Shown in pieces: positions 1 through 64,000 of a stretch of DNA of 64,000 nucleotides. The stretch's first letter is position 1; every line of letters starts with the position of its first letter. This DNA is from Desmodesmus armatus (lineage: Eukaryota; Chlorophyta; Chlorophyceae; Sphaeropleales; Scenedesmaceae): positions 310,001 to 374,000 of the forward strand of contig VIIQ02000106.1 in NCBI GenBank assembly GCA_007449985.2. The letters run 5' to 3'. A program made the translations under genes and the position numbers. The notes beneath the pieces are model-generated. The model was given only the letters and a program-made list of their open reading frames with translations, ran no database searches and was not told the origin of the DNA.

Positions 1-259
1 TTCGGCAGTTAACTAGGTCTGGAGAGTACCACTATGTGGTGAAAGTATCCAGTAATGAGGGAATGACAGCACAGTGGCAGCATATGCAGCGGCAGTTCCA
101 TCTCCCCTTCCCTCCTTATAAAAATGGTTCAAAATGGTGCAGAAGGGAACTGTTTCTTCGGATGACTTTCAGCTTGTTTTCTATGCAACCGCTCATGTCG
201 GTCACCCCATGCTCCCTTCATGCTGACATGCTGTGCTGTGCTGTGGTCTTGGCTTGCAG
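1..259 (+). other. intron sequence at left edge of the glutamate synthase gene
   Basis: No coding exon is recognisable here. The stretch ends in a pyrimidine-containing acceptor with AG at 258-259, directly before the first exon of the glutamate synthase gene. The remaining upstream exons, which would encode the glutaminase domain, lie outside the window. Confidence 0.6.
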
Positions 260-3200
260 ATGAAGGCCCGCTATGCCTCCCGTCGGCCCTATGCTGACTG
301 GCTGAAGACCAACACAGTCTCCATTGGTGAAGTGGTGGCCACAGCCCCATCTGCCATGGCCCCTCAGCTGCTTGGGGTGCCTGCTGTCTCGTCAGTGCAC
401 CCAGACCCCAAGAGCCTTGCAGCCAACACATACAGCAGCAAGAGCAACGGGTGAGTGTGGTGTCTGAAGCAGAGTCTTGAACCGCTCTGGCTGGTCTGTC
501 CTACACACGTTGTGCTTTCGCAGCCTAAACTGCGCAAGCTGGCGTCGGATGCAGCAGGCTGCCAGGTGCAGTGTAAAGAGGGTGGGAGCAGCCAGCAGAC
601 TGCGTAGTAGTACTATCCCAAGAGCTTTGTAGGATGGTCTAAAGGTGTGTTGCTGATGTACCTCTGTGCCGCCCCGCAGCAATGGCAACGGCAATGGCAA
701 CGGTAAGGGCCAGGCAGGCTCTTCCATGGATGCAGCCTACATGCACGAGGAAGATGCCATCGTGTCCATCCTGCAACCCCTCAAGACCTTTGGGTGAGAC
801 TACTGATCATATATACACCTTCATACACCCTTTCAACCCCCCCCCCCCTCACACCGCCCTTCACCACACCCTGCAAGGCTGTGTGGCCACGGTGTGAAAG
901 GGTGGGGGCTAAGTGGTGAAAGGGGGTTGCTCGCCTAGTGCATATGGCTGCCTTTTTGTTTCTGGTTTCAAGAAAGTGTGTTTTTAGTCGGCCAGTCAGA
1001 CGCCTACCACCACGCTTGTCGTGTCAAGCGGCCTGCTGGGTTGTGCTTTTGTGTTGCTCCTGCTTGCGTGCAGCTACGTATGCAGCGCTGTTGCCAGAGA
1101 CCTGTGCTCACCACTTAAGCTGCTGTCATAGCAAGTGACTGGACATTGCCCCATCTTGAACCTCTGTCTTCCTTTTGGACCGCCCACGCAGCTTTTGCTG
1201 AGCCAGTTTCATTACTGTCAATGTTATTTTTTTGAATTGCGGGCCTGTTGTTACGTTTGACCTTGGCTGCAGGTACACACGCGAGGCCTTAGAGCTGCTG
1301 ATGCTGCCAATGGCGTCTGGTGGTGCTGAGCCGCTCGGCTCGATGGGCAATGATGCTGCCCTGGCCGCCATCAGCAACAGGCCCAAGCAGCCCTACGAGT
1401 ACTTCAAGCAGCTGTTTGCACAGGTGGGCAGCATTTTTTGGTTTGTTTTCGAAGTTTTCACACTTTGTAACTCACTCTTTAGACGGCATTGCCATCTTGT
1501 TTGGTTGGCTGCAATGGCTGTATCTCAAGCAGCTGTTTGCACAGGTAGGCAGCAGTCGCAGTCGCACATGCTCCTCCCACATGTTGTTGATACTATCGTG
1601 TTACGTGGTATGGTTGGTGCATGCAGTCCCTGTCTCTTAAGTAGCATGTTTGCACGTGTGTGAGGCTCTTAGACGGTCACAGCTGTACATATTTGCAGCT
1701 GTGGGATGAGTTGCAGACTCAGGCTGTGCCTGTGGGCGTTGCACTCAGCATTGCTTAGCCGCAGCCGCCTTCTGTCCACTCCCCAGCCAGCAGTGATCTT
1801 TCCACCCATCTGCTTTGCACACTTGGTGCATCTGCTGTCGATGTGTGACTTTGGGATGAATGCTATCACACCTTTGGGTTGCCAACACTGACCAAACCTG
1901 TCTGCCGCTGCCCCATCCTTACCACCCCTTGGTCTCTGGCGCCAGGTGACCAACCCTGCCATCGACCCTTTCAGGGAGGCTGTGGTTACATCGCTGCGCT
2001 GCTTCATCGGCCCAGAGGGTGACATAACCACCTGCCAGCCCTCTCACGCCAAGAGGCTGGAGCTGGCGCAGCCCATCCTCACCCTGCATGAGATGGCAGC
2101 AATGAAGATCATCAACGCCAAGAAGTGGAAGGCCAAGGTGTGCGTGTTTGTGTGTGTGTGTGTGGGGGGGGGGGTAGATGATGCCGTGTGCATTGGCCAA
2201 TGCCGTGTGCATTGGCCATGCACACGGCATCATCTGCAAAACCTCTACCATGGTAGAGGTTTTGTGGAGAGACAGTGAGCCGCCAACACTAAGTGGTATG
2301 GTTAGCGCTGGTGGCGAGGGTCGGAACGGGGGCATAGGGGGGCACACGGGCCCAAGCGCCAGACCTCGCAGTCGACCATACACAAAAACTGTACCACATT
2401 GTTTCATCGGTACTGTCCATGCTGCTGCAGGTCATTGACATTACCTATGACGTGTCGGCTGGCCCAGAGGGGCTGCTGCCAGCACTGAAGGACGTCTGTG
2501 ACCAAGCCCAGGTGTGTGCAATGCTTATGTAACAGCTGGAAGAGTAACTGATTTGTGTGGAATTGACTCACTTCCCATGCAACATGCCCACTTGGTCTAG
2601 TCCGTAACCAATGTGTCTGCGTTGGTCTCAGGCTTGCAGCGGCAGTTGCTTGCTGCCTGCAGACGTGTTTATGGGCCTGCCGCATGTAGGCTGAGCAGCA
2701 GCTTATGACTCCGTTTCAAATGTGTGAAAGGAAGCATGCTCGTGGCCTGGCATGTGTCAACACATCCATGCATTACGTTCACATGGAGCTGTGAAAATGA
2801 GGAACTCATGTCATCAAGCGCCAGACCCAAAGCCTGCCGCCTGCTTCTGCGCCTATTTCACCATGCAGAAAGCCATTGAGAAGGGTTTCAGCTTCATCAC
2901 CCTGCTTGTGACCTGCATACGGGGCTGAAAAGCTTAGAACACATATGTTAACTAGCTCAAGGCCGTACACCCTGCTGGCTGCATGTGTGCCTGTTGCCTT
3001 GTAGTGTTTTTAATCATTGTTATCAAGTGATTGTAATGGATTGTTTTGTAACGTGTGCGTGCTGCCTCACAGAAAGCCATTGAGAAGGGGTTCAGCTTCA
3101 TCATCCTCAGCGATCGTAAAATTCATAATGAATTTCGAAATCTTTACTCCGCATATATTTTTGTTGTATCTTCCTGCCTCACAGAAAGCCATTGAGAAGG

Positions 3201-6200
3201 GTTTCAGCTTCATCATCCTGAGTGACCGTGCCTTTGGCCCCAGTCGCGTGCCCATCCCCTCCCTGCTGGCCACTGGTGCTGTGCACCACCACCTGGTGGG
3301 ACTCAAGATGAGGACACAGGCTGGGCTGCTGGTGGAGACTGCTGAGGTGAGTTATGGGGGTTTGGGTTGGTTTTCTTGGGCAGATTCTTGGTTTTTGACC
3401 CTGCTAGCTCAAGATGAGGACACAGGCTGGGCTACTGGGGGAGACTGCTGAGGTGGCTTCTAGGGTGGATGTGCTGGGTTGTGGATCCTGCTTGCCAGTA
3501 CTGCGTGCACACCGGAGCATCTTTCACACTACAGGGTGTAGATACCCTGCCGCTGGCATGCATCACTGACCAGCCCCCTGCCCTTGCAGTTTGCCTGCCA
3601 CAGGCTTGTGAGGTGCACCAGTGCCATGCGCACATTACTTGTTACCCACTCAAACTGTACTTACTCTGCTGCTTCATACACACTGAGCCAGGTTTTGCCC
3701 CCTGTACCCCCCCCCCTTTTACACAGGCTCGTGAGGTGCATCAGTTCTGCACCCTGATTGGCTACGGTGCCGACGCCATCTGCCCCTACCTGGCTTATGA
3801 GTCCCTCTTTGCCCTCCATGAGACTGGCAAGCTGCCAGCCACAATGAGCAGGGAGGACATCGTGCAGAAGTATATCAAGTGAGTCTCACTCCTTGAAATT
3901 TCCATAAGGTTGCCTCCCTTTTTGCTGCCAGCGGATCAGTTTAACCCCCAGGCTAGAGCATGACGATCATCCGTGTTGGTCGTCTAGTGCTTGTACGGAC
4001 ACCGCAGCAAAGTACAAAGGGACGTGCAAGTGGGCTTGGGGTGAAACGTCTCAGGTGGTAGTGGCAAGCTACTTGCTCTGAACATTGAGCATGTTTGGCC
4101 AGCCGGTGGGAGTCCGCCGCCCCTGGTAACCCAAAGAAAACGCTGAGTGTGGTCGCTGCTGTTTGATTCTTTGTTGCAGGGCCATTGGCGTGGGCATCCT
4201 CAAGGTCATGGCTAAGATGGGCATCAGCACAGTGGCCTCCTACAAGGGCGCACAGATCTTTGAGGTGAGCTTTTTGTGTGTACGTGTGTGTGTGTGTGTG
4301 TGGGGGGGGGGCTAGTGAACGCAGAGCTGATGCTGTGCATGTGGCTGCTTGATGCTTATCCTGATGCTGCACACATATTAGTCTGCAAGATGGCCCGATA
4401 TGCATGCTTAGCCTGTACTGCAGTATCATCATATACGGGCAGTCAGGTGTGATCCTGACCCAGTTCAGTAGTGGTGTGCACAGATCTTCGAGGTGAGGTT
4501 GTGTACAGTAGTACTGTAGGAAGCGGAGTGGTGAAATTTCACGCGTGCTGCAGCGCACGTTGATGCTGAACACACTGTGGTCTGCTCATCGACCGGTTTG
4601 ATGCGTGCGTTGCTTGTTTTGCAGTGTTGCTGTAGCCAAGGTAACTGAAGGTGAATTTGATGTTGCTGCTGCCCTGTGTTGCCGCAGTGCCTGGGTCTGG
4701 CCTCTGAGGTGGTTGACATCTGCTTCAAGGGTACTGCCAGCAGGATCGGTGGTGTCGGCTTTGAGCAGCTGGCAAGGGACATGATGGCCCTGCACCAGGC
4801 AGCATACAAGGTACTCATAGTTAGGTTATTCATTTGAATAATTTACAATATTCATATTTATACTTGATCAATTTCTTTTCAGATTTGACGGTGCGGCCGC
4901 TGCTTGAACGGCTTGGTGGCTTGATATTGCACAAGGCTGAATGGCATGCATCCTACCCCAGGTTCCCAGTGGCAGGTCGCACACACATCGTATCCTGCTT
5001 GAGTTCTCGTCAGGATGCTGTAGAAATGATGATAATAAGGGCCGTGCTGCCCGGTATGGACGCATGTTCTTCCGTGGTGCACTGAAAATCGATGTGGCGC
5101 TGTGGTAACCCAAGATATGTGTTTTTTTCCAGGGCACGGCTTTTGCTGATGACACGGCTGAGGCGCATGCTGTCCCCCACGCGGGAGACTACCACTTCCG
5201 TGCCAACCCTGGAGCAGAAAAGCACCTGAACGACCCCGCAGCAGTGGCTGCGCTGCAGGCCGCAGTACAGGTATGTCTACATCGACATGTGCAGCTAGCA
5301 TGTAGCGTTGCTTTTGTTATTTGTACACAATTTATTGAAACAAGCATCAATGCAGTGTTTGTGCGTCACATCGGCAGCTGTGGACTTGGCTGCATGATGT
5401 GCCTGCACCTTATGTTGTCCATTGGACAGATGCGATGTCAACAACACAGCAACTCAGGAAAAACAGGCACACCATGATAACAAAACCAACATAGTTGGTG
5501 ACCATGGGGGTGGTTCTGCAGCACCATCCACCACTGACTAGGGGTGTTGTCATTCTGTGCGCAAGAATGTTTTGCTTGCTGATGTGTTGCCTGCAGAGCA
5601 ACGACCGTGAGAAGTACTGGCAGTTTGCCAAGATGAACCATGAGCTGTCAAAGAACATCACCCTGAGGGGCATGCTGCGCTTCAAGGGCAGCTCATCAGG
5701 TAAGTTGGGCATTCAATATGGGAGGATGGGTGCATGTTGACCTGAACAATGCGTTGTCAGCCGCCCCTGACCTCTTGCCAGCCTTTTGTAGTACAAATCG
5801 ACACCCTTGTGGCAGTGCTTTTGTACGTTGAACCGCCATAATGCTATGACCAACCATACAGTGTTTAAAGTTTTCATAAATCAATAGTACCTTTGCCGTG
5901 CTGTCGCATCATCCTGACTGTGCAGGCCCCATCCCACTGGAGGAGGTGGAGCCCGCTGCCTCCATCGTGAAGCGTTTTGTGACTGGTGCCATGAGCTACG
6001 GCAGTATCAGCTTGGAGGCACACACGACGCTGGCACTGGCTATGAACACCATCGGGGGCAAAAGCAACAGCGGAGAGGGTAGGCACCTTGTTCTGCGTTT
6101 CAAATAGTTTGCACTTTGTACAGTTTGTGTACGGTATGTTGGTGTTTGCAGGGTCCGCTTGATTTGCTGAAGACATGTGATGTTTGCAGCAAACCCCTGA

Positions 6201-9200
6201 TGTTGTATCAAAGGTTTGAAAAGCATGCTGGTTTGTGTTGGTTCGGCTCCAAGCCGCCAATTTTTTGCGTCCTAAGCTGCTGCAAGGGGCTCGGCACAAG
6301 CACTTAGTGAACCCCGTCAATCTAGAACCTTCTTGTTTGTGCTGACAGGTGGCGAGAACCCACGCCGTCTGGAGCCCCTGCCTGGGGGTGTGCGCAACCC
6401 ACTGCGCTCAGCCATCAAGCAGATTGCCAGTGGGCGCTTTGGAGTGTCGGCCTACTACCTCACAAACGCAGATGAGCTCCAGATCAAGATCTCCCAGGTA
6501 AATTTGTGCTGAGTGCTTGCAGGGGCACTGAGTCTTGTCCATCAGCAAAGCTGTATTGCATATAGCTGCTGGCTCCAAATTCAACCTCAGTGGTTGGGCT
6601 GTACCCTGTGCTAGCGTTGATGTCGGTTACTTTGGCTGCCACAGCTGCAGCCTTCACCCTGCCGGGGTTCAGTCAACGGCCAGCCAGTCAACAAATGACT
6701 GGGTGTTCACTGAACCCTGGCAGATATATGCAACAGCTGTGGCAGCCAAAGTAAGCTTTTATCCGGACAAACCCTGGCATGTTCCCTGCATTCTGGAGTG
6801 CGCCAATTTGTTGTCCAACCAAAGCAAGCTCCTGCAGGCAGCTGCGGATGCTTCTTTGCTGGGCATGTTTGCCGCTCGGCAGCCTCTCATTGTGTTGCAT
6901 CATTGTCGTCCTTGTCCTTGTCTGATCAACCTCACACCTGACCTGAGAGACTGGGGTACGACAGGCCCCTTGGGGCAACCTCACGAGCCACCCTTGGCTC
7001 GCTGGCTAGTGATGAAGTTCGGGATCTCCTCCCACCACTGTACTGTACTGTACTGCTTGTGTTCCCACTTGCAGGGTGCCAAGCCAGGAGAGGGTGGTGA
7101 GCTGCCCGGCAAGAAGGTTGCTGGCGACATCGCAGTGACACGAAACAGCACCCCAGGCGTGGGCCTGATCAGTCCCCCTCCCCACCACGACATCTATTCG
7201 ATTGAGGACCTGGCCCAGCTGATCTACGACCTCAAGAGCAGCAACCCCAAGGCTCGGTACGCACCAAAAGCTTTGGCTGTGCTGCTTCTGTGTGCAACAC
7301 CTAGTAAAGCATCTTTGAAATCTGGGAACATCGAAATGTGGGTTCAGCTGACTCATGTTTGACAGCCAATCAACTGCCATCTCACAGAAATAGTATCTTG
7401 AAAATGCCTGCTGATCGGACCTGGTTTGTGTTCTACCGATAGCCATCTGAAGGAAGCTTCCGGCCGGTGTTGCGCCTGTGTCTGCAGTGTGTCTGTCAAG
7501 CTGGTGTCTGAGAACGGCGTGGGTGTGGTGGCGAGTGGCGTGGTGAAGGGCCACGCAGACCATGTGCTTATCAGCGGGCACGACGGTGGAACTGGTGGGT
7601 GTCGTGCTGTACTTTGAGGGAAGATCTTCACTTGGTTGAATGCTGCCGAAAGCACTCAGCCCAGGGGTGGTGTGGTTAGGGCACACTTGCGGTCTCAATA
7701 CTGCCAAAACATGCGTTGGGGCACCTAAGAAAAGCACACTGTGCCTTTCCCCCCAGGCTAAAGCAAGCTGTATGAGCCTTGAATGCAGTAGTCTGGTAAA
7801 TATATCGCGCGCGATGTCACTAGTGCTCTTACACTCCATGTCTCTTCGGTTCGCTTTCGCGCAGGTGCTGCAAAGTGGACCTCTATCAAGCACGCTGGCC
7901 TGCCCTGGGAGCTGGGCCTGGCAGAGACCCACCAAACCCTGGTGGCAAATGACCTCAGGGGCCGTACCACTCTGCAGGTGTGATCACTCACTGTCCTGCT
8001 GTATTCTTGTAAGGTGCAGGGAAGAGGGGGGGGGTGCATGTGTATGCAGCTGTTTGAGCATGTGTGGTTGTGATCGTGTGTTCTGACGTCTGTCTGCTGT
8101 TCTGATGCCTTGTGCAACGCTTTTGGGGGAGTATGTTACATGGACATTTTCGCCAAACAACAATGGCATTGCCCACCAGGATCGAGCCAGGTGAACCTCA
8201 TAAGTTGTCTCCCCTGCGGTGGTTTGCACCACCTACACCGGGTTGACCAAAGAAGGCAGAACCACCAGAATTGCAGCAAGTGCCAGCCATGCTAGGAACC
8301 TATTGTGTGCAGAGATGAGGGCAGGCAACTATACCAGTGTGGACACAAGAAACAGAACAAAGTCAGTCAAATACCCATAGTAAGGCCAAGCAAGCGTGCT
8401 CTGCGCACTTTCATTTTGTACAAAGTGTGTGCCAGGGCCGACTGTTCGGCATGTTGAAACACAGTAGCAACACAATCTTGGTCACCCAACTGGACTGAAG
8501 CCGGGTCAGCAAAGGCTGGGCAGGCGGTGCGCAGATCATCATACACGGGACATTCAAGAATGAAGTGCTTTAGATCTTCAACATTGTTGCTGGTGCCAGT
8601 ACGGGCCAGCACAGCAGCGCGGTTGGCCAGCGAAGCGTCCTGACCAGAGCACAAACGACAGATGCGATCCGCCCTTGGGACAGACTCCCTACGCTTGCGA
8701 CCCTGCTCAATTTCAAGATGTGCAGAGCCAACACGCAACTGCGCCAGGTTTTGTGCCACGTTGAAAGACAAGCACAACTTCATATGCGGGGCTGCATGGT
8801 CTCTAGAGAAAGGATCAAAGCCAGGGTCAAGAGGGTATACCCATGCATGGTGTGTAAGCCTGTGAATGCCGGCAGACGGTGCAGTGCGAGGGCTGCCTTC
8901 TGTAAGACCCTGCCACCTATCACGGAACAGGCCAGCCAAGGCAGCCTGCACAGCTGACTCCTGCCACCGCTGCTGCAACACCCACTCCAAAGGCTGCTGC
9001 CGCCAGCTACTATCAAGGAGCTGCAAGCCAGACATAGTGTGCAACACACCATACGACCAGCAACGCTGACAGCCATCCAAGGCCAACATAACGTCCTCGC
9101 GCCACACACAACTGGCCAGTGACCTGGGCTCCTCATCACGCGAATCCGACAGCTTGGTCCACCACCGCGCAGCCAGGACTACCCAGTGGTACATGACGGG

Positions 9201-12200
9201 AATGCGGTGCAGGTCCCGGTATAATACATCCTTGGCAACCCCTTTGATGGATCCTGTCATGATCCTCAGGAACGAGGTGTGCACACTCTCGGCTTGTGTG
9301 TCGTACGGTGCGGAGTGCAGGCGCTTCACAAACATTGCCGGGCCCCAGATATGCGACGCATATGACAACACAGGCTCGACCAAAATATCAAACATTCTGC
9401 ACTTGATGTCAAACTGGGTGAGGCAAGCCCGACGACAGCGCGTCAGCATGGCATGCATGGCTTTGCTGCCGGAAACTGCCAGCGCGTCCGACGCCCCCAG
9501 AAGCCCCCGAGTGGCATGCACACGCACGCCCAGATACACGTACTCTGATTGCAGCGCAATTTCACGGCCCCGAAACACAAGGCGAAACCCTGCAGGCACC
9601 CTCAAGTGTTGCGGGCGGAAACACACGACACAAGTCTTGTGCGGCGCAAGGTTCACCTCCATATCAAACAATGTGCAGAAGACATCAAGCACATCCACGA
9701 TCTGCTGTATCTCGCAGGCCTCGAAGCTGAGCAACCCCACGTCGTCAGCATACATCACGTCAGGCACCTTAAGTCCACTCAGCACTGGCCCTGCCCCCGG
9801 CAACTTGAGCCTGATCAGGTAATGCAGCAACTCAATAAACAGGCCGAACAAGAGGGGGCTCAGCTCACTCCCCTGCTTTGTGCCAGACACTGTGGGGAAG
9901 GCGTCCCCAAGCTCCCCATTGACTGCCACCTGACAGCACACCCGATCATACAACGCCACCAACATGTCCAGAAAGGGGCCATGCACACCCAACTGTCGAC
10001 ATCGCTCCAACAACAGGTCCCTCCTAACCTTGTCAAAAGCCTTCTTAAAGTCCACAAAGACCACATACAAGCGACGGCGGCGATGCTGCGCCACACTGAT
10101 CAGATGCTGCAGCGTGAAGATGGCATCTAGTGTGCCATGGCCCGGCCTAAAGCCACACTGGGTGGGAGCCCGAAGTGACAGGAGTGACGCCAACCGCTCA
10201 AAGCGCTGATTCAAGAAGCGATCCAACATGCGGGAAAAGACAGGTGACACAGAGATACCTCTGTACTGGTCCCGTACTGCCAGGGCAGCAGGGCTCAGCG
10301 ACTTCGGCACGGGGACCAACTTGCTGGTGCGCATAACCTCCGGGACACAAGCATTAGAGAACATGGCCTGCAGCAACCACTGTGCACACTCAACAACGAC
10401 AGGACAGGCCGGCAGAGGGTCACCACTCGAACCTGTATCACGGACAGGGGCAGCGGCCAGCCTTAAGAGCTCTCCAGTCAGCCCCTGAGCATCAGGGGCT
10501 TCCCAGCAGCAGCCTGCAGCCTGCCGGGCAGGCAGTGGTTGCCGCCAGCGCCATGCATTGTTCCACCTCAGCCAGGGTGACATCAGCGTTAAGTGCAGCC
10601 ATGGCTGCCTCCTGACCCCGAGGGGCTGCTGCGTACAGCTGCTGCTTGAGAGCGACCTCATCGACAGACAGGGCCTGTGGATGGGGTGCCGCCCCCAACA
10701 GGACCCTAAAATAGTCCGTCCAAGCCGCCACGTCCGACAAAGGTGTTTGCGGGCGCCTATCCCCAAAAAACACATGCCAGTAGTCCTTCTGGGTGTGCCC
10801 AAAGTAGGTGCCCAGCATATCAATCTGCACACGCATTGCATGCTCCCGCTTTTTGCGCTTACAACAGCTCTTGTACTCACGTCGAGCCGCCTCCAAGGCA
10901 TTCCGTGCAACAGGGCACCCGGCCTGAGAGCCATACACACCCCCTCTGCTTGCATGCCAGGCAGCCCATGCCCCATCCAATTCCCCAGAAAGCCGCCTAC
11001 AGTCAGCATCATACCACGGCTGGTCCCTGCGCCCGTGGCCGGGTTGGGCAGGGGCAGGCTGCTCTCTGTCACCTCCCGCACACGAAACCAATTGATCTGA
11101 AAACTGCCGCAACGCACACTCAACACTCACACCACCTGCCTGCCAAGACTGTAACATAGCCTGAAAACAGTCCGCTTGACGCACAAGGGCGCTAGTGTAG
11201 CCAGACCCTGAGGTGGGACGGTGCACCCTGCACCGGCCCCCCCTGCGAGGCACCTCATGACACCGCCTGGGCAGGTCGGTGAGTGACACATAGAGACCAC
11301 AGTGGTCCTTGGAGGCTGACGCCTTGTAAGGCAGGACCCGGAAGGACTGCACATGACGATACAAGGAGGTGGAGGCACAGGCCAGATCAACCACACTGGC
11401 ACCCACTGACTGCTCACCCATGGGATTGGCATAACAGGTGAAGGCCCCTTCCACATCCCCATGGGTCCTACCATTGAGCACAACCGAGGAGACAGCAAAC
11501 AGACCATTCATAAACTCCAGCGCCCGAGGGCGGCTGGGTACAGACATGTCCATAGAGCGCCTGTAGGAAGGTACACACCTCAAATGGTGTAAGGTCGGGA
11601 GAACTGACGGGTCATTGAGACCTGGGGGAACCGCAAGATTAGAGGGCACGTCACAACTCAATCTGCCAATGCGCATGTTCAGGTCCCCAAGAACCAAATG
11701 CTTGTGGCCTCTGGCCTCTGCTGCAGACAGCCCAGCAAACAAGGCAGCCATGGGGTCTGCATCCACCACCCCAGATGCATACACAGCAGAGCCAGGAGGG
11801 CTGAAGTAACACACGGCAACAGTAAGCTGAAAACCTGGCACAACCACCCAGACGATGCCCTCCCTCGGGTCCGTGGTAACCGTCAGCCCTGAGCCCATGC
11901 TCAGTGCAGAGAACCTCTTAACAAACACAGTGATACCCCCATGCGGCCTGCCGCGGCTTGGCCGCGGCCGGACACAATGAAAAGCATCATAGCCAGGCAA
12001 CAACCCTTGAACCTCATGCGTTGTGTCCTCCACGAGCATTGTCTCTACAAAGCCGTAAATGTCACACCCCTGCTCTTGCGCCACAACACTGGGTATCCTA
12101 GTAGCCGCCATGCCCCCCACATTCTGCACAAGGAACCTCACATCTATTGCTGCAACACTATGCGGTGGATTCATCGCCTGCCAGCCCCAGCCCCTGCCCC

Positions 12201-15200
12201 TGCCTCTGCACCTCCCTCGGCCCTAGCCCTGTGTGCGCCCCCAGAGCGATCTGTGGGGCCGCGGGGAGCCAGCTGCACCTGCTCCCACCGGGGGCGGCCA
12301 CCGCCACGTGACCGCACCTGCTTCTCAAGGACAGCCCCCTTCCAGCGCACCTTCACCCCCTCAGCCCTCAGCCGGCTGGCTTCCGGCCCCAGCTCCCGGC
12401 GCTGCGCCCGCTCAGCCTCTGACAGCAGCTGCTCAACATAGACCTGATGACCCTGGCGAGCCAAGGCCATGCGGGTGCGGCCCCCCAGCACCACCTCCTC
12501 CAGCTGAGGCGAGCGCAGCAGCACACGGTAGAGGGCCATCGGCTGCCGTGCAGGCCGCCTGCTGGCTGAGTTGGGCCCACCACCAGCACCCGCCCCTGCA
12601 TCAGCACCTTGCCGTGCTGTGCCGCTGCTGCCCGAGGACCCCGTCGCTGCTGCTGCCTGGTCACCTGCCTGCCCCGCACCTGCTGCACGACCGCTGCTGC
12701 TGCTAGGGCCTGCTGCATCACCACCGCCGCTGCCGCCTGCCCCACCTGCATCTCGCGGCTCAAACACCACTGTCACAGCCAAGATGCTGGTACGGCTGAT
12801 GGTGCGCGCGCTGAGAATGGCCTCAGCAACTGCGTCCGGGGGCGTGCCGACTGGAGCCCAGGCCCCAACTGCCCCATGCTGCGCAGAAGCTGCCGCCTGC
12901 TCCCGCAGGCGCTGGTTGGCTTCCTCAACCTGGGTGAGCCTGTCGCGCAGGGCCGCCAGCTGAGTGGACTGGTTGGCCTGCTGCATGTGGGCCTCCGCCC
13001 CCTTATCAGCTGCTGCCTGGAGCTGTGCAGCAGCCTCGGCGCTGCTGAGGCCAGCCCTTTCCAGGCGGCTAAGGGCATCCTGCGACTGTGCCTTAGCTGC
13101 TGCAGCCTCCTCTGCCAGCAGCGCTGCGGTGGCCTGCAGTCCTTCAACCTGGACAGACAGGGACTCCAGCACCGCCACCGACACAGTTGGATCGCTGCTG
13201 CCCCGCTGAGCTGCAGACTGTTCCAGCTGTGCAAGCTTCTGCTTGAGGGTGTCTGTGTCGTCCTGGAGGATCAGGGTGTCACCTTGCACCATTGCACAGC
13301 GCTGCAGGAGCTGCTCAAGGAGGCTGCTGAGCACCAAGCTGGTGGTAGCTGTCTGTTGGACGAGCCTCATGACCAGAGGGTCCTGGCCATTGGGACCCTC
13401 CTGCACCTGGCGGCCCAACTGCTGCATAGCACCAACCTCGTCCTGCAGCTGCTTCATAAGATGAGCTGGAGAGCCCGGGGGCAGAGGCTGGGTAGGGTCA
13501 GGCGGAGGAGGCCCGTCCTCCTGCTGCTGCTGCCCTGGCGACCCCTCAGGCTGGTCTGGCGGTCGCTGCTCCTGCTGCTGCTGGGGGCTTGCTGCCTGCT
13601 GCTGTTGCTGCTGCTGCTGCTGTTGTTGCTGCGTCTGTCCCTGCTGCTGGCCCTGCTGCTGGCCCTGCTGCTGTGTCTGCAGCTGCTTGCGGGGCTTGTG
13701 CTGTTGCTGCTGGGGCTGCTTAGACCCGCCCTGACTCTGGCCCTGTTGCCCCTGCTGCTCCTGAGGGTTGAGGAGGGCTGCAGACCTGGCAGCTGGTGTG
13801 AGGAGGGCTGCAGACCTGGCAGCTGGGGCGGTGTGAGCCTTGGCCCGGGGCCCAGCGGTGCTGGCTGAGCCACGGGGGCGCTGTCCTGGGAGGGACAGCT
13901 GCTGGTGCTGCTTGCCTGGACCCGCATCCGCCCTTCCCTGGTCCTGCGAGTGCTGCTGCTGCGCATCAGAGGCCCCTGGAGCCTCTGCACCAGCTACAGA
14001 CTGCTTTGCCTTGGCTGCTTGAGCCCGTGTGCTGACACGGTCTGCTGCTGCAGCTGCAGGCTGGGTGCCTGTGGCCCCCTCCTCTGCGTTACCCTTGCCG
14101 CTGCCCCCGTTCTTGAGGCCCTGATGGGCGTCGGAACCCCCTGCACATGCCTCAGGGCCCCCATCGGGCCTCTTCACCGGGCTACGCTGAACCATCATCG
14201 TAGATGGCCGTTACAGCTATAGATCGCCAGCCAGACCCGCCCGGCTGCCCAGATGCCACGCAAACCCTTCTAAGGACTATACTAAACTATTCTAAGCTGT
14301 GTATTAGGCAAGCTGTCGCTGCCACTTTGGTTCCCTGAAGTACTTGCTCAAGACGAAACACGAAACGAAAACGAAAACGAAACGGAAACGGAAACGTAAA
14401 CGAAACGAAACGAAAACGAAAAATTGCATGCGTAATGTGTTTGGGCGAGCGTGGAGGTTTGCACAGCCGCAGCTGCAGCGGGCTTTTGCACCCGTGAGAT
14501 GCAGTCTACTTCATCAGTGCGTCTCTGCTGGCTGTTGCCTGCATCTGTTACTTCAACCAGCTGACGGTCAATGCACACTGCTGAAAATGCATGTTGTACC
14601 ACACTGCATGCCTGCTGTTTGTTGTCTGCAACTATCACTCCGACAGGCCGACGGTCAGATGCGCACTGGGCGGGACATCACAGTCGCTGCTCTGCTGGGT
14701 GCGGAGGAGTTTGGCTTTGCCACTGCTCCCCTCATCACACTGGGCTGCATCATGATGCGCAAGTGCCACACCAACACATGCCCAGTGGGCATTGCAACGC
14801 AGGTGAGCCTCAGGCCCTTTCACTGTAGGGATGCATGGATTGTACTAGGGTGAATGATATTGCGTGCAGCACCAGCTTTGCGTGCGGCTGCACCTTGCGG
14901 CATCGGTGCAGTGTGCTGGTGCATGATGCTGCAGCAGAAACAGAAGAGCGGGCCCAAACTCAACAGCCGAGCTCACCAGTTTCATGCTCACCGGCGCAAG
15001 GTGTGCTGCAAACACGCCAGTCCTCCTGCCAGATTTGCTGGCAAGCTGGAGCACGTGAACTTTCTTTTTACTGAGCTTTTTACTGAGCCTGAACCGCCTG
15101 AACTGCATGTGCATGCAATCTCACACTCTGCAGGACCCTGAGCTGCGTGCCAAGTTTGCTGGCGAGCCCGAGCACGTCATCAACTACTTCTTCATGGTGG

Positions 15201-18200
15201 CAGAGGAGATGAGGACCTACATGGCAGGTGGGTGGAGGCAGCAATGACAAAAAGCGGGGTTGCCATATCTGAACTGTATCGTGAAAGGCGGGGATGTTTT
15301 TGAATCAGGATGTATGGGGTTTTGTGAGACTGTATGAGGGGCTGCAAGGAGGCAGTGCTGATTGGGATAATACGTTGGCATCCTCCCCTGGCGAAGACGC
15401 ATCATGCAGCCTTGATTGGTGCTGTATGGCAGCACCATGCAACAACCATCACGTCACCAGGATGATCTGGCAGCACATGCGCTGATGTTGTCAAAAGCTG
15501 TGGCAATCAGGTCCACCCGCAAGCGCAGCAGCAGGTTACGCAAGTCCACTGTTGAGAAGTGGATGAAAAGAAGCGGTGGTGTGTGCATGTGTGCTGCAGA
15601 GAAGGTTGTCCGCACAGTGAAGGAGATACCGCACAGCTGCTGCTGATGTTGCTAGAAGTGTGAAAAGTGTGAAAGCTGCTGTTGCGTTTGTCATGTGTGC
15701 TGCAGAAATGGGCTTCCGCACAGTGAAGGAGATGGTGGGCCGTGCTGACATGCTGGAGGCAGATCCCGACGTGATCAACAGCAACCCAAAGCTGTCAGGC
15801 ATCGACCTCAGCAGGCTGCTGCTGCCAGCTGCCACACTCAGGCCAGATGCACCCCAGGTGAGCGGTTGCTGTTCGTAGTTATTTTATCATGAGTCATGAT
15901 TACTAATTATTACTAATTGGTAGTGTCCATTGCTACTGTGTCAGCAATGTTGTTGGCATTTGTTGGTGGAGCAATTTTCAGTGTGGGGTGTGTGCCAAAT
16001 GTGTTTTGGGGGTGTTTGACCGTCTTGCCACACACCAGGTTGCTGCTCCATACAGGCCAACAGTTGGTGGAGTTGAGTTTTTGTCTCACACGCTCGCTGT
16101 TCTTTTCCTTCTGCAGACCTGCATGATGAAGCAGGACCATGGGCTGGACACCGGCCTGGATGTGTTCCTCATCCCACACTGCAAAGCAGCCCTGCCGGAC
16201 GGCCCAGGAGACCTGCAGCCTGAGCCTGTGTAAGTACGCTGTGCTGTGCTGTGCTGTGCTGTGACTGACCAGCCAGGATCATGTAAATGCCTTACCGAAA
16301 CGCCAGTCAGTGTGTGCTGGCGTTCTTTTAGCAGGAAGTGTCATGTGCAAGTGGTAGACACTGTCGGCATCTGTTAGCTGCTTCCAGGGCTGTTTTTGTT
16401 CAGGCAGCAGTGACTGCATTACCCAGTAATGTGATCATCATTGAATGATCTGTGTTGCTGACCACAGGTACGTGGAGTTTGGTGTCCTCAACACACACCG
16501 TGCCGTGGGCACCACACTGAGCCATGAGGTCACAAAGCGCTTTGGTGCTGCTGGCCTGCCTGACGACACCATCCACGTGAAGCTCACTGGGCACGCCGGC
16601 CAGAGCCTGGGTGCTTGGCTGTGCAAGGGCATCACCATTGAGCTGGAGGGAGACGCGAATGACTATGTTGGCAAGGTGAGAGCTGGGCTGGCAGCACTGC
16701 ATGCAGCTGCCTCGGGACGATGTAGCGGTTGTGTGGCCAGCATGCATGCAGGGCCCCTGCTTGTGCACCGCCCCTAATAATCAGTGCAATTGAAGTTACA
16801 GTACAGTATTTTGGGGACAGGGTCCCAACCTCAGCACCAGCCAGCGAGGGAAGGGCTCATGACGGTGCCCCCAAGGGCCTTCAACTTGTCGTACCCCAGT
16901 CTCTCAGGTCAGGTGTGGCAATTGAAGTTGTGGTGAAGCCGTGCAGCGCGCAAGAGAGCTAGGGGATGATGGGTACTCATTGCAAATAATCGGACATGTC
17001 ACCTGCAAACCCTGGTATGTGTGCGTGTATTGCTTGCTGCAGGGTCTCTCTGGTGGCGTGCTGGCCGTTTACCCTCCCAAGGAATCTACCTTCAAGCCGG
17101 CAGAAAATATCATCATTGGCAATGTGGCGCTGTACGGCGGCATCAAGGGAGAGGCATACTTCAGGGGCCGCGCTGCTGAGCGCTTCTGCGTGCGCAACTC
17201 AGGTGCGATTTTTCTTCATTTGGCCAAGACCAAGCGCGTACACGCGCACGTGTGTCCCTTGTTGCCTTTTTCCCAGTGCAACACATGTAACAGGCTCAGC
17301 AATGTATGCGGGTGTCCCAGCACAATTTGGACATCACGATTATCTCCCCAGGCATCCATCGCTTGGCGAGCTCTGGCAAGTACATACATCACTGCACACA
17401 CATATCTTGACCAACTACAATCACACATCTTTCACATTTCTCCTGCAGGTGTGAAGGCTGTGGTTGAGGGCTGTGGAGACCACGGCTGTGAGTACATGAC
17501 AGGAGGTGTGGCGGTCATTCTGGGCCCCACTGGAAAGAACTTTGGAGCCGGCATGTCTGGAGGCCTGGCCTACGTGTACGACCCTGACAAGCAGCTGGCA
17601 GGGCTCAGCAATGCTGATGTCAAGGGTGACCTCATGCCTGTTGAGGTGAGTGGCTGAAGAGGTTTGACACGCAAGGCACCAGCTGCTCTGCTGTGTGCCA
17701 AGATGTGCAAGCCGTTTGTCATGATCACTATTACAGTACAGTATGTGCAGGCGGATATTCATGCTCACATACGTCCTCTTCGTATCAATCAGGGTGTGTA
17801 GGCATCAATGGTCCCAACTGTATAGTTATGTTTCCCAGACCAGCCGGGCGCCTACTCACATCGTAGTTGCCTGGCCAGCTGTTCAGTGGCGAGTCCACAC
17901 AAGCAACATCATGTCTTGCACTGAGCTGCTGGGGTATGCTTGCCCTGTTCTCTGTGGTATGTCGTGGTAGCTGGACAACACCAAGTGTACACAACTTGCA
18001 CAGCGTATCGCACTGGACTGTACTGGATGCTTGACCTTTCTTACTCACCGTGTTTTGTTACCTTCAGGAGTATGAGGATGTGCGGCAGCTGAAGAGCTTG
18101 ATCCAACGCCACCTGAAGTTCACAGGGAGCCAAGTGGCGCGCCAGATCCTGCTCAACTGGGACAAGGAGAGGACTAAGTTCATCAAGGTGAGGGCTGCTA

Positions 18201-21200
18201 GCTGCCGCTGTGGTGTGTGTCATCGGTGATGTGTCGCTGCAGGACCCGTGCCAGGGTTCAGCACACCAGTGTAGTTGAGACTTGAGGGCAGGGGGTTTGT
18301 CAGCACTATCACACAATGCATCGTTCCTTTCTAGGCTTTGGAATGCGTTACCAGAGCAGTCGTCACATCCGAACATTATGTTTGGCAAGATTCTTCATCC
18401 ATACAGCCAGCAGGAGCCTTCATGCTTTTTGCCCTGCCCAATCATTTCCCTGCATGGCTGCAGGTGTTCCCCCACGAGTTCCGCCGTTCCCTTGACCACT
18501 TCACCACCCGCAGGCTGATGCAATTTGATAGCACGCGTCAATCACCCAACCATCACATGGTAGCATGAAGCGTTTCTGCCTGTCTCTCCCCCCCCCTCTC
18601 TCACACACACAATGGCTGCAGGTGTTCCCCCACGAGTACCGCAGGGCCCTGGCCGAGGCTGACACCATCAAGAAGGCAGAGGAGGAGCAGAAGGCCGCCA
18701 TCAAGGCAGCAGGTCAGTAACTTGGGGTTTTGTTGCAAGATTTACCTTTCACGTCTTGTGACATAGGAAAAAAATGTCCATTTTATTTCAATGAGTGACC
18801 TGCGCCTCCCGCCCTATCCCGGCAGCCCCGGGGCCTGCGGTGCACATAAGTGAACAGAGCATCGCAAATGCTGCTGTTTGATACCCGGTTGCTGGCCAAC
18901 TGGCAACTTTGAGGCCGGGTGACAGCAGCACATCGCCATCGAAGGGTGGCACTCGCGGTGACCCATGCTATGTGTTGTACAGCTCCATCGTAACACAAAC
19001 AATCAGTTAGCACGATTATAAACTGCGGACCTAGCGCGGGGATCAGTGCGATGTTGCTCAACTCTGTAGGCGGGACTTGAATAGCAACAGCAGCAGCAGC
19101 CCACGCTGCTATTGTACACTACATTTGGACGTAACAGCTATACGGAGCCACTAATGTGATCGAAAAAAGAGTGCCGGCTCATGCCAGGTGCAGAACGCAG
19201 CTGGTAACAGCTGGTAACAGCTGGACCCCTGCATTGCATACGCACTGCCATGGTGCATGAGCCAACAATGCTTGAACATTGGGGGAGCATGCATGCTGCT
19301 AAGAAAACTCAGCACGTCTGAATACAATTCCTGCTCAATGGGCTTCAGTAGCCTGGAAGCTGCACGCTAAGTGCACAGCCAGACAGGTACATTACCACAG
19401 TGTGCCCAATGGCAGGACGACCCCTGGCGCAGAGGTGGTCATAGCTCTCGGCTTTACTGATGCTGGTGTAACCGATACCGGCAGACAGGGGCAAGCTGAT
19501 GTAAAGGGCCATTCAGTCCACAGTTGCACCAGTGGTGCACCAGCTGCGGCGTGCACCAGCTGCAGTCTGCTGTGATTGCTACTTTGGAGTGCACACTGCA
19601 TCATGCATACAATAGCAGGCGTTCTCTGCCTGCTCCTACAGCAGCTGCTGTCAGCACTATACTGTTGTTAGCATCAAACTGCTGAGGGGCGCCGTGTGCA
19701 GCCGCAGTGCCCAACGTTGCCGTTGCACAAGCCAGACTACGGGCACTGCTGCTATACTTGCAGGCCAAGGCCAGTGCTTCTGTGTTGGGTTGCTCAATGT
19801 GCTGCTTGCGGCAGGGCCCCAAAGCCTGGAACATCAGCATGGGGATATCACACTTTCGAATCTTGCCTCACGCGCTGCAAGATTTAACTTTCACGTCTTA
19901 TGACATAGGGGAAAAATGTCCATTTTATTCTGAATGAGTGACCTGCTGCTCCCGGCTTATCCCAGCCACGCCGGAGCCTGTAGTCCATATATATGAATAG
20001 AGTGTCGCACGAGCTCCTGTTTGATACGCGGTTGCACGCTAATAGGCAGCATCGAAGCCTGGTGACAGCAGCACATCACCATCGATGGGGTGGCACTCGC
20101 GGTGACCCATGCTGGTGTGCTGTACAGCTCCATCATAACGCAAAATTTAAAAAAGCATGAAAATACTCTGCGGACCAGGTGCGGGATCAGTGCAAAGTTG
20201 CTCGACTCTGTAGGCGGGACTTGCACAGCAGCAGCAGCCCACGCTGCTATTGCACGCTACATGTGGACGTAACAGCTATTTGGCGTCCTTATGTGATGTA
20301 ACCAAGGGTGTCGTGTGATGCCAGGTGCATAATGCAGCTGATTGTACCAGCTACACCCCCGCATGCGCAATGCCGTGCTGCGTGAGCCGGCAATGCCCAA
20401 CAATTGAGGAAGCATGCATGCTGTAAAAAACCTCAGCATGCAAGTATGACAGGTTTGCTCAAAGCGCTGCTACTGCCTAGCAGCAGACATGGGTGAGCTG
20501 GGGCAAAGGGCCACTCAGCTATGAGCGGGGGCCCTGGCACAATTACTCCAGTGCACGAGCTGCAGCGTGCCTGCTCCTGCAGTTGCTGTAAGCACTATAC
20601 TTTTGTAAGCACTATACTTTTGTAAGCACTATACTGCTGAGGGGCGCCGTGTGCAGCCGCAGTGTCCAATGTTGCCGTTGCACAAGCCAGAGGGCAACTC
20701 CTGCTATACTTGCATGCCAAGCCACTGGCGGCCAATGCTTCTGTGTTGCGTTGGCCAATGTGCTGCGTGCAGCAGGGCCTCAACGCCTGGAACATCAGCA
20801 TGGGGAGATCAAGCTTTCGAATCTTGCCTCGCGCGCTAATTGGTTTTTTGTCATGTTATTATGAAATTGTGTTCACATTTGCACGGTGCAAGGTCAGCCC
20901 GACAACCTGTAGAGAGCAAAAATGCAGCAGGTCAGTCCTGTCAGCATTTGCTGTGATTACACGATGTGCTCAGTCCGGTCAGGGTCTGTTGACACTTCCA
21001 GGGCTCTGGCCAGCTTGAACATACTGCAGCCATTTACCCAACCATTCAACCACGTGACCGCACGCAATCTTACTTCTCTGACACTCTTCCTCCCCTCCAA
21101 TCCCTCTGGGCTCTCCCTTTTCCTGTTCCATAAGCCTCTGGCTCCGTTGTGATTTGCTCGGCATTTTGCTGAGCCAATCACTGTCACTTTCTAACTGTTT

Positions 21201-24200
21201 TCCTGTGCAGGCCTGGAGGGTGTTGATGCCTTTGAGAAGCTGAAGGCGCAGGCCGCCAAGGCCAGCGTCCAGCACCCACCGAAGGCGCTGGAGCTCCCCA
21301 TGCCCAAGATGCCTGACCCTGCCATTGCCAGGGCAGCTCTGGAGGTAACAGCAACCCTCTGTTTTGGTTCTGTTTTTATTTGGTTCTGGTTCCCTCTGAT
21401 TTGCTCTGCCATTTCCGTGATATCAAAGAACGGCTGGTATGAAACAAAATGGCTGGCATGAGCTCTTGAGTTTCACAGGGACAGGTGTAACTTTTTTTGT
21501 TGCTTTTGTTGTAGGTGACGGCACGTGAGGGCCTGCCAGTGAAGGGCACCAATGCCAAGGCATGGGAGGATCTCAGGCCCAAGATTCTGCACGACACAAG
21601 GCCTGCCAAGGTAGGGTGCGGGGGCTGGACTTGGAGTGTGGACTCTTGCTGCTGTGCATGGCGACATGCCTGGGAGCTGTCTCAGCCCAGCTCGTTGCAT
21701 GCAGCGTCTTAGCCCAGTTCGTTGCATGCAGCCTCCGGTTGCTGCATGGGAGGACGTGAGAGCCCAAGTTGCATGACAGACAGCCTCTGTATAGCCGCTC
21801 ACTGTTCCTTGGACTCTTGTGGGATGCTCAGCGTTGCCGAAGGTTGGTTGTGACAAAGCCAATAATCAGTTCCAGTCACCGTCACAGTTATTCGCTCAGC
21901 AAAAAGGTGAGCAACCCACAAGGGAGCTAGAGGCTCACGGGGAATGCACCGATGCATTTCTTCCTGCAGGCCCGCGGTTTCATTGAGTATAATCGCGCCC
22001 CCCTGGGCTACAGGCCAGTTGAGGAACGTGTCGAAGACTGGGGGGAAGTGATGGAGAATGCACCAGTCAAGGCGAGGGAGGATCAGCTCTACACACAGAG
22101 CGCGCGCTGCATGGAGTGCGGCACACCCTTCTGCCACCAGCTGGACAGCGGCTGCCCCCTCGGTGAGTTTTGGGGGGGGGGGGTGTATGTTGGCGTCAAC
22201 TGGTGTGTCCAAGCAACAAAGGTCCCGCTCAGTTTCATGCAGGGTCTGTCAAAGTGGATCCACGACACTTTCATTGGCATGCATCACCTTCAGCTTGCAA
22301 CGTTTTTGGTTGAGGTGTCAACTGGTGTCTAGGCAATAGGAGATGGCTCACTTGCATGCGGAATTCTGCTACATGCAGAATTGCTGCGCTTGCTGAGCAT
22401 GTGGCATGCCATTCTCAAAGACAGTACTGGCTGCTGACAGAGAGACGTGCTGTTCTTGTGCGTGTAAACACGCAAATCGTATCACATGCAGGCAACAAGA
22501 TCCCTGAGTTCAATGATCTGGTGCACAAGGGCCGCTGGAGGGAGGCACTGGACAGGCTGCTGGAGACAAACAACTTCCCTGAGTTCACAGGACGTGTCTG
22601 CCCAGCCCCCTGCGAGGTAAGCAAGGGACCGGTGCCGACATCAAAGGGTTTGTGATTGATGTTGTTATGGTGGCATGCTGTTGGTTCTCATGACGCGGTT
22701 GCGCATACAGTACCTGGTAGTGCTGTGTGTGTAGGTTCCTGCAGCACGCATGTACTAGTGGCACAAGAATGTGAATGGGTGTTGCTGACTGTGTTGCTGT
22801 CCTGCAGGGTGCGTGTGTGTTGGGCATCAACCAGGACCCTGTGACCATCAAGACCATGGAGGCCACCATTATCGACAAGGCCTTTGAGGAGGGCTGGATG
22901 GTGCCACGACCACCAAAGGTGGGGCCCTGCGTCATTCTTGTCAGTGCAGCACAGTACGGTACAGTGCAGTACAGTACAGTACAGTACAGTGCAGAATACC
23001 TTCTGGCAGGGGAGTGTAGTGTTGGCAACATGAATTTTATTGTGAGGGAGCCAGGATAGCTTTGTGAGAGAGCAGAGGTTCAGTCAACCACCTTGAGGTC
23101 TGAATGTGTGATGTCCTATGTGACAGGAAGGCACGGGCATCCAGTGCCCTTGTGCTATGGCATGCATGTGTCACGTGCAAGTGTCAGCAAACCTTCACTG
23201 AGTGATTTCACTGTTGCTATGGGTTGTTTCAAGGGGGCTAACATCCCTCTGGATTGGCTGCTGGTATTTGTGTTCATGCAGGTTCGCACAGGCCGCCGTG
23301 TGTCCATCATTGGCAGTGGACCTGCTGGCCTTGCTGCTGCAGACCAACTCAACAAGATGGGCCATGAGGTAAGCAGCCGCTGTTGGTGGTTGTCGGTTCT
23401 TGCACATTTTGGGCCTGCAGGCAGGCTGTTGTATGTTGTTGGTTGTACAGGCAATTCGAGCTCGAAGTGTGTGCCAAGGCTCTGCTCCACAACTCAGGTG
23501 TGAAGTGACACTGAGAGGAGCTGTTTTTGCACCAGTTGGGCAGAAATTGTCGTCGTAGACATGGTGCACACATCAAGAATTGTTACTGCAAACTCTTTTT
23601 TGTGCGTGTGTGGTCGCAGGTGACCGTGTACGAGCGTGCTGATCGCATCGGCGGCCTGATGATGTATGGAGGTGAGTAGTGAGTCCACAAGACCATGGGC
23701 AAGTGGAAAGGGGCATCCACTTGTGCCAGTTTCATGGCTGCAGCTGTCTTCTTTGTGGCGATTGGGCAGGGGTAGTGGTGGGTCTTGCATGCTGGACTTG
23801 CACACCATGCACACCTTCCCTAGCCTGGACCCACGTCAAGGGTGCTCAATAGTCATTGCATCCACTCACGCTATTGCTGGCTCACACCCCCACTCGCTTG
23901 CTCCCCATGTGCTTGGCAGCAGTGCCAAACAAGACAAACAAGATTGACTCAACCACTCCAATTATTGCATCCAGTCAACGCCATCGCTGACTCACAACCC
24001 CACTCGCTTGCTCCCTGTGTGCACCACTACTCCCCGTGTGCACTCACGCCACTGCTGACTCTATTCCTTACTCGCTTGCTCCCCATGTGCCTGGCTGCAG
24101 TGCCCAACATGAAGACAGACAAGATTGATGTGGTGCAGCGCAGGGTGGACCTCATGGCACAGGAGGGAGTCAAGTTTGTGACAGGTAAATGGCATTGCTG

Positions 24201-27200
24201 TTGCATTGTATTAGGCCTCAAAGGGCAAGCCAAGGCAGTGCCATTCACATTGGCATTTGACTGGTTGCACCTTGCGACAGACTACCGCTGGATGTTGATC
24301 ATGTCGTGTGCCTGCATTACTTCAACTCTGTACTCAGTACCTATTATGTTGATGTGCGCCATAGTTGGCAAACCGCATGCCTCTAGTCTATCCCGTCAAC
24401 ATGCTGTAACTTCCATCCTCACCTTTAATCACCCTCCTCATCATCTGCTCTGCAGTTGCTCATGTGGGCGTGAACTTGTTCCCCCAGCAGCTGATGGACA
24501 GCAAACCACATGCCTCAAGTCTAGTTCTGTCAAGATGCTGTTCTGACTGCCATCCTCTCACCTATTACCCTTCTCATTTCATCATGCAGGTGCCCACGTC
24601 GGCGTGAATGTGTCCCCCCAGCAGCTGATGGACAGCTCTGACAGCTTGGTGCTGGCAGCAGGAGCCACACGGCCCCGTGACCTCCCTGTGGACGGCCGCA
24701 GCCTTGCTGGTGTGCACTTTGCCATGGACTTCCTAGGCAGCAACACCAAGAGCCTGCTGGACAGCAAGCTGAAGGACGGGCAGTACATCAGTGCAGAGGG
24801 GAAGAAGGTGGGTGTAGTACGTACAGAGTGGCTATTGCGGTACAGTCAAGCAGTACGGTACAGGCTGCAGAAGCCAGTTGAAGGATCCGCAGAGGGCAGG
24901 ACGGTGGGTGTTGTGTACATGTTGGCTGTTGTTTACAGCATCTGCAGTACACAGGTGGCAGCAAGTTGGGTGTCACTGGTGGTAGAGAGGTCTTCAAACA
25001 GACATTGCCAGTGCAGACACCTTTCCTGCCCAGGAGTGAGTCATGCCACGCAGTACGGCTTCTTCATCAAGCCCCCTCTTGGTGCAGAGCTGATGGCATT
25101 CTTGTGTATCTGCCCTCACCTTGCTGCAGGTGGTGGTGATTGGTGGCGGTGACACAGGAACAGACTGCATTGCCACCAGCCTGCGTCACGGTGCTACCAG
25201 TGTGATCAACCTTGAGCTGATGGACCCTCCTCCAGCCACACGTGCTACCAACAACCCATGGCCACAGGTGCGGCTTCTGATTCATTTTGCTTTTCTTTTC
25301 AATTGCTTTCTTTTCTCTCTCTTTTTGCCTTTTTCTTCTTTCTTGTTTCTTGTTTAGGCTGAGGCTCGGAACCGTGAATGCGTGATGCTACTGCCTGCTG
25401 GGTGGATGGTTCACCATGGTGCCTGCAGACAATGGTAGTAAAGTGACGGGGTGAGGTGCCAACGTGCCTGTGTCCACTCTGCACACCACGCAGTCTGCAG
25501 GTGGCGGCATGCTGTCCAACAGCGCACTATTCCAAAGTCAGTGCTTTCCTGCATGTCCAGCTCCTGCAAACCGCAAGGGACAATGTATGTGGTCTGATTG
25601 CCGAAAGCTCCATTTTGTGTGATGTACTGGGCTGTCTTCATGGTTCTTGTGCAGTGGCCCCGCATCTTCCGCGTGGACTACGGTCATGCAGAGGCCAAGC
25701 ACCGCTACGGCCAGGACCCCCGTACATACAACGTGCTGACCAAGCGATTCATTGGGGACGATGACGGCAACCTCAAGGGCGTGGAGATTGTCAACGTCAG
25801 GTTTGTGTCGACTGTGAATGTGTTAGTGAGAAGAGTGACTGGGAGCGAGGGATGTGGACTGCTTGAGCTGTTGCTAGGTGTGGGATTACGGCGCTGCATG
25901 AGAAGCGGACAGGCCCCTGGGGTCGGGTTGCGCTTGCACAGCAGTGTTGTGACTAGAGGTTGGCAACACACATGCAACAGGACCAAGGACTCCAGCATCT
26001 CCGTACAACCCCAAATGCAGCCTCACACTTTCTGAGCATAACACTGCGCAGCCTCAACCCTTCTGCGTGTCTGTGGCATGTTTCTGAACGGCAGGTTTGA
26101 GGGTGGCGCACCTCTTCTGATTGTAACACTGAGGCACGTGCAGCCTCATCCCTTCTGAGCCTCAATCACCCCGTGTTTTGTGTTTTGGTTGCAAGCGGCA
26201 CCTCAAGTTTTGTGTTTTGCTGTCGATTGGCAGGTTCGAGGGTGGCAAGCTTGTGGAGCTGCCCGGGTCTGCCCGTGTGCTTGAGGCTGACATGGTGCTG
26301 CTGGCAATGGGCTTCCTGGGCCCTGAGGCTACCCTGGCATCTGCACTGGGGCTGGACACAGACACACGCAGCAACTTCAAGGTGCGTGGGGCTTTTTGCG
26401 ATGCATTCATGTTACAGTAGTTGTAGGCCACTAGCTGCACTGTGGGTTTCGTCTGGACAGCAGTTGCATGCCGCAAGTTCAAGGTGTGGGGGGCTGTTTG
26501 CTGGTGTCTTTGAGAGTGCATGTGGAGTCACACCCAAGCAAGTGTGTGAGTGTGTGTATGACGGCAAACAAGAATATCTGCAGAGATCAGGGCCAGGTGT
26601 TTGGTGAGCTCTTTCAAGCTGTGCTCCCGTTAGGGTCTGTGCATGCAGAGTTCTTGTCAGAGGTCCTGACTGGAACCTGATGAAATGATCTGTGCCCTTG
26701 GAGCAACATCTGAGTGCTGAGACCGCTGCCCTGTATTGTTGCTATGCTGCAGGCCCAATGGGGTGAGTTTGCCACCTCCATCCCTGGCGTCTTTGCTGCC
26801 GGTGACTGCCGCCGTGGGCAGAGCCTGGTGGTGTGGGCCATCCGGGAGGGGCGTGATGCAGCAGCTGCTGTTGACAGGTGCGTGCTTGCTTTCTTGCTTG
26901 CTTGCAGCGGCAGTAGACGTCATTGTTAGCACATTGGCTGTTTGCTGGTGATGCTACATGTGTGATTTTGGCCGCATGGGGTTGTGAGGTCAGCCCATGC
27001 TGTTGTGGCTGTGCCTACCGGCCTGCGTCAGCTGCATTGCAAGATCGCGCGGCATGCACAACATTGTAGCACTAGTGTCTCACTGGCATGTGTGATTCGT
27101 GTATGGCAAGGAGTCAACATCGCAACCACATCTCGGCTGCGTCTGCATCTGCTATGTTTATACTTGTCCTTGTTGGCAACTGCCCATTCAACGGCCCTGG

Positions 27201-27425
27201 GAATAACTGAGTAACTTCCGCTGTGGTTTATGCAGGTTCCTGGAGAAGCTGCCTCCGCGCTCTTCAGGTGCCCTCGGCACTGTGAGTGGCGGCATCACCA
27301 GCGCAGCAGAAGTGCCTGAGCTGCTGTTGACGATGGATGGCAACGAAGCTACTGTCAACAGCAACGGCATGGGCTGGGTGCCTCCTCTGCCCACGGTCTC
27401 TGCAGTGACCCTGAAGCAGCGGTGA
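260..27425 (+). CDS. GLT1: NADH-dependent glutamate synthase (GOGAT), 5'-partial, 39 exons
   Basis: Transfers the glutamine amide to 2-oxoglutarate using NADH, giving two glutamates (GS-GOGAT nitrogen assimilation, usually plastidic). Exons: 260-450, 680-793, 1273-1423, 1946-2137, 2431-2511, 3185-3346, 3727-3878, 4180-4264, 4688-4810, 5133-5270, 5597-5699, 5926-6078, 6349-6497, 7075-7256, 7488-7594, 7865-7977, 14647-14802, 15134-15227, 15706-15857, 16117-16229, 16468-16675, 17043-17202, 17449-17645, 18068-18187, 18622-18712, 21211-21344, 21515-21610, 21970-22162, 22492-22616, 22808-22918, 23282-23368, 23620-23671, 24101-24184, 24590-24807, 25130-25267, 25655-25800, 26234-26381, 26753-26877, 27236-27425. 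All junctions are GT-AG and phases agree throughout: 1,777 residues against roughly 2,200 for the family, so the amidotransferase N-terminus is missing. Visible: FMN-barrel motif SGHDGGTG (exon 7488); 3Fe-4S cysteines in [16 protein letters not shown] (14647); beta-subunit Fe-S cysteines in [11 protein letters not shown] (21970) and CPAPCEGAC (22492/22808); FAD motif [13 protein letters not shown] (23282); NAD motif [11 protein letters not shown] (25130). The fused beta part makes this NADH- rather than ferredoxin-GOGAT. Confidence 0.95.
1525..1554 (+). repeat. exon-edge echo of GOGAT exon 1273-1423 (donor side)
   Basis: A 30-nt near-exact copy (one difference seen) of the exon end plus its 5' splice site at 1404-1433 sits about 120 nt downstream, inside the intron. 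It keeps a GT donor and could act as an alternative splice site. Confidence 0.8.
2176..2263. repeat. two adjacent palindromes in a GOGAT intron
   Basis: Positions 2176-2235 fold into a hairpin whose arms share the sequence around gatgccgtgtgcat and its complement. Immediately after it, 2238-2263 is a perfect 26-bp palindrome centred on CCATGG. Both lie between exons 1946-2137 and 2431-2511, just after a GT/G-rich simple repeat. Confidence 0.75.
2865..3116 (+). repeat. two exon-edge echoes of GOGAT exon 3185-3346 (acceptor side)
   Basis: The start of exon 3185-3346 with its CAG acceptor is duplicated twice upstream in the same intron. One copy spans about 2865-2904. The other, at 3062-3116, matches 3174-3228 closely. 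The second then diverges into AT-richer sequence. Each copy still reads as AIEKGFSFI but neither continues into the rest of the exon, so I treat them as pseudo-exons. Confidence 0.85.
3408..3456 (+). repeat. exon-edge echo of GOGAT exon 3185-3346 (donor side)
   Basis: About 49 nt copying 3302-3350, the exon end plus donor, lie 106 nt downstream in the intron with only a few differences. The donor GT is kept but the following bases differ from the real site. Confidence 0.8.
3600..3630 (+). repeat. exon-edge echo of GOGAT exon 3727-3878 (acceptor side)
   Basis: A degenerate copy of the acceptor and first ~25 nt of exon 3727-3878 lies about 122 nt upstream of the real exon. It keeps the CAG acceptor and the reading A-(R/C)-E-V-H-Q. 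Confidence 0.65.
4475..4500 (+). repeat. exon-edge echo of GOGAT exon 4180-4264 (donor side)
   Basis: A copy of the last ~17 nt of exon 4180-4264 plus its GTGAG donor is repeated about 227 nt downstream in the intron. Confidence 0.65.
6627..6754. repeat. 128-nt intronic hairpin (MITE or miRNA-precursor-like)
   Basis: The outer 21 bp of the two arms are perfectly complementary (arm ends at 6627 and 6754). After an internal mismatch the arms pair again over about 15 bp around the sequence gggttcagt, leaving a short loop. It lies in the intron between exons 6349-6497 and 7075-7256, on the sense strand of the GOGAT transcript. Confidence 0.7.
6933..7025 (+). repeat. interspersed repeat, copy A
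   Basis: About 93 nt that recur in inverted orientation at 16821-16918 in another GOGAT intron. The best conserved part surrounds the sequence gagagactggggtacgaca. No coding capacity and no clear target-site duplication were seen. Confidence 0.65.
8367..10540 (-). CDS. LINE ORF2, reverse transcriptase part (frame-broken from the endonuclease)
   Basis: This is the polymerase portion of ORF2; it makes element cDNA at the nicked target. The frame is open on the minus strand from 11126, but recognisable protein begins only near 10540. Motifs in order: FVDFKKAFD (box A), [14 protein letters not shown] (box B), YADD catalytic box at 9741-9752, thumb and connection regions, and a C-terminal CCHC-like finger (CRLC...HFILEC). 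It ends in [13 protein letters not shown] one-base frame offset separates it from the upstream endonuclease frame, whose stop is at 10492. Either the copy is dead or the element uses frameshifting. No stop interrupts the reverse transcriptase itself, so the copy is fairly young. Confidence 0.9.
10492..12174 (-). CDS. LINE ORF2, APE-type endonuclease part
   Basis: A 560-residue open frame with the exonuclease-endonuclease-phosphatase fold expected to nick target DNA. Visible: an early YGFVET segment (catalytic Glu), the hydrophobic core [19 protein letters not shown], and [11 protein letters not shown] (the conserved Asp-Leu-Asn motif). It continues into the linker before reverse transcriptase and stops at 10492. 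The real protein should pass into the reverse-transcriptase frame near 10500-10540. The ATG at 12174-12172 overlaps the ORF1 stop as ATGA, a layout suited to termination-reinitiation. Confidence 0.88.
   Translation of the reverse strand: MNPPHSVAAIDVRFLVQNVGGMAATRIPSVVAQEQGCDIYGFVETMLVEDTTHEVQGLLPGYDAFHCVRPRPSRGRPHGGITVFVKRFSALSMGSGLTVTTDPREGIVWVVVPGFQLTVAVCYFSPPGSAVYASGVVDADPMAALFAGLSAAEARGHKHLVLGDLNMRIGRLSCDVPSNLAVPPGLNDPSVLPTLHHLRCVPSYRRSMDMSVPSRPRALEFMNGLFAVSSVVLNGRTHGDVEGAFTCYANPMGEQSVGASVVDLACASTSLYRHVQSFRVLPYKASASKDHCGLYVSLTDLPRRCHEVPRRGGRCRVHRPTSGSGYTSALVRQADCFQAMLQSWQAGGVSVECALRQFSDQLVSCAGGDREQPAPAQPGHGRRDQPWYDADCRRLSGELDGAWAAWHASRGGVYGSQAGCPVARNALEAARREYKSCCKRKKREHAMRVQIDMLGTYFGHTQKDYWHVFFGDRRPQTPLSDVAAWTDYFRVLLGAAPHPQALSVDEVALKQQLYAAAPRGQEAAMAALNADVTLAEVEQCMALAATTACPAGCRLLLGSP
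12171..14198 (-). CDS. LINE ORF1, coiled-coil RNA-binding-type protein
   Basis: A 675-residue frame starting at tandem ATG codons (14198). The N-terminal third is basic and low-complexity, with a polyglutamine tract (around 13600-13625) and a short tandem duplication (around 13785-13830) repeating [11 protein letters not shown] long coiled coil follows (heptads around [10 protein letters not shown] to ANQRLREQ), then a C-terminal domain resembling L1 ORF1 CTDs with [19 protein letters not shown] and a basic [14 protein letters not shown] tail. By family analogy it would coat element RNA. Its stop codon overlaps the ORF2 start by ATGA. Confidence 0.85.
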   Translation of the reverse strand: MMVQRSPVKRPDGGPEACAGGSDAHQGLKNGGSGKGNAEEGATGTQPAAAAADRVSTRAQAAKAKQSVAGAEAPGASDAQQQHSQDQGRADAGPGKQHQQLSLPGQRPRGSASTAGPRAKAHTAPAARSAALLTPAARSAALLNPQEQQGQQGQSQGGSKQPQQQQHKPRKQLQTQQQGQQQGQQQGQTQQQQQQQQQQQQAASPQQQQEQRPPDQPEGSPGQQQQEDGPPPPDPTQPLPPGSPAHLMKQLQDEVGAMQQLGRQVQEGPNGQDPLVMRLVQQTATTSLVLSSLLEQLLQRCAMVQGDTLILQDDTDTLKQKLAQLEQSAAQRGSSDPTVSVAVLESLSVQVEGLQATAALLAEEAAAAKAQSQDALSRLERAGLSSAEAAAQLQAAADKGAEAHMQQANQSTQLAALRDRLTQVEEANQRLREQAAASAQHGAVGAWAPVGTPPDAVAEAILSARTISRTSILAVTVVFEPRDAGGAGGSGGGDAAGPSSSSGRAAGAGQAGDQAAAATGSSGSSGTARQGADAGAGAGGGPNSASRRPARQPMALYRVLLRSPQLEEVVLGGRTRMALARQGHQVYVEQLLSEAERAQRRELGPEASRLRAEGVKVRWKGAVLEKQVRSRGGGRPRWEQVQLAPRGPTDRSGGAHRARAEGGAEAGAGAGAGRR
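15014..15065 (+). repeat. exon-edge echo of GOGAT exon 15134-15227 (acceptor side)
   Basis: A degenerate copy of the exon start (reading FAGKLEHV against FAGEPEHV) lies about 115 nt upstream of the real exon, in the preceding intron. Confidence 0.6.
15589..15633 (+). repeat. exon-edge echo of GOGAT exon 15706-15857 (acceptor side)
   Basis: A copy of the acceptor (gtgtgctgcag) and of the first ~35 nt of exon 15706-15857 lies about 107 nt upstream, ending before the conserved GRADMLEA segment. Confidence 0.7.
16821..16918 (-). repeat. interspersed repeat, copy B (inverted relative to copy A)
   Basis: The reverse complement matches 6933-7025 with scattered differences. It sits in the intron between exons 16468-16675 and 17043-17202. 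The two copies could pair within the GOGAT pre-mRNA. Confidence 0.65.
18454..18485 (+). repeat. exon-edge echo of GOGAT exon 18622-18712 (acceptor side)
   Basis: About 26 identical nt copying the acceptor and start of exon 18622-18712 (18612-18637) occur 158 nt upstream. Translation of the echo begins VFPHEFRRS against VFPHEYRRA in the real exon, so it was once the same coding sequence. Confidence 0.8.
18735..20827. mobile_element. two tandem ~1-kb non-autonomous elements in a GOGAT intron
   Basis: Two diverged copies lie head to tail: 18735-19866 and 19877-20827. Each begins with GCAAGATTT and ends with AATCTTGC, an 8-bp terminal inverted repeat. Conserved blocks include the start (ctttcacgtctt, then ccattttatt), a middle block near ggcactcgcggtgacccatg and an end block near gcctggaacatcagcatgggg. 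Neither copy encodes a recognisable protein. They fill most of the 2.5-kb intron between exons 18622-18712 and 21211-21344. Confidence 0.7.
22957..22993 (+). repeat. GTACA-type simple repeat
   Basis: A run of cagtacagta-like units in a GOGAT intron shortly after exon 22808-22918. Confidence 0.6.
23876..23950 (+). repeat. exon-edge echo of GOGAT exon 24101-24184 (acceptor side)
   Basis: A copy of the intron end and first ~30 nt of exon 24101-24184 (compare 24053-24130), with the same CTCGCTTGCTCCC lead-in and a degenerate exon start ending in aagattga. Confidence 0.7.
24448..24502 (+). repeat. exon-edge echo of GOGAT exon 24590-24807 (acceptor side)
   Basis: This copies the acceptor and first ~50 nt of exon 24590-24807 about 135 nt upstream. 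It reads [15 protein letters not shown] against [15 protein letters not shown] in the real exon. The upstream intron stretch is also duplicated. Confidence 0.85.
26090..26110 (+). repeat. exon-edge echo of GOGAT exon 26234-26381 (acceptor side)
   Basis: A short copy of the ggcag acceptor and FEGG codons lies about 140 nt upstream of the true exon. A matching donor-side echo of the same exon occurs at about 26467-26502. Confidence 0.6.
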
Positions 27426-30400
27426 ATCCAGTCAGGCATGCAGGACAGTAAGGTGGAAGCTGCTGGGCCCGATGACAGGAACTTCACCTTCAGGGGACAA
27501 AGCACCTTCAGGGAACAAAGCAGAGCCATGCGAGCTGTAGATGCTTGTGATGCCTGAAGGAGAGGGAGGATGCGAGCCTGTTGCTGTCTTGAGAGGTAGC
27601 TGTGTGGCACAGGTTGCTTGCTGCTCAAATTTGCACCAAAGTGCGGCGGCCTCAGGCCTGGCAGGTGAAGTTGAGGCACCCGTTGGTGCAGCCATGCAGC
27701 CATCATGGCAATGTTTCGTCCTGGGTGTACGTTTCTATGGTTTTGTGCTGTGTGTGGGCAAGTTTGTGTGGGTTGGACATTGTCTTGCAGATGTGGACAT
27801 TCCTGGGAGTGTGTTATTGACTGCAGTTGTGCAACAGGCGCGTCTCCAAGACGTGTATATGTTCCGTGTCCGTTGTGTGTGATGGTTTTGAACTTTGTTA
27901 TGGTGTTTGGTGTGATCTGTGCTGTGTGTCTGATGGACCCTGTGTTGCATCCAGCAGTACACATACGGCAGCAGCCGTTGCTGCAATATCCAGCTGTTGG
28001 TGTTGTTTTGGCGATGTCTTTCGCCTTGGGTCATGCTTCCTGACCTTTTATATATCACAGCGGCCCGCTTCAGTGAAGCTTATGGAAGAAGCCAAGGGGT
28101 GCCTGGTGGTGTCACACTAATGACACATCATGCAGCTTCAGGCAAGATCACACCGCACTGCCTGGCGTATGCTTCTGTACCAGCCGCCCACGTGCTTGGT
28201 CTCTTCACAGGTTTGGTTGTGTCGTTGTTTGGCTGCAGTCACACTTGTCATGCCTGCTGTCACTCCTTCCCCTGATGTACATTACCGGTTTGACTGGCAG
28301 ACAGCACTGCAGAGTGTTGCAGAGGAGGGAAAAACATTACCACACCTGTCCAGTTGGCGGTTGGTTTGATACACCAGTCAAGGGTGGTGCAGGTTTTGTA
28401 CAAGTGTGACACCAGTCGGAAGGCGCTTTCAATCAGTTTGTTCTGCTGCTTTGTAGTTTGTTCTGCTGCTTTGTATCCAAGTGTATGCTGTTGTCTGCTT
28501 TGCTCTGGTTGACTTAGGTGTCAGTATGCCGAGGCATGTGTGTCGTTTGTCAAGCACTGCTACTTTGATTCAGTGCTGCTTGTGTGACAAGTTCAAAGGT
28601 GGTGGTTTGTCTTACTCAGTAAGACCACGGTGGGTTGGCTTGTTAGCAGCGCGGTATCCACCCTGTTGCCTGTCTATGCAGTTGGCTTTCAGGCAACAAC
28701 ACACCCAACAGTGTACAAAGGCTTCAAACAACGTCAGGCGGCCTGTTGTGAAGGCATTGTGGTGCTTCATGCACCCTGATGCCGGATACATGCTGTTGTG
28801 AGGTAGCCAGTACTCCGGGCTTGTGCTGTGTGGATTGTGCTACCTGATCCCACAGCGCAAGGCGCACAGCTTGCCGCGTTGTAGAGCTTACCCGGCAGTG
28901 TGACATGTAGCCGCATGACAATGTGACATCTCACACTGCCGGCCCGGATACGGTATCCACAGCCACTCCCAGTTGGCCACCTTGTTGCTGCTTGTGTCGG
29001 GACGATAGGACATACTACACTTCATGTGTGTGTGTTGGCCTCCCACTGGAACTGAACTGCTAGGTTCATGCTAGCTGCACTTGCACTGCACTCATGCACA
29101 CGATGAATGTGGAGTGTGGATGAGGATCAAACCCTCTGTGGCTCTGTCTGGCACATTACTTGGCTACTGCTGTACTTCCCGCCATAAGGCTGGGCCCTTG
29201 CGCAAGGGTGCACAGTTGGGCAAGAGGTTGTGAATGACGCACCTTGTGGGTGCTGTACCTATCTGCAGTTTGCAGGCAACCTGTGAGTTCAAGCTGCTGT
29301 AACAGTAATGTGTGTCAGTGAAGCGCAGCAAATGGCTGATGTGCACCTCAGTTCCGGCTCCGGATAGTATGAATCCAGAATTATGAGTATGAGCTTGCCT
29401 GTACCGTAACGGTACGTGGATGCATATCGTGCAGCTGACTATGCACAGTGGCTTCCCTGACGGGCGGTGCAAGATGATCACGTTGGTAGAGCCATCACCG
29501 TGGCACGTGCAGCTTAGTCAAGGCAACACCGTTTTCTCTCCCACTCATTTACAGGAAACCTCTGCTGTCACTCAATACACATATGCATATCTCTTCAGCC
29601 TGTCTCTCTTCGGGCTGCGCCCGGTGCGTTCCTGTAGCAGTGTCAGTACCACCGTTTAGCAACGGCGGGGCTTCTTGCCCCGTTGGTGGTTAACTTCACA
29701 CCGTGCTGCGTTAAGTTTTTGGGTGGCAGGGTGGTTTTTCTTCTGTCTTGTGCTCTTTGCCGCCCGGCTGTCTGTTTTTTGTGTGCCCCGCCTGTCCTGT
29801 GTTATTTCTGTCTGCTGTGCCTGTTCAGGTCCCACGGTGACGGCCTACTTGGTGCTGCCAGCCTACGCTGGGGGTGGGGGAGGACCCCCACCCTCCCCCC
29901 TTGTGCCTACATGCTCCTTCCTAGCATCCTGGTGGGCTGTTCCTGACGCTCGCTGCGCGGTGGTGGTGCTGCTTGCAGGTAATCCTACTAGGCTTGATGG
30001 GGCTGCTGGACTCACAGCTTTGGTCTGGACGCCTTCTATTGTACTGTGAGGTTGTTTTGTTAGGCTTTCGTTGCCTGGGGTGGCGGTGGGGGACCCAGTG
30101 CTAGTTACATTGTGTTCTGTGTTCCCATCTTTGTGTGTTCCCAGTGTCTCCACAGGAAATCTTGCTACCTCCCCGGTTCCGGGCACTGTCTCAACACCGT
30201 TTTCTCTGGGCTGAGGGGCATGCTCATGGCAGAGAACTGGACTTCACCTGATTGACGGCAGGGTGAAAGTCAGCTCCATCGGTGTCGACATGCTTGTGTC
30301 AGTTCGCACCTGCCGATGAGTGTACGGTGGTGCCCAAATTTGCTTTTGAATGCACCAGCGCGTGCCCGATGCCTGCTGCAAATCGAGGCTGAACAACGAC

Positions 30401-30660
30401 GAAGTCCCAGCGAAAGCGGCTCGATGGCTTGCCTTTGTGTGCTCGAGCTTGAGGTACGTATCACGACGCAAACTGATGGCGCGGCGCTCGCGACTGTCGC
30501 AACCTTGGATGACGTAAACCTTGGATGACTACAGACGTCGTAAGCATGGTAATGAACCCATCGTGCCAACAGTCCGTCAGAAGTAAGTAAATTTCTGTAC
30601 AATTTTCAAACGCCACTATCTTCCTACACACGGCGAACGACAACAACGGCAGACAACACC
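27426..30660. other. 3' UTR and intergenic region between GOGAT and the esterase
   Basis: No convincing gene. It starts with the GOGAT 3' UTR; I could not place a confident TGTAA poly(A) signal close to the stop. Contains a ~20-nt tandem duplication near 28437-28478, a 16-bp direct repeat flanking 29540-30191 (listed separately), and the esterase 5' region. The open frames here show no recognisable family and poor codon character. Confidence 0.6.
29524..30207. repeat. ~650-bp segment flanked by a 16-bp direct repeat
   Basis: The perfect 16-mer caacaccgttttctct occurs at 29524-29539 and 30192-30207, consistent with a target-site duplication around an insertion. Inside are an imperfect hairpin near 29658-29684 and a strong GC hairpin at 29870-29900 (GGGTGGGGG pairing with CCCCCACCC). 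No coding sequence was recognised. Confidence 0.45.
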
Positions 30661-32556
30661 ATGAAGGCCCAACTGTCGTGCACTGTGGCCAGTGCCTTGC
30701 TGTTTATAGCAGTTGCTGCTGCAAGGCCAGCTTTTGAAGCCTCCTTTCCGTTCGACTCCCATGTCGCCAGGCAGCTGCAACAGCAAGATCAGGCAAACTG
30801 CACGAAGCCCCTGCCCACCAATGCAACGCAGCTCCCTTACTGCTTCCAGCCAGACACAGGTACATATCATATGCAACATGCGTGCATTGCCACTTCCGCT
30901 AAGGGTAGCTGCCCTCGCCAGCAAGCAGGGCTACAATAGTTAGCAAACAGCGAGGTTTGATACTTTGTTTGTGTGTGCCTGTGCTGCTGTCCCGCAGTCA
31001 GCCCTGAAGCAAGACAGTTCCTATCCAACGCTTCTGCTCTATCCTTCCCCGAGACCAACATGTCAGACCCAGCCTCAGTGATGGCAGCACTCGCAGAGGT
31101 TCGTGAATTGTATCAGCAGCTGAACGAGCCCCTGCATGCAGCTGCTGTGCAGCAGCACCTGCAGAGCACCACCAACACCACCATCGGCAACATGACTGTG
31201 GTGGTTGGTGTGCCCAAGGGTGTGGATGAGAAGCGCCCTGCGAACACAAGGGTGCTCTTGTACATGCATGGTGAGTGGAGCAGTCCAGCTTGTAGTCGAG
31301 CAAACCATGCGCCCAGGTGTCGGCACCGTACTAGATGATCAAGCTTGATTCACCCCAGCCGCATGCCCTAGCATGCTGCTTGGATGCTCCATCATGATGA
31401 GTGGCGGAACCTGCAGTGGCAGTCAGGCTCAACACACCGTCACGGCAGGGTGCATGAGCACGCTACATGTAGCGGTTCAAGCAACAACTGGTAGCCAAGT
31501 GGGCTATGGCTCAGTACACTAGTCCATCTTGCTGTGGTTGAGGGCTTTGCCTGCGCTCAGGCTGTTTTACTGCTGCAAGCTTGTGATTGAGCAATGCGCA
31601 TGCTGCATGCTGCCAGCAGTGCGCGATCATGAGTGGGATTTTTTTTGGGATGTTGAGACCTCCTCTAAGGATGTACATTCCCTTCCTGAGCATGTAGATT
31701 CCCACCAAAGATGGTCACAAACCCCCACCGTGTGGGTTGCAATGCATGATGCATTGCAGACACAATTGCAGGTGTCCCACTGACTGCTCTTTGCTTGCCC
31801 TTTGTCCAACCTGCAGGTGGTGGGTACATCATCGGCTCTTGCCAGTGGCTCTTCAACATCGTGGCTGCCACCGCTGCTGCCGCCAACCTGACCATCATCT
31901 GCCCAGAGTATCGCCTCGCCCCCGAGCACCCCTTCCCCGCCGGCCTCAACGACGCACTCTCCGTCTACAAGACAATGATCAAACAAGAAGGATACAAGCC
32001 CAACAACATCGTCTTTGTAGGGGACTCCGCCGGTGGCGGTATGGTTGCAGCCATGGCTATCCAGCTTCAACGCGAGGGCGAGCCTCTCCCCGCTGCCTTG
32101 GGCATGTTCTCCCCATGGAGCGACCTCACTGACCGCGGTGACACGAAGGTTACACTGAATGGTGTGGACCCTATCATAGCTGGCAGGGACCCCACCTCAG
32201 GGTCGGAATCCAACACTGCCAGCATGTCGAGTTCGTACACGGCTGGGAATGTGTCCCAGCTGCAAGATCCTTTGGTGTCTCCCGTGCAGGCAAACTATGC
32301 CGAGCTATTCCCCAAGCGCTCCCTGCCCCCTACACTGATTCAGGTTGGGCTGAGGGAGACCCTACTGAGTGATGCAGTGAGGCTGTATCATAGGATGAGG
32401 GAGGCAGCACCTGCCCCCGGTCATGTTGTGCTGTCACCCTATGAGGGAATGTGGCATGTGTTCCAGGGGTATGTGAATGTGCCTGAGGCTGCGGCAGCTA
32501 GCCAGGAGATGGGTGATTACTTCGACCGTGCACTCAAGGGTCACATTTGCAAGTGA
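30661..32556 (+). CDS. secreted alpha/beta-hydrolase, HSL/GDXG-type esterase
   Basis: Three exons (30661-30859, 30998-31270, 31817-32556; phases consistent) encode 403 residues. Predicted to hydrolyse carboxyl esters. The N-terminus is a typical signal peptide (MKAQLS then a hydrophobic run to about residue 20), so the protein is likely secreted or enters the endomembrane system. The oxyanion-hole motif HGGG is residues 157-160, split by the second intron. The nucleophile Ser228 sits in GDSAGGG, and a likely catalytic His371 in EGMWHVF. The usual acid Asp falls in GLRETLLSDA, where Glu or the following Asp could serve. The first exon pair (about residues 20-140) is not recognisable. The family covers many esterases and lipases, so the substrate is unknown. 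Start chosen as the first ATG of the signal peptide. Confidence 0.88.
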
Positions 32557-34402
32557 TTGCGTGCTGCATGGGGCTTTGAACGGCCACACCTGCAGGTGAT
32601 GGCATGTAGTCAGTTGCCTGCGATTCGAGCCTTGTGTTCAATCGTCTGGGGGGTCGGGGACGGGTATGCATATGCAACTTGGCGCTGCCAAGTTGTGCCG
32701 CGATCGGGTGGGTTTCGGCCAGCCATACAGCTTGCGCATGTTGGGGAGCTCTTGCAGGCTCATCGAGTGTGGTGCAGCTGTTCCAACCAGTGATGTACAC
32801 AAAGTTGTTTCAATGGTCCACTTGGTCCAAGGTTCCATAACCTGCGAGGTATGTTACGGCCGCCCAGTGCGGCACTGGACCCCAGTTGTCGCCTCACCGT
32901 GCCACGGTCATCAGTGATGCTGTGACAGTTGTGTTCAACCAATTCTGCAAGTGCGCATCGTGATTGCAGCAGCGCCCGAGTGGTGTGTGCCCCTTTTGTG
33001 TAATATGTCAGTGTCGTTGGTTGGGGGCAGCGCTGCTGGGCCTGACAATGCTTTCCAAAGTTGCTGCTTGATATGTTTGTCAGGAGTGGCAACAGATGCT
33101 CTCAAGGTTAGTCCTGGTGCAGCCGCTGTACCTCAATGATTGGGGTTGCTACTAGCTTCTTCGGAAGAGCATCAAGGCAGCGCCATGTTGCCGACATGGG
33201 GCGGCAGCCGCCCCCGCCCCGAAGAAGCGTGCAGACAGTGGTGCTTGCACGAATAAAAGCCCACTGGCAGTGCTGCTGCTGCATCAGTGTTGTAAGGTCA
33301 ACGAGAGCCGACGCGGACTCCGGGTGACTTGTGAAGCAGCCAGAGAATCATGCACAGACTTTTTGGTATATGTTTGTAAAGCGCCAAATCGATATATGCT
33401 TGGCCCATGCACTGAGTTGACTGTCGCTCTGCAAGACTTGCACCAATGCAGCAGAGCTGCGCAGCTGTGGACCAAACGGTTACAGTGTATTGCAACATGA
33501 ATTTCACTGTACTGACGTCGAAATTCAACTGCGCAACAAATTCACTGACGTCATGATGGCCGCCATGACTGGCTGTGACACAATGGTGCATCCATTGGTC
33601 AGCAACAGCAAAGCACTGAAGTGCAGGGTCAAATTGAGTCTGAGTCTGATTGCAGCCTGTTGCGGTGCTGGGGCTGCAAAACCCCGCGCAAGTGCAATGA
33701 GCATGAAGCTGCAGGCACCTGTGAGTCACCTGACCTTCATTCGCCTCCCCTAGGAAGGCCCTCCCCTCTGCAGACCTGAGCTGAGCCTGAGCTGAGCTTG
33801 AGGTGACATGTGGTGTTGGCTTGTCTTGAAAAGTACTGTGCATTCCCGTCCTTTCAGCTCCATGAGGTGGCTTTAGGTGCGAAACAGCCACGCACCCATG
33901 TAACACCACACCAATCTTCTCCCTTCTCCACACTTGGGCCCCGGCAAGCCAGGGCAGCCGAGGTGACTGTTGAGCAGACGACACTAATCAAATCCGGAAT
34001 AACATTTGAATACTTCTGAAAGGGCCTTCTGCATCCTACGGTCATGCTTCGACAATGCATTGTTGGTCAATGCCGATCACAAACCAGCAGGAAGCTCAGC
34101 AGGCGTGCAGCCGGGCAGGAGAATGCTGGCACAGCCACAACAGCATTGTGAATGTGGCATTGTCTAGGTTTTGGGAGCATTTGCGCGCTGTCGCACTTCC
34201 AAGTTGCCAGTAACGTCATCTGCGAAGCTGCCGTCATCAACACCAAGGAATAGACGAACGTGCTTCCTGGCCGCAATAAAGGCGCTCTGCACAGCTTATC
34301 GCACTCAAATCGCACTGCGCTACACAGTTCTTGTTCACAACCTCGATTCGCTCACTTCGCATTGGCCCTACCACCGCAGCCGTTACAGAAACAGCCAGCA
34401 AA
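32557..34402. other. intergenic region between the esterase and the ELIP-like gene
   Basis: Holds the esterase 3' UTR and the 5' region of the ELIP-like gene. A minus-strand open frame (33298-33984, 228 codons) has no recognisable motifs and is probably fortuitous. No RNA gene or mobile element was recognised. Confidence 0.55.
32999..33003 (+). terminator. possible TGTAA polyadenylation signal of the esterase
   Basis: TGTAA, the usual chlorophycean poly(A) signal, occurs 443 nt after the esterase stop in an otherwise non-coding stretch. A short motif like this occurs often by chance. Confidence 0.3.
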
Positions 34403-36828
34403 ATGATCGCCACTCTGACAAAGCCTACGCTGTCCCAGCGTGTGTTGTGCCCTCAGCGCACAGCAGTCGCTGCCGGCCAGCGCAGCAGCGTCGTGATGCG
34501 CTTCCAGGAGAACAAGCGGCCTGCTTCTGCTGTTGACAAGGATCAGTTGGAGGATGCCATCCACAAGGGCAAGCCAACAGACACCAAGCTGACCCCAGAT
34601 GAGATCGAGTCTGTGAGTTTGCTGAATGCTTGGGGATTGTGTGCATTGAGCGGCAAGCACGAGTACAAGTGTGCAAGCACTGTCATGGTTCCTGCTGTGC
34701 CAATATTTGGTTTGGAGCGCATTTGCCTCTGTTTTGCAGCATTTCCAGCTGGTGACGCCCTCCAGCGTGCACTCACCCCCAGACAGCTGTGCGACAAGGA
34801 GTCTGGTCACCCCATGCACAATGCACTTGCCCCTGGATCACATCATGCCCACGCTGTGCATTGGCAGTCAATCCACACAAGTCACCTAGCCAACACCTGC
34901 TCACTGCTGTGCTGCCCCCCCCCCCGCCCTCCTCCCCACCCCTGCCCCCATCCACACAACAGCTGCGTTACAAGGAGCCTGGGCAGAAAATCTACTATCC
35001 CAGCTCCTCGGAGATCAGCCCCAACACTGCTGACATGCGCGCTGACTTGGGCAATGCCTCTGATTTATGGCAGGCACAGAGCTTTGACGGCCCTGCACCA
35101 GAGACCATCAACGGTGAGCACCTGCAATGAACTTTTAGGCCATGAATGTCGACCCAACTTGGTCTAGGTGACCTAGAGGCACTGGACCAATGAGGGCCCT
35201 GGGTGTCTGCACCGTCAGGAATCCATGCTGGTTATCTGACGGTGGGCATGTCCAAATGCATCCACCTGCATGTTGACCCTTGTCTGGCAGACCAGCTCTC
35301 AGTGCGGCACTGTCCAGTAGAGCCTCAGGTGGCACCCGTACAGGGTGCCGGCCTGCAATACTAACCAACCACATTGCAGCCCAGCAGACACTGCATTGGC
35401 AATCCGGTCCCAAGCTGGGGTGCTGTTTGGCAATACACTGCGCGGCACAGCTGCCCAGTGGGCATTCATCCCAGAGTCTGAAAGCCCATCATGCTATGCT
35501 GCTTGCAGGTCGCCTGTGCATGCTTGCCGTGCCCCTGTGCCTGTGGTGGGAGGCCCAGTACCAGATGGACATTGTGCAGCAGGTGGGTGCTCACGGCTCG
35601 GTGCTGACAAGTTGTCCCAATGTTACGTTGAAACATGCCATCAATCTGGAATTTTGCCGCACAACACTGGCAGTGTCCACTGCGTGACATGCAGCATGCA
35701 TTGTGACGGTGTCACCTGCTCCTGCATGAACACCACTGCTGAACTCTGCACTGGTGATGATGCACACACTCTTTTCCACTCCTTTGTGCTGTGTTGACTG
35801 CAGATCCAGGACCACCCCTATGCCATCCTGGCTGTATTTGTGATTATCTCCCTGGCCTCATATGTCCCCATTGCACGGTGAGACTGCCTTGTGGCTTAGC
35901 GGTTTGAAGAAGTGAAGACTGTTTCAGATCAGGGCCAGCTTCTACTGGTGATGTCGGTCGTTTCAGTGTCATCAGACTAGGCTAGATATGCCGTCTAGCA
36001 GAATTATATGTGATGAACTGAATGTGTGTGACACCCAACTGCCAGTGTCGCAAAAGTGCATTGGCCCGCCTGGCATCATGCCATGGCACACCCTTGCACG
36101 CACCATGCAAGCCTTGCTTGACTGTGGGCGGTTTAAATTTACATATTGAGGCTGGTTTTGCAAATGGCAAACTGGCAATACCACCAGGATCAAGCTGCCC
36201 AATCACACTCTGAAAGTTGCAGCCATCCTGACAGCGTGCTCCCTGCCGTTTGTTGACTGTTCCCCTGTGCAGTGGCTACACACGCAAGGAGCCATTTGCC
36301 AACCACTTTGCCGGCCTCAACTGGACACCAAAGTAAGTACCGGCCATATCCTTGGCTTTGGCGTCCACTGATGTGACTGCTGCGACTAAGGATTGCATAC
36401 TGCTTTTGAATCTGCGTACTGCACTTGCCCGGAAAGTGTCTTGTGAGCAAGTGCCATGGTACCCTTCATGTAACCTTCCTGGGCCAGCCATCAGTAGTGA
36501 AGTCTGGTGCTGCAGTTCCACAACAGCGTGACATGACGGTGTACACACATGACGTTGAGTCAACGTGCCTGCAGCAGATATGCAAGCATGTGTCCCAGTT
36601 GTGGCGAAATGCGGTGACCCCCCTATCCGCAGTGCTTGCCACCTCCACTCTACGTCGATAGTTGCCAATATTCAATATGTGTCTGTCTTCTGCCTCTGCA
36701 GGGCTGAGAACTGGAACGGCCGTGTTGCCATGCTGGGCTTCACAGGCATCCTCATTACAGAGGCTCTCTCCAACATGCCCGCATGGCAGTTCTGGTTGAA
36801 CTCTCACCCAATCCTCCCCGGGGTGTAA
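34403..36828 (+). CDS. ELIP-like three-helix light-harvesting relative, plastid
   Basis: Six exons (34403-34612, 34963-35113, 35509-35582, 35804-35877, 36273-36332, 36702-36828) with consistent phases encode 231 residues. The N-terminus is rich in Ser, Thr, Arg and Ala and looks like a chloroplast transit peptide. Three membrane segments follow: about 120-140, 150-169 and 195-215. Helices 1 and 3 carry the chlorophyll-binding ExxNGRxAM motif: E117-T-I-N-G-R-L-C-M (Ala replaced by Cys) and E192-N-W-N-G-R-V-A-M (canonical). This first-and-third-helix pattern is typical of early light-induced proteins, which bind pigments during light stress in thylakoids; function here is by family. The gene could begin at an in-frame codon at 34331, but the ATG at 34403 gives the better transit peptide. 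An OHP/SEP/LIL relative is the alternative. Confidence 0.82.
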
Positions 36829-38218
36829 GGCCTTGACTTTGTTTAGCAGCCAGTCCTGGTTTGACCGTGGTGGCTCATGCAGTGTTCAAGGCAGTGCCAG
36901 TGTGTGTTGGTGCTGTCGTATGGAGTGACTCACTCCAATGATTGCAGCTGCCATGGACACCAATGGTCCCTCTGCAGGTGAAGGGAGGCTGTGATGCATG
37001 TTGCTGGAACATCCTGCTCAGGAATGATTTGTAGTGCATGCAGTGTTGCGGCCGGCACAGTTGTGGAAAAGTTGGATTGCAGCATCACTCTGTTCAACGC
37101 TTGCACTTGCAGTTGCGAGCATGGCTATTCTCCCCTGCCAGCGCAATTGGGCAACTTGTATGGCATACATGTGTTCTGTTGGGAAGGGGCCACAGTGCCC
37201 CAGTTGTTGCTGCGGTGAATGTTTTTCTGCACTTACGGTGCCCTACGGTGCACCATCTGGCATACAGTTTTGAGAAAGAGCAATACCTGATGTCCTCGCA
37301 AGAGGTGGTGAGCGTATGCAGAGTTGTTGAGCTGCAAGAGCTCAATGTGATCAAAGCACAATATGGTGCAATGTGATGATGTGTCACTGGTAAAGGAACC
37401 TACACAACTTCAGCAAATGCATCCATGTATGCTGGTATTTTCCAAAACTCTCAGAACTCAGTGCTGACCACTACTTCAAGTAGTTCTAGTTCAAGAAGTC
37501 AACAGTGTTGCCAAAACCGTTGCAATCCCATCGTACATAGTGTAGTACCCTGTGCCTGTGTGGTATGCATATGTTGGTCAGCAGGGTACGCCAACTATGC
37601 TTGTGTAACCATGGCCACGCGAGTCGCGCTGAGAGTTGCATTATCTACTTATACCATAGGCAGCGTTTTCCCACATTTTAACCTCATCACATCTCATTTT
37701 CACCCTCATTAACCACATTTTCTCGAAGGAGCGGAGCTCCGAAGAGCCTGTGCACCTAGTCTTTCAGGGTCCTGGCCACAAGGATTCGTTTTCCGAAAAA
37801 GCAGATGCCAAACGAGAGCAGAAGAAAACGAAAAGCACAAAGTACAAATAGCGGAGACCAGACGGACAGCATCGCGGAGCCCAGACCAAAAGTGTACAGG
37901 CAGCAGGGACCGATCGAACCGGCGATGCTTGCTGCTGCTGTCCAGGCGATAAGCTTATTTCGCACGATACGCGTTCGCGTTTGATTTCTATTACCACTAG
38001 CATACGTTTGGTGTAATTAGAGAGCAGGCTGCACACATCGGCCAAAACCGTTCCGAAGCTCGAGCAGTGCTCGAGCAGTCCACCACCGGTCCGCTTAAGT
38101 TCAATTATGGCCTCATAGTTACTCAGCGATTGCGCAACATCAGGTGCAGCTGCTGTGCGTGCCTCACGCGATCCGTGACCGGTATCACCAGCTGTCCCTT
38201 CCGCAGGCTGTCCTTGCT
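36829..38218. other. intergenic region after the ELIP-like gene
   Basis: No supported gene. It contains the left copy of a 45-bp direct repeat (37571-37615), a palindromic patch ggagcggagctccg near 37730, and one copy (about 37876-37941) of a ~70-bp dispersed repeat that recurs at 39336-39400. Confidence 0.55.
37571..37615 (+). repeat. 45-bp direct repeat, left copy, bracketing the accessory block
   Basis: Identical to 48750-48794 except for one base (A versus T in the middle). The two copies stand 11.2 kb apart on either side of the whole repeat- and transposon-rich block. Confidence 0.85.
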
Positions 38219-38930
38219 GGTGAATGCCGCGAGGAGGTTGAAATCACAGCCTGCACTACCTGGTACGTCGCCGAGGTTGAGTGCACTGAGTGCACCACGT
38301 ACTGATTGCAGGGGTCCCCCGCACTCCCTTCCCCCTGTGCAAATTGCTGCCAAGGAGGTTGAAAGCACAGCTGCACCAGGTCACTGAGGCTGAGTGGTGA
38401 TTGCAGGGGGAAGGGGGTGGGCGAAAGCCCACCCCCCTGGGATCCCCCTGCACCCCCACCCCTGTGCTGTGAGTCGCTGAGCAGCAGGTAGGGCCTGCCT
38501 TAGCACTAAGGAGGTGAAAAGCAACTGCTGCACCAGGTCGCTGAGGTGGAATGACGATTGCAGGGGGAAGAAAGGTGGGCGAAAGCCCACCCCCCTGGGA
38601 TCCCCCTGCACCCCCCCCCCCCTGAGTTGTGAATCGCTGCTAAGGAGGTGAAAGGAACTGCTGCCACCAGGTCGCTGAGGTTGCATGGCGATTGCAGGGG
38701 GAAGGGGGGTGGGCAAAGCCCACACCCCTGGGATCCCCCTGCACCCCCACCCTGTTTTGTGAATCGCTGCTAAGGAGGTGAAAAGCAACTGCTGCACCAG
38801 GTCGCTGAGGTTGAATGGCGATTTCATAGCTACAGGTGTAACTTTGATTTGATTTGATTTTGATTTGATTTGATTGCAGGGGAAAGGGGTGGGCGAAGCA
38901 CTGGGATCCCTCTGCACCCCCCCCGCCCCT
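38219..38930. repeat. tandem array, about five units of 130-155 bp, with GAAA-loop hairpins
   Basis: Units start near 38219, 38353, 38507, 38641 and 38771, each beginning close to aaggaggt(t)gaaa. The core contains gcaccaggtcgctgaggt, then a G-rich to C-rich foldback. In the second unit it is a perfect 10-bp stem (38413-38422 with 38427-38436) closed by GAAA, a GNRA tetraloop. The third unit keeps the stem; the fourth shortens the loop and the fifth is degenerate and interrupted by a (TTGAT)-type run. No coding potential was recognised. Confidence 0.8.
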
Positions 38931-39885
38931 GCCATGCTGGTTCCCTGTCATCCTGTGCGTTTCTGGACACTCCTTCGAGCCCGGCCAAACGGCCCCTTGA
39001 TTTCCCTCATAGTGCATTATGCAAACCTCATAGTGCGTTTTCCTCGGAGAAAGGATGAAAATCCTTCGGAGAGCCTGCGGCCCAGCACCCCGGGAAGTGT
39101 AATCGCTTGTGTAATAAAATGTGCGATAAATGTGTATCCTTTATGCGCGCGCCCAATAGCCCCACGGAAAGCATCAATATGGAACAAGGAACCCATTCCT
39201 GTGGAGATACTAATCGGCATGCCGAAATATTTGAGCAGCGACAGCAAACGCGAAACAGCAGTTGCCATGCCAAGGCCAAAAACCGCTAAACGTATGTTTA
39301 ATAGATACATTGAATCACATGGAGAGCTTTACGGAGCCCCGAGCCGCGGCGTACAGGCAGCAGCAACCGATAGAACTTGCGATGCTTGCTGCTGCTGTCG
39401 GGGCCACTTGCACAACTCGCACGCAAGGCGTGCGCGATGTTGATTGATCACAATCAGAAGTACATTGGCATGATTACAGGCGCGGACGAGCACATCGGCC
39501 AGGACGATTGGCACCTGGCATTGCATTGCAGGGCGGTGCACCTCCGGTCCGCGTAGCAACGATAAACAACGTTTTGTGCAGCAAACGCTATCGAAACCTG
39601 GCAGCTGCTGTGTTGCTCATGGCCATCAATCAGCCCCAGGGTCTTGGTGGTGGTGGTGGGGGGTCCCTGCTAATTGCCAAACAAGCAGTCTCCTGGTGGT
39701 CTCCGACGGTCGGCTGTGTCAGCGCGTCTGACTCGAACGATGAGACAAAAACACAGCCCCCCTGGCCTGCCCCTGCCCCCTATGACTGTCACAGTGTGGA
39801 ATGCTGGTGAGCAGGCTGAAATCACTGCTGCACTGGGCCATCGTGGCCCTGCCCTGAACTCGACAAACTTCAAACAACCCGAACT
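38931..39885. other. non-coding spacer before the TIR element, partly AT-rich
   Basis: Positions 39040-39330 are notably richer in A+T than the surroundings, with tccttcggag-type motifs that recall volvocalean organelle repeats. A minus-strand frame at 39017-39310 has codon use unlike the nuclear genes but no recognisable family. The second copy of a ~70-bp dispersed repeat is at 39336-39400 (first near 37876-37941). Confidence 0.4.
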
Positions 39886-39961
39886 GGGGGGGTGTGGACA
39901 GGTCACTGTCACCCTCACACACTCAGCGCTTGTCTGGCATATCGCTCATCTTGCACGACAG
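39886..39961 (+). repeat. 76-bp terminal inverted repeat, left
   Basis: Exactly complementary to 45332-45407. It begins with seven G residues then TGTGGACAGGTCACTG and ends in GCACGACAG. Flanking sequences outside the two repeats are unrelated. Confidence 0.9.
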
Positions 39962-40067
39962 TGGAGGGTGAGAGAAGTGAGGGAGGTGTGGGGGTTGAGG
40001 GGACTCCCCTCATCTGGATTGAGGGAGATGAGGGGGGTGAGGGAGATGTGGGGTTGAGCAAAATGAG

Positions 40068-42800
40068 GTGGAGGCAGGCGCCAGGGAGCAGCAGTTTCCC
40101 TGGCTGGTGGTGGCAGGCTGGCCTTGCCAGGACCTCTCCTTGGCTGGCAAAGCAGCCGGCCTGAGAGGTGAGAGGTCAGGGCTGTTGCATGAGCTTGTCA
40201 GAGTGATAGGAACTCTGCAGCAGCTGCAGCCTGACCTGCCACCAGCCTACCTGATTGAGAACGTGGCCTTTCAGTGCCACAACAACTCAACCATCTCTCA
40301 GCAGGACTTCAGCACGGTTTGCAGCATGATAGGACAGCCTGTCATGCTGGACGCAGCACAATTTGGCAGCCTGGCTCACAGGGTGCGCAACTGGTGGACA
40401 AACCTTTGCACACCGGCACAGTTAGCCAGCGCTGCCGCGCATGTCCAACGCCCAGCAGGCCGTACAGTCAGCGTGGCACTAGCAGCAGGTAGAACAGCAC
40501 AACCCGTGCGCACTGCTGACCGCCCGCCACGCTACTGTTGCAACGTGCCTGGTCAACCCATGCAGGCGTGGCCCACGTTTGTGGCTTACCCACAGTCGTA
40601 CGCCTTCCTGCCAGGAGAGCCTGGCAGCGTGCGCAATGCAGATGGCACATGGGATCAGCCCACAGCAGACGAGAGAGAGGTAGCAATGGGCTACCCCCAG
40701 GGCAGTACAGCCGCCCCGGGCGTGAGCGAACAGCAGCGCAGGCAAGCGCTAGGTGAGTCTATGGACTCCAACTGCACACAGTGCATCTTAGCAATAGCAG
40801 CAGCTTGGGCAAGGGTACAGCACCCTGAACACTTAGCAGCCACCGAGTACGGCTGTAGTTACGAGACAGCGTGTATGCTGTCAGCAGCAGCAGCAGCTGC
40901 GCAAGAGCAACTGTGCCCAAAGCAAGCGGCAGGTACAGATATCTGGCATGATGCAGCAGCCATGCACATGCTGCAGCAGGGCAAGATGCCTGAGGGCACC
41001 ACAGCAACAGATAGAAGTCGCATCACAAAGCGGCTGGCGTATTATCAATGGCAGCAAGGCAAGCTGCTGAGACGTATGCCTGACGGTTCTTGCAAACAGG
41101 TGCCAGCCCCCGAGGAGAGAACAGCAATCGTCCAGCAGCTACACAGCCGCTGCGGACACTTCGGAGTCAGGCGCACAGCCGCCCTTGTGCTGAACTCCTT
41201 CTGGTGGCACGGCCTGCAGGCTGACGTCGCACACCTGGTGAGTGGGTGTAAGGAGTGCAGCCGCATTCGTGCTACGTTCGGCAATGCAGAGCCGGCTGAG
41301 CTGCAGCCCCTGCCTATCAAGGGGTTGGGCTACCGCTGGGGGGTGGACCTGGCAGGGCCACTGCCCAAGACCCCTAGGGGGCATCAGTATGTCATGATAT
41401 GCGTGGAGCATTTCTCCAAGCACATAGAGGCTATCCCTATAGCCGACAAGACCCCAGAGTGCACCAGTTATGCCTTCACGCACAACGTGCTGGCACGCTT
41501 TGGGGCATGTGCTGAGCTAGTGCACGACAACGGCAGCGAGTGGGAAGGGGCCTTCAAGAGGATGATGCAGGAGGCCCTGATCGACTCACGGCCCACCTCT
41601 GCTAACCATCCACAGGCCAACGGCATGTCGGAGAAGTGTGTGCAGACTGTTAAGCGCGCACTCAAGAAGATGTGCTTAGAGAAGCAGTGCGTAGAGAACT
41701 GGGATCTGGAAATCCCGTGGCTGCTCATGGGGTACAGGTGCAGCCCCCAGAAGAGCACAGGGTTCTCCCCGTACGAGCTACTGTACGCACAGACACCTGT
41801 GCTGCCACCAGCTGTTGTGGCTAGGCTTGACAAAGCAATTGACTTTGACTCACCACAGCTGGCTGCCACTGACCTTGCCCGCCGCAGGGATCTGGTCAAG
41901 CAGCACTGCCCCATGGCACTGCAGAACCTGCTGATCGCCCAGCACCGGGACGAGCAGAGGTACAAGCACACACGGTCAGGCTCCTATCTGCCCAAGAAGC
42001 ATCGCTTCGAGGTGGGTGACTTTGTGTACACGAACCAGGCTAACACAGCCAACGCCTTACAGCCAAGGGCAAAGGCTGCAATTTACCGCATTCTCGAGGT
42101 CAGGCCATCAGGGCGCCTCATACTGCAAGGCAAGTGCGGCACGACCACAGACAGCCACATGTCTCAGTGTGCCCCCTGCCACCTGCCTGGCATCGACACA
42201 GCACTTGACACAACGCTCACAAGCAAGCCGCCAGAGGTAGCTTGTGATGCCTGCTCTTCAGTGCTGTCCAGCACACAGAACCCTGTCTTGCTGTGTGACG
42301 TCTGTGATGCAGGCTGGCACATGAAGTGCCTGCCCACACCCTTGGACACTGTGCCAGAAGGCAACTGGATGTGCCCAAGCTGCACCAGTGCAGGTGTGTC
42401 ACAGCAGCAGATGCAGTCAAAGGTTAGGGAGAGGTCCCTTAGGCAGCAGCTGGACGGCAAAGCGCCCCAGCTGTACCCTAACAAGGCCATGCGTGAGCGG
42501 GACACAGCAGCACAGCAGCTGCATGGACGGCTCATTCTGCAGAACTTTGTGGATCCATCCACGCAGCAATTGCGCCCCTACTGGGGTAGGTTACACTTTC
42601 AGGGCCCGCAGCGCCGCCCTGATTACTTTGACGTGCACTTTGAGGACGGTGACGTGTATAACTACACAGTTGCAGAGGCAAAGCCCTTGCTGCAACCTGT
42701 CGACGCTGTGCTGCCCGCAGGCATCACCCTGCCAGGCGATGACAAACTCACCCACGCAAGCGCGTCTCGCAGGCCAGCAGGCCGAGGACGGCAAGGGTAA
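40068..42800 (+). CDS. cytosine-5 DNA methyltransferase (5'-truncated) fused to integrase, PHD finger and Tudor-like tail
   Basis: A 910-residue frame, open from 40041; no ATG fits before the first domain, so the start is unknown. Residues ~13-270 are the C-terminal half of a C5-methyltransferase: motif IV GWPCQDLS with catalytic Cys20 (codon 40125), motif VI LIENV, motif VIII-like LAHRVRNWW, motif IX ADEREVAMGYP and motif X-like RRQALGESMDSN. SAM-binding motifs I-III are missing. Next comes a H2C2 zinc domain (H359, H364, C394, C397) and a retroviral-type integrase core with D427, D487 and E522, spacing D-D-35-E. A C4HC3 PHD finger covers 726-772 (first Cys to last), which by family could read histone tails, followed by a Tudor-like YWGRLHF...YFDVHFEDGDVY. 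Uninterrupted over 2.7 kb, suggesting recent selection. Whether methylation is active cannot be judged without motif I. Confidence 0.9.
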   Translation: MEAGAREQQFPWLVVAGWPCQDLSLAGKAAGLRGERSGLLHELVRVIGTLQQLQPDLPPAYLIENVAFQCHNNSTISQQDFSTVCSMIGQPVMLDAAQFGSLAHRVRNWWTNLCTPAQLASAAAHVQRPAGRTVSVALAAGRTAQPVRTADRPPRYCCNVPGQPMQAWPTFVAYPQSYAFLPGEPGSVRNADGTWDQPTADEREVAMGYPQGSTAAPGVSEQQRRQALGESMDSNCTQCILAIAAAWARVQHPEHLAATEYGCSYETACMLSAAAAAAQEQLCPKQAAGTDIWHDAAAMHMLQQGKMPEGTTATDRSRITKRLAYYQWQQGKLLRRMPDGSCKQVPAPEERTAIVQQLHSRCGHFGVRRTAALVLNSFWWHGLQADVAHLVSGCKECSRIRATFGNAEPAELQPLPIKGLGYRWGVDLAGPLPKTPRGHQYVMICVEHFSKHIEAIPIADKTPECTSYAFTHNVLARFGACAELVHDNGSEWEGAFKRMMQEALIDSRPTSANHPQANGMSEKCVQTVKRALKKMCLEKQCVENWDLEIPWLLMGYRCSPQKSTGFSPYELLYAQTPVLPPAVVARLDKAIDFDSPQLAATDLARRRDLVKQHCPMALQNLLIAQHRDEQRYKHTRSGSYLPKKHRFEVGDFVYTNQANTANALQPRAKAAIYRILEVRPSGRLILQGKCGTTTDSHMSQCAPCHLPGIDTALDTTLTSKPPEVACDACSSVLSSTQNPVLLCDVCDAGWHMKCLPTPLDTVPEGNWMCPSCTSAGVSQQQMQSKVRERSLRQQLDGKAPQLYPNKAMRERDTAAQQLHGRLILQNFVDPSTQQLRPYWGRLHFQGPQRRPDYFDVHFEDGDVYNYTVAEAKPLLQPVDAVLPAGITLPGDDKLTHASASRRPAGRGRQG

Positions 42801-42947
42801 CGTGCACGCCTGACCAGGGCCACAGCGGCAGCAACAGCAGCAGTAACAGCAGACTAGGACAGCAGTCCTGGGGGGTGGCAACCGGGGGGGCTACTGAGAC
42901 CCCTGCTGCCATGCACATCTGTTGTTCACTGCCTGTGCTGTGTAGGC
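42801..42947 (+). other. spacer between the fused ORF and the gag-like ORF
   Basis: 147 nt with a CAG-rich part, then a pyrimidine-rich run ending in gtgtag two bases before the ATG of the next ORF, which could be a splice acceptor. Confidence 0.4.
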
Positions 42948-44099
42948 ATGTCCGAACCAGAAGAGCTTTTGGATTATGAGGAGGAGGAGCCGGAGCTAGA
43001 GCCAGCAGCAGAGGCGACAGGGTCAGAAGCAGGGGAGGGAGAAGGGGATGAAGCAGATGGAGATGCAGGGGATGATGCAGGGGATGGCCTTGCAGAGGCA
43101 GAGGGCACAGACAGCGGGAGGCAGGAGGCAGCAGGCGACACAGTGCACTTGCCTCCCTTCGTGCACAAAGGCAGCAGGGTAGACGAGTGGCAGGACGGGG
43201 ACAGCTTAGATGCCGTCCCAATCCTGGGCAAGCTGCTGGGGATAGTGGCGCGCAGCTTGCGCCCGGGAGCACCGCAGCTGGAAGGGGGGTGGCTAGCAGC
43301 AAGCCTGTTCATCATGCGTGGCACGCAGGAGCACATCGCAGTGCCGCAGAGTGTGCTGTATCGGAGCAGCGTCAAGCTTTGCAGCAAGCTCGAGCCTCCG
43401 TCAGGCAAGCAAGTTTGCCCTGTGCACGGGGTGGGAAGCCATGGCGCAGAGAAGTGCGATGCACTCAAGCTGCGCGACGGCGAAACTGCCAAGCAGCATG
43501 AGGACAGGGTCCTGCCACAGCTTGTTGCACACCCCAACAGGACCGTCCCCAAGCAGGACTCTGGCAGGGGCAACAGCGGGCAGCGGGGACGAGGTGGCCG
43601 CGGCAGGCATGCGCACCAGCAGCAGGGGAGCAGTGGCCGCGGCAGACACGCAGGCCAGCAGCAGGGTTGGGGAGGCCGCGGCAGCAACGCAGGCCGGCAG
43701 CAGGAGCAGGGCGACTGGGGCGGGAGCGCAGGGCGTAACTGGGCGGATGAGATCAGGGCTGCAGCAGGGGAGCATCACGATGTCCGGGGTTGGGAGCAGC
43801 AGCATTATGAGCAGCACGACGACATGGGTTGGGATGAGGGGAAGCAGTACCAGCAGGACGGCAGGGGTTGGCGGCAGCAGTTCGAGCACGACGGCGGCAG
43901 GGGTTGGGAGGTGCAGCAGTATGAGCAGCACGACTGCAGGGGCGGGGATGGCCGGTATGCGCAGCAGGCGTACCACCCAGCACCTCCTCCTGGCTATGGG
44001 TGGGGAGGCGAGTATGGGGGGTACCAGTCAGCGGGGCAGTGGTATGGGCATGAGGGAGAGGCAGCAGGGTACGGAGGGGGGCGCCACTGCTGCGCCTGA
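42948..44099 (+). CDS. gag-like acidic/RGG protein with CHHC zinc knuckle
   Basis: A 383-residue frame. The first ~65 residues are strongly acidic (EEEEPELEP, EGDEADGDAGDD). A globular stretch follows, then CPVHGVGSHGAEKC, a C-x2-H-x4-H-x4-C knuckle (C157, H160, H165, C170) with the exact spacing of retroviral CCHC knuckles but His for the second Cys. The C-terminal half is an RGG/Gln/Gly-rich nucleic-acid-binding type tail with repeated GRGWEQQ-like units. The knuckle context resembles Gypsy gag proteins. Its place downstream of the integrase is the reverse of a normal gag-pol order. Alternatively it is a host-derived RGG protein. Confidence 0.65.
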   Translation: MSEPEELLDYEEEEPELEPAAEATGSEAGEGEGDEADGDAGDDAGDGLAEAEGTDSGRQEAAGDTVHLPPFVHKGSRVDEWQDGDSLDAVPILGKLLGIVARSLRPGAPQLEGGWLAASLFIMRGTQEHIAVPQSVLYRSSVKLCSKLEPPSGKQVCPVHGVGSHGAEKCDALKLRDGETAKQHEDRVLPQLVAHPNRTVPKQDSGRGNSGQRGRGGRGRHAHQQQGSSGRGRHAGQQQGWGGRGSNAGRQQEQGDWGGSAGRNWADEIRAAAGEHHDVRGWEQQHYEQHDDMGWDEGKQYQQDGRGWRQQFEHDGGRGWEVQQYEQHDCRGGDGRYAQQAYHPAPPPGYGWGGEYGGYQSAGQWYGHEGEAAGYGGGRHCCA

Positions 44100-44258
44100 G
44101 CAGCAGCAGCAGGCAGTTACAGTGAGACACAGCAGCCCGCCACCGCGGGTCAGCAGCAGCGCGGCAGCAGCGGCTGCCACGGCAGGGCTTGGTCATGAGA
44201 GGGTGGCCCAGCAGCACCAGCAGCAGCACCGCCGAGTCGTGACAGCGACCAGAACACG

Positions 44259-44501
44259 ATGGCAGCGCTGCACACGGCGGGTATGGAGTTCGCAGTAAAG
44301 ATGGCCACCCAAATGGAGCAGGAGCGCAGGAAGCGCAACGATCTCAAGCGTAAGCTTGATGGCGAGCGGGAGATGCAGCAGCACAGAAGGGCCCCGCCAG
44401 CAGGGATGGGTCAGCAGCGCTCAGCTGCAGAGTGGGAGAGGTTAGAAAGGGAGAATGCAGCTCTCAGGCACCAGGCGGGGATGTATCAGGGTGGATATTG
44501 A
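44259..44501 (+). CDS. small coiled-coil ORF of the element
   Basis: An 80-residue frame with heptads (MATQMEQERRKRNDLKRKL, then a second stretch around ERLERENAALRHQ). It could be a separate protein or a frameshifted or spliced tail of the preceding gag-like ORF. No ribosomal or splicing evidence can be read from the sequence. Confidence 0.4.
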   Translation: MAALHTAGMEFAVKMATQMEQERRKRNDLKRKLDGEREMQQHRRAPPAGMGQQRSAAEWERLERENAALRHQAGMYQGGY

Positions 44502-44860
44502 GGCTGGTCACTGGCAGCGCACAGTCATAGCAGTTGGCTGGACCTCCGCAGCAGCAGTGTTGGAGGTGTGGCAAGTCAGCTGGTGGTTGTGACATTGTGT
44601 GTTGGGAGTTGTGAGGTTTGAGTGTGGTGGGGGTTTGATGAACTTGTGTGGGTTGGACAAACTGTTGTGACATGTTGTTTTCATCTTGGTATTGTGATTT
44701 AATCCTGCTTTTGCATGCTGTTATCTTTATTGCGTGGTTGCTCACACAAGCACACATGCCCGTTGTGCTGTGATGCTTGTGGGGGGGTGTGATGTAGAGT
44801 CAGCGCCTATCTGTCATGGCGCCCATGTTGTACGACAGCTGTCAGGCCCGATTCCAATCA

Positions 44861-45330
44861 TGTGGCTGCCGATCCCTTTTGCTACTACCCCCGCAGCCAG
44901 GGGAACACCGCACAGCTGGCTGTCCAACTGATTGGTAACCTTTCGTGCCTGCAAGCTGAGATCTGGACGCGTATCATTCGGAGAATGGAAGCACACATGG
45001 GCCTGTGCCCGGATAAGATGAATGGATTACATCTCGACTGCTCTGGGCCGCTCAGCCCTTGGCTGGCGGCCTCAGCCTGATACTCCTGATCCTTTCAGTG
45101 TCTCTGTGTGTGTGATTCAACGCGTGCCGTGCACCGGCACGCGCGCAGCCTTATGCTGTGAGTGCAGAATCTCAACAGACATAACAGGCACTGCAAGTGC
45201 CACCTGGCACTCTGAGTGACAACCTGTCTTAGGGCACCACAAGCCCTCTGGAATGCTTTCCAACACACCTCAACTGCTGTTGCACAGCAGTGCAGCCCTA
45301 ATCGGGTGCATGACCCAATCGGGTATGACA
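44861..45330 (+). repeat. 470-bp LTR-like direct repeat, copy 1
   Basis: Starts TGTGGCTGCC and ends GGGTATGACA, the TG...CA ends of a long terminal repeat. It is more than 99% identical to 46321-46790 (one difference noticed near 45149). It directly abuts the right TIR. Its edges are also flanked by an inverted CGACAGCTGTC motif near 44832-44842 and 45326-45337. Confidence 0.85.
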
Positions 45331-45331
45331 G

Positions 45332-45407
45332 CTGTCGTGCAAGATGAGCGATATGCCAGACAAGCGCTGAGTGTGTGAGGGTGACAGTGACCTGTCCACA
45401 CCCCCCC
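45332..45407 (-). repeat. 76-bp terminal inverted repeat, right
   Basis: Reverse complement identical to 39886-39961 over all 76 positions. One further C follows on the right side. Confidence 0.9.
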
Positions 45408-46320
45408 CAAACGCAACACACAGGCAAAGCAAGGCTGAGCATGTGTGAGGAGTTTGCTGCTCACAGGTCACACATTGAGTGGAATGCCACAACTGAATCA
45501 CAGGATGCACAACCGCAACACACCAACTGGGGGTACCGTCCATCACCCCCCTTGCACTTTGCCAAGGTCACATGCATCACGTGCACCACCACAAGCCACT
45601 ACTGCTGACGCTTTCAGCACTCAGGTGCTGCACAACCTGCCCAATGACTGCTCCATCGTGTGTGCCTTTGCTTGGCACATCACCACTGCTGCTGCTGCGG
45701 CTAAGCATGGGCACGCCTAGCCTTGGTGGGGCTTGCTTTCCCACAATCTGGCTGCGCTCTTGCCCATCACTAACACAATGGAACCACTCTGCTCTATGGT
45801 GTGTGCTTTTGCTTGACACATCACCACTGCTACTGCTGCGGCTATGCATGGGCCGCCTGGCCTTGGTGGGGCTTGCTTTCCCACAATCTGGCTGCGCTCT
45901 TGCCCATCACTACACAAGGGGGACGCTGTGTCCACAGGTGCTTCCCTGCTGCATTATGCACCCCTGCTGGATTCGCCACACTCTAATGTAGCACATGGAG
46001 GAGGGGCACTGCTGCTGACAAGCCTCTGCTGTGGTGTCCGGCTCTGGCGCTCTTCGCTCTGGCTCTGAGATCACTCCTCCAGTTCGGTCATGTAGCACGT
46101 TGTACGACGCTTTGACAACGCTGCAGGTCCTCTGCTGCCTCCATGCGAGCTCCCTGCTGTGGGACTACTGCTGCTGCTGCTCCTGTCCAAAATTGCTTGC
46201 TTGGGTGACTGCTGTGGCACTGCACACGACTGCATGGACGATAAAACAAACCCAATAATCCTCGATATTATCCTGCTGCAGAAACCCAGCTGCAAGGCAC
46301 TACGGGCTTGACGCGTTGAA
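45408..46320. other. spacer between TIR element and second LTR-like repeat
   Basis: Non-coding. It contains a tandem duplication of ~140 bp (about 45640-45780 and 45781-45920) sharing a long block from ccttggtggggcttgc to cttgcccatcac. If the two 470-bp repeats are LTRs, this 0.99-kb interval would be the internal part of a coding-free miniature element. Confidence 0.5.
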
Positions 46321-46790
46321 TGTGGCTGCCGATCCCTTTTGCTACTACCCCCGCAGCCAGGGGAACACCGCACAGCTGGCTGTCCAACTGATTGGTAACC
46401 TTTCGTGCCTGCAAGCTGAGATCTGGACGCGTATCATTCGGAGAATGGAAGCACACATGGGCCTGTGCCCGGATAAGATGAATGGATTACATCTCGACTG
46501 CTCTGGGCCGCTCAGCCCTTGGCTGGCGGCCTCAGCCTGATACTCCTGATCCTTTCAGTGTCTCTGTGTGTGTGATTCAACGCGTGCCGTGCACCGGCAC
46601 GCGCTCAGCCTTATGCTGTGAGTGCAGAATCTCAACAGACATAACAGGCACTGCAAGTGCCACCTGGCACTCTGAGTGACAACCTGTCTTAGGGCACCAC
46701 AAGCCCTCTGGAATGCTTTCCAACACACCTCAACTGCTGTTGCACAGCAGTGCAGCCCTAATCGGGTGCATGACCCAATCGGGTATGACA
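46321..46790 (+). repeat. 470-bp LTR-like direct repeat, copy 2
   Basis: Matches 44861-45330 along its whole length. On its right it runs straight into a C-rich stretch that is complementary in character to the minisatellite downstream. No 4-6-bp target duplication with the left flank of copy 1 was found. Confidence 0.85.
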
Positions 46791-47130
46791 CCACATCTGC
46801 CACATCTCCCTCACCCTCCTCATCTCCCTCACCCCCTTGCTGCCCTCATCAGCCCCCTCGCTTTGCTCAATCCCCTCGCTTCCCTCCACCCCCTCATTAC
46901 CGTCTTTCCCTTTGACCCCCTCGGTCGCCTAATTGCAACTTGCCCCCTTCCCTCAACCCCTCACTGCCCCCCTGCCGTCCCTTTACACACCTCCCCACTG
47001 CCCTCCTTTTACCAACCCAAAGTCCTTCTGTCCCTTGACCCCCTCAGTCCGCACTTCTCCTCCTCTTCACACCTTGTCCTTGCACTGCACAACAACTTGT
47101 TGAAGAATTAGTGCTTGAGGAGTTGGGGGA
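46791..47130. repeat. C-rich tract facing the G-rich minisatellite
   Basis: Positions 46791-46900 are made of ctccctcacccc-type units, the reverse complement of the minisatellite motif that begins ~240 nt later, so the two form a large imperfect foldback. The rest is pyrimidine-rich and non-coding. Confidence 0.6.
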
Positions 47131-48655
47131 GATATGGGGTTTGAGGGAGTGTGGGAGGTGAGGGAGATGTGGGGGATGAGGGAGATGTGGGGGATGAGGG
47201 AGATGTGGGGCATGAGGGAGATGTGCGGGATGAGGGAGATGTGGGGGATGAGGGAGATGTGGGGGATGAGGGAGATGAGGGGGATGAGGGAGATGTGGGG
47301 GATGAGGGAGATGCGGGGGATGAGGGAGATGTGGGGCATGAGGGAGATGTGGGGGATGAGGGGGATGTGGGGGATGAGGGGGTGTGGGGGATGAGGGTGA
47401 TGTGGGGCATGAGGGGGGTGTGGGGCATGAGGGGAATGTGGGGGATGAGGGAGATGTGGGGGATGAGGGAGATGTGGGGGATGAGGGAGATGTGGGGCAT
47501 GAGGGGGATGTGGGGCATGAGGGGGATGTGGGGGATGTGGGGGATGAGGGGATGTGGGGGATGAGGGGGATGTGGGGGATGAGGGGGGTGTGGGGGATGA
47601 GGGGAATGTGGGGGATGAGGGGAATGTGGGGGATGAGGGAGATGTGGGGGATGAGGGAGATGTGGGGCATGAGGGGGATGTGGGGCATGAGGGGGATGTG
47701 GGGCATGAGGGGGATGTGGGGGATGAGGGGAATGTGGGGGATGAGGGGGATGTGGGGGATGAGGGAGATGTGGGGCATGAGGGAGATGTGGGGCATGAGG
47801 GGGATGTGGGGGATGAGGGGGATGTGGGGGATGAGGGGGATGTGGGGGATGAGGGTGATGTGGGGCATGAGGGGGGTGTGGGGGATGAGGGGAATGTGGG
47901 GGATGAGGGAGATGTGGGGCATGAGGGGGATGTGGGGGATGAGGGGGATGTGGGGGATGAGGGGGGATGTGGGGGATGAGGGGGATGTGGGGGATGAGGG
48001 GATGTGGGGGATGAGGGTGATGTGGGGCATGAGGGGTGTGTGGGGGATGAGGGGGATGTGGGGGATGAGGGGATGTGGGGGATGAGGGGGATGTGGGGGA
48101 TGAGGGGATGTGGGGGATGAGGGTGATGTGGGGCATGAGGGGGGTGTGGGGGGTGAGGGGAATGTGGGGGATGTGGGGGATGAGGGGGATGTGGGGGATG
48201 AGGGGGATGTGGGGCATGAGGGGGGTGTGGGGGATGAGGGGGGTGTGGGGGATGAGGGAGATGTGGGGGATGAGGGAGATGTGGGGAATGTGGGGGGAGG
48301 GAGATGAGGGAGATGTGGGGGATGAGGGAGATGTGGGGCATGAGGGAGATGAGGCAGATGTTGGGGATGAGGGAGATGTGGGGGATGAGGGAGATGTGGG
48401 GGATGAGGGAGATGTGGGGAATGTGGGGGATGAGAGAGATGAGGGAGATGTGGGGGATGAGGGAGATGTGGGGGATGTGGGAGATGTGGGGGATGAGGCA
48501 GATGTGGGGGATGAGGGGGATGTGGGGAATGTGGGGGATGAGGGGGATGAGGGAGATGTGGGGCATGAGGGAGATGAGGGAGATGTGGGGCATGAGGGAG
48601 ATGAGGCAGATGTGGGGGATGAGGGAGATGAGGGGGATGAGGGAGATGAGGGAAA
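47131..48655 (+). repeat. 1.5-kb G-rich minisatellite, 9/18-bp unit
   Basis: Alternating 9-mers GATGTGGGG and GATGAGGG(A/G) form an 18-bp higher-order unit repeated some 80 times, with variants (CATGAGGGG) and occasional 1-2-base slips. Because the unit is a multiple of three without stops, long frames open on both strands; these are artefacts. G-runs every ~9 nt give strong G-quadruplex potential on the plus strand. Confidence 0.95.
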
Positions 48656-48749
48656 TGCTGCTAAGTTTGTTGATAGTAGTTTTGCAAATAATACCCGCAC
48701 TATGAACTATGAGAAAATTGCACAGAAAACGTTGATGATGGTATAAGCA

Positions 48750-48794
48750 ATGTTGGTCAGCAGGGTACGCCATCTATGCTTGTGTAACCATGGC
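48750..48794 (+). repeat. 45-bp direct repeat, right copy
   Basis: Differs from 37571-37615 at one position. It lies just after the minisatellite and before the MYND-type gene, marking the right side of the accessory block. Confidence 0.85.
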
Positions 48795-49194
48795 ACAGCC
48801 CATGCGCTGTGGCATCAACAATTAGTCATCAACAACCGACTAATGACTAGTGCCTGCTGCAGCTGGTTGGCTGAAGGCGCTGCACCATTCTACTGAGTTG
48901 ACCAGCCGTACGCGTCAGGTGCATACCCAGCCATACGCCTACTGCTGCAGACTGTTTAACCTCTCGTGTCATCAAATACACACAACTATCAACCCAGAAA
49001 AACAACAGGGATGATGTGTTACAAACAACACATTGCAGAGTTTGAACACAACACACAACAACAACTTGACGGTGTTGGATGGCAACCCATATGCTACATG
49101 TTGCGTAGCAGTATACTGCTGCACTGCACTGGTGGCACCACACCAGCTAGCTGTACAACACTGCCACATAATATGATATGCCACATCACGATTC
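48795..49194. other. intergenic, 3' of the MYND-type gene
   Basis: Likely 3' UTR and downstream sequence of the minus-strand MYND-type gene. Nothing else recognised. Confidence 0.5.
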
Positions 49195-52100
49195 TCATGT
49201 TGCAGCAGTGGCAGCGGCTGCTGCCAGCGCCTTGCACATGGGCTTGTGCTGCTTCCAGGCTGCCCGCTGACAGGCCCCCCACAGTAGCGCGCTACACGGC
49301 ACCCCGCACAAATGCAGCTGCGCCCTGACACCAACCGCACCTCTGTGGGGCCGCTGAGGTTGGCGCAGGCCGTGTTGTTGCAGAAGTGGGGCACTGCAAT
49401 GTCGCTGAGCATGGCCCCAGTGGCCTGCAGCTGCTGCACCAGCACTGCAAGTGAGGCATCTGTCAGCCCCTGCTGCGTCCCCTGCTGGGCTGACAGCAGC
49501 GCATCCAGCTGCTGCTGCAGCTGCTGTGGGGCGCAGCCAGCAGCCGCCAGCTGCTGTAGTGCTGCTGCGTCGATGCCCCCCACCCACTCACAAACAGTAG
49601 CTGCCAAGCTCTCAAGCTGCTCCCCAGGCGTTATGGCTGACCCTGACGTATGTGAGGAATGCACACACGAGCAGCGCTCTTCTCATGCAACATGCCCTGA
49701 ATGCTGTGCGGCACATCCCCAGACCCAAGCAGCAGCAGCTCTGGACCCTGCTGCTGTAGCTGCTTCGCCCACTGAAGCAGGCAGCGCCCGAAGATCACAA
49801 GACTGGGCAGGTAGCTCACTGCGGAAACTGCTGCTGCTGCTGCTGCTGCTGCAGCAGCAGCCGCTGATGAGTGAGACTGCTGGGGTGTTGATGCTGACCC
49901 TCCTGCACCTGCTGCTACACCGATCTTCAGCAGACTCACAGCTGAATAAGCAGCGGCCAACCAGCAGCCGGCCGCAAAGTGCTCCTGCTCATTGCCCTGC
50001 GCCCCTGACCATGCGCAACAGTGAAGCTTCTGCAGTGTGCTGAGCAAGCTGTACAGCTGCTGCTGCTCCTGTGCTACTGCCACACGCCCCTGAAAGCCCA
50101 CGTGCTGCAGCAACATGGAGTCGGTCTGCCCTGGGGGAGGCAGCAAAACACTTGCAAGCAAGCTGTTGTACACTGAGCCCCAGTCAATGGTTGTGCTGAG
50201 CGTGCCGCTGTGGCCTGCCGCTGCGAATGCACGCAGCGTAGCCTCGAGAGCAGTGACAAACTCAACAAACATCCTGGTGATCTGCGGCACTTGGACGGGC
50301 GCACCGTCAAGAGTGCTGCTACTGCTGATACCACCGCTGCTGCTGTTCAAGCTCATATCCTGGCTTGCTTGTGCCACGATTGTGAGCAGCATTACTAGGT
50401 GTCCTGTGCATGCTAAGCGCATTGCCTGACGTGGTGTGCTGGTGCTGCAGCTGCTGCTGAGGCCGCTGCTGCTGCTGCTGCTTCCTGTTGGCCCTGGTGT
50501 CATTGCCCCTGGCTCTGCCTGTGCATGGGGCAACAGCAGCCTGCTGGCCAGCTGCAGCACCGCATCCAGCATTTCATCAAACCAGGCAGCATGCGATACG
50601 GCTGAAGGTATGCCCAAGCTGCACGGCTGCACGCTGCGCGGCTGCACATGCAGCGGGAAAGAAATATGCATGGCGACCTTGCTTTGCCCCAGCAGCTGCC
50701 GCATCAACTCCTCACGTGACCCCACCACGGGGGTTGCACCCTGTGCCTGTGCTGGGTTTGGGGCGCTGGGTAGCACCAAGCTGCTAGCACATGGAAGCAG
50801 CACTGCCGGCAGCAGCTGCAACAGCTGCTGCGCAAAATGCAGCTGCCGCAGCTCTTCAGGTGCCCCCGACCCTGTCCTACTGCTCTTCAGTAGTTGCCAA
50901 GCCCTTGTGCAGCAGTCCACACAGACATCAAGCGTTAGTTGCAGTAGGGCATACACTGCTGGGAGTTCGTAGGGCTGCATTGCCCACTCTATCACTTCAG
51001 GGGCCAGGCCCAGCAGCTGCAGCAGCTGCAGCTGGCAGGTGGTGAGGGTACCACCGCCATCCCCGCTGCTGCTGCTAGACACGCTGTTGCTGCTGCCTGG
51101 GGCATCCTGCTGCTGCTGCACTGGCTGCCCTGCGGCACAGCTGTTGCTGCTGCTACTGTTGCTGCCACTGCTTGGGGACCCCCTGCTGCCATTTTTGCTG
51201 CTGCTGCCACTGCTTGCCTCCGCACGTGCACATAGTGCCGCCACCCTCCTGCTCAAATCAGAGGCGCTAATCACCACTGTCATTGCAACACAGGGCAGCA
51301 GGTGAGGTGACAGCAGCAGCTGCTGCCAGGCGTCTGAGTGCTTGTCCTGCCCCTGCTGCTGCTGTGGCAGCTGAATCCAGGACTTGATTCCTATTATGTC
51401 TGTGCACAGCACCCTTGCCAGCTGGCTCACGCGTTGCAGGGAGTGCACTAACGCCCCTGCAACCTGCGGGAAGTGCTCACGCACAGCTGGCAGCACATGT
51501 TGCACCATGCTGCTGGCATGCTGCAGCCCTGCTGTGGCAAGCTGCATCACAGCAACTGCATGGCCGCTGGGACCCCACATCCATGCGGCAGCTGCCGGTG
51601 TCAGGCCCCGGGGTCCCAAAAATTCCAGAGAATGTGGCGGAAGGGCACCACAGCAGCAAAGCCCGCCCTCAAGCTGTTCCTCGCAGTCAGCTGCTGCACA
51701 TCCCCGCTGACTGCATTCCAACCGTCAGCGGCCAGGGCAGCTGTCTCAGCCTGCAGCTCTGCAGTCATTGCTGCCAGGACTGCAGACAGCTGCTGCAGCA
51801 TGCCGGACTGCTGCAGCTGCTGCTGGATGCTGGCTGTGTTGCTGGCAGCGCCTGCAGCAGAGGCTTTGCGCAGGAGTGTGTCCAACGCACGCATGGCTGT
51901 CAGCATTGCTGCGGACTTCCAGTTGTGCTGAGCTGCTGCTGTGAATGCGGCTCCAAGCCGCATGGGGATCTGCACAAGACGAGGGGAAAGCCAGCACAAC
52001 TATGCTGTTTTTGAGCCAGCACAAATTTGCAAATTCTGAAGTGCTGCTGCGGCTAGGGATGTGTCTTGTGCATGCAGCAATCTGACATGCAGACCTGAGG

Positions 52101-52397
52101 GCAGTCCGACACAACCACCAGCGATAATCAAACTGGTGTTGTATCCACTCCGCATACCTTCAGCTGTTGCACCAGCTTCTTCCAAACGGCTTTGGGTGGC
52201 GTGGGTAGATCTAGCAGCTTGTCAATAAGGTCATGCGCTGTGTGCAGTACTGCCTCTGCCTGTGCACCAGGCTGCCTGGTGCTGAAGTCCTGAAGTAGCT
52301 GGACTGCCTTTTGCCAAATCCCTGCAACATTCGTGCCCATTTCTGATAAGTAGTCTTGAAAGTGAGCTCCGTTCAGGGAGATAGTGTGGTCGCACAC
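49195..52397 (-). pseudogene. large MYND-finger protein gene with several frame breaks (pseudogene or sequence errors)
   Basis: Reads from about 52397 (start uncertain, no clear ATG) through an exon ending at 52158, a GT-AG intron, and a second exon starting at 51969. The protein is Gln/Leu/Ala-rich, about 1,000 residues, ending in a MYND zinc finger (CNNTACANLSG...CICAGCRVARYC...ACQRAAWKQHKPMC) and a stop at 49195. Such proteins form large families in chlorophycean algae; function unknown, with MYND domains usually binding protein partners. Three frame changes are needed: near 51605 (CCCCGGGG), near 49645 and near 49286, where a run of six G sits inside the MYND finger and seven would restore the frame. 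Homopolymer association suggests sequencing error, but decay is equally possible. Confidence 0.7.
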
Positions 52398-55176
52398 GAA
52401 GTCGACCCTTGGACGAGGTGATCTGAACGATGGTTCTTGCGCTCGTTGACCAATCGCGGTGATTTGCTGTTGAAGCCAGCTTGAACCGCATAAAAAATAA
52501 GAATGGTTTTGGTGCCCGAAGGCGAGAGGAAACGTAGACCGTAGCCTTGCTGCTCAGCTGTGGTAAACCACTGGACTCACGCTGCCAGACACAAAGTGCG
52601 AGAAAGATGAATGAAGATGCAAATGAATGCAAGGGGCCGCCACCCGTATGAAGTGCTTGTCGTCACAGTATCGCATCTATCTCCTCGTCCAAGACCAGCT
52701 ACCTTGGGAACAACCTTGGCATTACCTGCAACAGAACACCCCGAACCTGTCAGACCAGGTAGTCCAAGAACGCTTCAAAGATGCACAGTGATGACATGTA
52801 GATGGATGGCGGCTTGAACCGCATGTTATCTTTTTAAGAAACATGAGTGACGGCAAGAGTCAAGTTGTGATGTCATTTTTAAAACAGCCAGCTGTACGGG
52901 CAACCGTGCTGGCCGGGCTGTTGGTGCACCACTGCGGCGAGCTAGGACACAGAGCAAGAATGTTGCAACTGCTGGTCGAGCATACAACAGGCCGGGCGCA
53001 GCCAATGCACAGGGCCGGGGGTCTCGTCATGACCGTCATGAGCGCTGATCAGCGCCTCACACCCCACCATGGGGCATGCCAGTTGCTGCAGTCCTCACTG
53101 AGTGAAAGTGAATGATTCACAAAAGCTCAACTTGGATTTCATCCCAACTGAGGTTGCCAGGCAGCTACACTGCACAGCAAACCTGCACTGACAACTGTTG
53201 TTACAAAGCTGACCGTCTCTGGCAGCAGGCGCACAACCAGTCACGGTGTATGCAGGACGGCATTTGATGTCGATTTACTTTGCCGTCAACCTCACCCCAC
53301 TGTTGCTGGCGGAACCGAACGGTACACAGCAGTCTCTGCCGTGCATTGGCAGCTGCCTCTGACGGCAGCTGCAAGCTACTACTGACAGTCAGCCAAGCTG
53401 TCAGCTTCCATGTCCGTCAGCTACATCGCCACCTGATGTGCAGCCACCCTGACGCGTTGATCAACACTGCCAGCACACATGACAAAACGTGGGCAGTTCT
53501 GTGCAGTCTACCAGCGTTGGCTTGGACACAGTCCTCCCAAGCATTCCTCTATGCATCCCGTCTTCCTGCGGAGGGGATGCAGAGAGGCAACGCTAAAGCG
53601 AACGGCGTTGTGTGGCAGGGAGCTTTGCACCTCCACTCAAAAAAGCAACCTGCAAACTCACATGAACACGAACACAGCCAGGCACATGTACAAGCCTAGG
53701 TACAGCTAACCCAGAAACAAGTGACCAAAAGGGTCAGGTGCGCTGGTAGGGTCCTGCACAACCAACCAACACACCGCTTTATGTGTGGGGCATATTGCGT
53801 GGCCCAAAACCTTCCAAGGCCCCCACAGCACTTGAACCCTACAAGAGGCAGCCCACCAAAGAGACACAGCAGTAGCGGCACTTGACAAGTGCCCCGCACC
53901 AGAAACAACATTACACATGTAAACACAACGTCCAGATAGTATAGTACAGAGAGTCTTTTGACAAAGCACGTCATTTGATTGGGCCTCGGCAAACGGGCGG
54001 CCCATTTCAGGCAGGCCCAAGCCTGCAGGGCCATCTGAAAGGCGCCCAGGCAGCAGGCTAACACAAATACAGCTGGTGAAGTAACAGACACCACCATACA
54101 CAGTGCCAGGTATCAGAAGTGTGTCCTCACAAGTAACTCAGCTGGCTAGCTGGGACACCATCTGCTGGTGAGCATCCTAGTTGGCACAGCAAGCGTTGTG
54201 GGGTTTGCTAAGCGGCCCAGACTGCATATGTCACACATCAAGGGGGACTGCAAGCGACGCAGTGCAGAGTCTGCAGCAGCTTCTGCTGCTGCCCGGTGGC
54301 CCCAAAAGTGAGACACGCAAATAAACTGCGACACAGCACGAACTGCTGCACAGCGTAGCTGCGCTGCGAGACTGTGCTGAGCACCAGCCACTGACCCCCA
54401 AGCAAGCTAACACCACACAAGAACCTCAAGAGAAGCACACATGACCCCCCGCAAACCAACACCAACACCAAACAAGAACCTCAAAGGAAGCACACATGCG
54501 CTCCACTCTCACAGCAGCTCGCCTCTGTCTCACAATGAATCAGCAACCCATCCATTGCATTGTTCTGCCTTTTCAGGTGCACACAAGGGCAGCAGCAGGT
54601 CAAAACCCTGCTGACAGCACAAGAGCAGCACACGCGAAGCTTCCTAGCTTGAAACCACTCCATACAGCGTCACTGAATACACAGTGATGGTGCATCAAGC
54701 TACCTATAGGTCTCAGATAGCTATCTGAGACCATGCCCATCAGCAGATGGGCAGAGGAACACACTGCTGCAAGCATCACAGGAACTGCAGGCCTGCGCAA
54801 GACTGCATGCACCAACCAGACACACAGCCACGCCGATTTGTGCCTGCCAAGCAGGCAAGCAAGCAGCATCTCTCACCCACTCCACAAATACAGGATCCAA
54901 CAGACATGAGAATACAGTAAGTCACAAGAGGCTTGCAAAGCCGCAGTAAGCCACAGAAACTTGCGCTGCCAACAGCGTGCTGTGCATGCGATCCCCACCA
55001 GGCATGCGCAACAGCTGCCAGACAGTGCATGTACACACAGAGACACCATGCAACACCAGCATGCATTGGCCAGCTTCCCCTGCCATCAGACAGCTTCTGG
55101 AGACCGTAGCTGCTGAAACGCAGCCCCTTCCATGCTGCTTGCTGACAGTGGGGTTGTTTGCCGCACCGCTGCATGC
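52398..55176. other. intergenic between the MYND-type gene and the HAD gene
   Basis: No supported gene. Open frames at 52843-53115 (+) and 53696-54097 (-, hydrophobic) lack family resemblance and partner exons. A ~35-bp near-tandem duplication lies at 54411-54445 and 54468-54502. Part is presumably the 3' UTR of the HAD gene. Confidence 0.5.
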
Positions 55177-58100
55177 CTACAGCATGGCGTTCATGGTCCT
55201 GCGCCTGCGCTTGTTGCCGTCATCGTCATCGTCATTTTTCTGTTGCTTCTGCGGGTCACACAGTTAGTGCAGGCAGCAGTGCAGGCGGGTGAGGTTTGTC
55301 CATGAAAACAAGCAACATCCAACATCCAATCAAGCGCCGTGATCCTGCTCACACACGTACCGCCAAGCCAGCCACTGCAAGGACCAAATAATAGCATGCC
55401 GATGCTGTGTGTGCCAAGCCGGCACTTGTGATGTATGGATGCGTACATATAGAAGTGCTGAGTATCCTGTATAAACCTTGCTGGTCTGTAGACTCCTGTG
55501 GTGTAGCTCGACAGACTTTATGCAGCACACCGTTGGTATCTGGCAAATTGTTTGCAGTGCACTTATGGCTGGAGTCAGCCTGACCAACCCACCATGAGGT
55601 CCATGTGCTCGTGGCCCATGTTTGCAAACATGCGGCGAAGGTTGATCACTGACAGCTCCGTCAGGCTGCCGCAAGTGATGTCTGCATTCTTCAGCTGGTG
55701 CGGCCGGTACGCCCCCTGCAGGGCAAACACACCAACCAGACCAGTGGTGTGCGGCACAACAATGGTGACACCGAGGTATCAAGGCCAGACGCCACCAAAC
55801 TCTGCCCAGCATTCCCTCAGCCTACCCGCAAAACCCTGCACACGCCTCGCATGTACCGCAACTGCGCCTCGTTGTGCACTTGCTGCCGAGACGCGGCACG
55901 GGTTCTGGCACATAGCCCCCCCCCCCCCCCCCCGGCATGTACAATGTGTGCTTGCTCCCACCCCATGCAACCCTGAACCCCAGCTTCCAAACCCTGAACC
56001 CCACCTGCACTGCGACAGCCTTGAGGGTGCAGTTGTGCGCTGCCGTAATGCCGCGCGGGCTGCTGTCAAAGAAGACACAGAAGTTTGGCGCCCGGCCCAA
56101 CTTGATGGAGGCCGTCAGCAGACGCTGGCTGATGGTGTCAAGCTCGTCTTCTGCTGTGACCAGGGCCTGGAAGTGGTCGTGCAGGGTCATGCGGGCAAGG
56201 GCGGCCTGCAAGGCAAACAGGTGGGTAGGCAGCCGGTGAAACATAGCACCAGCAATGAGTGAGATAGTAGCAAGTATTACATCTTCTGCTGTCACCAGAG
56301 TCTGGAAGTGGTCATGCAGGGTCATGCGGGCCAAAGCAGCTGCAGGGCAGATGTTTACACCGGGGTTCCATAGAAAAAAGGAAACGCAAAACTGAACACA
56401 AAAACTAGCGGCGAACAACTACGAGGGAACAAAGGAAGATGCGTTATGGCATTTGGTGGGAGTGCATGCGTGCTTGAAAGTGCCACTCATGCTGTTCGCG
56501 TCTGCACCTACCTGCACTGTTTGCCTGTCCAAAGCTGAGACCAGGGCACAAGGCACATTGAAACGACCCAGGGTGTCCAACCACTCACGCACACCGGGCT
56601 GTGGCCTGCAGACACCACATCACATCACAGCACAGCAGATCAGGATGTTGCTGCTGTGCGGTCCATACCCCCCCACAGCGACAGCAACACATGCCGCGCA
56701 TCATAAGCAAGCTCAAGCAACCCTCAAGCACCCCCACATGAATCGCCCACAGCAGCAAAAGCTGCTAAATTTGATTAGCCAGACAGCCCAGCAACAGCAC
56801 AGCCGCACCATACTCACTGGTTGTGTGTTGCCAGCAGCTTTCCCGCCAGCTCAGCATGCTGCATGGCCAGCTGGCAGGCTGCCTTGCGGTCAGACGCCCA
56901 GCGCAACAACCGCACCACAGCAACCTCTGGAGACATCATCTGCAGCAACGCAAAGCATGGCAGTAAAGCAGTGGTGAGCTGTATAGGCATGTGCAAGTGG
57001 CATAGGGGTACACTGTAACTGCAGAGTGCGCAGCAGCTGCACCACAGCAGCTTCTCAGGCTGCAACGCACAGCAGAGCGGCATGGGTCAACATAATACGG
57101 TGAGGCGAGACGGGACATGGGTCAACATAATACGGTGAGGCGAGACCTCTTGCTGGAGCGGTGCCGCGAGTTGGGAGTACATGGTCCCTTCATGGACATG
57201 CTGGTCGCCATGTATGACCGTGTTTGCTGTCAGGTGGCCGTTAATGGTGAGCTGGGTGAGGTTTTCACCACAGCCTCAGGCACCAAGCAGGGTAGCGAAC
57301 TTAGCCCTCTCTTGTTTGGCTTGTTCATAGAGCTCTTGCATTACATGTTCAGGCATAAGCTGCCAGGGGCAGGGCCGGTGCTTAGTGGGCTGCATGTGCC
57401 AGATGTCATGTATGCTGATGACGTTGGTCTCCTGAGCTTTGAGCAGGGCGAATTGCAGGAGCTTGTTGATGTGTTGGGTGTCTTCTGCCACCTGTTTGGG
57501 ATGGAGGTCAATCTTGCCCCGCACAAGACTTGTGCCGTTTGATTCCGCCAGCGTGGCATGAAGGTGCCGGCAGGGTTCCGTCTTGTGTATCGAGGGCGCG
57601 AGATTGCGCGGCAGAGTGAGTACGTTTATTTGGGTGTGCGCGTGCATGAGACCCGTGGGCTTCTGGGCGCCTCTGATGCTCTGGCGGTGTCTGGCAGCAA
57701 GGCAATGCATGCCATGCTGACCCGTTGTCGCCGCTCCTGTTTGACTCAGTTTGACATCAAGTGCAGAATGTTCGATATACTTGTTGAGCCAGTCCTTTCG
57801 TATGCATCTCACATATGGGGACCCGCGATATTTGCTAAGCGCCTGCAGAACACGCCTTACGATACCCAGGCCGAGAAGGTACACACATCGTTCTTGCGCA
57901 TCACGACTGGGTCTATCAAAGGCATTGCCACTGATGTCGTGTACAGGGACATGCATCGTCGACCCATTATGTATCACTGGGTGGTGCTGGCTGCGCGATG
58001 GTGGACAAAGTTGTCTGATGCTCGTGACGATCAGCCGAGATCCCTGGCGGGGTGTGTGTGGCGTGAGGATGTCGCGCTTGCACTTGCAGGTTGTCGGGAG

Positions 58101-61100
58101 TGTTGGTCCTCTTGTTTCCTGCAAACTATGTGCTCGTTGCAGTTGCTTGCTGGTGATTGGCGGCAGCAGTCGCTTGACTGGGTGATGCAACAGAGGTGGG
58201 AGGAGTCTGCAGTGCAGGCCGCGCTGGCTGCCCTATTCAGGGCCCGGTGGCGAGGTCTCACCCAAGGTGACCCACGCTCCGCCCCTTCTATCGGCATTCA
58301 CAAGCTTACACATCATGCATGGGTCTACCCGCTAGATCCTGGCTTCAATCCCTTCTCAAGGGCGATGCACCCCCGCATATCAAGTTGTGCCTGCCCTTTG
58401 ATGTAGCGCGTAACCTTGCCCAGTTGCGTATTGGTTCAGCCCACCTTGAAATAGAACAGGGCCGTAAGCGAAGGGTCTCTGTGCCCCGTGCTGACCGCCT
58501 GTGTCGATTGTGTTGTGGAGAGGATGCTACCTTGGCCCACCGCCAAGCTGTACTGGCAAGGACAGGAACTAGTCGTAATGTGGAAGACTTGAAGCACTTC
58601 CTGTTGGAGTGCCCTGTTTACGATGATTTGCGCGCCGCTTGCCCAGCCTTCCCCTGTCTGATGCTGTGGTACTGGACGACCCTGAATGTGTGCGATCAGT
58701 GTTTCAACATGGAGAGCAGTCTGCGTTGGCATACACTCTGTACAAGATGAAAGTGCGCCGGGCGCGCCTTCTGGGCTGACTTTGGGTATCTGACCTGACA
58801 AGGGGTATTTCTTGGTGCTGCTGCCTGCTGGATCCTAGCTGTTTGCTTCCCACTTCTGCACAAGGTTGTCGTGTTGCCTCAGGATGTCAATGAAGTCTCC
58901 TTTGCTGTCTTGCTTTGAATCAGGCTACTATCTGGTGTAGGTGGTGCAAACCACTGACGGGGATCGGGGTTTTTCCCCACCTTAGTGTTTCAACCGGTTC
59001 AACCCTGGCAGGCAATGCCATTGATGTATGGCGAATGTGTCTGCGTGTAACATTTTCTTCCCCAATAATGTGTCAGCAGGTGCATGTGAAGATGGGTTGC
59101 TCTGTGCTACGGCGTGAACAACAGCTACACGACGATTTTTGGGGCATCACCTGCAGCGGCACCATCACCATGCAGAGCATAGCTGTACAGCGGCGGTGAA
59201 ATGTATAGGCCCAGCTCGCACTCCCGGCCGGGTTAACTCCGCTGTTGCGTGTGTGGCCAGCCGATGGGGGTCCCCCCCTATACCATGAAATTATATGGGC
59301 CCAGCTTTGTAGAAGTGCTACAGCCCCCTGAGTTACAAACCCCACAACACACAAATCCTGCCATGAAAAGGCCAACACGCACCTGCAGCTCTGGGTGGTG
59401 TAGCAGCCCCTGGGGCAGCGGCAGGCCTTGCTCCTGTGCCAGCTGTGTCCAAGCCTCCCTCCTGATGGTGGCTAGGTCAGCCTGCAACACACAGCACAGC
59501 ACAGCACGGCGTCACACCAGGATCTGCTTAGGCAGTGGACAGCATCCTGATGTAATGGGGAAGAAAATGTTACACGCAGACACATTCGCCACACATCAAT
59601 GGCATTGCCTGCCAGGGTTGAACCGGTTGAAACACTAAGGTGGGGAAAAACCCCGATCCCCGTCAGTGGTTTGCACCACCTACACCAGATAGTAGCCTGA
59701 TTCAAAGCAAGAAGCAAAGGAGACTTCATTGACATCCTGAGGCAACACGACAACCTTGTACAGAAGTGGGAAGCAAACAGCTAGGATCCAGCATGCAGCA
59801 GCACCAAGAAATACCCCTTGTCAGGTCAGATGCCCAAAGTCAGCCCAAGAAGGCGCGCCCGGCGCACTTTCATCTTGTACAGAGTGTATGCCAACGCAGA
59901 CTGCTCTCCATGTTGAAACACTGATCGCACACATTCAGGGTCGTCCAGTACCACAGCATCAGACAGGGGGAAGGCCGGCAAGCGGCGCGCAAATCATCGT
60001 AAACAGGGCACTCCAACAGGAAGTGCTTCAAGTCTTCCACATTACGACTAGTTCTTGTCCTTGCCAGTACAGCTTGGCGGTGGGCCAGGGTAGCATCCTC
60101 TCCACAACACACTCGACACAGGCGGTCAGCACGGGGCACAGAGACCCTTCGCTTACGTCCCTGTTCTATTTCAAGGTGGGCTGAACCAATACGCAACTGG
60201 GCAAGGTTACGCGCTACATCAAAGGGCAGGCACAACTTGATATGCGGAGGCGCATCGTCCCTTGAGAAGGGATTGAAGCCAGGATCTAGCGGGTAGACCC
60301 ATGCATGATGTGTAAGCTTGTGAATGCCGATAGAAGGGGCGGAACGCGGGTCACCTTGGGTGAGACCTCGCCACCGGGCCCTGAATAGGGCAGCCAGCGC
60401 GGCCTGCACTGCAGACTCCTCCCACCTCTGTTGCATCACCCAGTCAAGCGACTGCTGCCGCCAGTCACCAGCAAGCAACTGCAACGAGCACATAGTTTGC
60501 AGGAAACAAGAGGACCAACACTCCCGACAACCTGCAAGTGCAAGCGCTACATCCTCACGCCACACACACCCCGCCAGGGATCTCGGCTGATCGTCACGAG
60601 CATCAGACAACTTTGTCCACCATCGCGCAGCCAGCACCACCCAGTGATACATAATGGGTCGACGATGCATGTCCCTGTACACGACATCAGTGGCAATGCC
60701 TTTGATAGACCCAGTCGTGATGCGCAAGAACGATGTGTGTACCTTCTCGGCCTGGGTATCGTAAGGCGTGTTCTGCAGGCGCTTAGCAAATATCGCGGGT
60801 CCCCATATGTGAGATGCATACGAAAGGACTGGCTCAACAAGTATATCGAACATTCTGCACTTGATGTCAAACTGAGTTGCTGCGGCTTCCCGTGCTGTTG
60901 CTGCGGCTTCCCGTGTCCAATGCTACCACCACCTCTCGAACTGTTTGGGGCTGCTCTTACTGTGTTAATGTGACATTGCTGCTCTGTGATCCAGCCGTGG
61001 TTCACACTGCTGCAGGACTCACCACGACACCGTCAAAGTTGAACACCATGCCAAAGGCTTCGTGGGGGTGCTGCAAGCACAGCAACAGCAAGCATACATG

Positions 61101-63695
61101 CAGTCAGCACAACACCCAGCACGCAGTGACACAGGCGGCTAACCAAGTGGCTTCAAGATGTAGCACTGCTGGCAGCGGTGTGTTGGTGTGCTCATGATGA
61201 GCAAGACACCCTGCTGGATCCAGCAACCACCCTCAAACTTGAGTTTAGACAAGCTATCCCAGGTTGCTGATCCACTCCTGCTTCTCAAGGCCGCATAAAA
61301 TAAACATCTGAGCAGCTCGGAAAGCGCAGAGCATGAAACATGCTACACATTATGCACCAGACTGCGCGCTGATCAGTTTGGCAAGCCCACCCATCCACAG
61401 AACTGGGAAAGACTGAATCTGAGCCACTGCTACCGGCATGAATGGGACAGATCAACTACAGGCGATCAGCTCCATTCATGCCGGTAGCAGTGGCTCAATC
61501 ACAATCTTCCCCAGCTGCCGACAGCATGCACCCTGGTGCTGGCTGAGATGGGACCAAACTACTGCTACAATGGGGAAGAAATGTTACACGCAGACACATT
61601 CGCCACACATCAATGGCATTGCCTGCCAGGGTTGAACCGGTTGAAACACTAAGGTGGGGAAAAACCCCGATCCCCGTCAGTGGTTTGCACCACCTACACC
61701 AGATAGTAGCCTGATTCAAAGCAAGACAGCAAAGGAGACTTCATTGACATCCTGATGCAACACGACAACCTTGTGCAGAAGTGGGAAGCAAACAGCTAGG
61801 ATCCAGCGGGCAGCAGCACCAAGAAATACCCCTTGTCAGGTCAGATACCCAAAGTCAGCCCAAGAAGGCGCGCCCGGCGCACTTTCATCTTGTACAGAGT
61901 GTATGCCAACGCAGACTGCTCTCCATGTTGAAACACTGATCGCACACATTCAGGGTCGTCCAGTACCACAGCATCAGACAGGGGAAGGCTGGGCAAGCGG
62001 CGCGCAAATCATCGTAAACAGGGCACTCCAACAGCGGCAGCCGTGGAAGGGACTGATCCCCTGCTGCCATGCTGGAAGGACTGATCTACTGCTGCCAGCA
62101 TGCAGCCTAAAGCAGCGCTGGAGGATAAGATCCACTTCCAGTGGGTCCTATCCTCCGGCGCTGCACCGGGCTGCATGCTGGCAGCAGTAGATGCTAACAT
62201 GCTGGACGAGACCGATCCACTGCTGCCACCATGGGATTGGCGATCATTCAAAGTAGTCCATGCATCCCTCCCTACCTGTGCATACCTTGGACTCCAAACT
62301 GAATGTTGGCAGCAGTATGTTGGCAGCAGTGTATCAGTCCCCTCCCAGGCTGGCAGCAGTAAATCACCCTCCCTGCCAGTTCTATGGATAGATGGGCCTT
62401 CGGAAGGTCCATCTCCATCGAACTGGCAGGGAGTGTGATCCACTGCTGCCAGCCTGGGACGGGACTGATACACTGCTGCCAACATGACATTGGCAATCCA
62501 GAGTAATCCATGCATCCCTCCCTACCTGTGCATACCCGAGGCTGATACATTACTGCCAGCAGAAAATTGGCATGAAGAGTAGCAGTCCATGCATGCCTCC
62601 CTACCTGTGCATGCCTGAGGCGCAGCGCTCCTGCAGGGCGCATGTGGTCGTTGAGGGCCTCTACGTCCACACGCAGCGGACCAGCAGACACATAGTGCAT
62701 GAAGCCCTGCACACAGTGGATGGAAGCAAACACATCGTTTATACCGTTGAAGGAGCGTGATGTTGTGGTGTGCTGTGCTGCGCTGCAGCAGTGCTGTGAC
62801 GTGCACTGCAACATGCTGTCGACCAGCAGACACATAGTGCATGAAGCCCTGCACACAGACGACGACAGAACACATGCGATCTGCAGCGCAACTATGCAAT
62901 GGTGTGATGTGATGTGCACTGCTACATGCGTTGGACCAGCAGCCACATAGTGCATGCAGCTGTGCACACAGTGGGCAGTACAACGCATGCTATCTGTTGC
63001 TGCAGCGCTTGTATGATGTGTTGTGCTGTGCGCTGCTACATGCAGGTGCCCCCACTGCTGTGTGCTGTGCCCTGCCACATGCAGGGGGTCCAGCACAGAC
63101 AGAGTGTATGAAGCCCTGCACGGACAGAAGAATTGTGCTAGCATGCGGTCTGTAGCATTGCAGCTGCCTTTGCTGTGTTGCTGTGAGAGATATTGACTGC
63201 TGCACAAGCCAAGCAGCGCGGGTGATATTGGTGTACCCACACTGAAAACAGGCTCTCACACCATATGCACTCCTAGTGCAGCTACAGCTTCCTTTTTGGG
63301 GGCTGACAGCTGCAGCTATGGCTCGAAATTGGGGAGCAGCATGCACAATGGGATAGCTCCAAGGCCTGTGTGCACTGTGACAGGCTGCATGCAGCGCATG
63401 ATCAGGCACACAGGCAACACGTGGTCGTGAGCACAGCAATGACCAAGCATGCACCCACCTCTCCTCTTTCACTGCCCACGGGCTGTGCGCTGCCCAAGAG
63501 GTTATACAGCTTCTGTGCTGAGTATGATGGCCGTGCAGACGCTGGATGCTCCTCGCCAGCACCACCAGCATCACCCTTGGCAGCAGCAGCGCGGGTTACC
63601 CTCCTACCACTGCTGTGGGTTCTGCTGCATGCTGCCACACCCCGATGGTGCTGCCCAGCAGCAAAACAGTTTTGTTTCTGCAGCAACGTCTGCAT
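55177..63695 (-). CDS. HAD-superfamily phosphatase-like protein, plastid-type (plant PYRP2-like), nine exons
   Basis: Exons in order: 63695-63459, 62706-62605, 61070-61023, 59481-59383, 56939-56818, 56605-56512, 56205-56005, 55715-55593, 55248-55177. All are GT-AG with matching phases, giving 365 residues, close to the plant relatives. Residues 1-45 look like a transit peptide. The HAD core shows motif I FNFDG (N124, D126), motif II Ser226 in VSALD, motif III Lys269 and motif IV Asp281 in FFDSSPRGITAAHN. It ends with an acidic/basic tail (KNDDDDDGNKRRRR). Plant homologues, as I recall (At4g11570 type), are assigned to pyrimidine-phosphate dephosphorylation in riboflavin synthesis. Here the nucleophile Asp of motif I is Asn, so activity is doubtful. 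Introns hold three LINE fragments and several foldbacks. Exon structure is firm; the PYRP2 name is inference. Confidence 0.85.
56281..56346 (-). repeat. exon-edge echo of HAD exon 56205-56005 (acceptor side)
   Basis: A degenerate copy of the acceptor and first ~60 nt of the exon lies ~135 nt upstream in the intron. It reads ALARMTLHDHFQTLVTAED against ALARMTLHDHFQALVTAED in the real exon. Confidence 0.8.
57081..57146 (+). repeat. 31-bp tandem duplication at a LINE 5' junction
   Basis: The sequence starting catgggtcaacataatacgg is present twice (57081 and 57117), the second copy running directly into LINE coding sequence near 57140. Confidence 0.75.
57131..59065 (+). mobile_element. 5'-truncated LINE fragment 1 (reverse-transcriptase pseudogene)
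   Basis: Starts inside the reverse-transcriptase domain ([13 protein letters not shown]), contains [14 protein letters not shown] and YADD, and ends with the LINE 3' UTR. Related to but diverged from the 8-14 kb copy. Disabled by an in-frame TGA near 57541, a 1-base deletion near 58362 and a frame shift near 58652. It lies in the HAD intron between exons 59481-59383 and 56939-56818, antisense to that gene. Confidence 0.88.
59066..59555. other. loop between the inverted LINE fragments
   Basis: 490 bp separating the two LINE 3' ends. It contains HAD exon 59481-59383 with its acceptor and donor, and nothing else recognisable. Confidence 0.7.
59556..60877 (-). mobile_element. 5'-truncated LINE fragment 2, inverted copy of fragment 1
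   Basis: 1,322 bp nearly identical to about 57745-59065 in reverse orientation. It keeps the reading frame where fragment 1 has a deletion near 58362 but shares its frame shift in the C-terminal region. It lies in the HAD intron between exons 61070-61023 and 59481-59383, in the sense of that gene. A 21-bp tandem duplication follows at its 5' break. Confidence 0.88.
61420..61497. repeat. perfect 26-bp inverted repeat (hairpin)
   Basis: Arms 61420-61445 and 61472-61497 are exactly complementary, with a 26-nt loop. It lies in a HAD intron next to LINE fragment 3. Confidence 0.8.
61570..62034 (-). mobile_element. 5'-truncated LINE fragment 3
   Basis: 465 bp covering only the last ~50 codons and the 3' UTR of the same LINE lineage, with the same C-terminal frame shift as fragments 1 and 2. 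It sits in the HAD intron between exons 62706-62605 and 61070-61023. Confidence 0.85.
62087..62189. repeat. foldback repeat A in a HAD intron
   Basis: About 103 nt whose halves pair over ~45-48 bp with few mismatches (outer arms tactgctgccagcatgcagc and complement; inner arms around gcgctggaggata). Confidence 0.8.
62256..62540 (-). repeat. two exon-edge echoes of HAD exon 62706-62605 (donor side)
   Basis: The exon end with its CAG/GTAGGGAGG donor and following intron bases recurs at about 62256-62283 and 62509-62532, besides the real site at 62588-62610. Confidence 0.7.
62317..62485. repeat. foldback repeat B in a HAD intron
   Basis: About 169 nt forming a stem of roughly 80 bp centred near 62401 (ccttcgg loop), with about 90% pairing. 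It shares the actgctgcca motif with foldback A and with nearby copies at about 62080 and 62218. Confidence 0.8.
62680..63110 (-). repeat. exon-edge echoes of HAD exon 62706-62605 (acceptor side), ~115-150-bp tandem units
   Basis: The tgtgtgcag acceptor and first ~30 nt of the exon (reading GFMHYVSAG in the true copy at 62706) are repeated upstream in the intron near 62846, 62965 and 63118, with decreasing similarity, giving an irregular tandem array. Confidence 0.7.
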
Positions 63696-64000
63696 ATTGA
63701 GCGTTACGCACAGTACCGTCCGAGGGAGACAGCAAACGCTGCTGACAAAGTGTGTGCAGATGAGCGGAGGGGCAGCACACTTGGCGAAGCAACAGTTGCC
63801 TGCAACAAAGCCAATCCAGCATGAAAGGAGATGATTACGGTTGAGGCACTGCTGAGCGAGTAAACCTCAAAGGGAGATACACAACAAGGGTCGATGCCAA
63901 AACACCAGGGCAGCTTTTCAGACAGTTGCTGCGTGTTGTGAGGCCTGCATAGTCTTAACCAGTGTGCAATGCATGGGGCGCCATGGACATGAACACATAC
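63696..64000. other. upstream region of the HAD gene
   Basis: Presumed 5' UTR and promoter side of the minus-strand HAD gene. No TATA-like box or other gene could be assigned. Confidence 0.4.

Follow-up and report, generated by a model that had tools for sequence, protein, structure and literature searches.

The window, a stretch of 64,000 nucleotides of Desmodesmus armatus DNA, almost certainly holds a truncated retrotransposon of the Ty3/Gypsy type, one polyprotein of which combines a DNMT3-type methyltransferase, a DDE integrase and a PHD finger. The overall explanation that best fits the data, and is probably correct, combines this identity with insertion from circular DNA and with roles for the methyltransferase and the PHD finger. 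The presence of a C5-methyltransferase, a Gypsy-type integrase and a PHD finger in a mobile-element polyprotein of an alga had been recognized in the original prediction, and is confirmed; literature searches turned up no report of the three together.

Features of the window copy

Positions 40041-42800 make up a single stop-free frame, as previously described, but it counts 919 codons, not 910. The frame is not complete. Homology with close copies in the same genome begins at 40067, and the bases upstream are a minisatellite-like flank; in a fuller copy of the same genome motif I, RNase H and reverse transcriptase (RT) lie upstream of the equivalent of the window frame. From 40067 to 44855 the window matches the C589 copy at 96.8% identity. 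The pol frame is a 5'-truncated fragment of a larger element, and lacks RT because of this truncation. The features are:

39886..39961, + strand: left arm, made of the G tract and B unit of a 1.93-kb non-autonomous element
40067..42797, + strand: 5'-truncated pol fragment; the reading frame enters from the flank at 40041
40067..40871 (end approximate), + strand: DNMT3-type methyltransferase domain, C-terminal part, with PCQ, ENV, HRVRN and LGESMDSN; motif I is found in the C589 copy but not here
41109..41270, + strand: integrase H2C2 zinc-binding domain (Pfam, residues 357-410)
41331..41633, + strand: integrase core (D 41346, D 41526, E 41631)
42243..42383, + strand: PHD finger (Pfam, residues 735-781)
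42525..42698, + strand: Tudor-like tail, weak (PF21743, in a 1937-aa relative only)
42858..44096, + strand: ORF3, 413 codons stop to stop, without Pfam match; present in the C589 copy too
44781..44787, + strand: G7 tract, presumed polypurine tract, directly 5' of B1
44788..44837, + strand: B1 repeat, with 3' end ...ACGACA
44838..44855, + strand: GC spacer and first 16 bases of A2, where the window copy breaks off
44860..46790, - strand: 1.93-kb non-autonomous element of the same split-repeat plan (A1 46790-46320, G tract 45408-45401, B1 45400-45333, GC 45332-45331, A2 45330-44860; B2 not in place here)

Pfam searches of the frame recovered most of the predicted domains, DNA_methylase (E 1.8e-8, covering only positions 64-150 of the 324 of the profile), Integrase_H2C2 (E 1.8e-13) and PHD (E 2.7e-8), whereas rve, at E 2e-5 and 25.2 bits, stayed under the cut-off of 32.6. 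The methyltransferase part retains PCQ, ENV and HRVR among the expected motifs, but not motif I. The integrase triad is formed by D436, D496 and E531, and 34 residues separate the last two, at variance with the D-D-35-E spacing initially assigned. The proposed Tudor-like end is a weak feature, as it scores E 0.0015, under the Pfam cut-off, in the 1937-aa relative, and gives no Pfam call in the window copy. ORF3 is 86% identical to its C589 counterpart over 295 aa, and has no detectable similarity to ORF3 of the main family.

Fuller copies and relatives

Related elements of the same genome, about 11-14 kb long, encode in order RT, RNase H, DNMT3-type methyltransferase, DDE integrase, PHD finger and a weak Tudor-like tail, contrary to the notion of an element devoid of RT. 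All these domains reside in ORF2, which is preceded by an ORF1 with zinc-knuckle-like and DSG protease-like motifs, and followed by ORF3. The search for fuller copies retaining motif I, originally recommended, was successful, and the motif could be read in the C589 copy and in ten aligned local copies. In the most abundant family, seven of the copies are 0-11 mismatches apart over 6-10 kb.

The RT-RNase H region is closest to Ty3, which is also the nearest solved structure for RT, and the order RT-RH-IN is that of Ty3/Gypsy elements. The nearest structure to the integrase is that of PFV, followed by Ty3, and the solved chains nearest to the PHD finger include CHD4, PHF12, Lid and KDM5A. No tyrosine recombinase (PF00589) was found in the 7 ORFs scanned. 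Chromoviruses carry a chromodomain C-terminal to a Gypsy integrase, are not known to have a methyltransferase, and have ordinary LTRs. The present elements similarly feature a C-terminal chromatin reader after the integrase, but no chromodomain match was obtained, and the reader is a PHD finger with a weak Tudor-like domain.

In a set of 119 proteins (115 public homologs and 4 local sequences), the full order RT-RH-DNMT-IN-PHD occurs in 76, and sub-sets compatible with it in 42; only P0115, a distant public protein, differs. As 118 of 119 proteins follow this order in full or in part, we rejected the fusion of two elements by a local rearrangement or an assembly accident, which had been contemplated as a possible source of the frame. 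Named relatives come from Scenedesmus, Haematococcus, Volvox, Tetrabaena, Pleodorina and Chlamydomonas eustigma; together with light-harvesting genes broken into pieces, they agree with a chlorophyte source. Two scans of GTDB contigs returned no relatives, and the split repeats described below are known here from one genome. Viral contigs yielded 7 weak loci, 29-43% identical.

Split repeats and variable joints

Four autonomous families share the plan A1-coding-G tract-B1-GC-A2-B2, instead of having the coding region between a pair of identical LTRs. The elements end in TG...CA, and 4-bp target duplications flank 7 of the 9 copies in which both ends were read (five of seven in the main family), as GCAC in the C147 copy and TTGT in the C78 copy; the C582 and C629 copies have none. 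A G tract is located directly 5' of B1 in three of the four families, and similar tracts are present in the C147, C20 and C78 copies; none is found in the C440 copy at the boundary used. Inspection by eye of the four families detected no TGG-type site, as in canonical tRNA primer-binding sites, after A1, and the window contains no tRNA genes.

The B1-GC-A2 joint is identical in all 31 instances found, all at the 3' tail, and the 15 5' ends read all lack B-GC ahead of A1. The A2-B2 joint differs between near-identical copies. Twelve of the 22 read are direct, and the remainder carry an extra A (6), T (3) or AAGCCA (1). The inserted A, and the AAGCC of AAGCCA, are the bases found after A1, where the cDNA end presumably faced the primer. 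Both direct and +T joints are seen whether or not a copy has a 136-bp indel (C20 and C61 being the only ones that clearly lack it), so that lineage alone does not account for the joint. Nine of the 31 tails fall outside the A2|B2 pattern, among which C39, which has a rearranged joint, and two C634 copies arranged tail to tail. The C718 and C671 copies have the structure A-coding-B, which fits one-LTR circles as well as recombination between B1 and B2.

How the repeats may be formed

Since the G tract, taken as a polypurine tract, adjoins B1, we propose that reverse transcription would generate a linear cDNA with B-GC-A as LTR. Joining of its ends, the end of A and the start of B, would close this cDNA into a two-LTR circle in which the A|B joint is imprecise. 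Cutting by the integrase would subsequently take place at the palindromic ...CA-GC-TG... in the left LTR, and not at the joined ends, and the opened circle would be inserted with a 4-bp duplication in the order A1-coding-G tract-B1-GC-A2-B2. A constant B1-GC-A2 and a variable A2-B2 joint is the pattern to be expected from such events, and the chances that cDNA ends are joined before the integrase opens the circle are, in our judgment, slightly better than even. Two-LTR circles carry two identical CA-GC-TG sites, and the location of the joints found would require a strict choice of the left one, which counts against this route. The nine tails outside the pattern, the missing target duplications of C582 and C629, and the absence of a canonical primer-binding site on inspection by eye also speak against it.

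Alternatively, the elements could replicate through split direct repeats as proposed for DIRS/PAT-like elements, with an RNA spanning A1 to B2, an internal B1-A2 splint restoring both ends, and a DDE integrase in place of the tyrosine recombinase. The repeat order reported for SymbioDIRS-Dnmt3 and KnitGypsy-Dnmt3 and the invariant internal junction agree with this route. The A2|B2 joint, however, would be templated, and should therefore be inherited, while it varies among near-identical copies and cross-cuts the indel marker; the G tract before B1 would be left unexplained as well. We thus regard this route as rather unlikely. Assembly artefacts, produced by the collapse of near-identical repeats, are a very improbable source of split repeats and variable joints: many copies do lie near contig ends, and the tail-to-tail palindromes in C589, C634 and C167 could be fold-back artefacts, but the plan is common to four families, and includes copies with target duplications deep inside contigs (C654, C13, C39, C78, C147).

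Ginger DNA transposons are not known to carry RT, and have terminal inverted repeats. The isolated frame at 40041-42800 and the 76-bp inverted arms at 39886-39961 and 45332-45407 had suggested a Ginger-like element bounded by TIRs, with methyltransferase, integrase and PHD finger and no RT. This has virtually no chance of being true, as the fuller copies are Ty3/Gypsy-type, encode RT and RNase H, and have the TG...CA ends and target duplications described above in place of TIRs. The two arms are copies of the same repeat unit, which belongs to the separate 1.93-kb element, and were discarded as ends of the pol frame.

Steps analogous to those of the circle route have been described in retroviruses. 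For PFV, the integrase was reported to produce linear DNA from 2-LTR circles by cleavage at their palindromic junction (PMC1180852). In HIV-1, the viral integrase likewise cuts its junction in vitro (PMC1905944), and 2-LTR circles may serve as a source for integration (PMC4372172). In these systems, as in the circle route, cDNA ends are joined, a palindromic junction is cut by the integrase, and circles are argued to be functional; the PFV palindrome spans six bases (PMC1180852), and so does CA-GC-TG. Yet, the palindrome cut in retroviral circles is the end joint itself, while here it would be internal to the LTR, with the end joint staying in the inserted copy. In retroviruses, two-LTR circles have long been viewed as dead ends, a view that some authors dispute (PMC4372172, PMC1180852). 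An element with dozens of very young copies, for which the circle would be the regular productive form, would allow circle integration by a DDE integrase to be tested directly.

With somewhat less than even confidence, we suggest that the DDE integrase normally works from a closed circle, that the ends of reverse transcription are distinct from those of integration, that the joint is the birth mark of each insertion, and that the methyltransferase may serve nuclear circular cDNA. The latter notion stems from the occurrence of circle-type repeats in DIRS1-like elements, which have Dam-type enzymes, in SymbioDIRS-Dnmt3 and in KnitGypsy-Dnmt3. Against such a link, SymbioLINE-Dnmt has a DNMT without repeats of this kind, and Ngaro and Viper elements are without the enzyme.

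Comparison with known elements

The closest published precedent is KnitGypsy-Dnmt3 of Klebsormidium nitens (de Mendoza et al. 2018, PMC5890265), in which Dnmt3 is found in a Gypsy Pol along with DIRS-like repeats; capture of a methyltransferase by a retrotransposon, mentioned in the original prediction, is thus already published. As in the present elements, the methyltransferase lies inside an intronless Pol ORF under purifying selection, and the Fig. 4 legend defines the 'structure of repeats the same as that of a DIRS retrotransposon'. The likeness noted is one of layout, and no protein named Klebsormidium appears among the matches listed. Unlike here, the main text mentions neither PHD nor chlorophytes, and the description available in it covers neither target duplications nor the joints of this element, and offers no model of its replication. 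SymbioDIRS-Dnmt3 of Symbiodinium also has Dnmt3 in Pol and A-coding-B-A-B repeats, and its DNMT methylates CG de novo (PMC5890265), but it relies on a tyrosine recombinase. The present elements share the split direct repeats of DIRS/PAT-like elements, and differ in having a DDE integrase and 4-bp target duplications. Gypsy-10_Ec32 of Ectocarpus, called the first transposable element with a Tudor domain, carries this domain at the C-terminus of a Gypsy Pol (PMC12477816); no methyltransferase or PHD finger is described in the passages on it, and the term PHD is absent from the paper.

As far as searches go, the PHD/Tudor combination and the behaviour of the repeats are new. Methyltransferase capture by Gypsy elements is widened from one charophyte to many relatives, which are chlorophytes where they are named, and in which a chromatin reader is added.

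The methyltransferase domain

The catalytic Cys is conserved in all 117 proteins having a residue at that position, the ENV Glu in 118 of 118, and RxR is nearly invariant outside volvocine exceptions. A first model built on 10 rows was poor (pLDDT 50), whereas an alignment of 35 rows gave a predicted structure with pLDDT 95; among the PDB matches listed for it, all 50 are DNMT3-family entries, and DNMT3A is the best match of the sequence profile. In a profile search for a donor, at least 44 matches were obtained, many of them short, and none is named as a host or bacterial gene beyond generic labels. The dN/dS ratio is 0.13 between two subfamilies. Among the closest window-family copies it is 0.43-0.46, from few changes, and these copies may therefore be drifting.

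The domain could also be a structural or nucleic-acid-binding relic. Tetrabaena P0161, Pleodorina P0175 and Volvox africanus P0183 keep a recognisable domain but have lost motifs IV, VI and VIII in the profile alignment, and motif IV reads EC rather than PC in 47 of 117 proteins. The near invariance of the catalytic residues elsewhere, the low dN/dS between subfamilies and the complete DNMT3 fold predicted make a relic improbable. The volvocine variants, in which the enzyme looks dead, offer a direct comparison to evaluate its benefit to the element.

Methylation writing, histone-mark reading and self-targeting are putative roles. The methyltransferase might act de novo on newly made double-stranded cDNA, while the PHD/Tudor tail might tether the integrase to chromatin; action on the element's own cDNA is, in our view, somewhat less likely than not. 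CpG depletion was dropped as a sign of self-methylation. The CpG ratio is 0.43-0.57 in the element and 0.50 in the background, and depletion, being genome-wide, is uninformative in this respect. CpG transitions are per site 0 to 9 times as frequent as other transitions in eight other pairs, where changes are few, and one pair is without any; in seven window-family pairs, they are per site 2.1-3.2 times as frequent as other transitions.

A truncated copy of a larger retrotransposon

The frame at 40041-42800 runs for 919 codons without a stop. Pfam recovered in it, in order, DNA_methylase (partial), Integrase_H2C2, rve (score under its own cut-off) and PHD, thus the succession methyltransferase-integrase-PHD announced by the original prediction for a single open frame. 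The motif calls made there are, by Pfam and by reading of the integrase triad (D436, D496 and E531), correct in substance; the D-D-35-E spacing is not, as 34 residues separate D496 and E531. The methyltransferase match spans only profile positions 64-150, because the front of the domain is missing in the window copy. Close copies of the frame were found in the same genome at C589, C211, C180 and C147 (97-99%), along with one at 83%, also in C180; further matches are more distant or fragmentary. All these copies, the 83% one included, begin aligning at query base 27, and the bases ahead of it are a minisatellite-like stretch recurring downstream in the window. On these alignments, the window frame is a truncated copy of a larger element. 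Approximately 47030-48700 is taken up by a long minisatellite (GAGGGAGATGTGGGG type, spacing 9/18 bp), a short piece of which also adjoins the truncation point, 40067.

At C589 the frame has 1702 codons, and encodes reverse transcriptase (RT), RNase H (RH), a methyltransferase (DNMT) retaining motif I (VEPFGGLCAGLE), H2C2, rve (integrase, IN) and PHD domains. The element was described at the outset as lacking reverse transcriptase; the fuller copy has one. The preceding ORF carries zinc-knuckle-like and DSG protease-like motifs, as does ORF1 of the most abundant (main) family. Hydrophobic stretches of membrane-segment length lie near the C-terminus of ORF1 in both families examined (L011 1-3438, L019 210-2369).

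Families and split repeats

The genome has 64 matches to PF00145, pieces of host genes among them. ORF2 of the main family encodes 1937 aa, with the same domains as the C589 frame. In pairwise comparisons of seven main-family copies, the longest aligned piece (5.9-9.9 kb) shows 0-11 mismatches and 0-11 gap bases, and the A repeat occurs at at least 40 places, 100% identical in all 40 scored. Pfam finds these domains in the third family, C78, too; the fourth (C123/C440/C829) shares 64-71% DNA identity with the main one across its RT, DNMT and integrase-PHD regions, and is also matched by the DNMT profile. The places of A1 and B2 give an element span of roughly 11-14 kb.

Termini of the main family
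5' end: A1 alone
3' end: B1 (50 bp), GC, A2 (about 587 bp), B2 (50 bp)

The 5' end is readable in 15 of 19 fetched main-family stretches, and in every one TGACAC follows the flank; the flanks are all different, save two similar pairs (C558/C559, C581/C582). Five of the seven main-family copies with both ends read show a 4-bp duplication (CCAA, CTGT, GGCG, GGAC, TCCT), and two, C582 and C629, none. Duplications of 4 bp also border members of the window family (C147, GCAC) and of the C78 family (TTGT). The B1-GC-A2 joints of the four families read GTCA-GC-TGAC, GACA-GC-TGTC, GTCA-GC-TGTC and GTCA-GC-TGAC. A run of 7-8 G, taken as the polypurine tract (PPT), lies immediately 5' of B1 in three of the four; with the boundary used for C440, no such run precedes its B1.

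The main family has a fixed B1-GC-A2 joint (31 identical of 31 found). The A2-B2 joint varies: among 22 found, 12 are direct, 6 carry an additional A, 3 a T, and one AAGCCA. Nine tails escaped the A2-B2 pattern; of three that were read, the joint is rearranged in C39, and in C634 the two copies meet tail to tail. Since AAGCC are the bases following A1, the extra A and AAGCC look, from the sequence, as if left over from the cDNA end on its primer side; this reading does not account for the final A of AAGCCA or for the inserted T. A 136-bp indel marks the main family. Its carriers include copies with +T (C40, C41) and direct joints (C13, C654 and C589, among others), and C20 (+T) and C61 (direct) are clearly without it; the A2-B2 joint therefore varies independently of the indel.

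Tail-to-tail inverted copies, joined near the A2 end, were seen in three families (C589:77975-78977, C634:12995-16663, C167:20625-21583); the spacers measure about 47, 0 and about 30 bases, respectively. They are either replication by-products or assembly fold-backs.

A possible insertion route

With a PPT before B1, textbook reverse transcription would give a cDNA whose LTR is B-GC-A. Joining of the two cDNA ends would form a circle carrying the variable A|B joint. If the circle were cut at CA-GC-TG of the left LTR, and inserted with a 4-bp stagger, the product would be A1-coding-PPT-B1-GC-A2|B2, which matches the order observed. Among solved integrases, that of PFV is the closest to the element's; it is reported to cut 2-LTR circles at their palindromic junction (PMC1180852), as HIV-1 integrase is to cut its own junction (PMC1905944). 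The circle model leaves unexplained the non-use of the right-hand CA-GC-TG site (of the 31 joints, none lies on the 5' side). Two copies, C718 and C671, end where B1 ends, a structure compatible with one-LTR circles, and also with B1 x B2 recombination; C797 appears similar from its repeat placement. The mechanism would be unexpected, and is testable. No report of target duplications with such split repeats was found in the literature searched, which mostly leaves out subscription journals.

The arms in the window

Arms originally regarded as TIRs are instead the B units of a smaller element built on the same split-repeat plan:

44860-46790: split-repeat element of 1.93 kb, non-autonomous; GACA-GC-TGTC joint at 45327-45336

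Eight other near full-length copies of it occur in the genome. In the window, the large element breaks off 16 bases into A2, near the start of the 1.93-kb element. The left arm lies apart from the latter, so some rearrangement has occurred at this place.

The methyltransferase and its relatives

A 10-row DNMT profile retrieved DNMT3A first (E 1e-9), then M.HhaI (1.3e-5). An AlphaFold model from 35 rows (pLDDT 95) matched DNMT3-family structures in all 50 PDB matches listed (best E 5e-17); TM for the best rows with catalytic-domain chains is 0.76-0.80 by target and 0.51-0.60 by query. Matches in a viral library were weaker (best 3.9e-15, rmsd 18.4). Between the C589 and C180 subfamilies, dN/dS is 0.13 (DNMT), 0.05 (integrase), 0.06 (RT) and 0.23 (PHD); comparison of the closest copies gives 0.43-0.46 for DNMT, resting on at most 19 changes.

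Searching with the methyltransferase region returned 115 public proteins, counted together with four local sequences (n=119). The order RT-RH-DNMT-IN-PHD is found in 76 of 119, and shorter sub-sets consistent with it in 19, 9, 7, 6 and 1. P0115 showed DNMT alone in the domain-order test; Pfam places a weak DNMT ahead of RT, and its order therefore differs. This distant protein (26% identical) has the methyltransferase-like domain before RT in one ORF. The catalytic Cys is kept in 117 of 117 sequences with a residue at that position, and the ENV Glu in 118 of 118; of the RxR arginines, one is kept in 115 and the other in 116 of 117. At motif IV, 64 of 117 sequences read PC and 47 read EC. Names of the relatives include Scenedesmus sp. 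PABB004, Haematococcus lacustris, Tetrabaena socialis, Pleodorina starrii, Volvox africanus and Chlamydomonas eustigma; P0004 and P0035 look, by name prefix, like transcriptome ORFs. An integrase-PHD search found 135 proteins; among the 120 listed 70 were new, 62 of them with a recognisable methyltransferase domain. By profile alignment, motifs IV, VI and VIII are gone from the methyltransferase-derived domain of the volvocine P0161, P0175 and P0183, the domain itself being kept, and Cys, Glu and Arg are all kept in P0162 (Haematococcus) and P0212 (C. eustigma).

One paper on DNMT-encoding retrotransposons, PMC5890265, was found in the literature searched. Citing it, PMC6338049 places methylase-encoding Gypsy and DIRS retrotransposons in green algae among others, giving no detail. 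Passages in PMC9998398 and PMC11244446 hold no further DNMT-encoding element, PMC8226300 gave no hit for methyltransferase, and no report of the PHD-DNMT combination was found in the literature searched, which mostly leaves out subscription journals.

Over the full window, the observed/expected ratio of CpG is about 0.48 and those of TpG and CpA are near 1.6, a pattern like that of a methylated genome.
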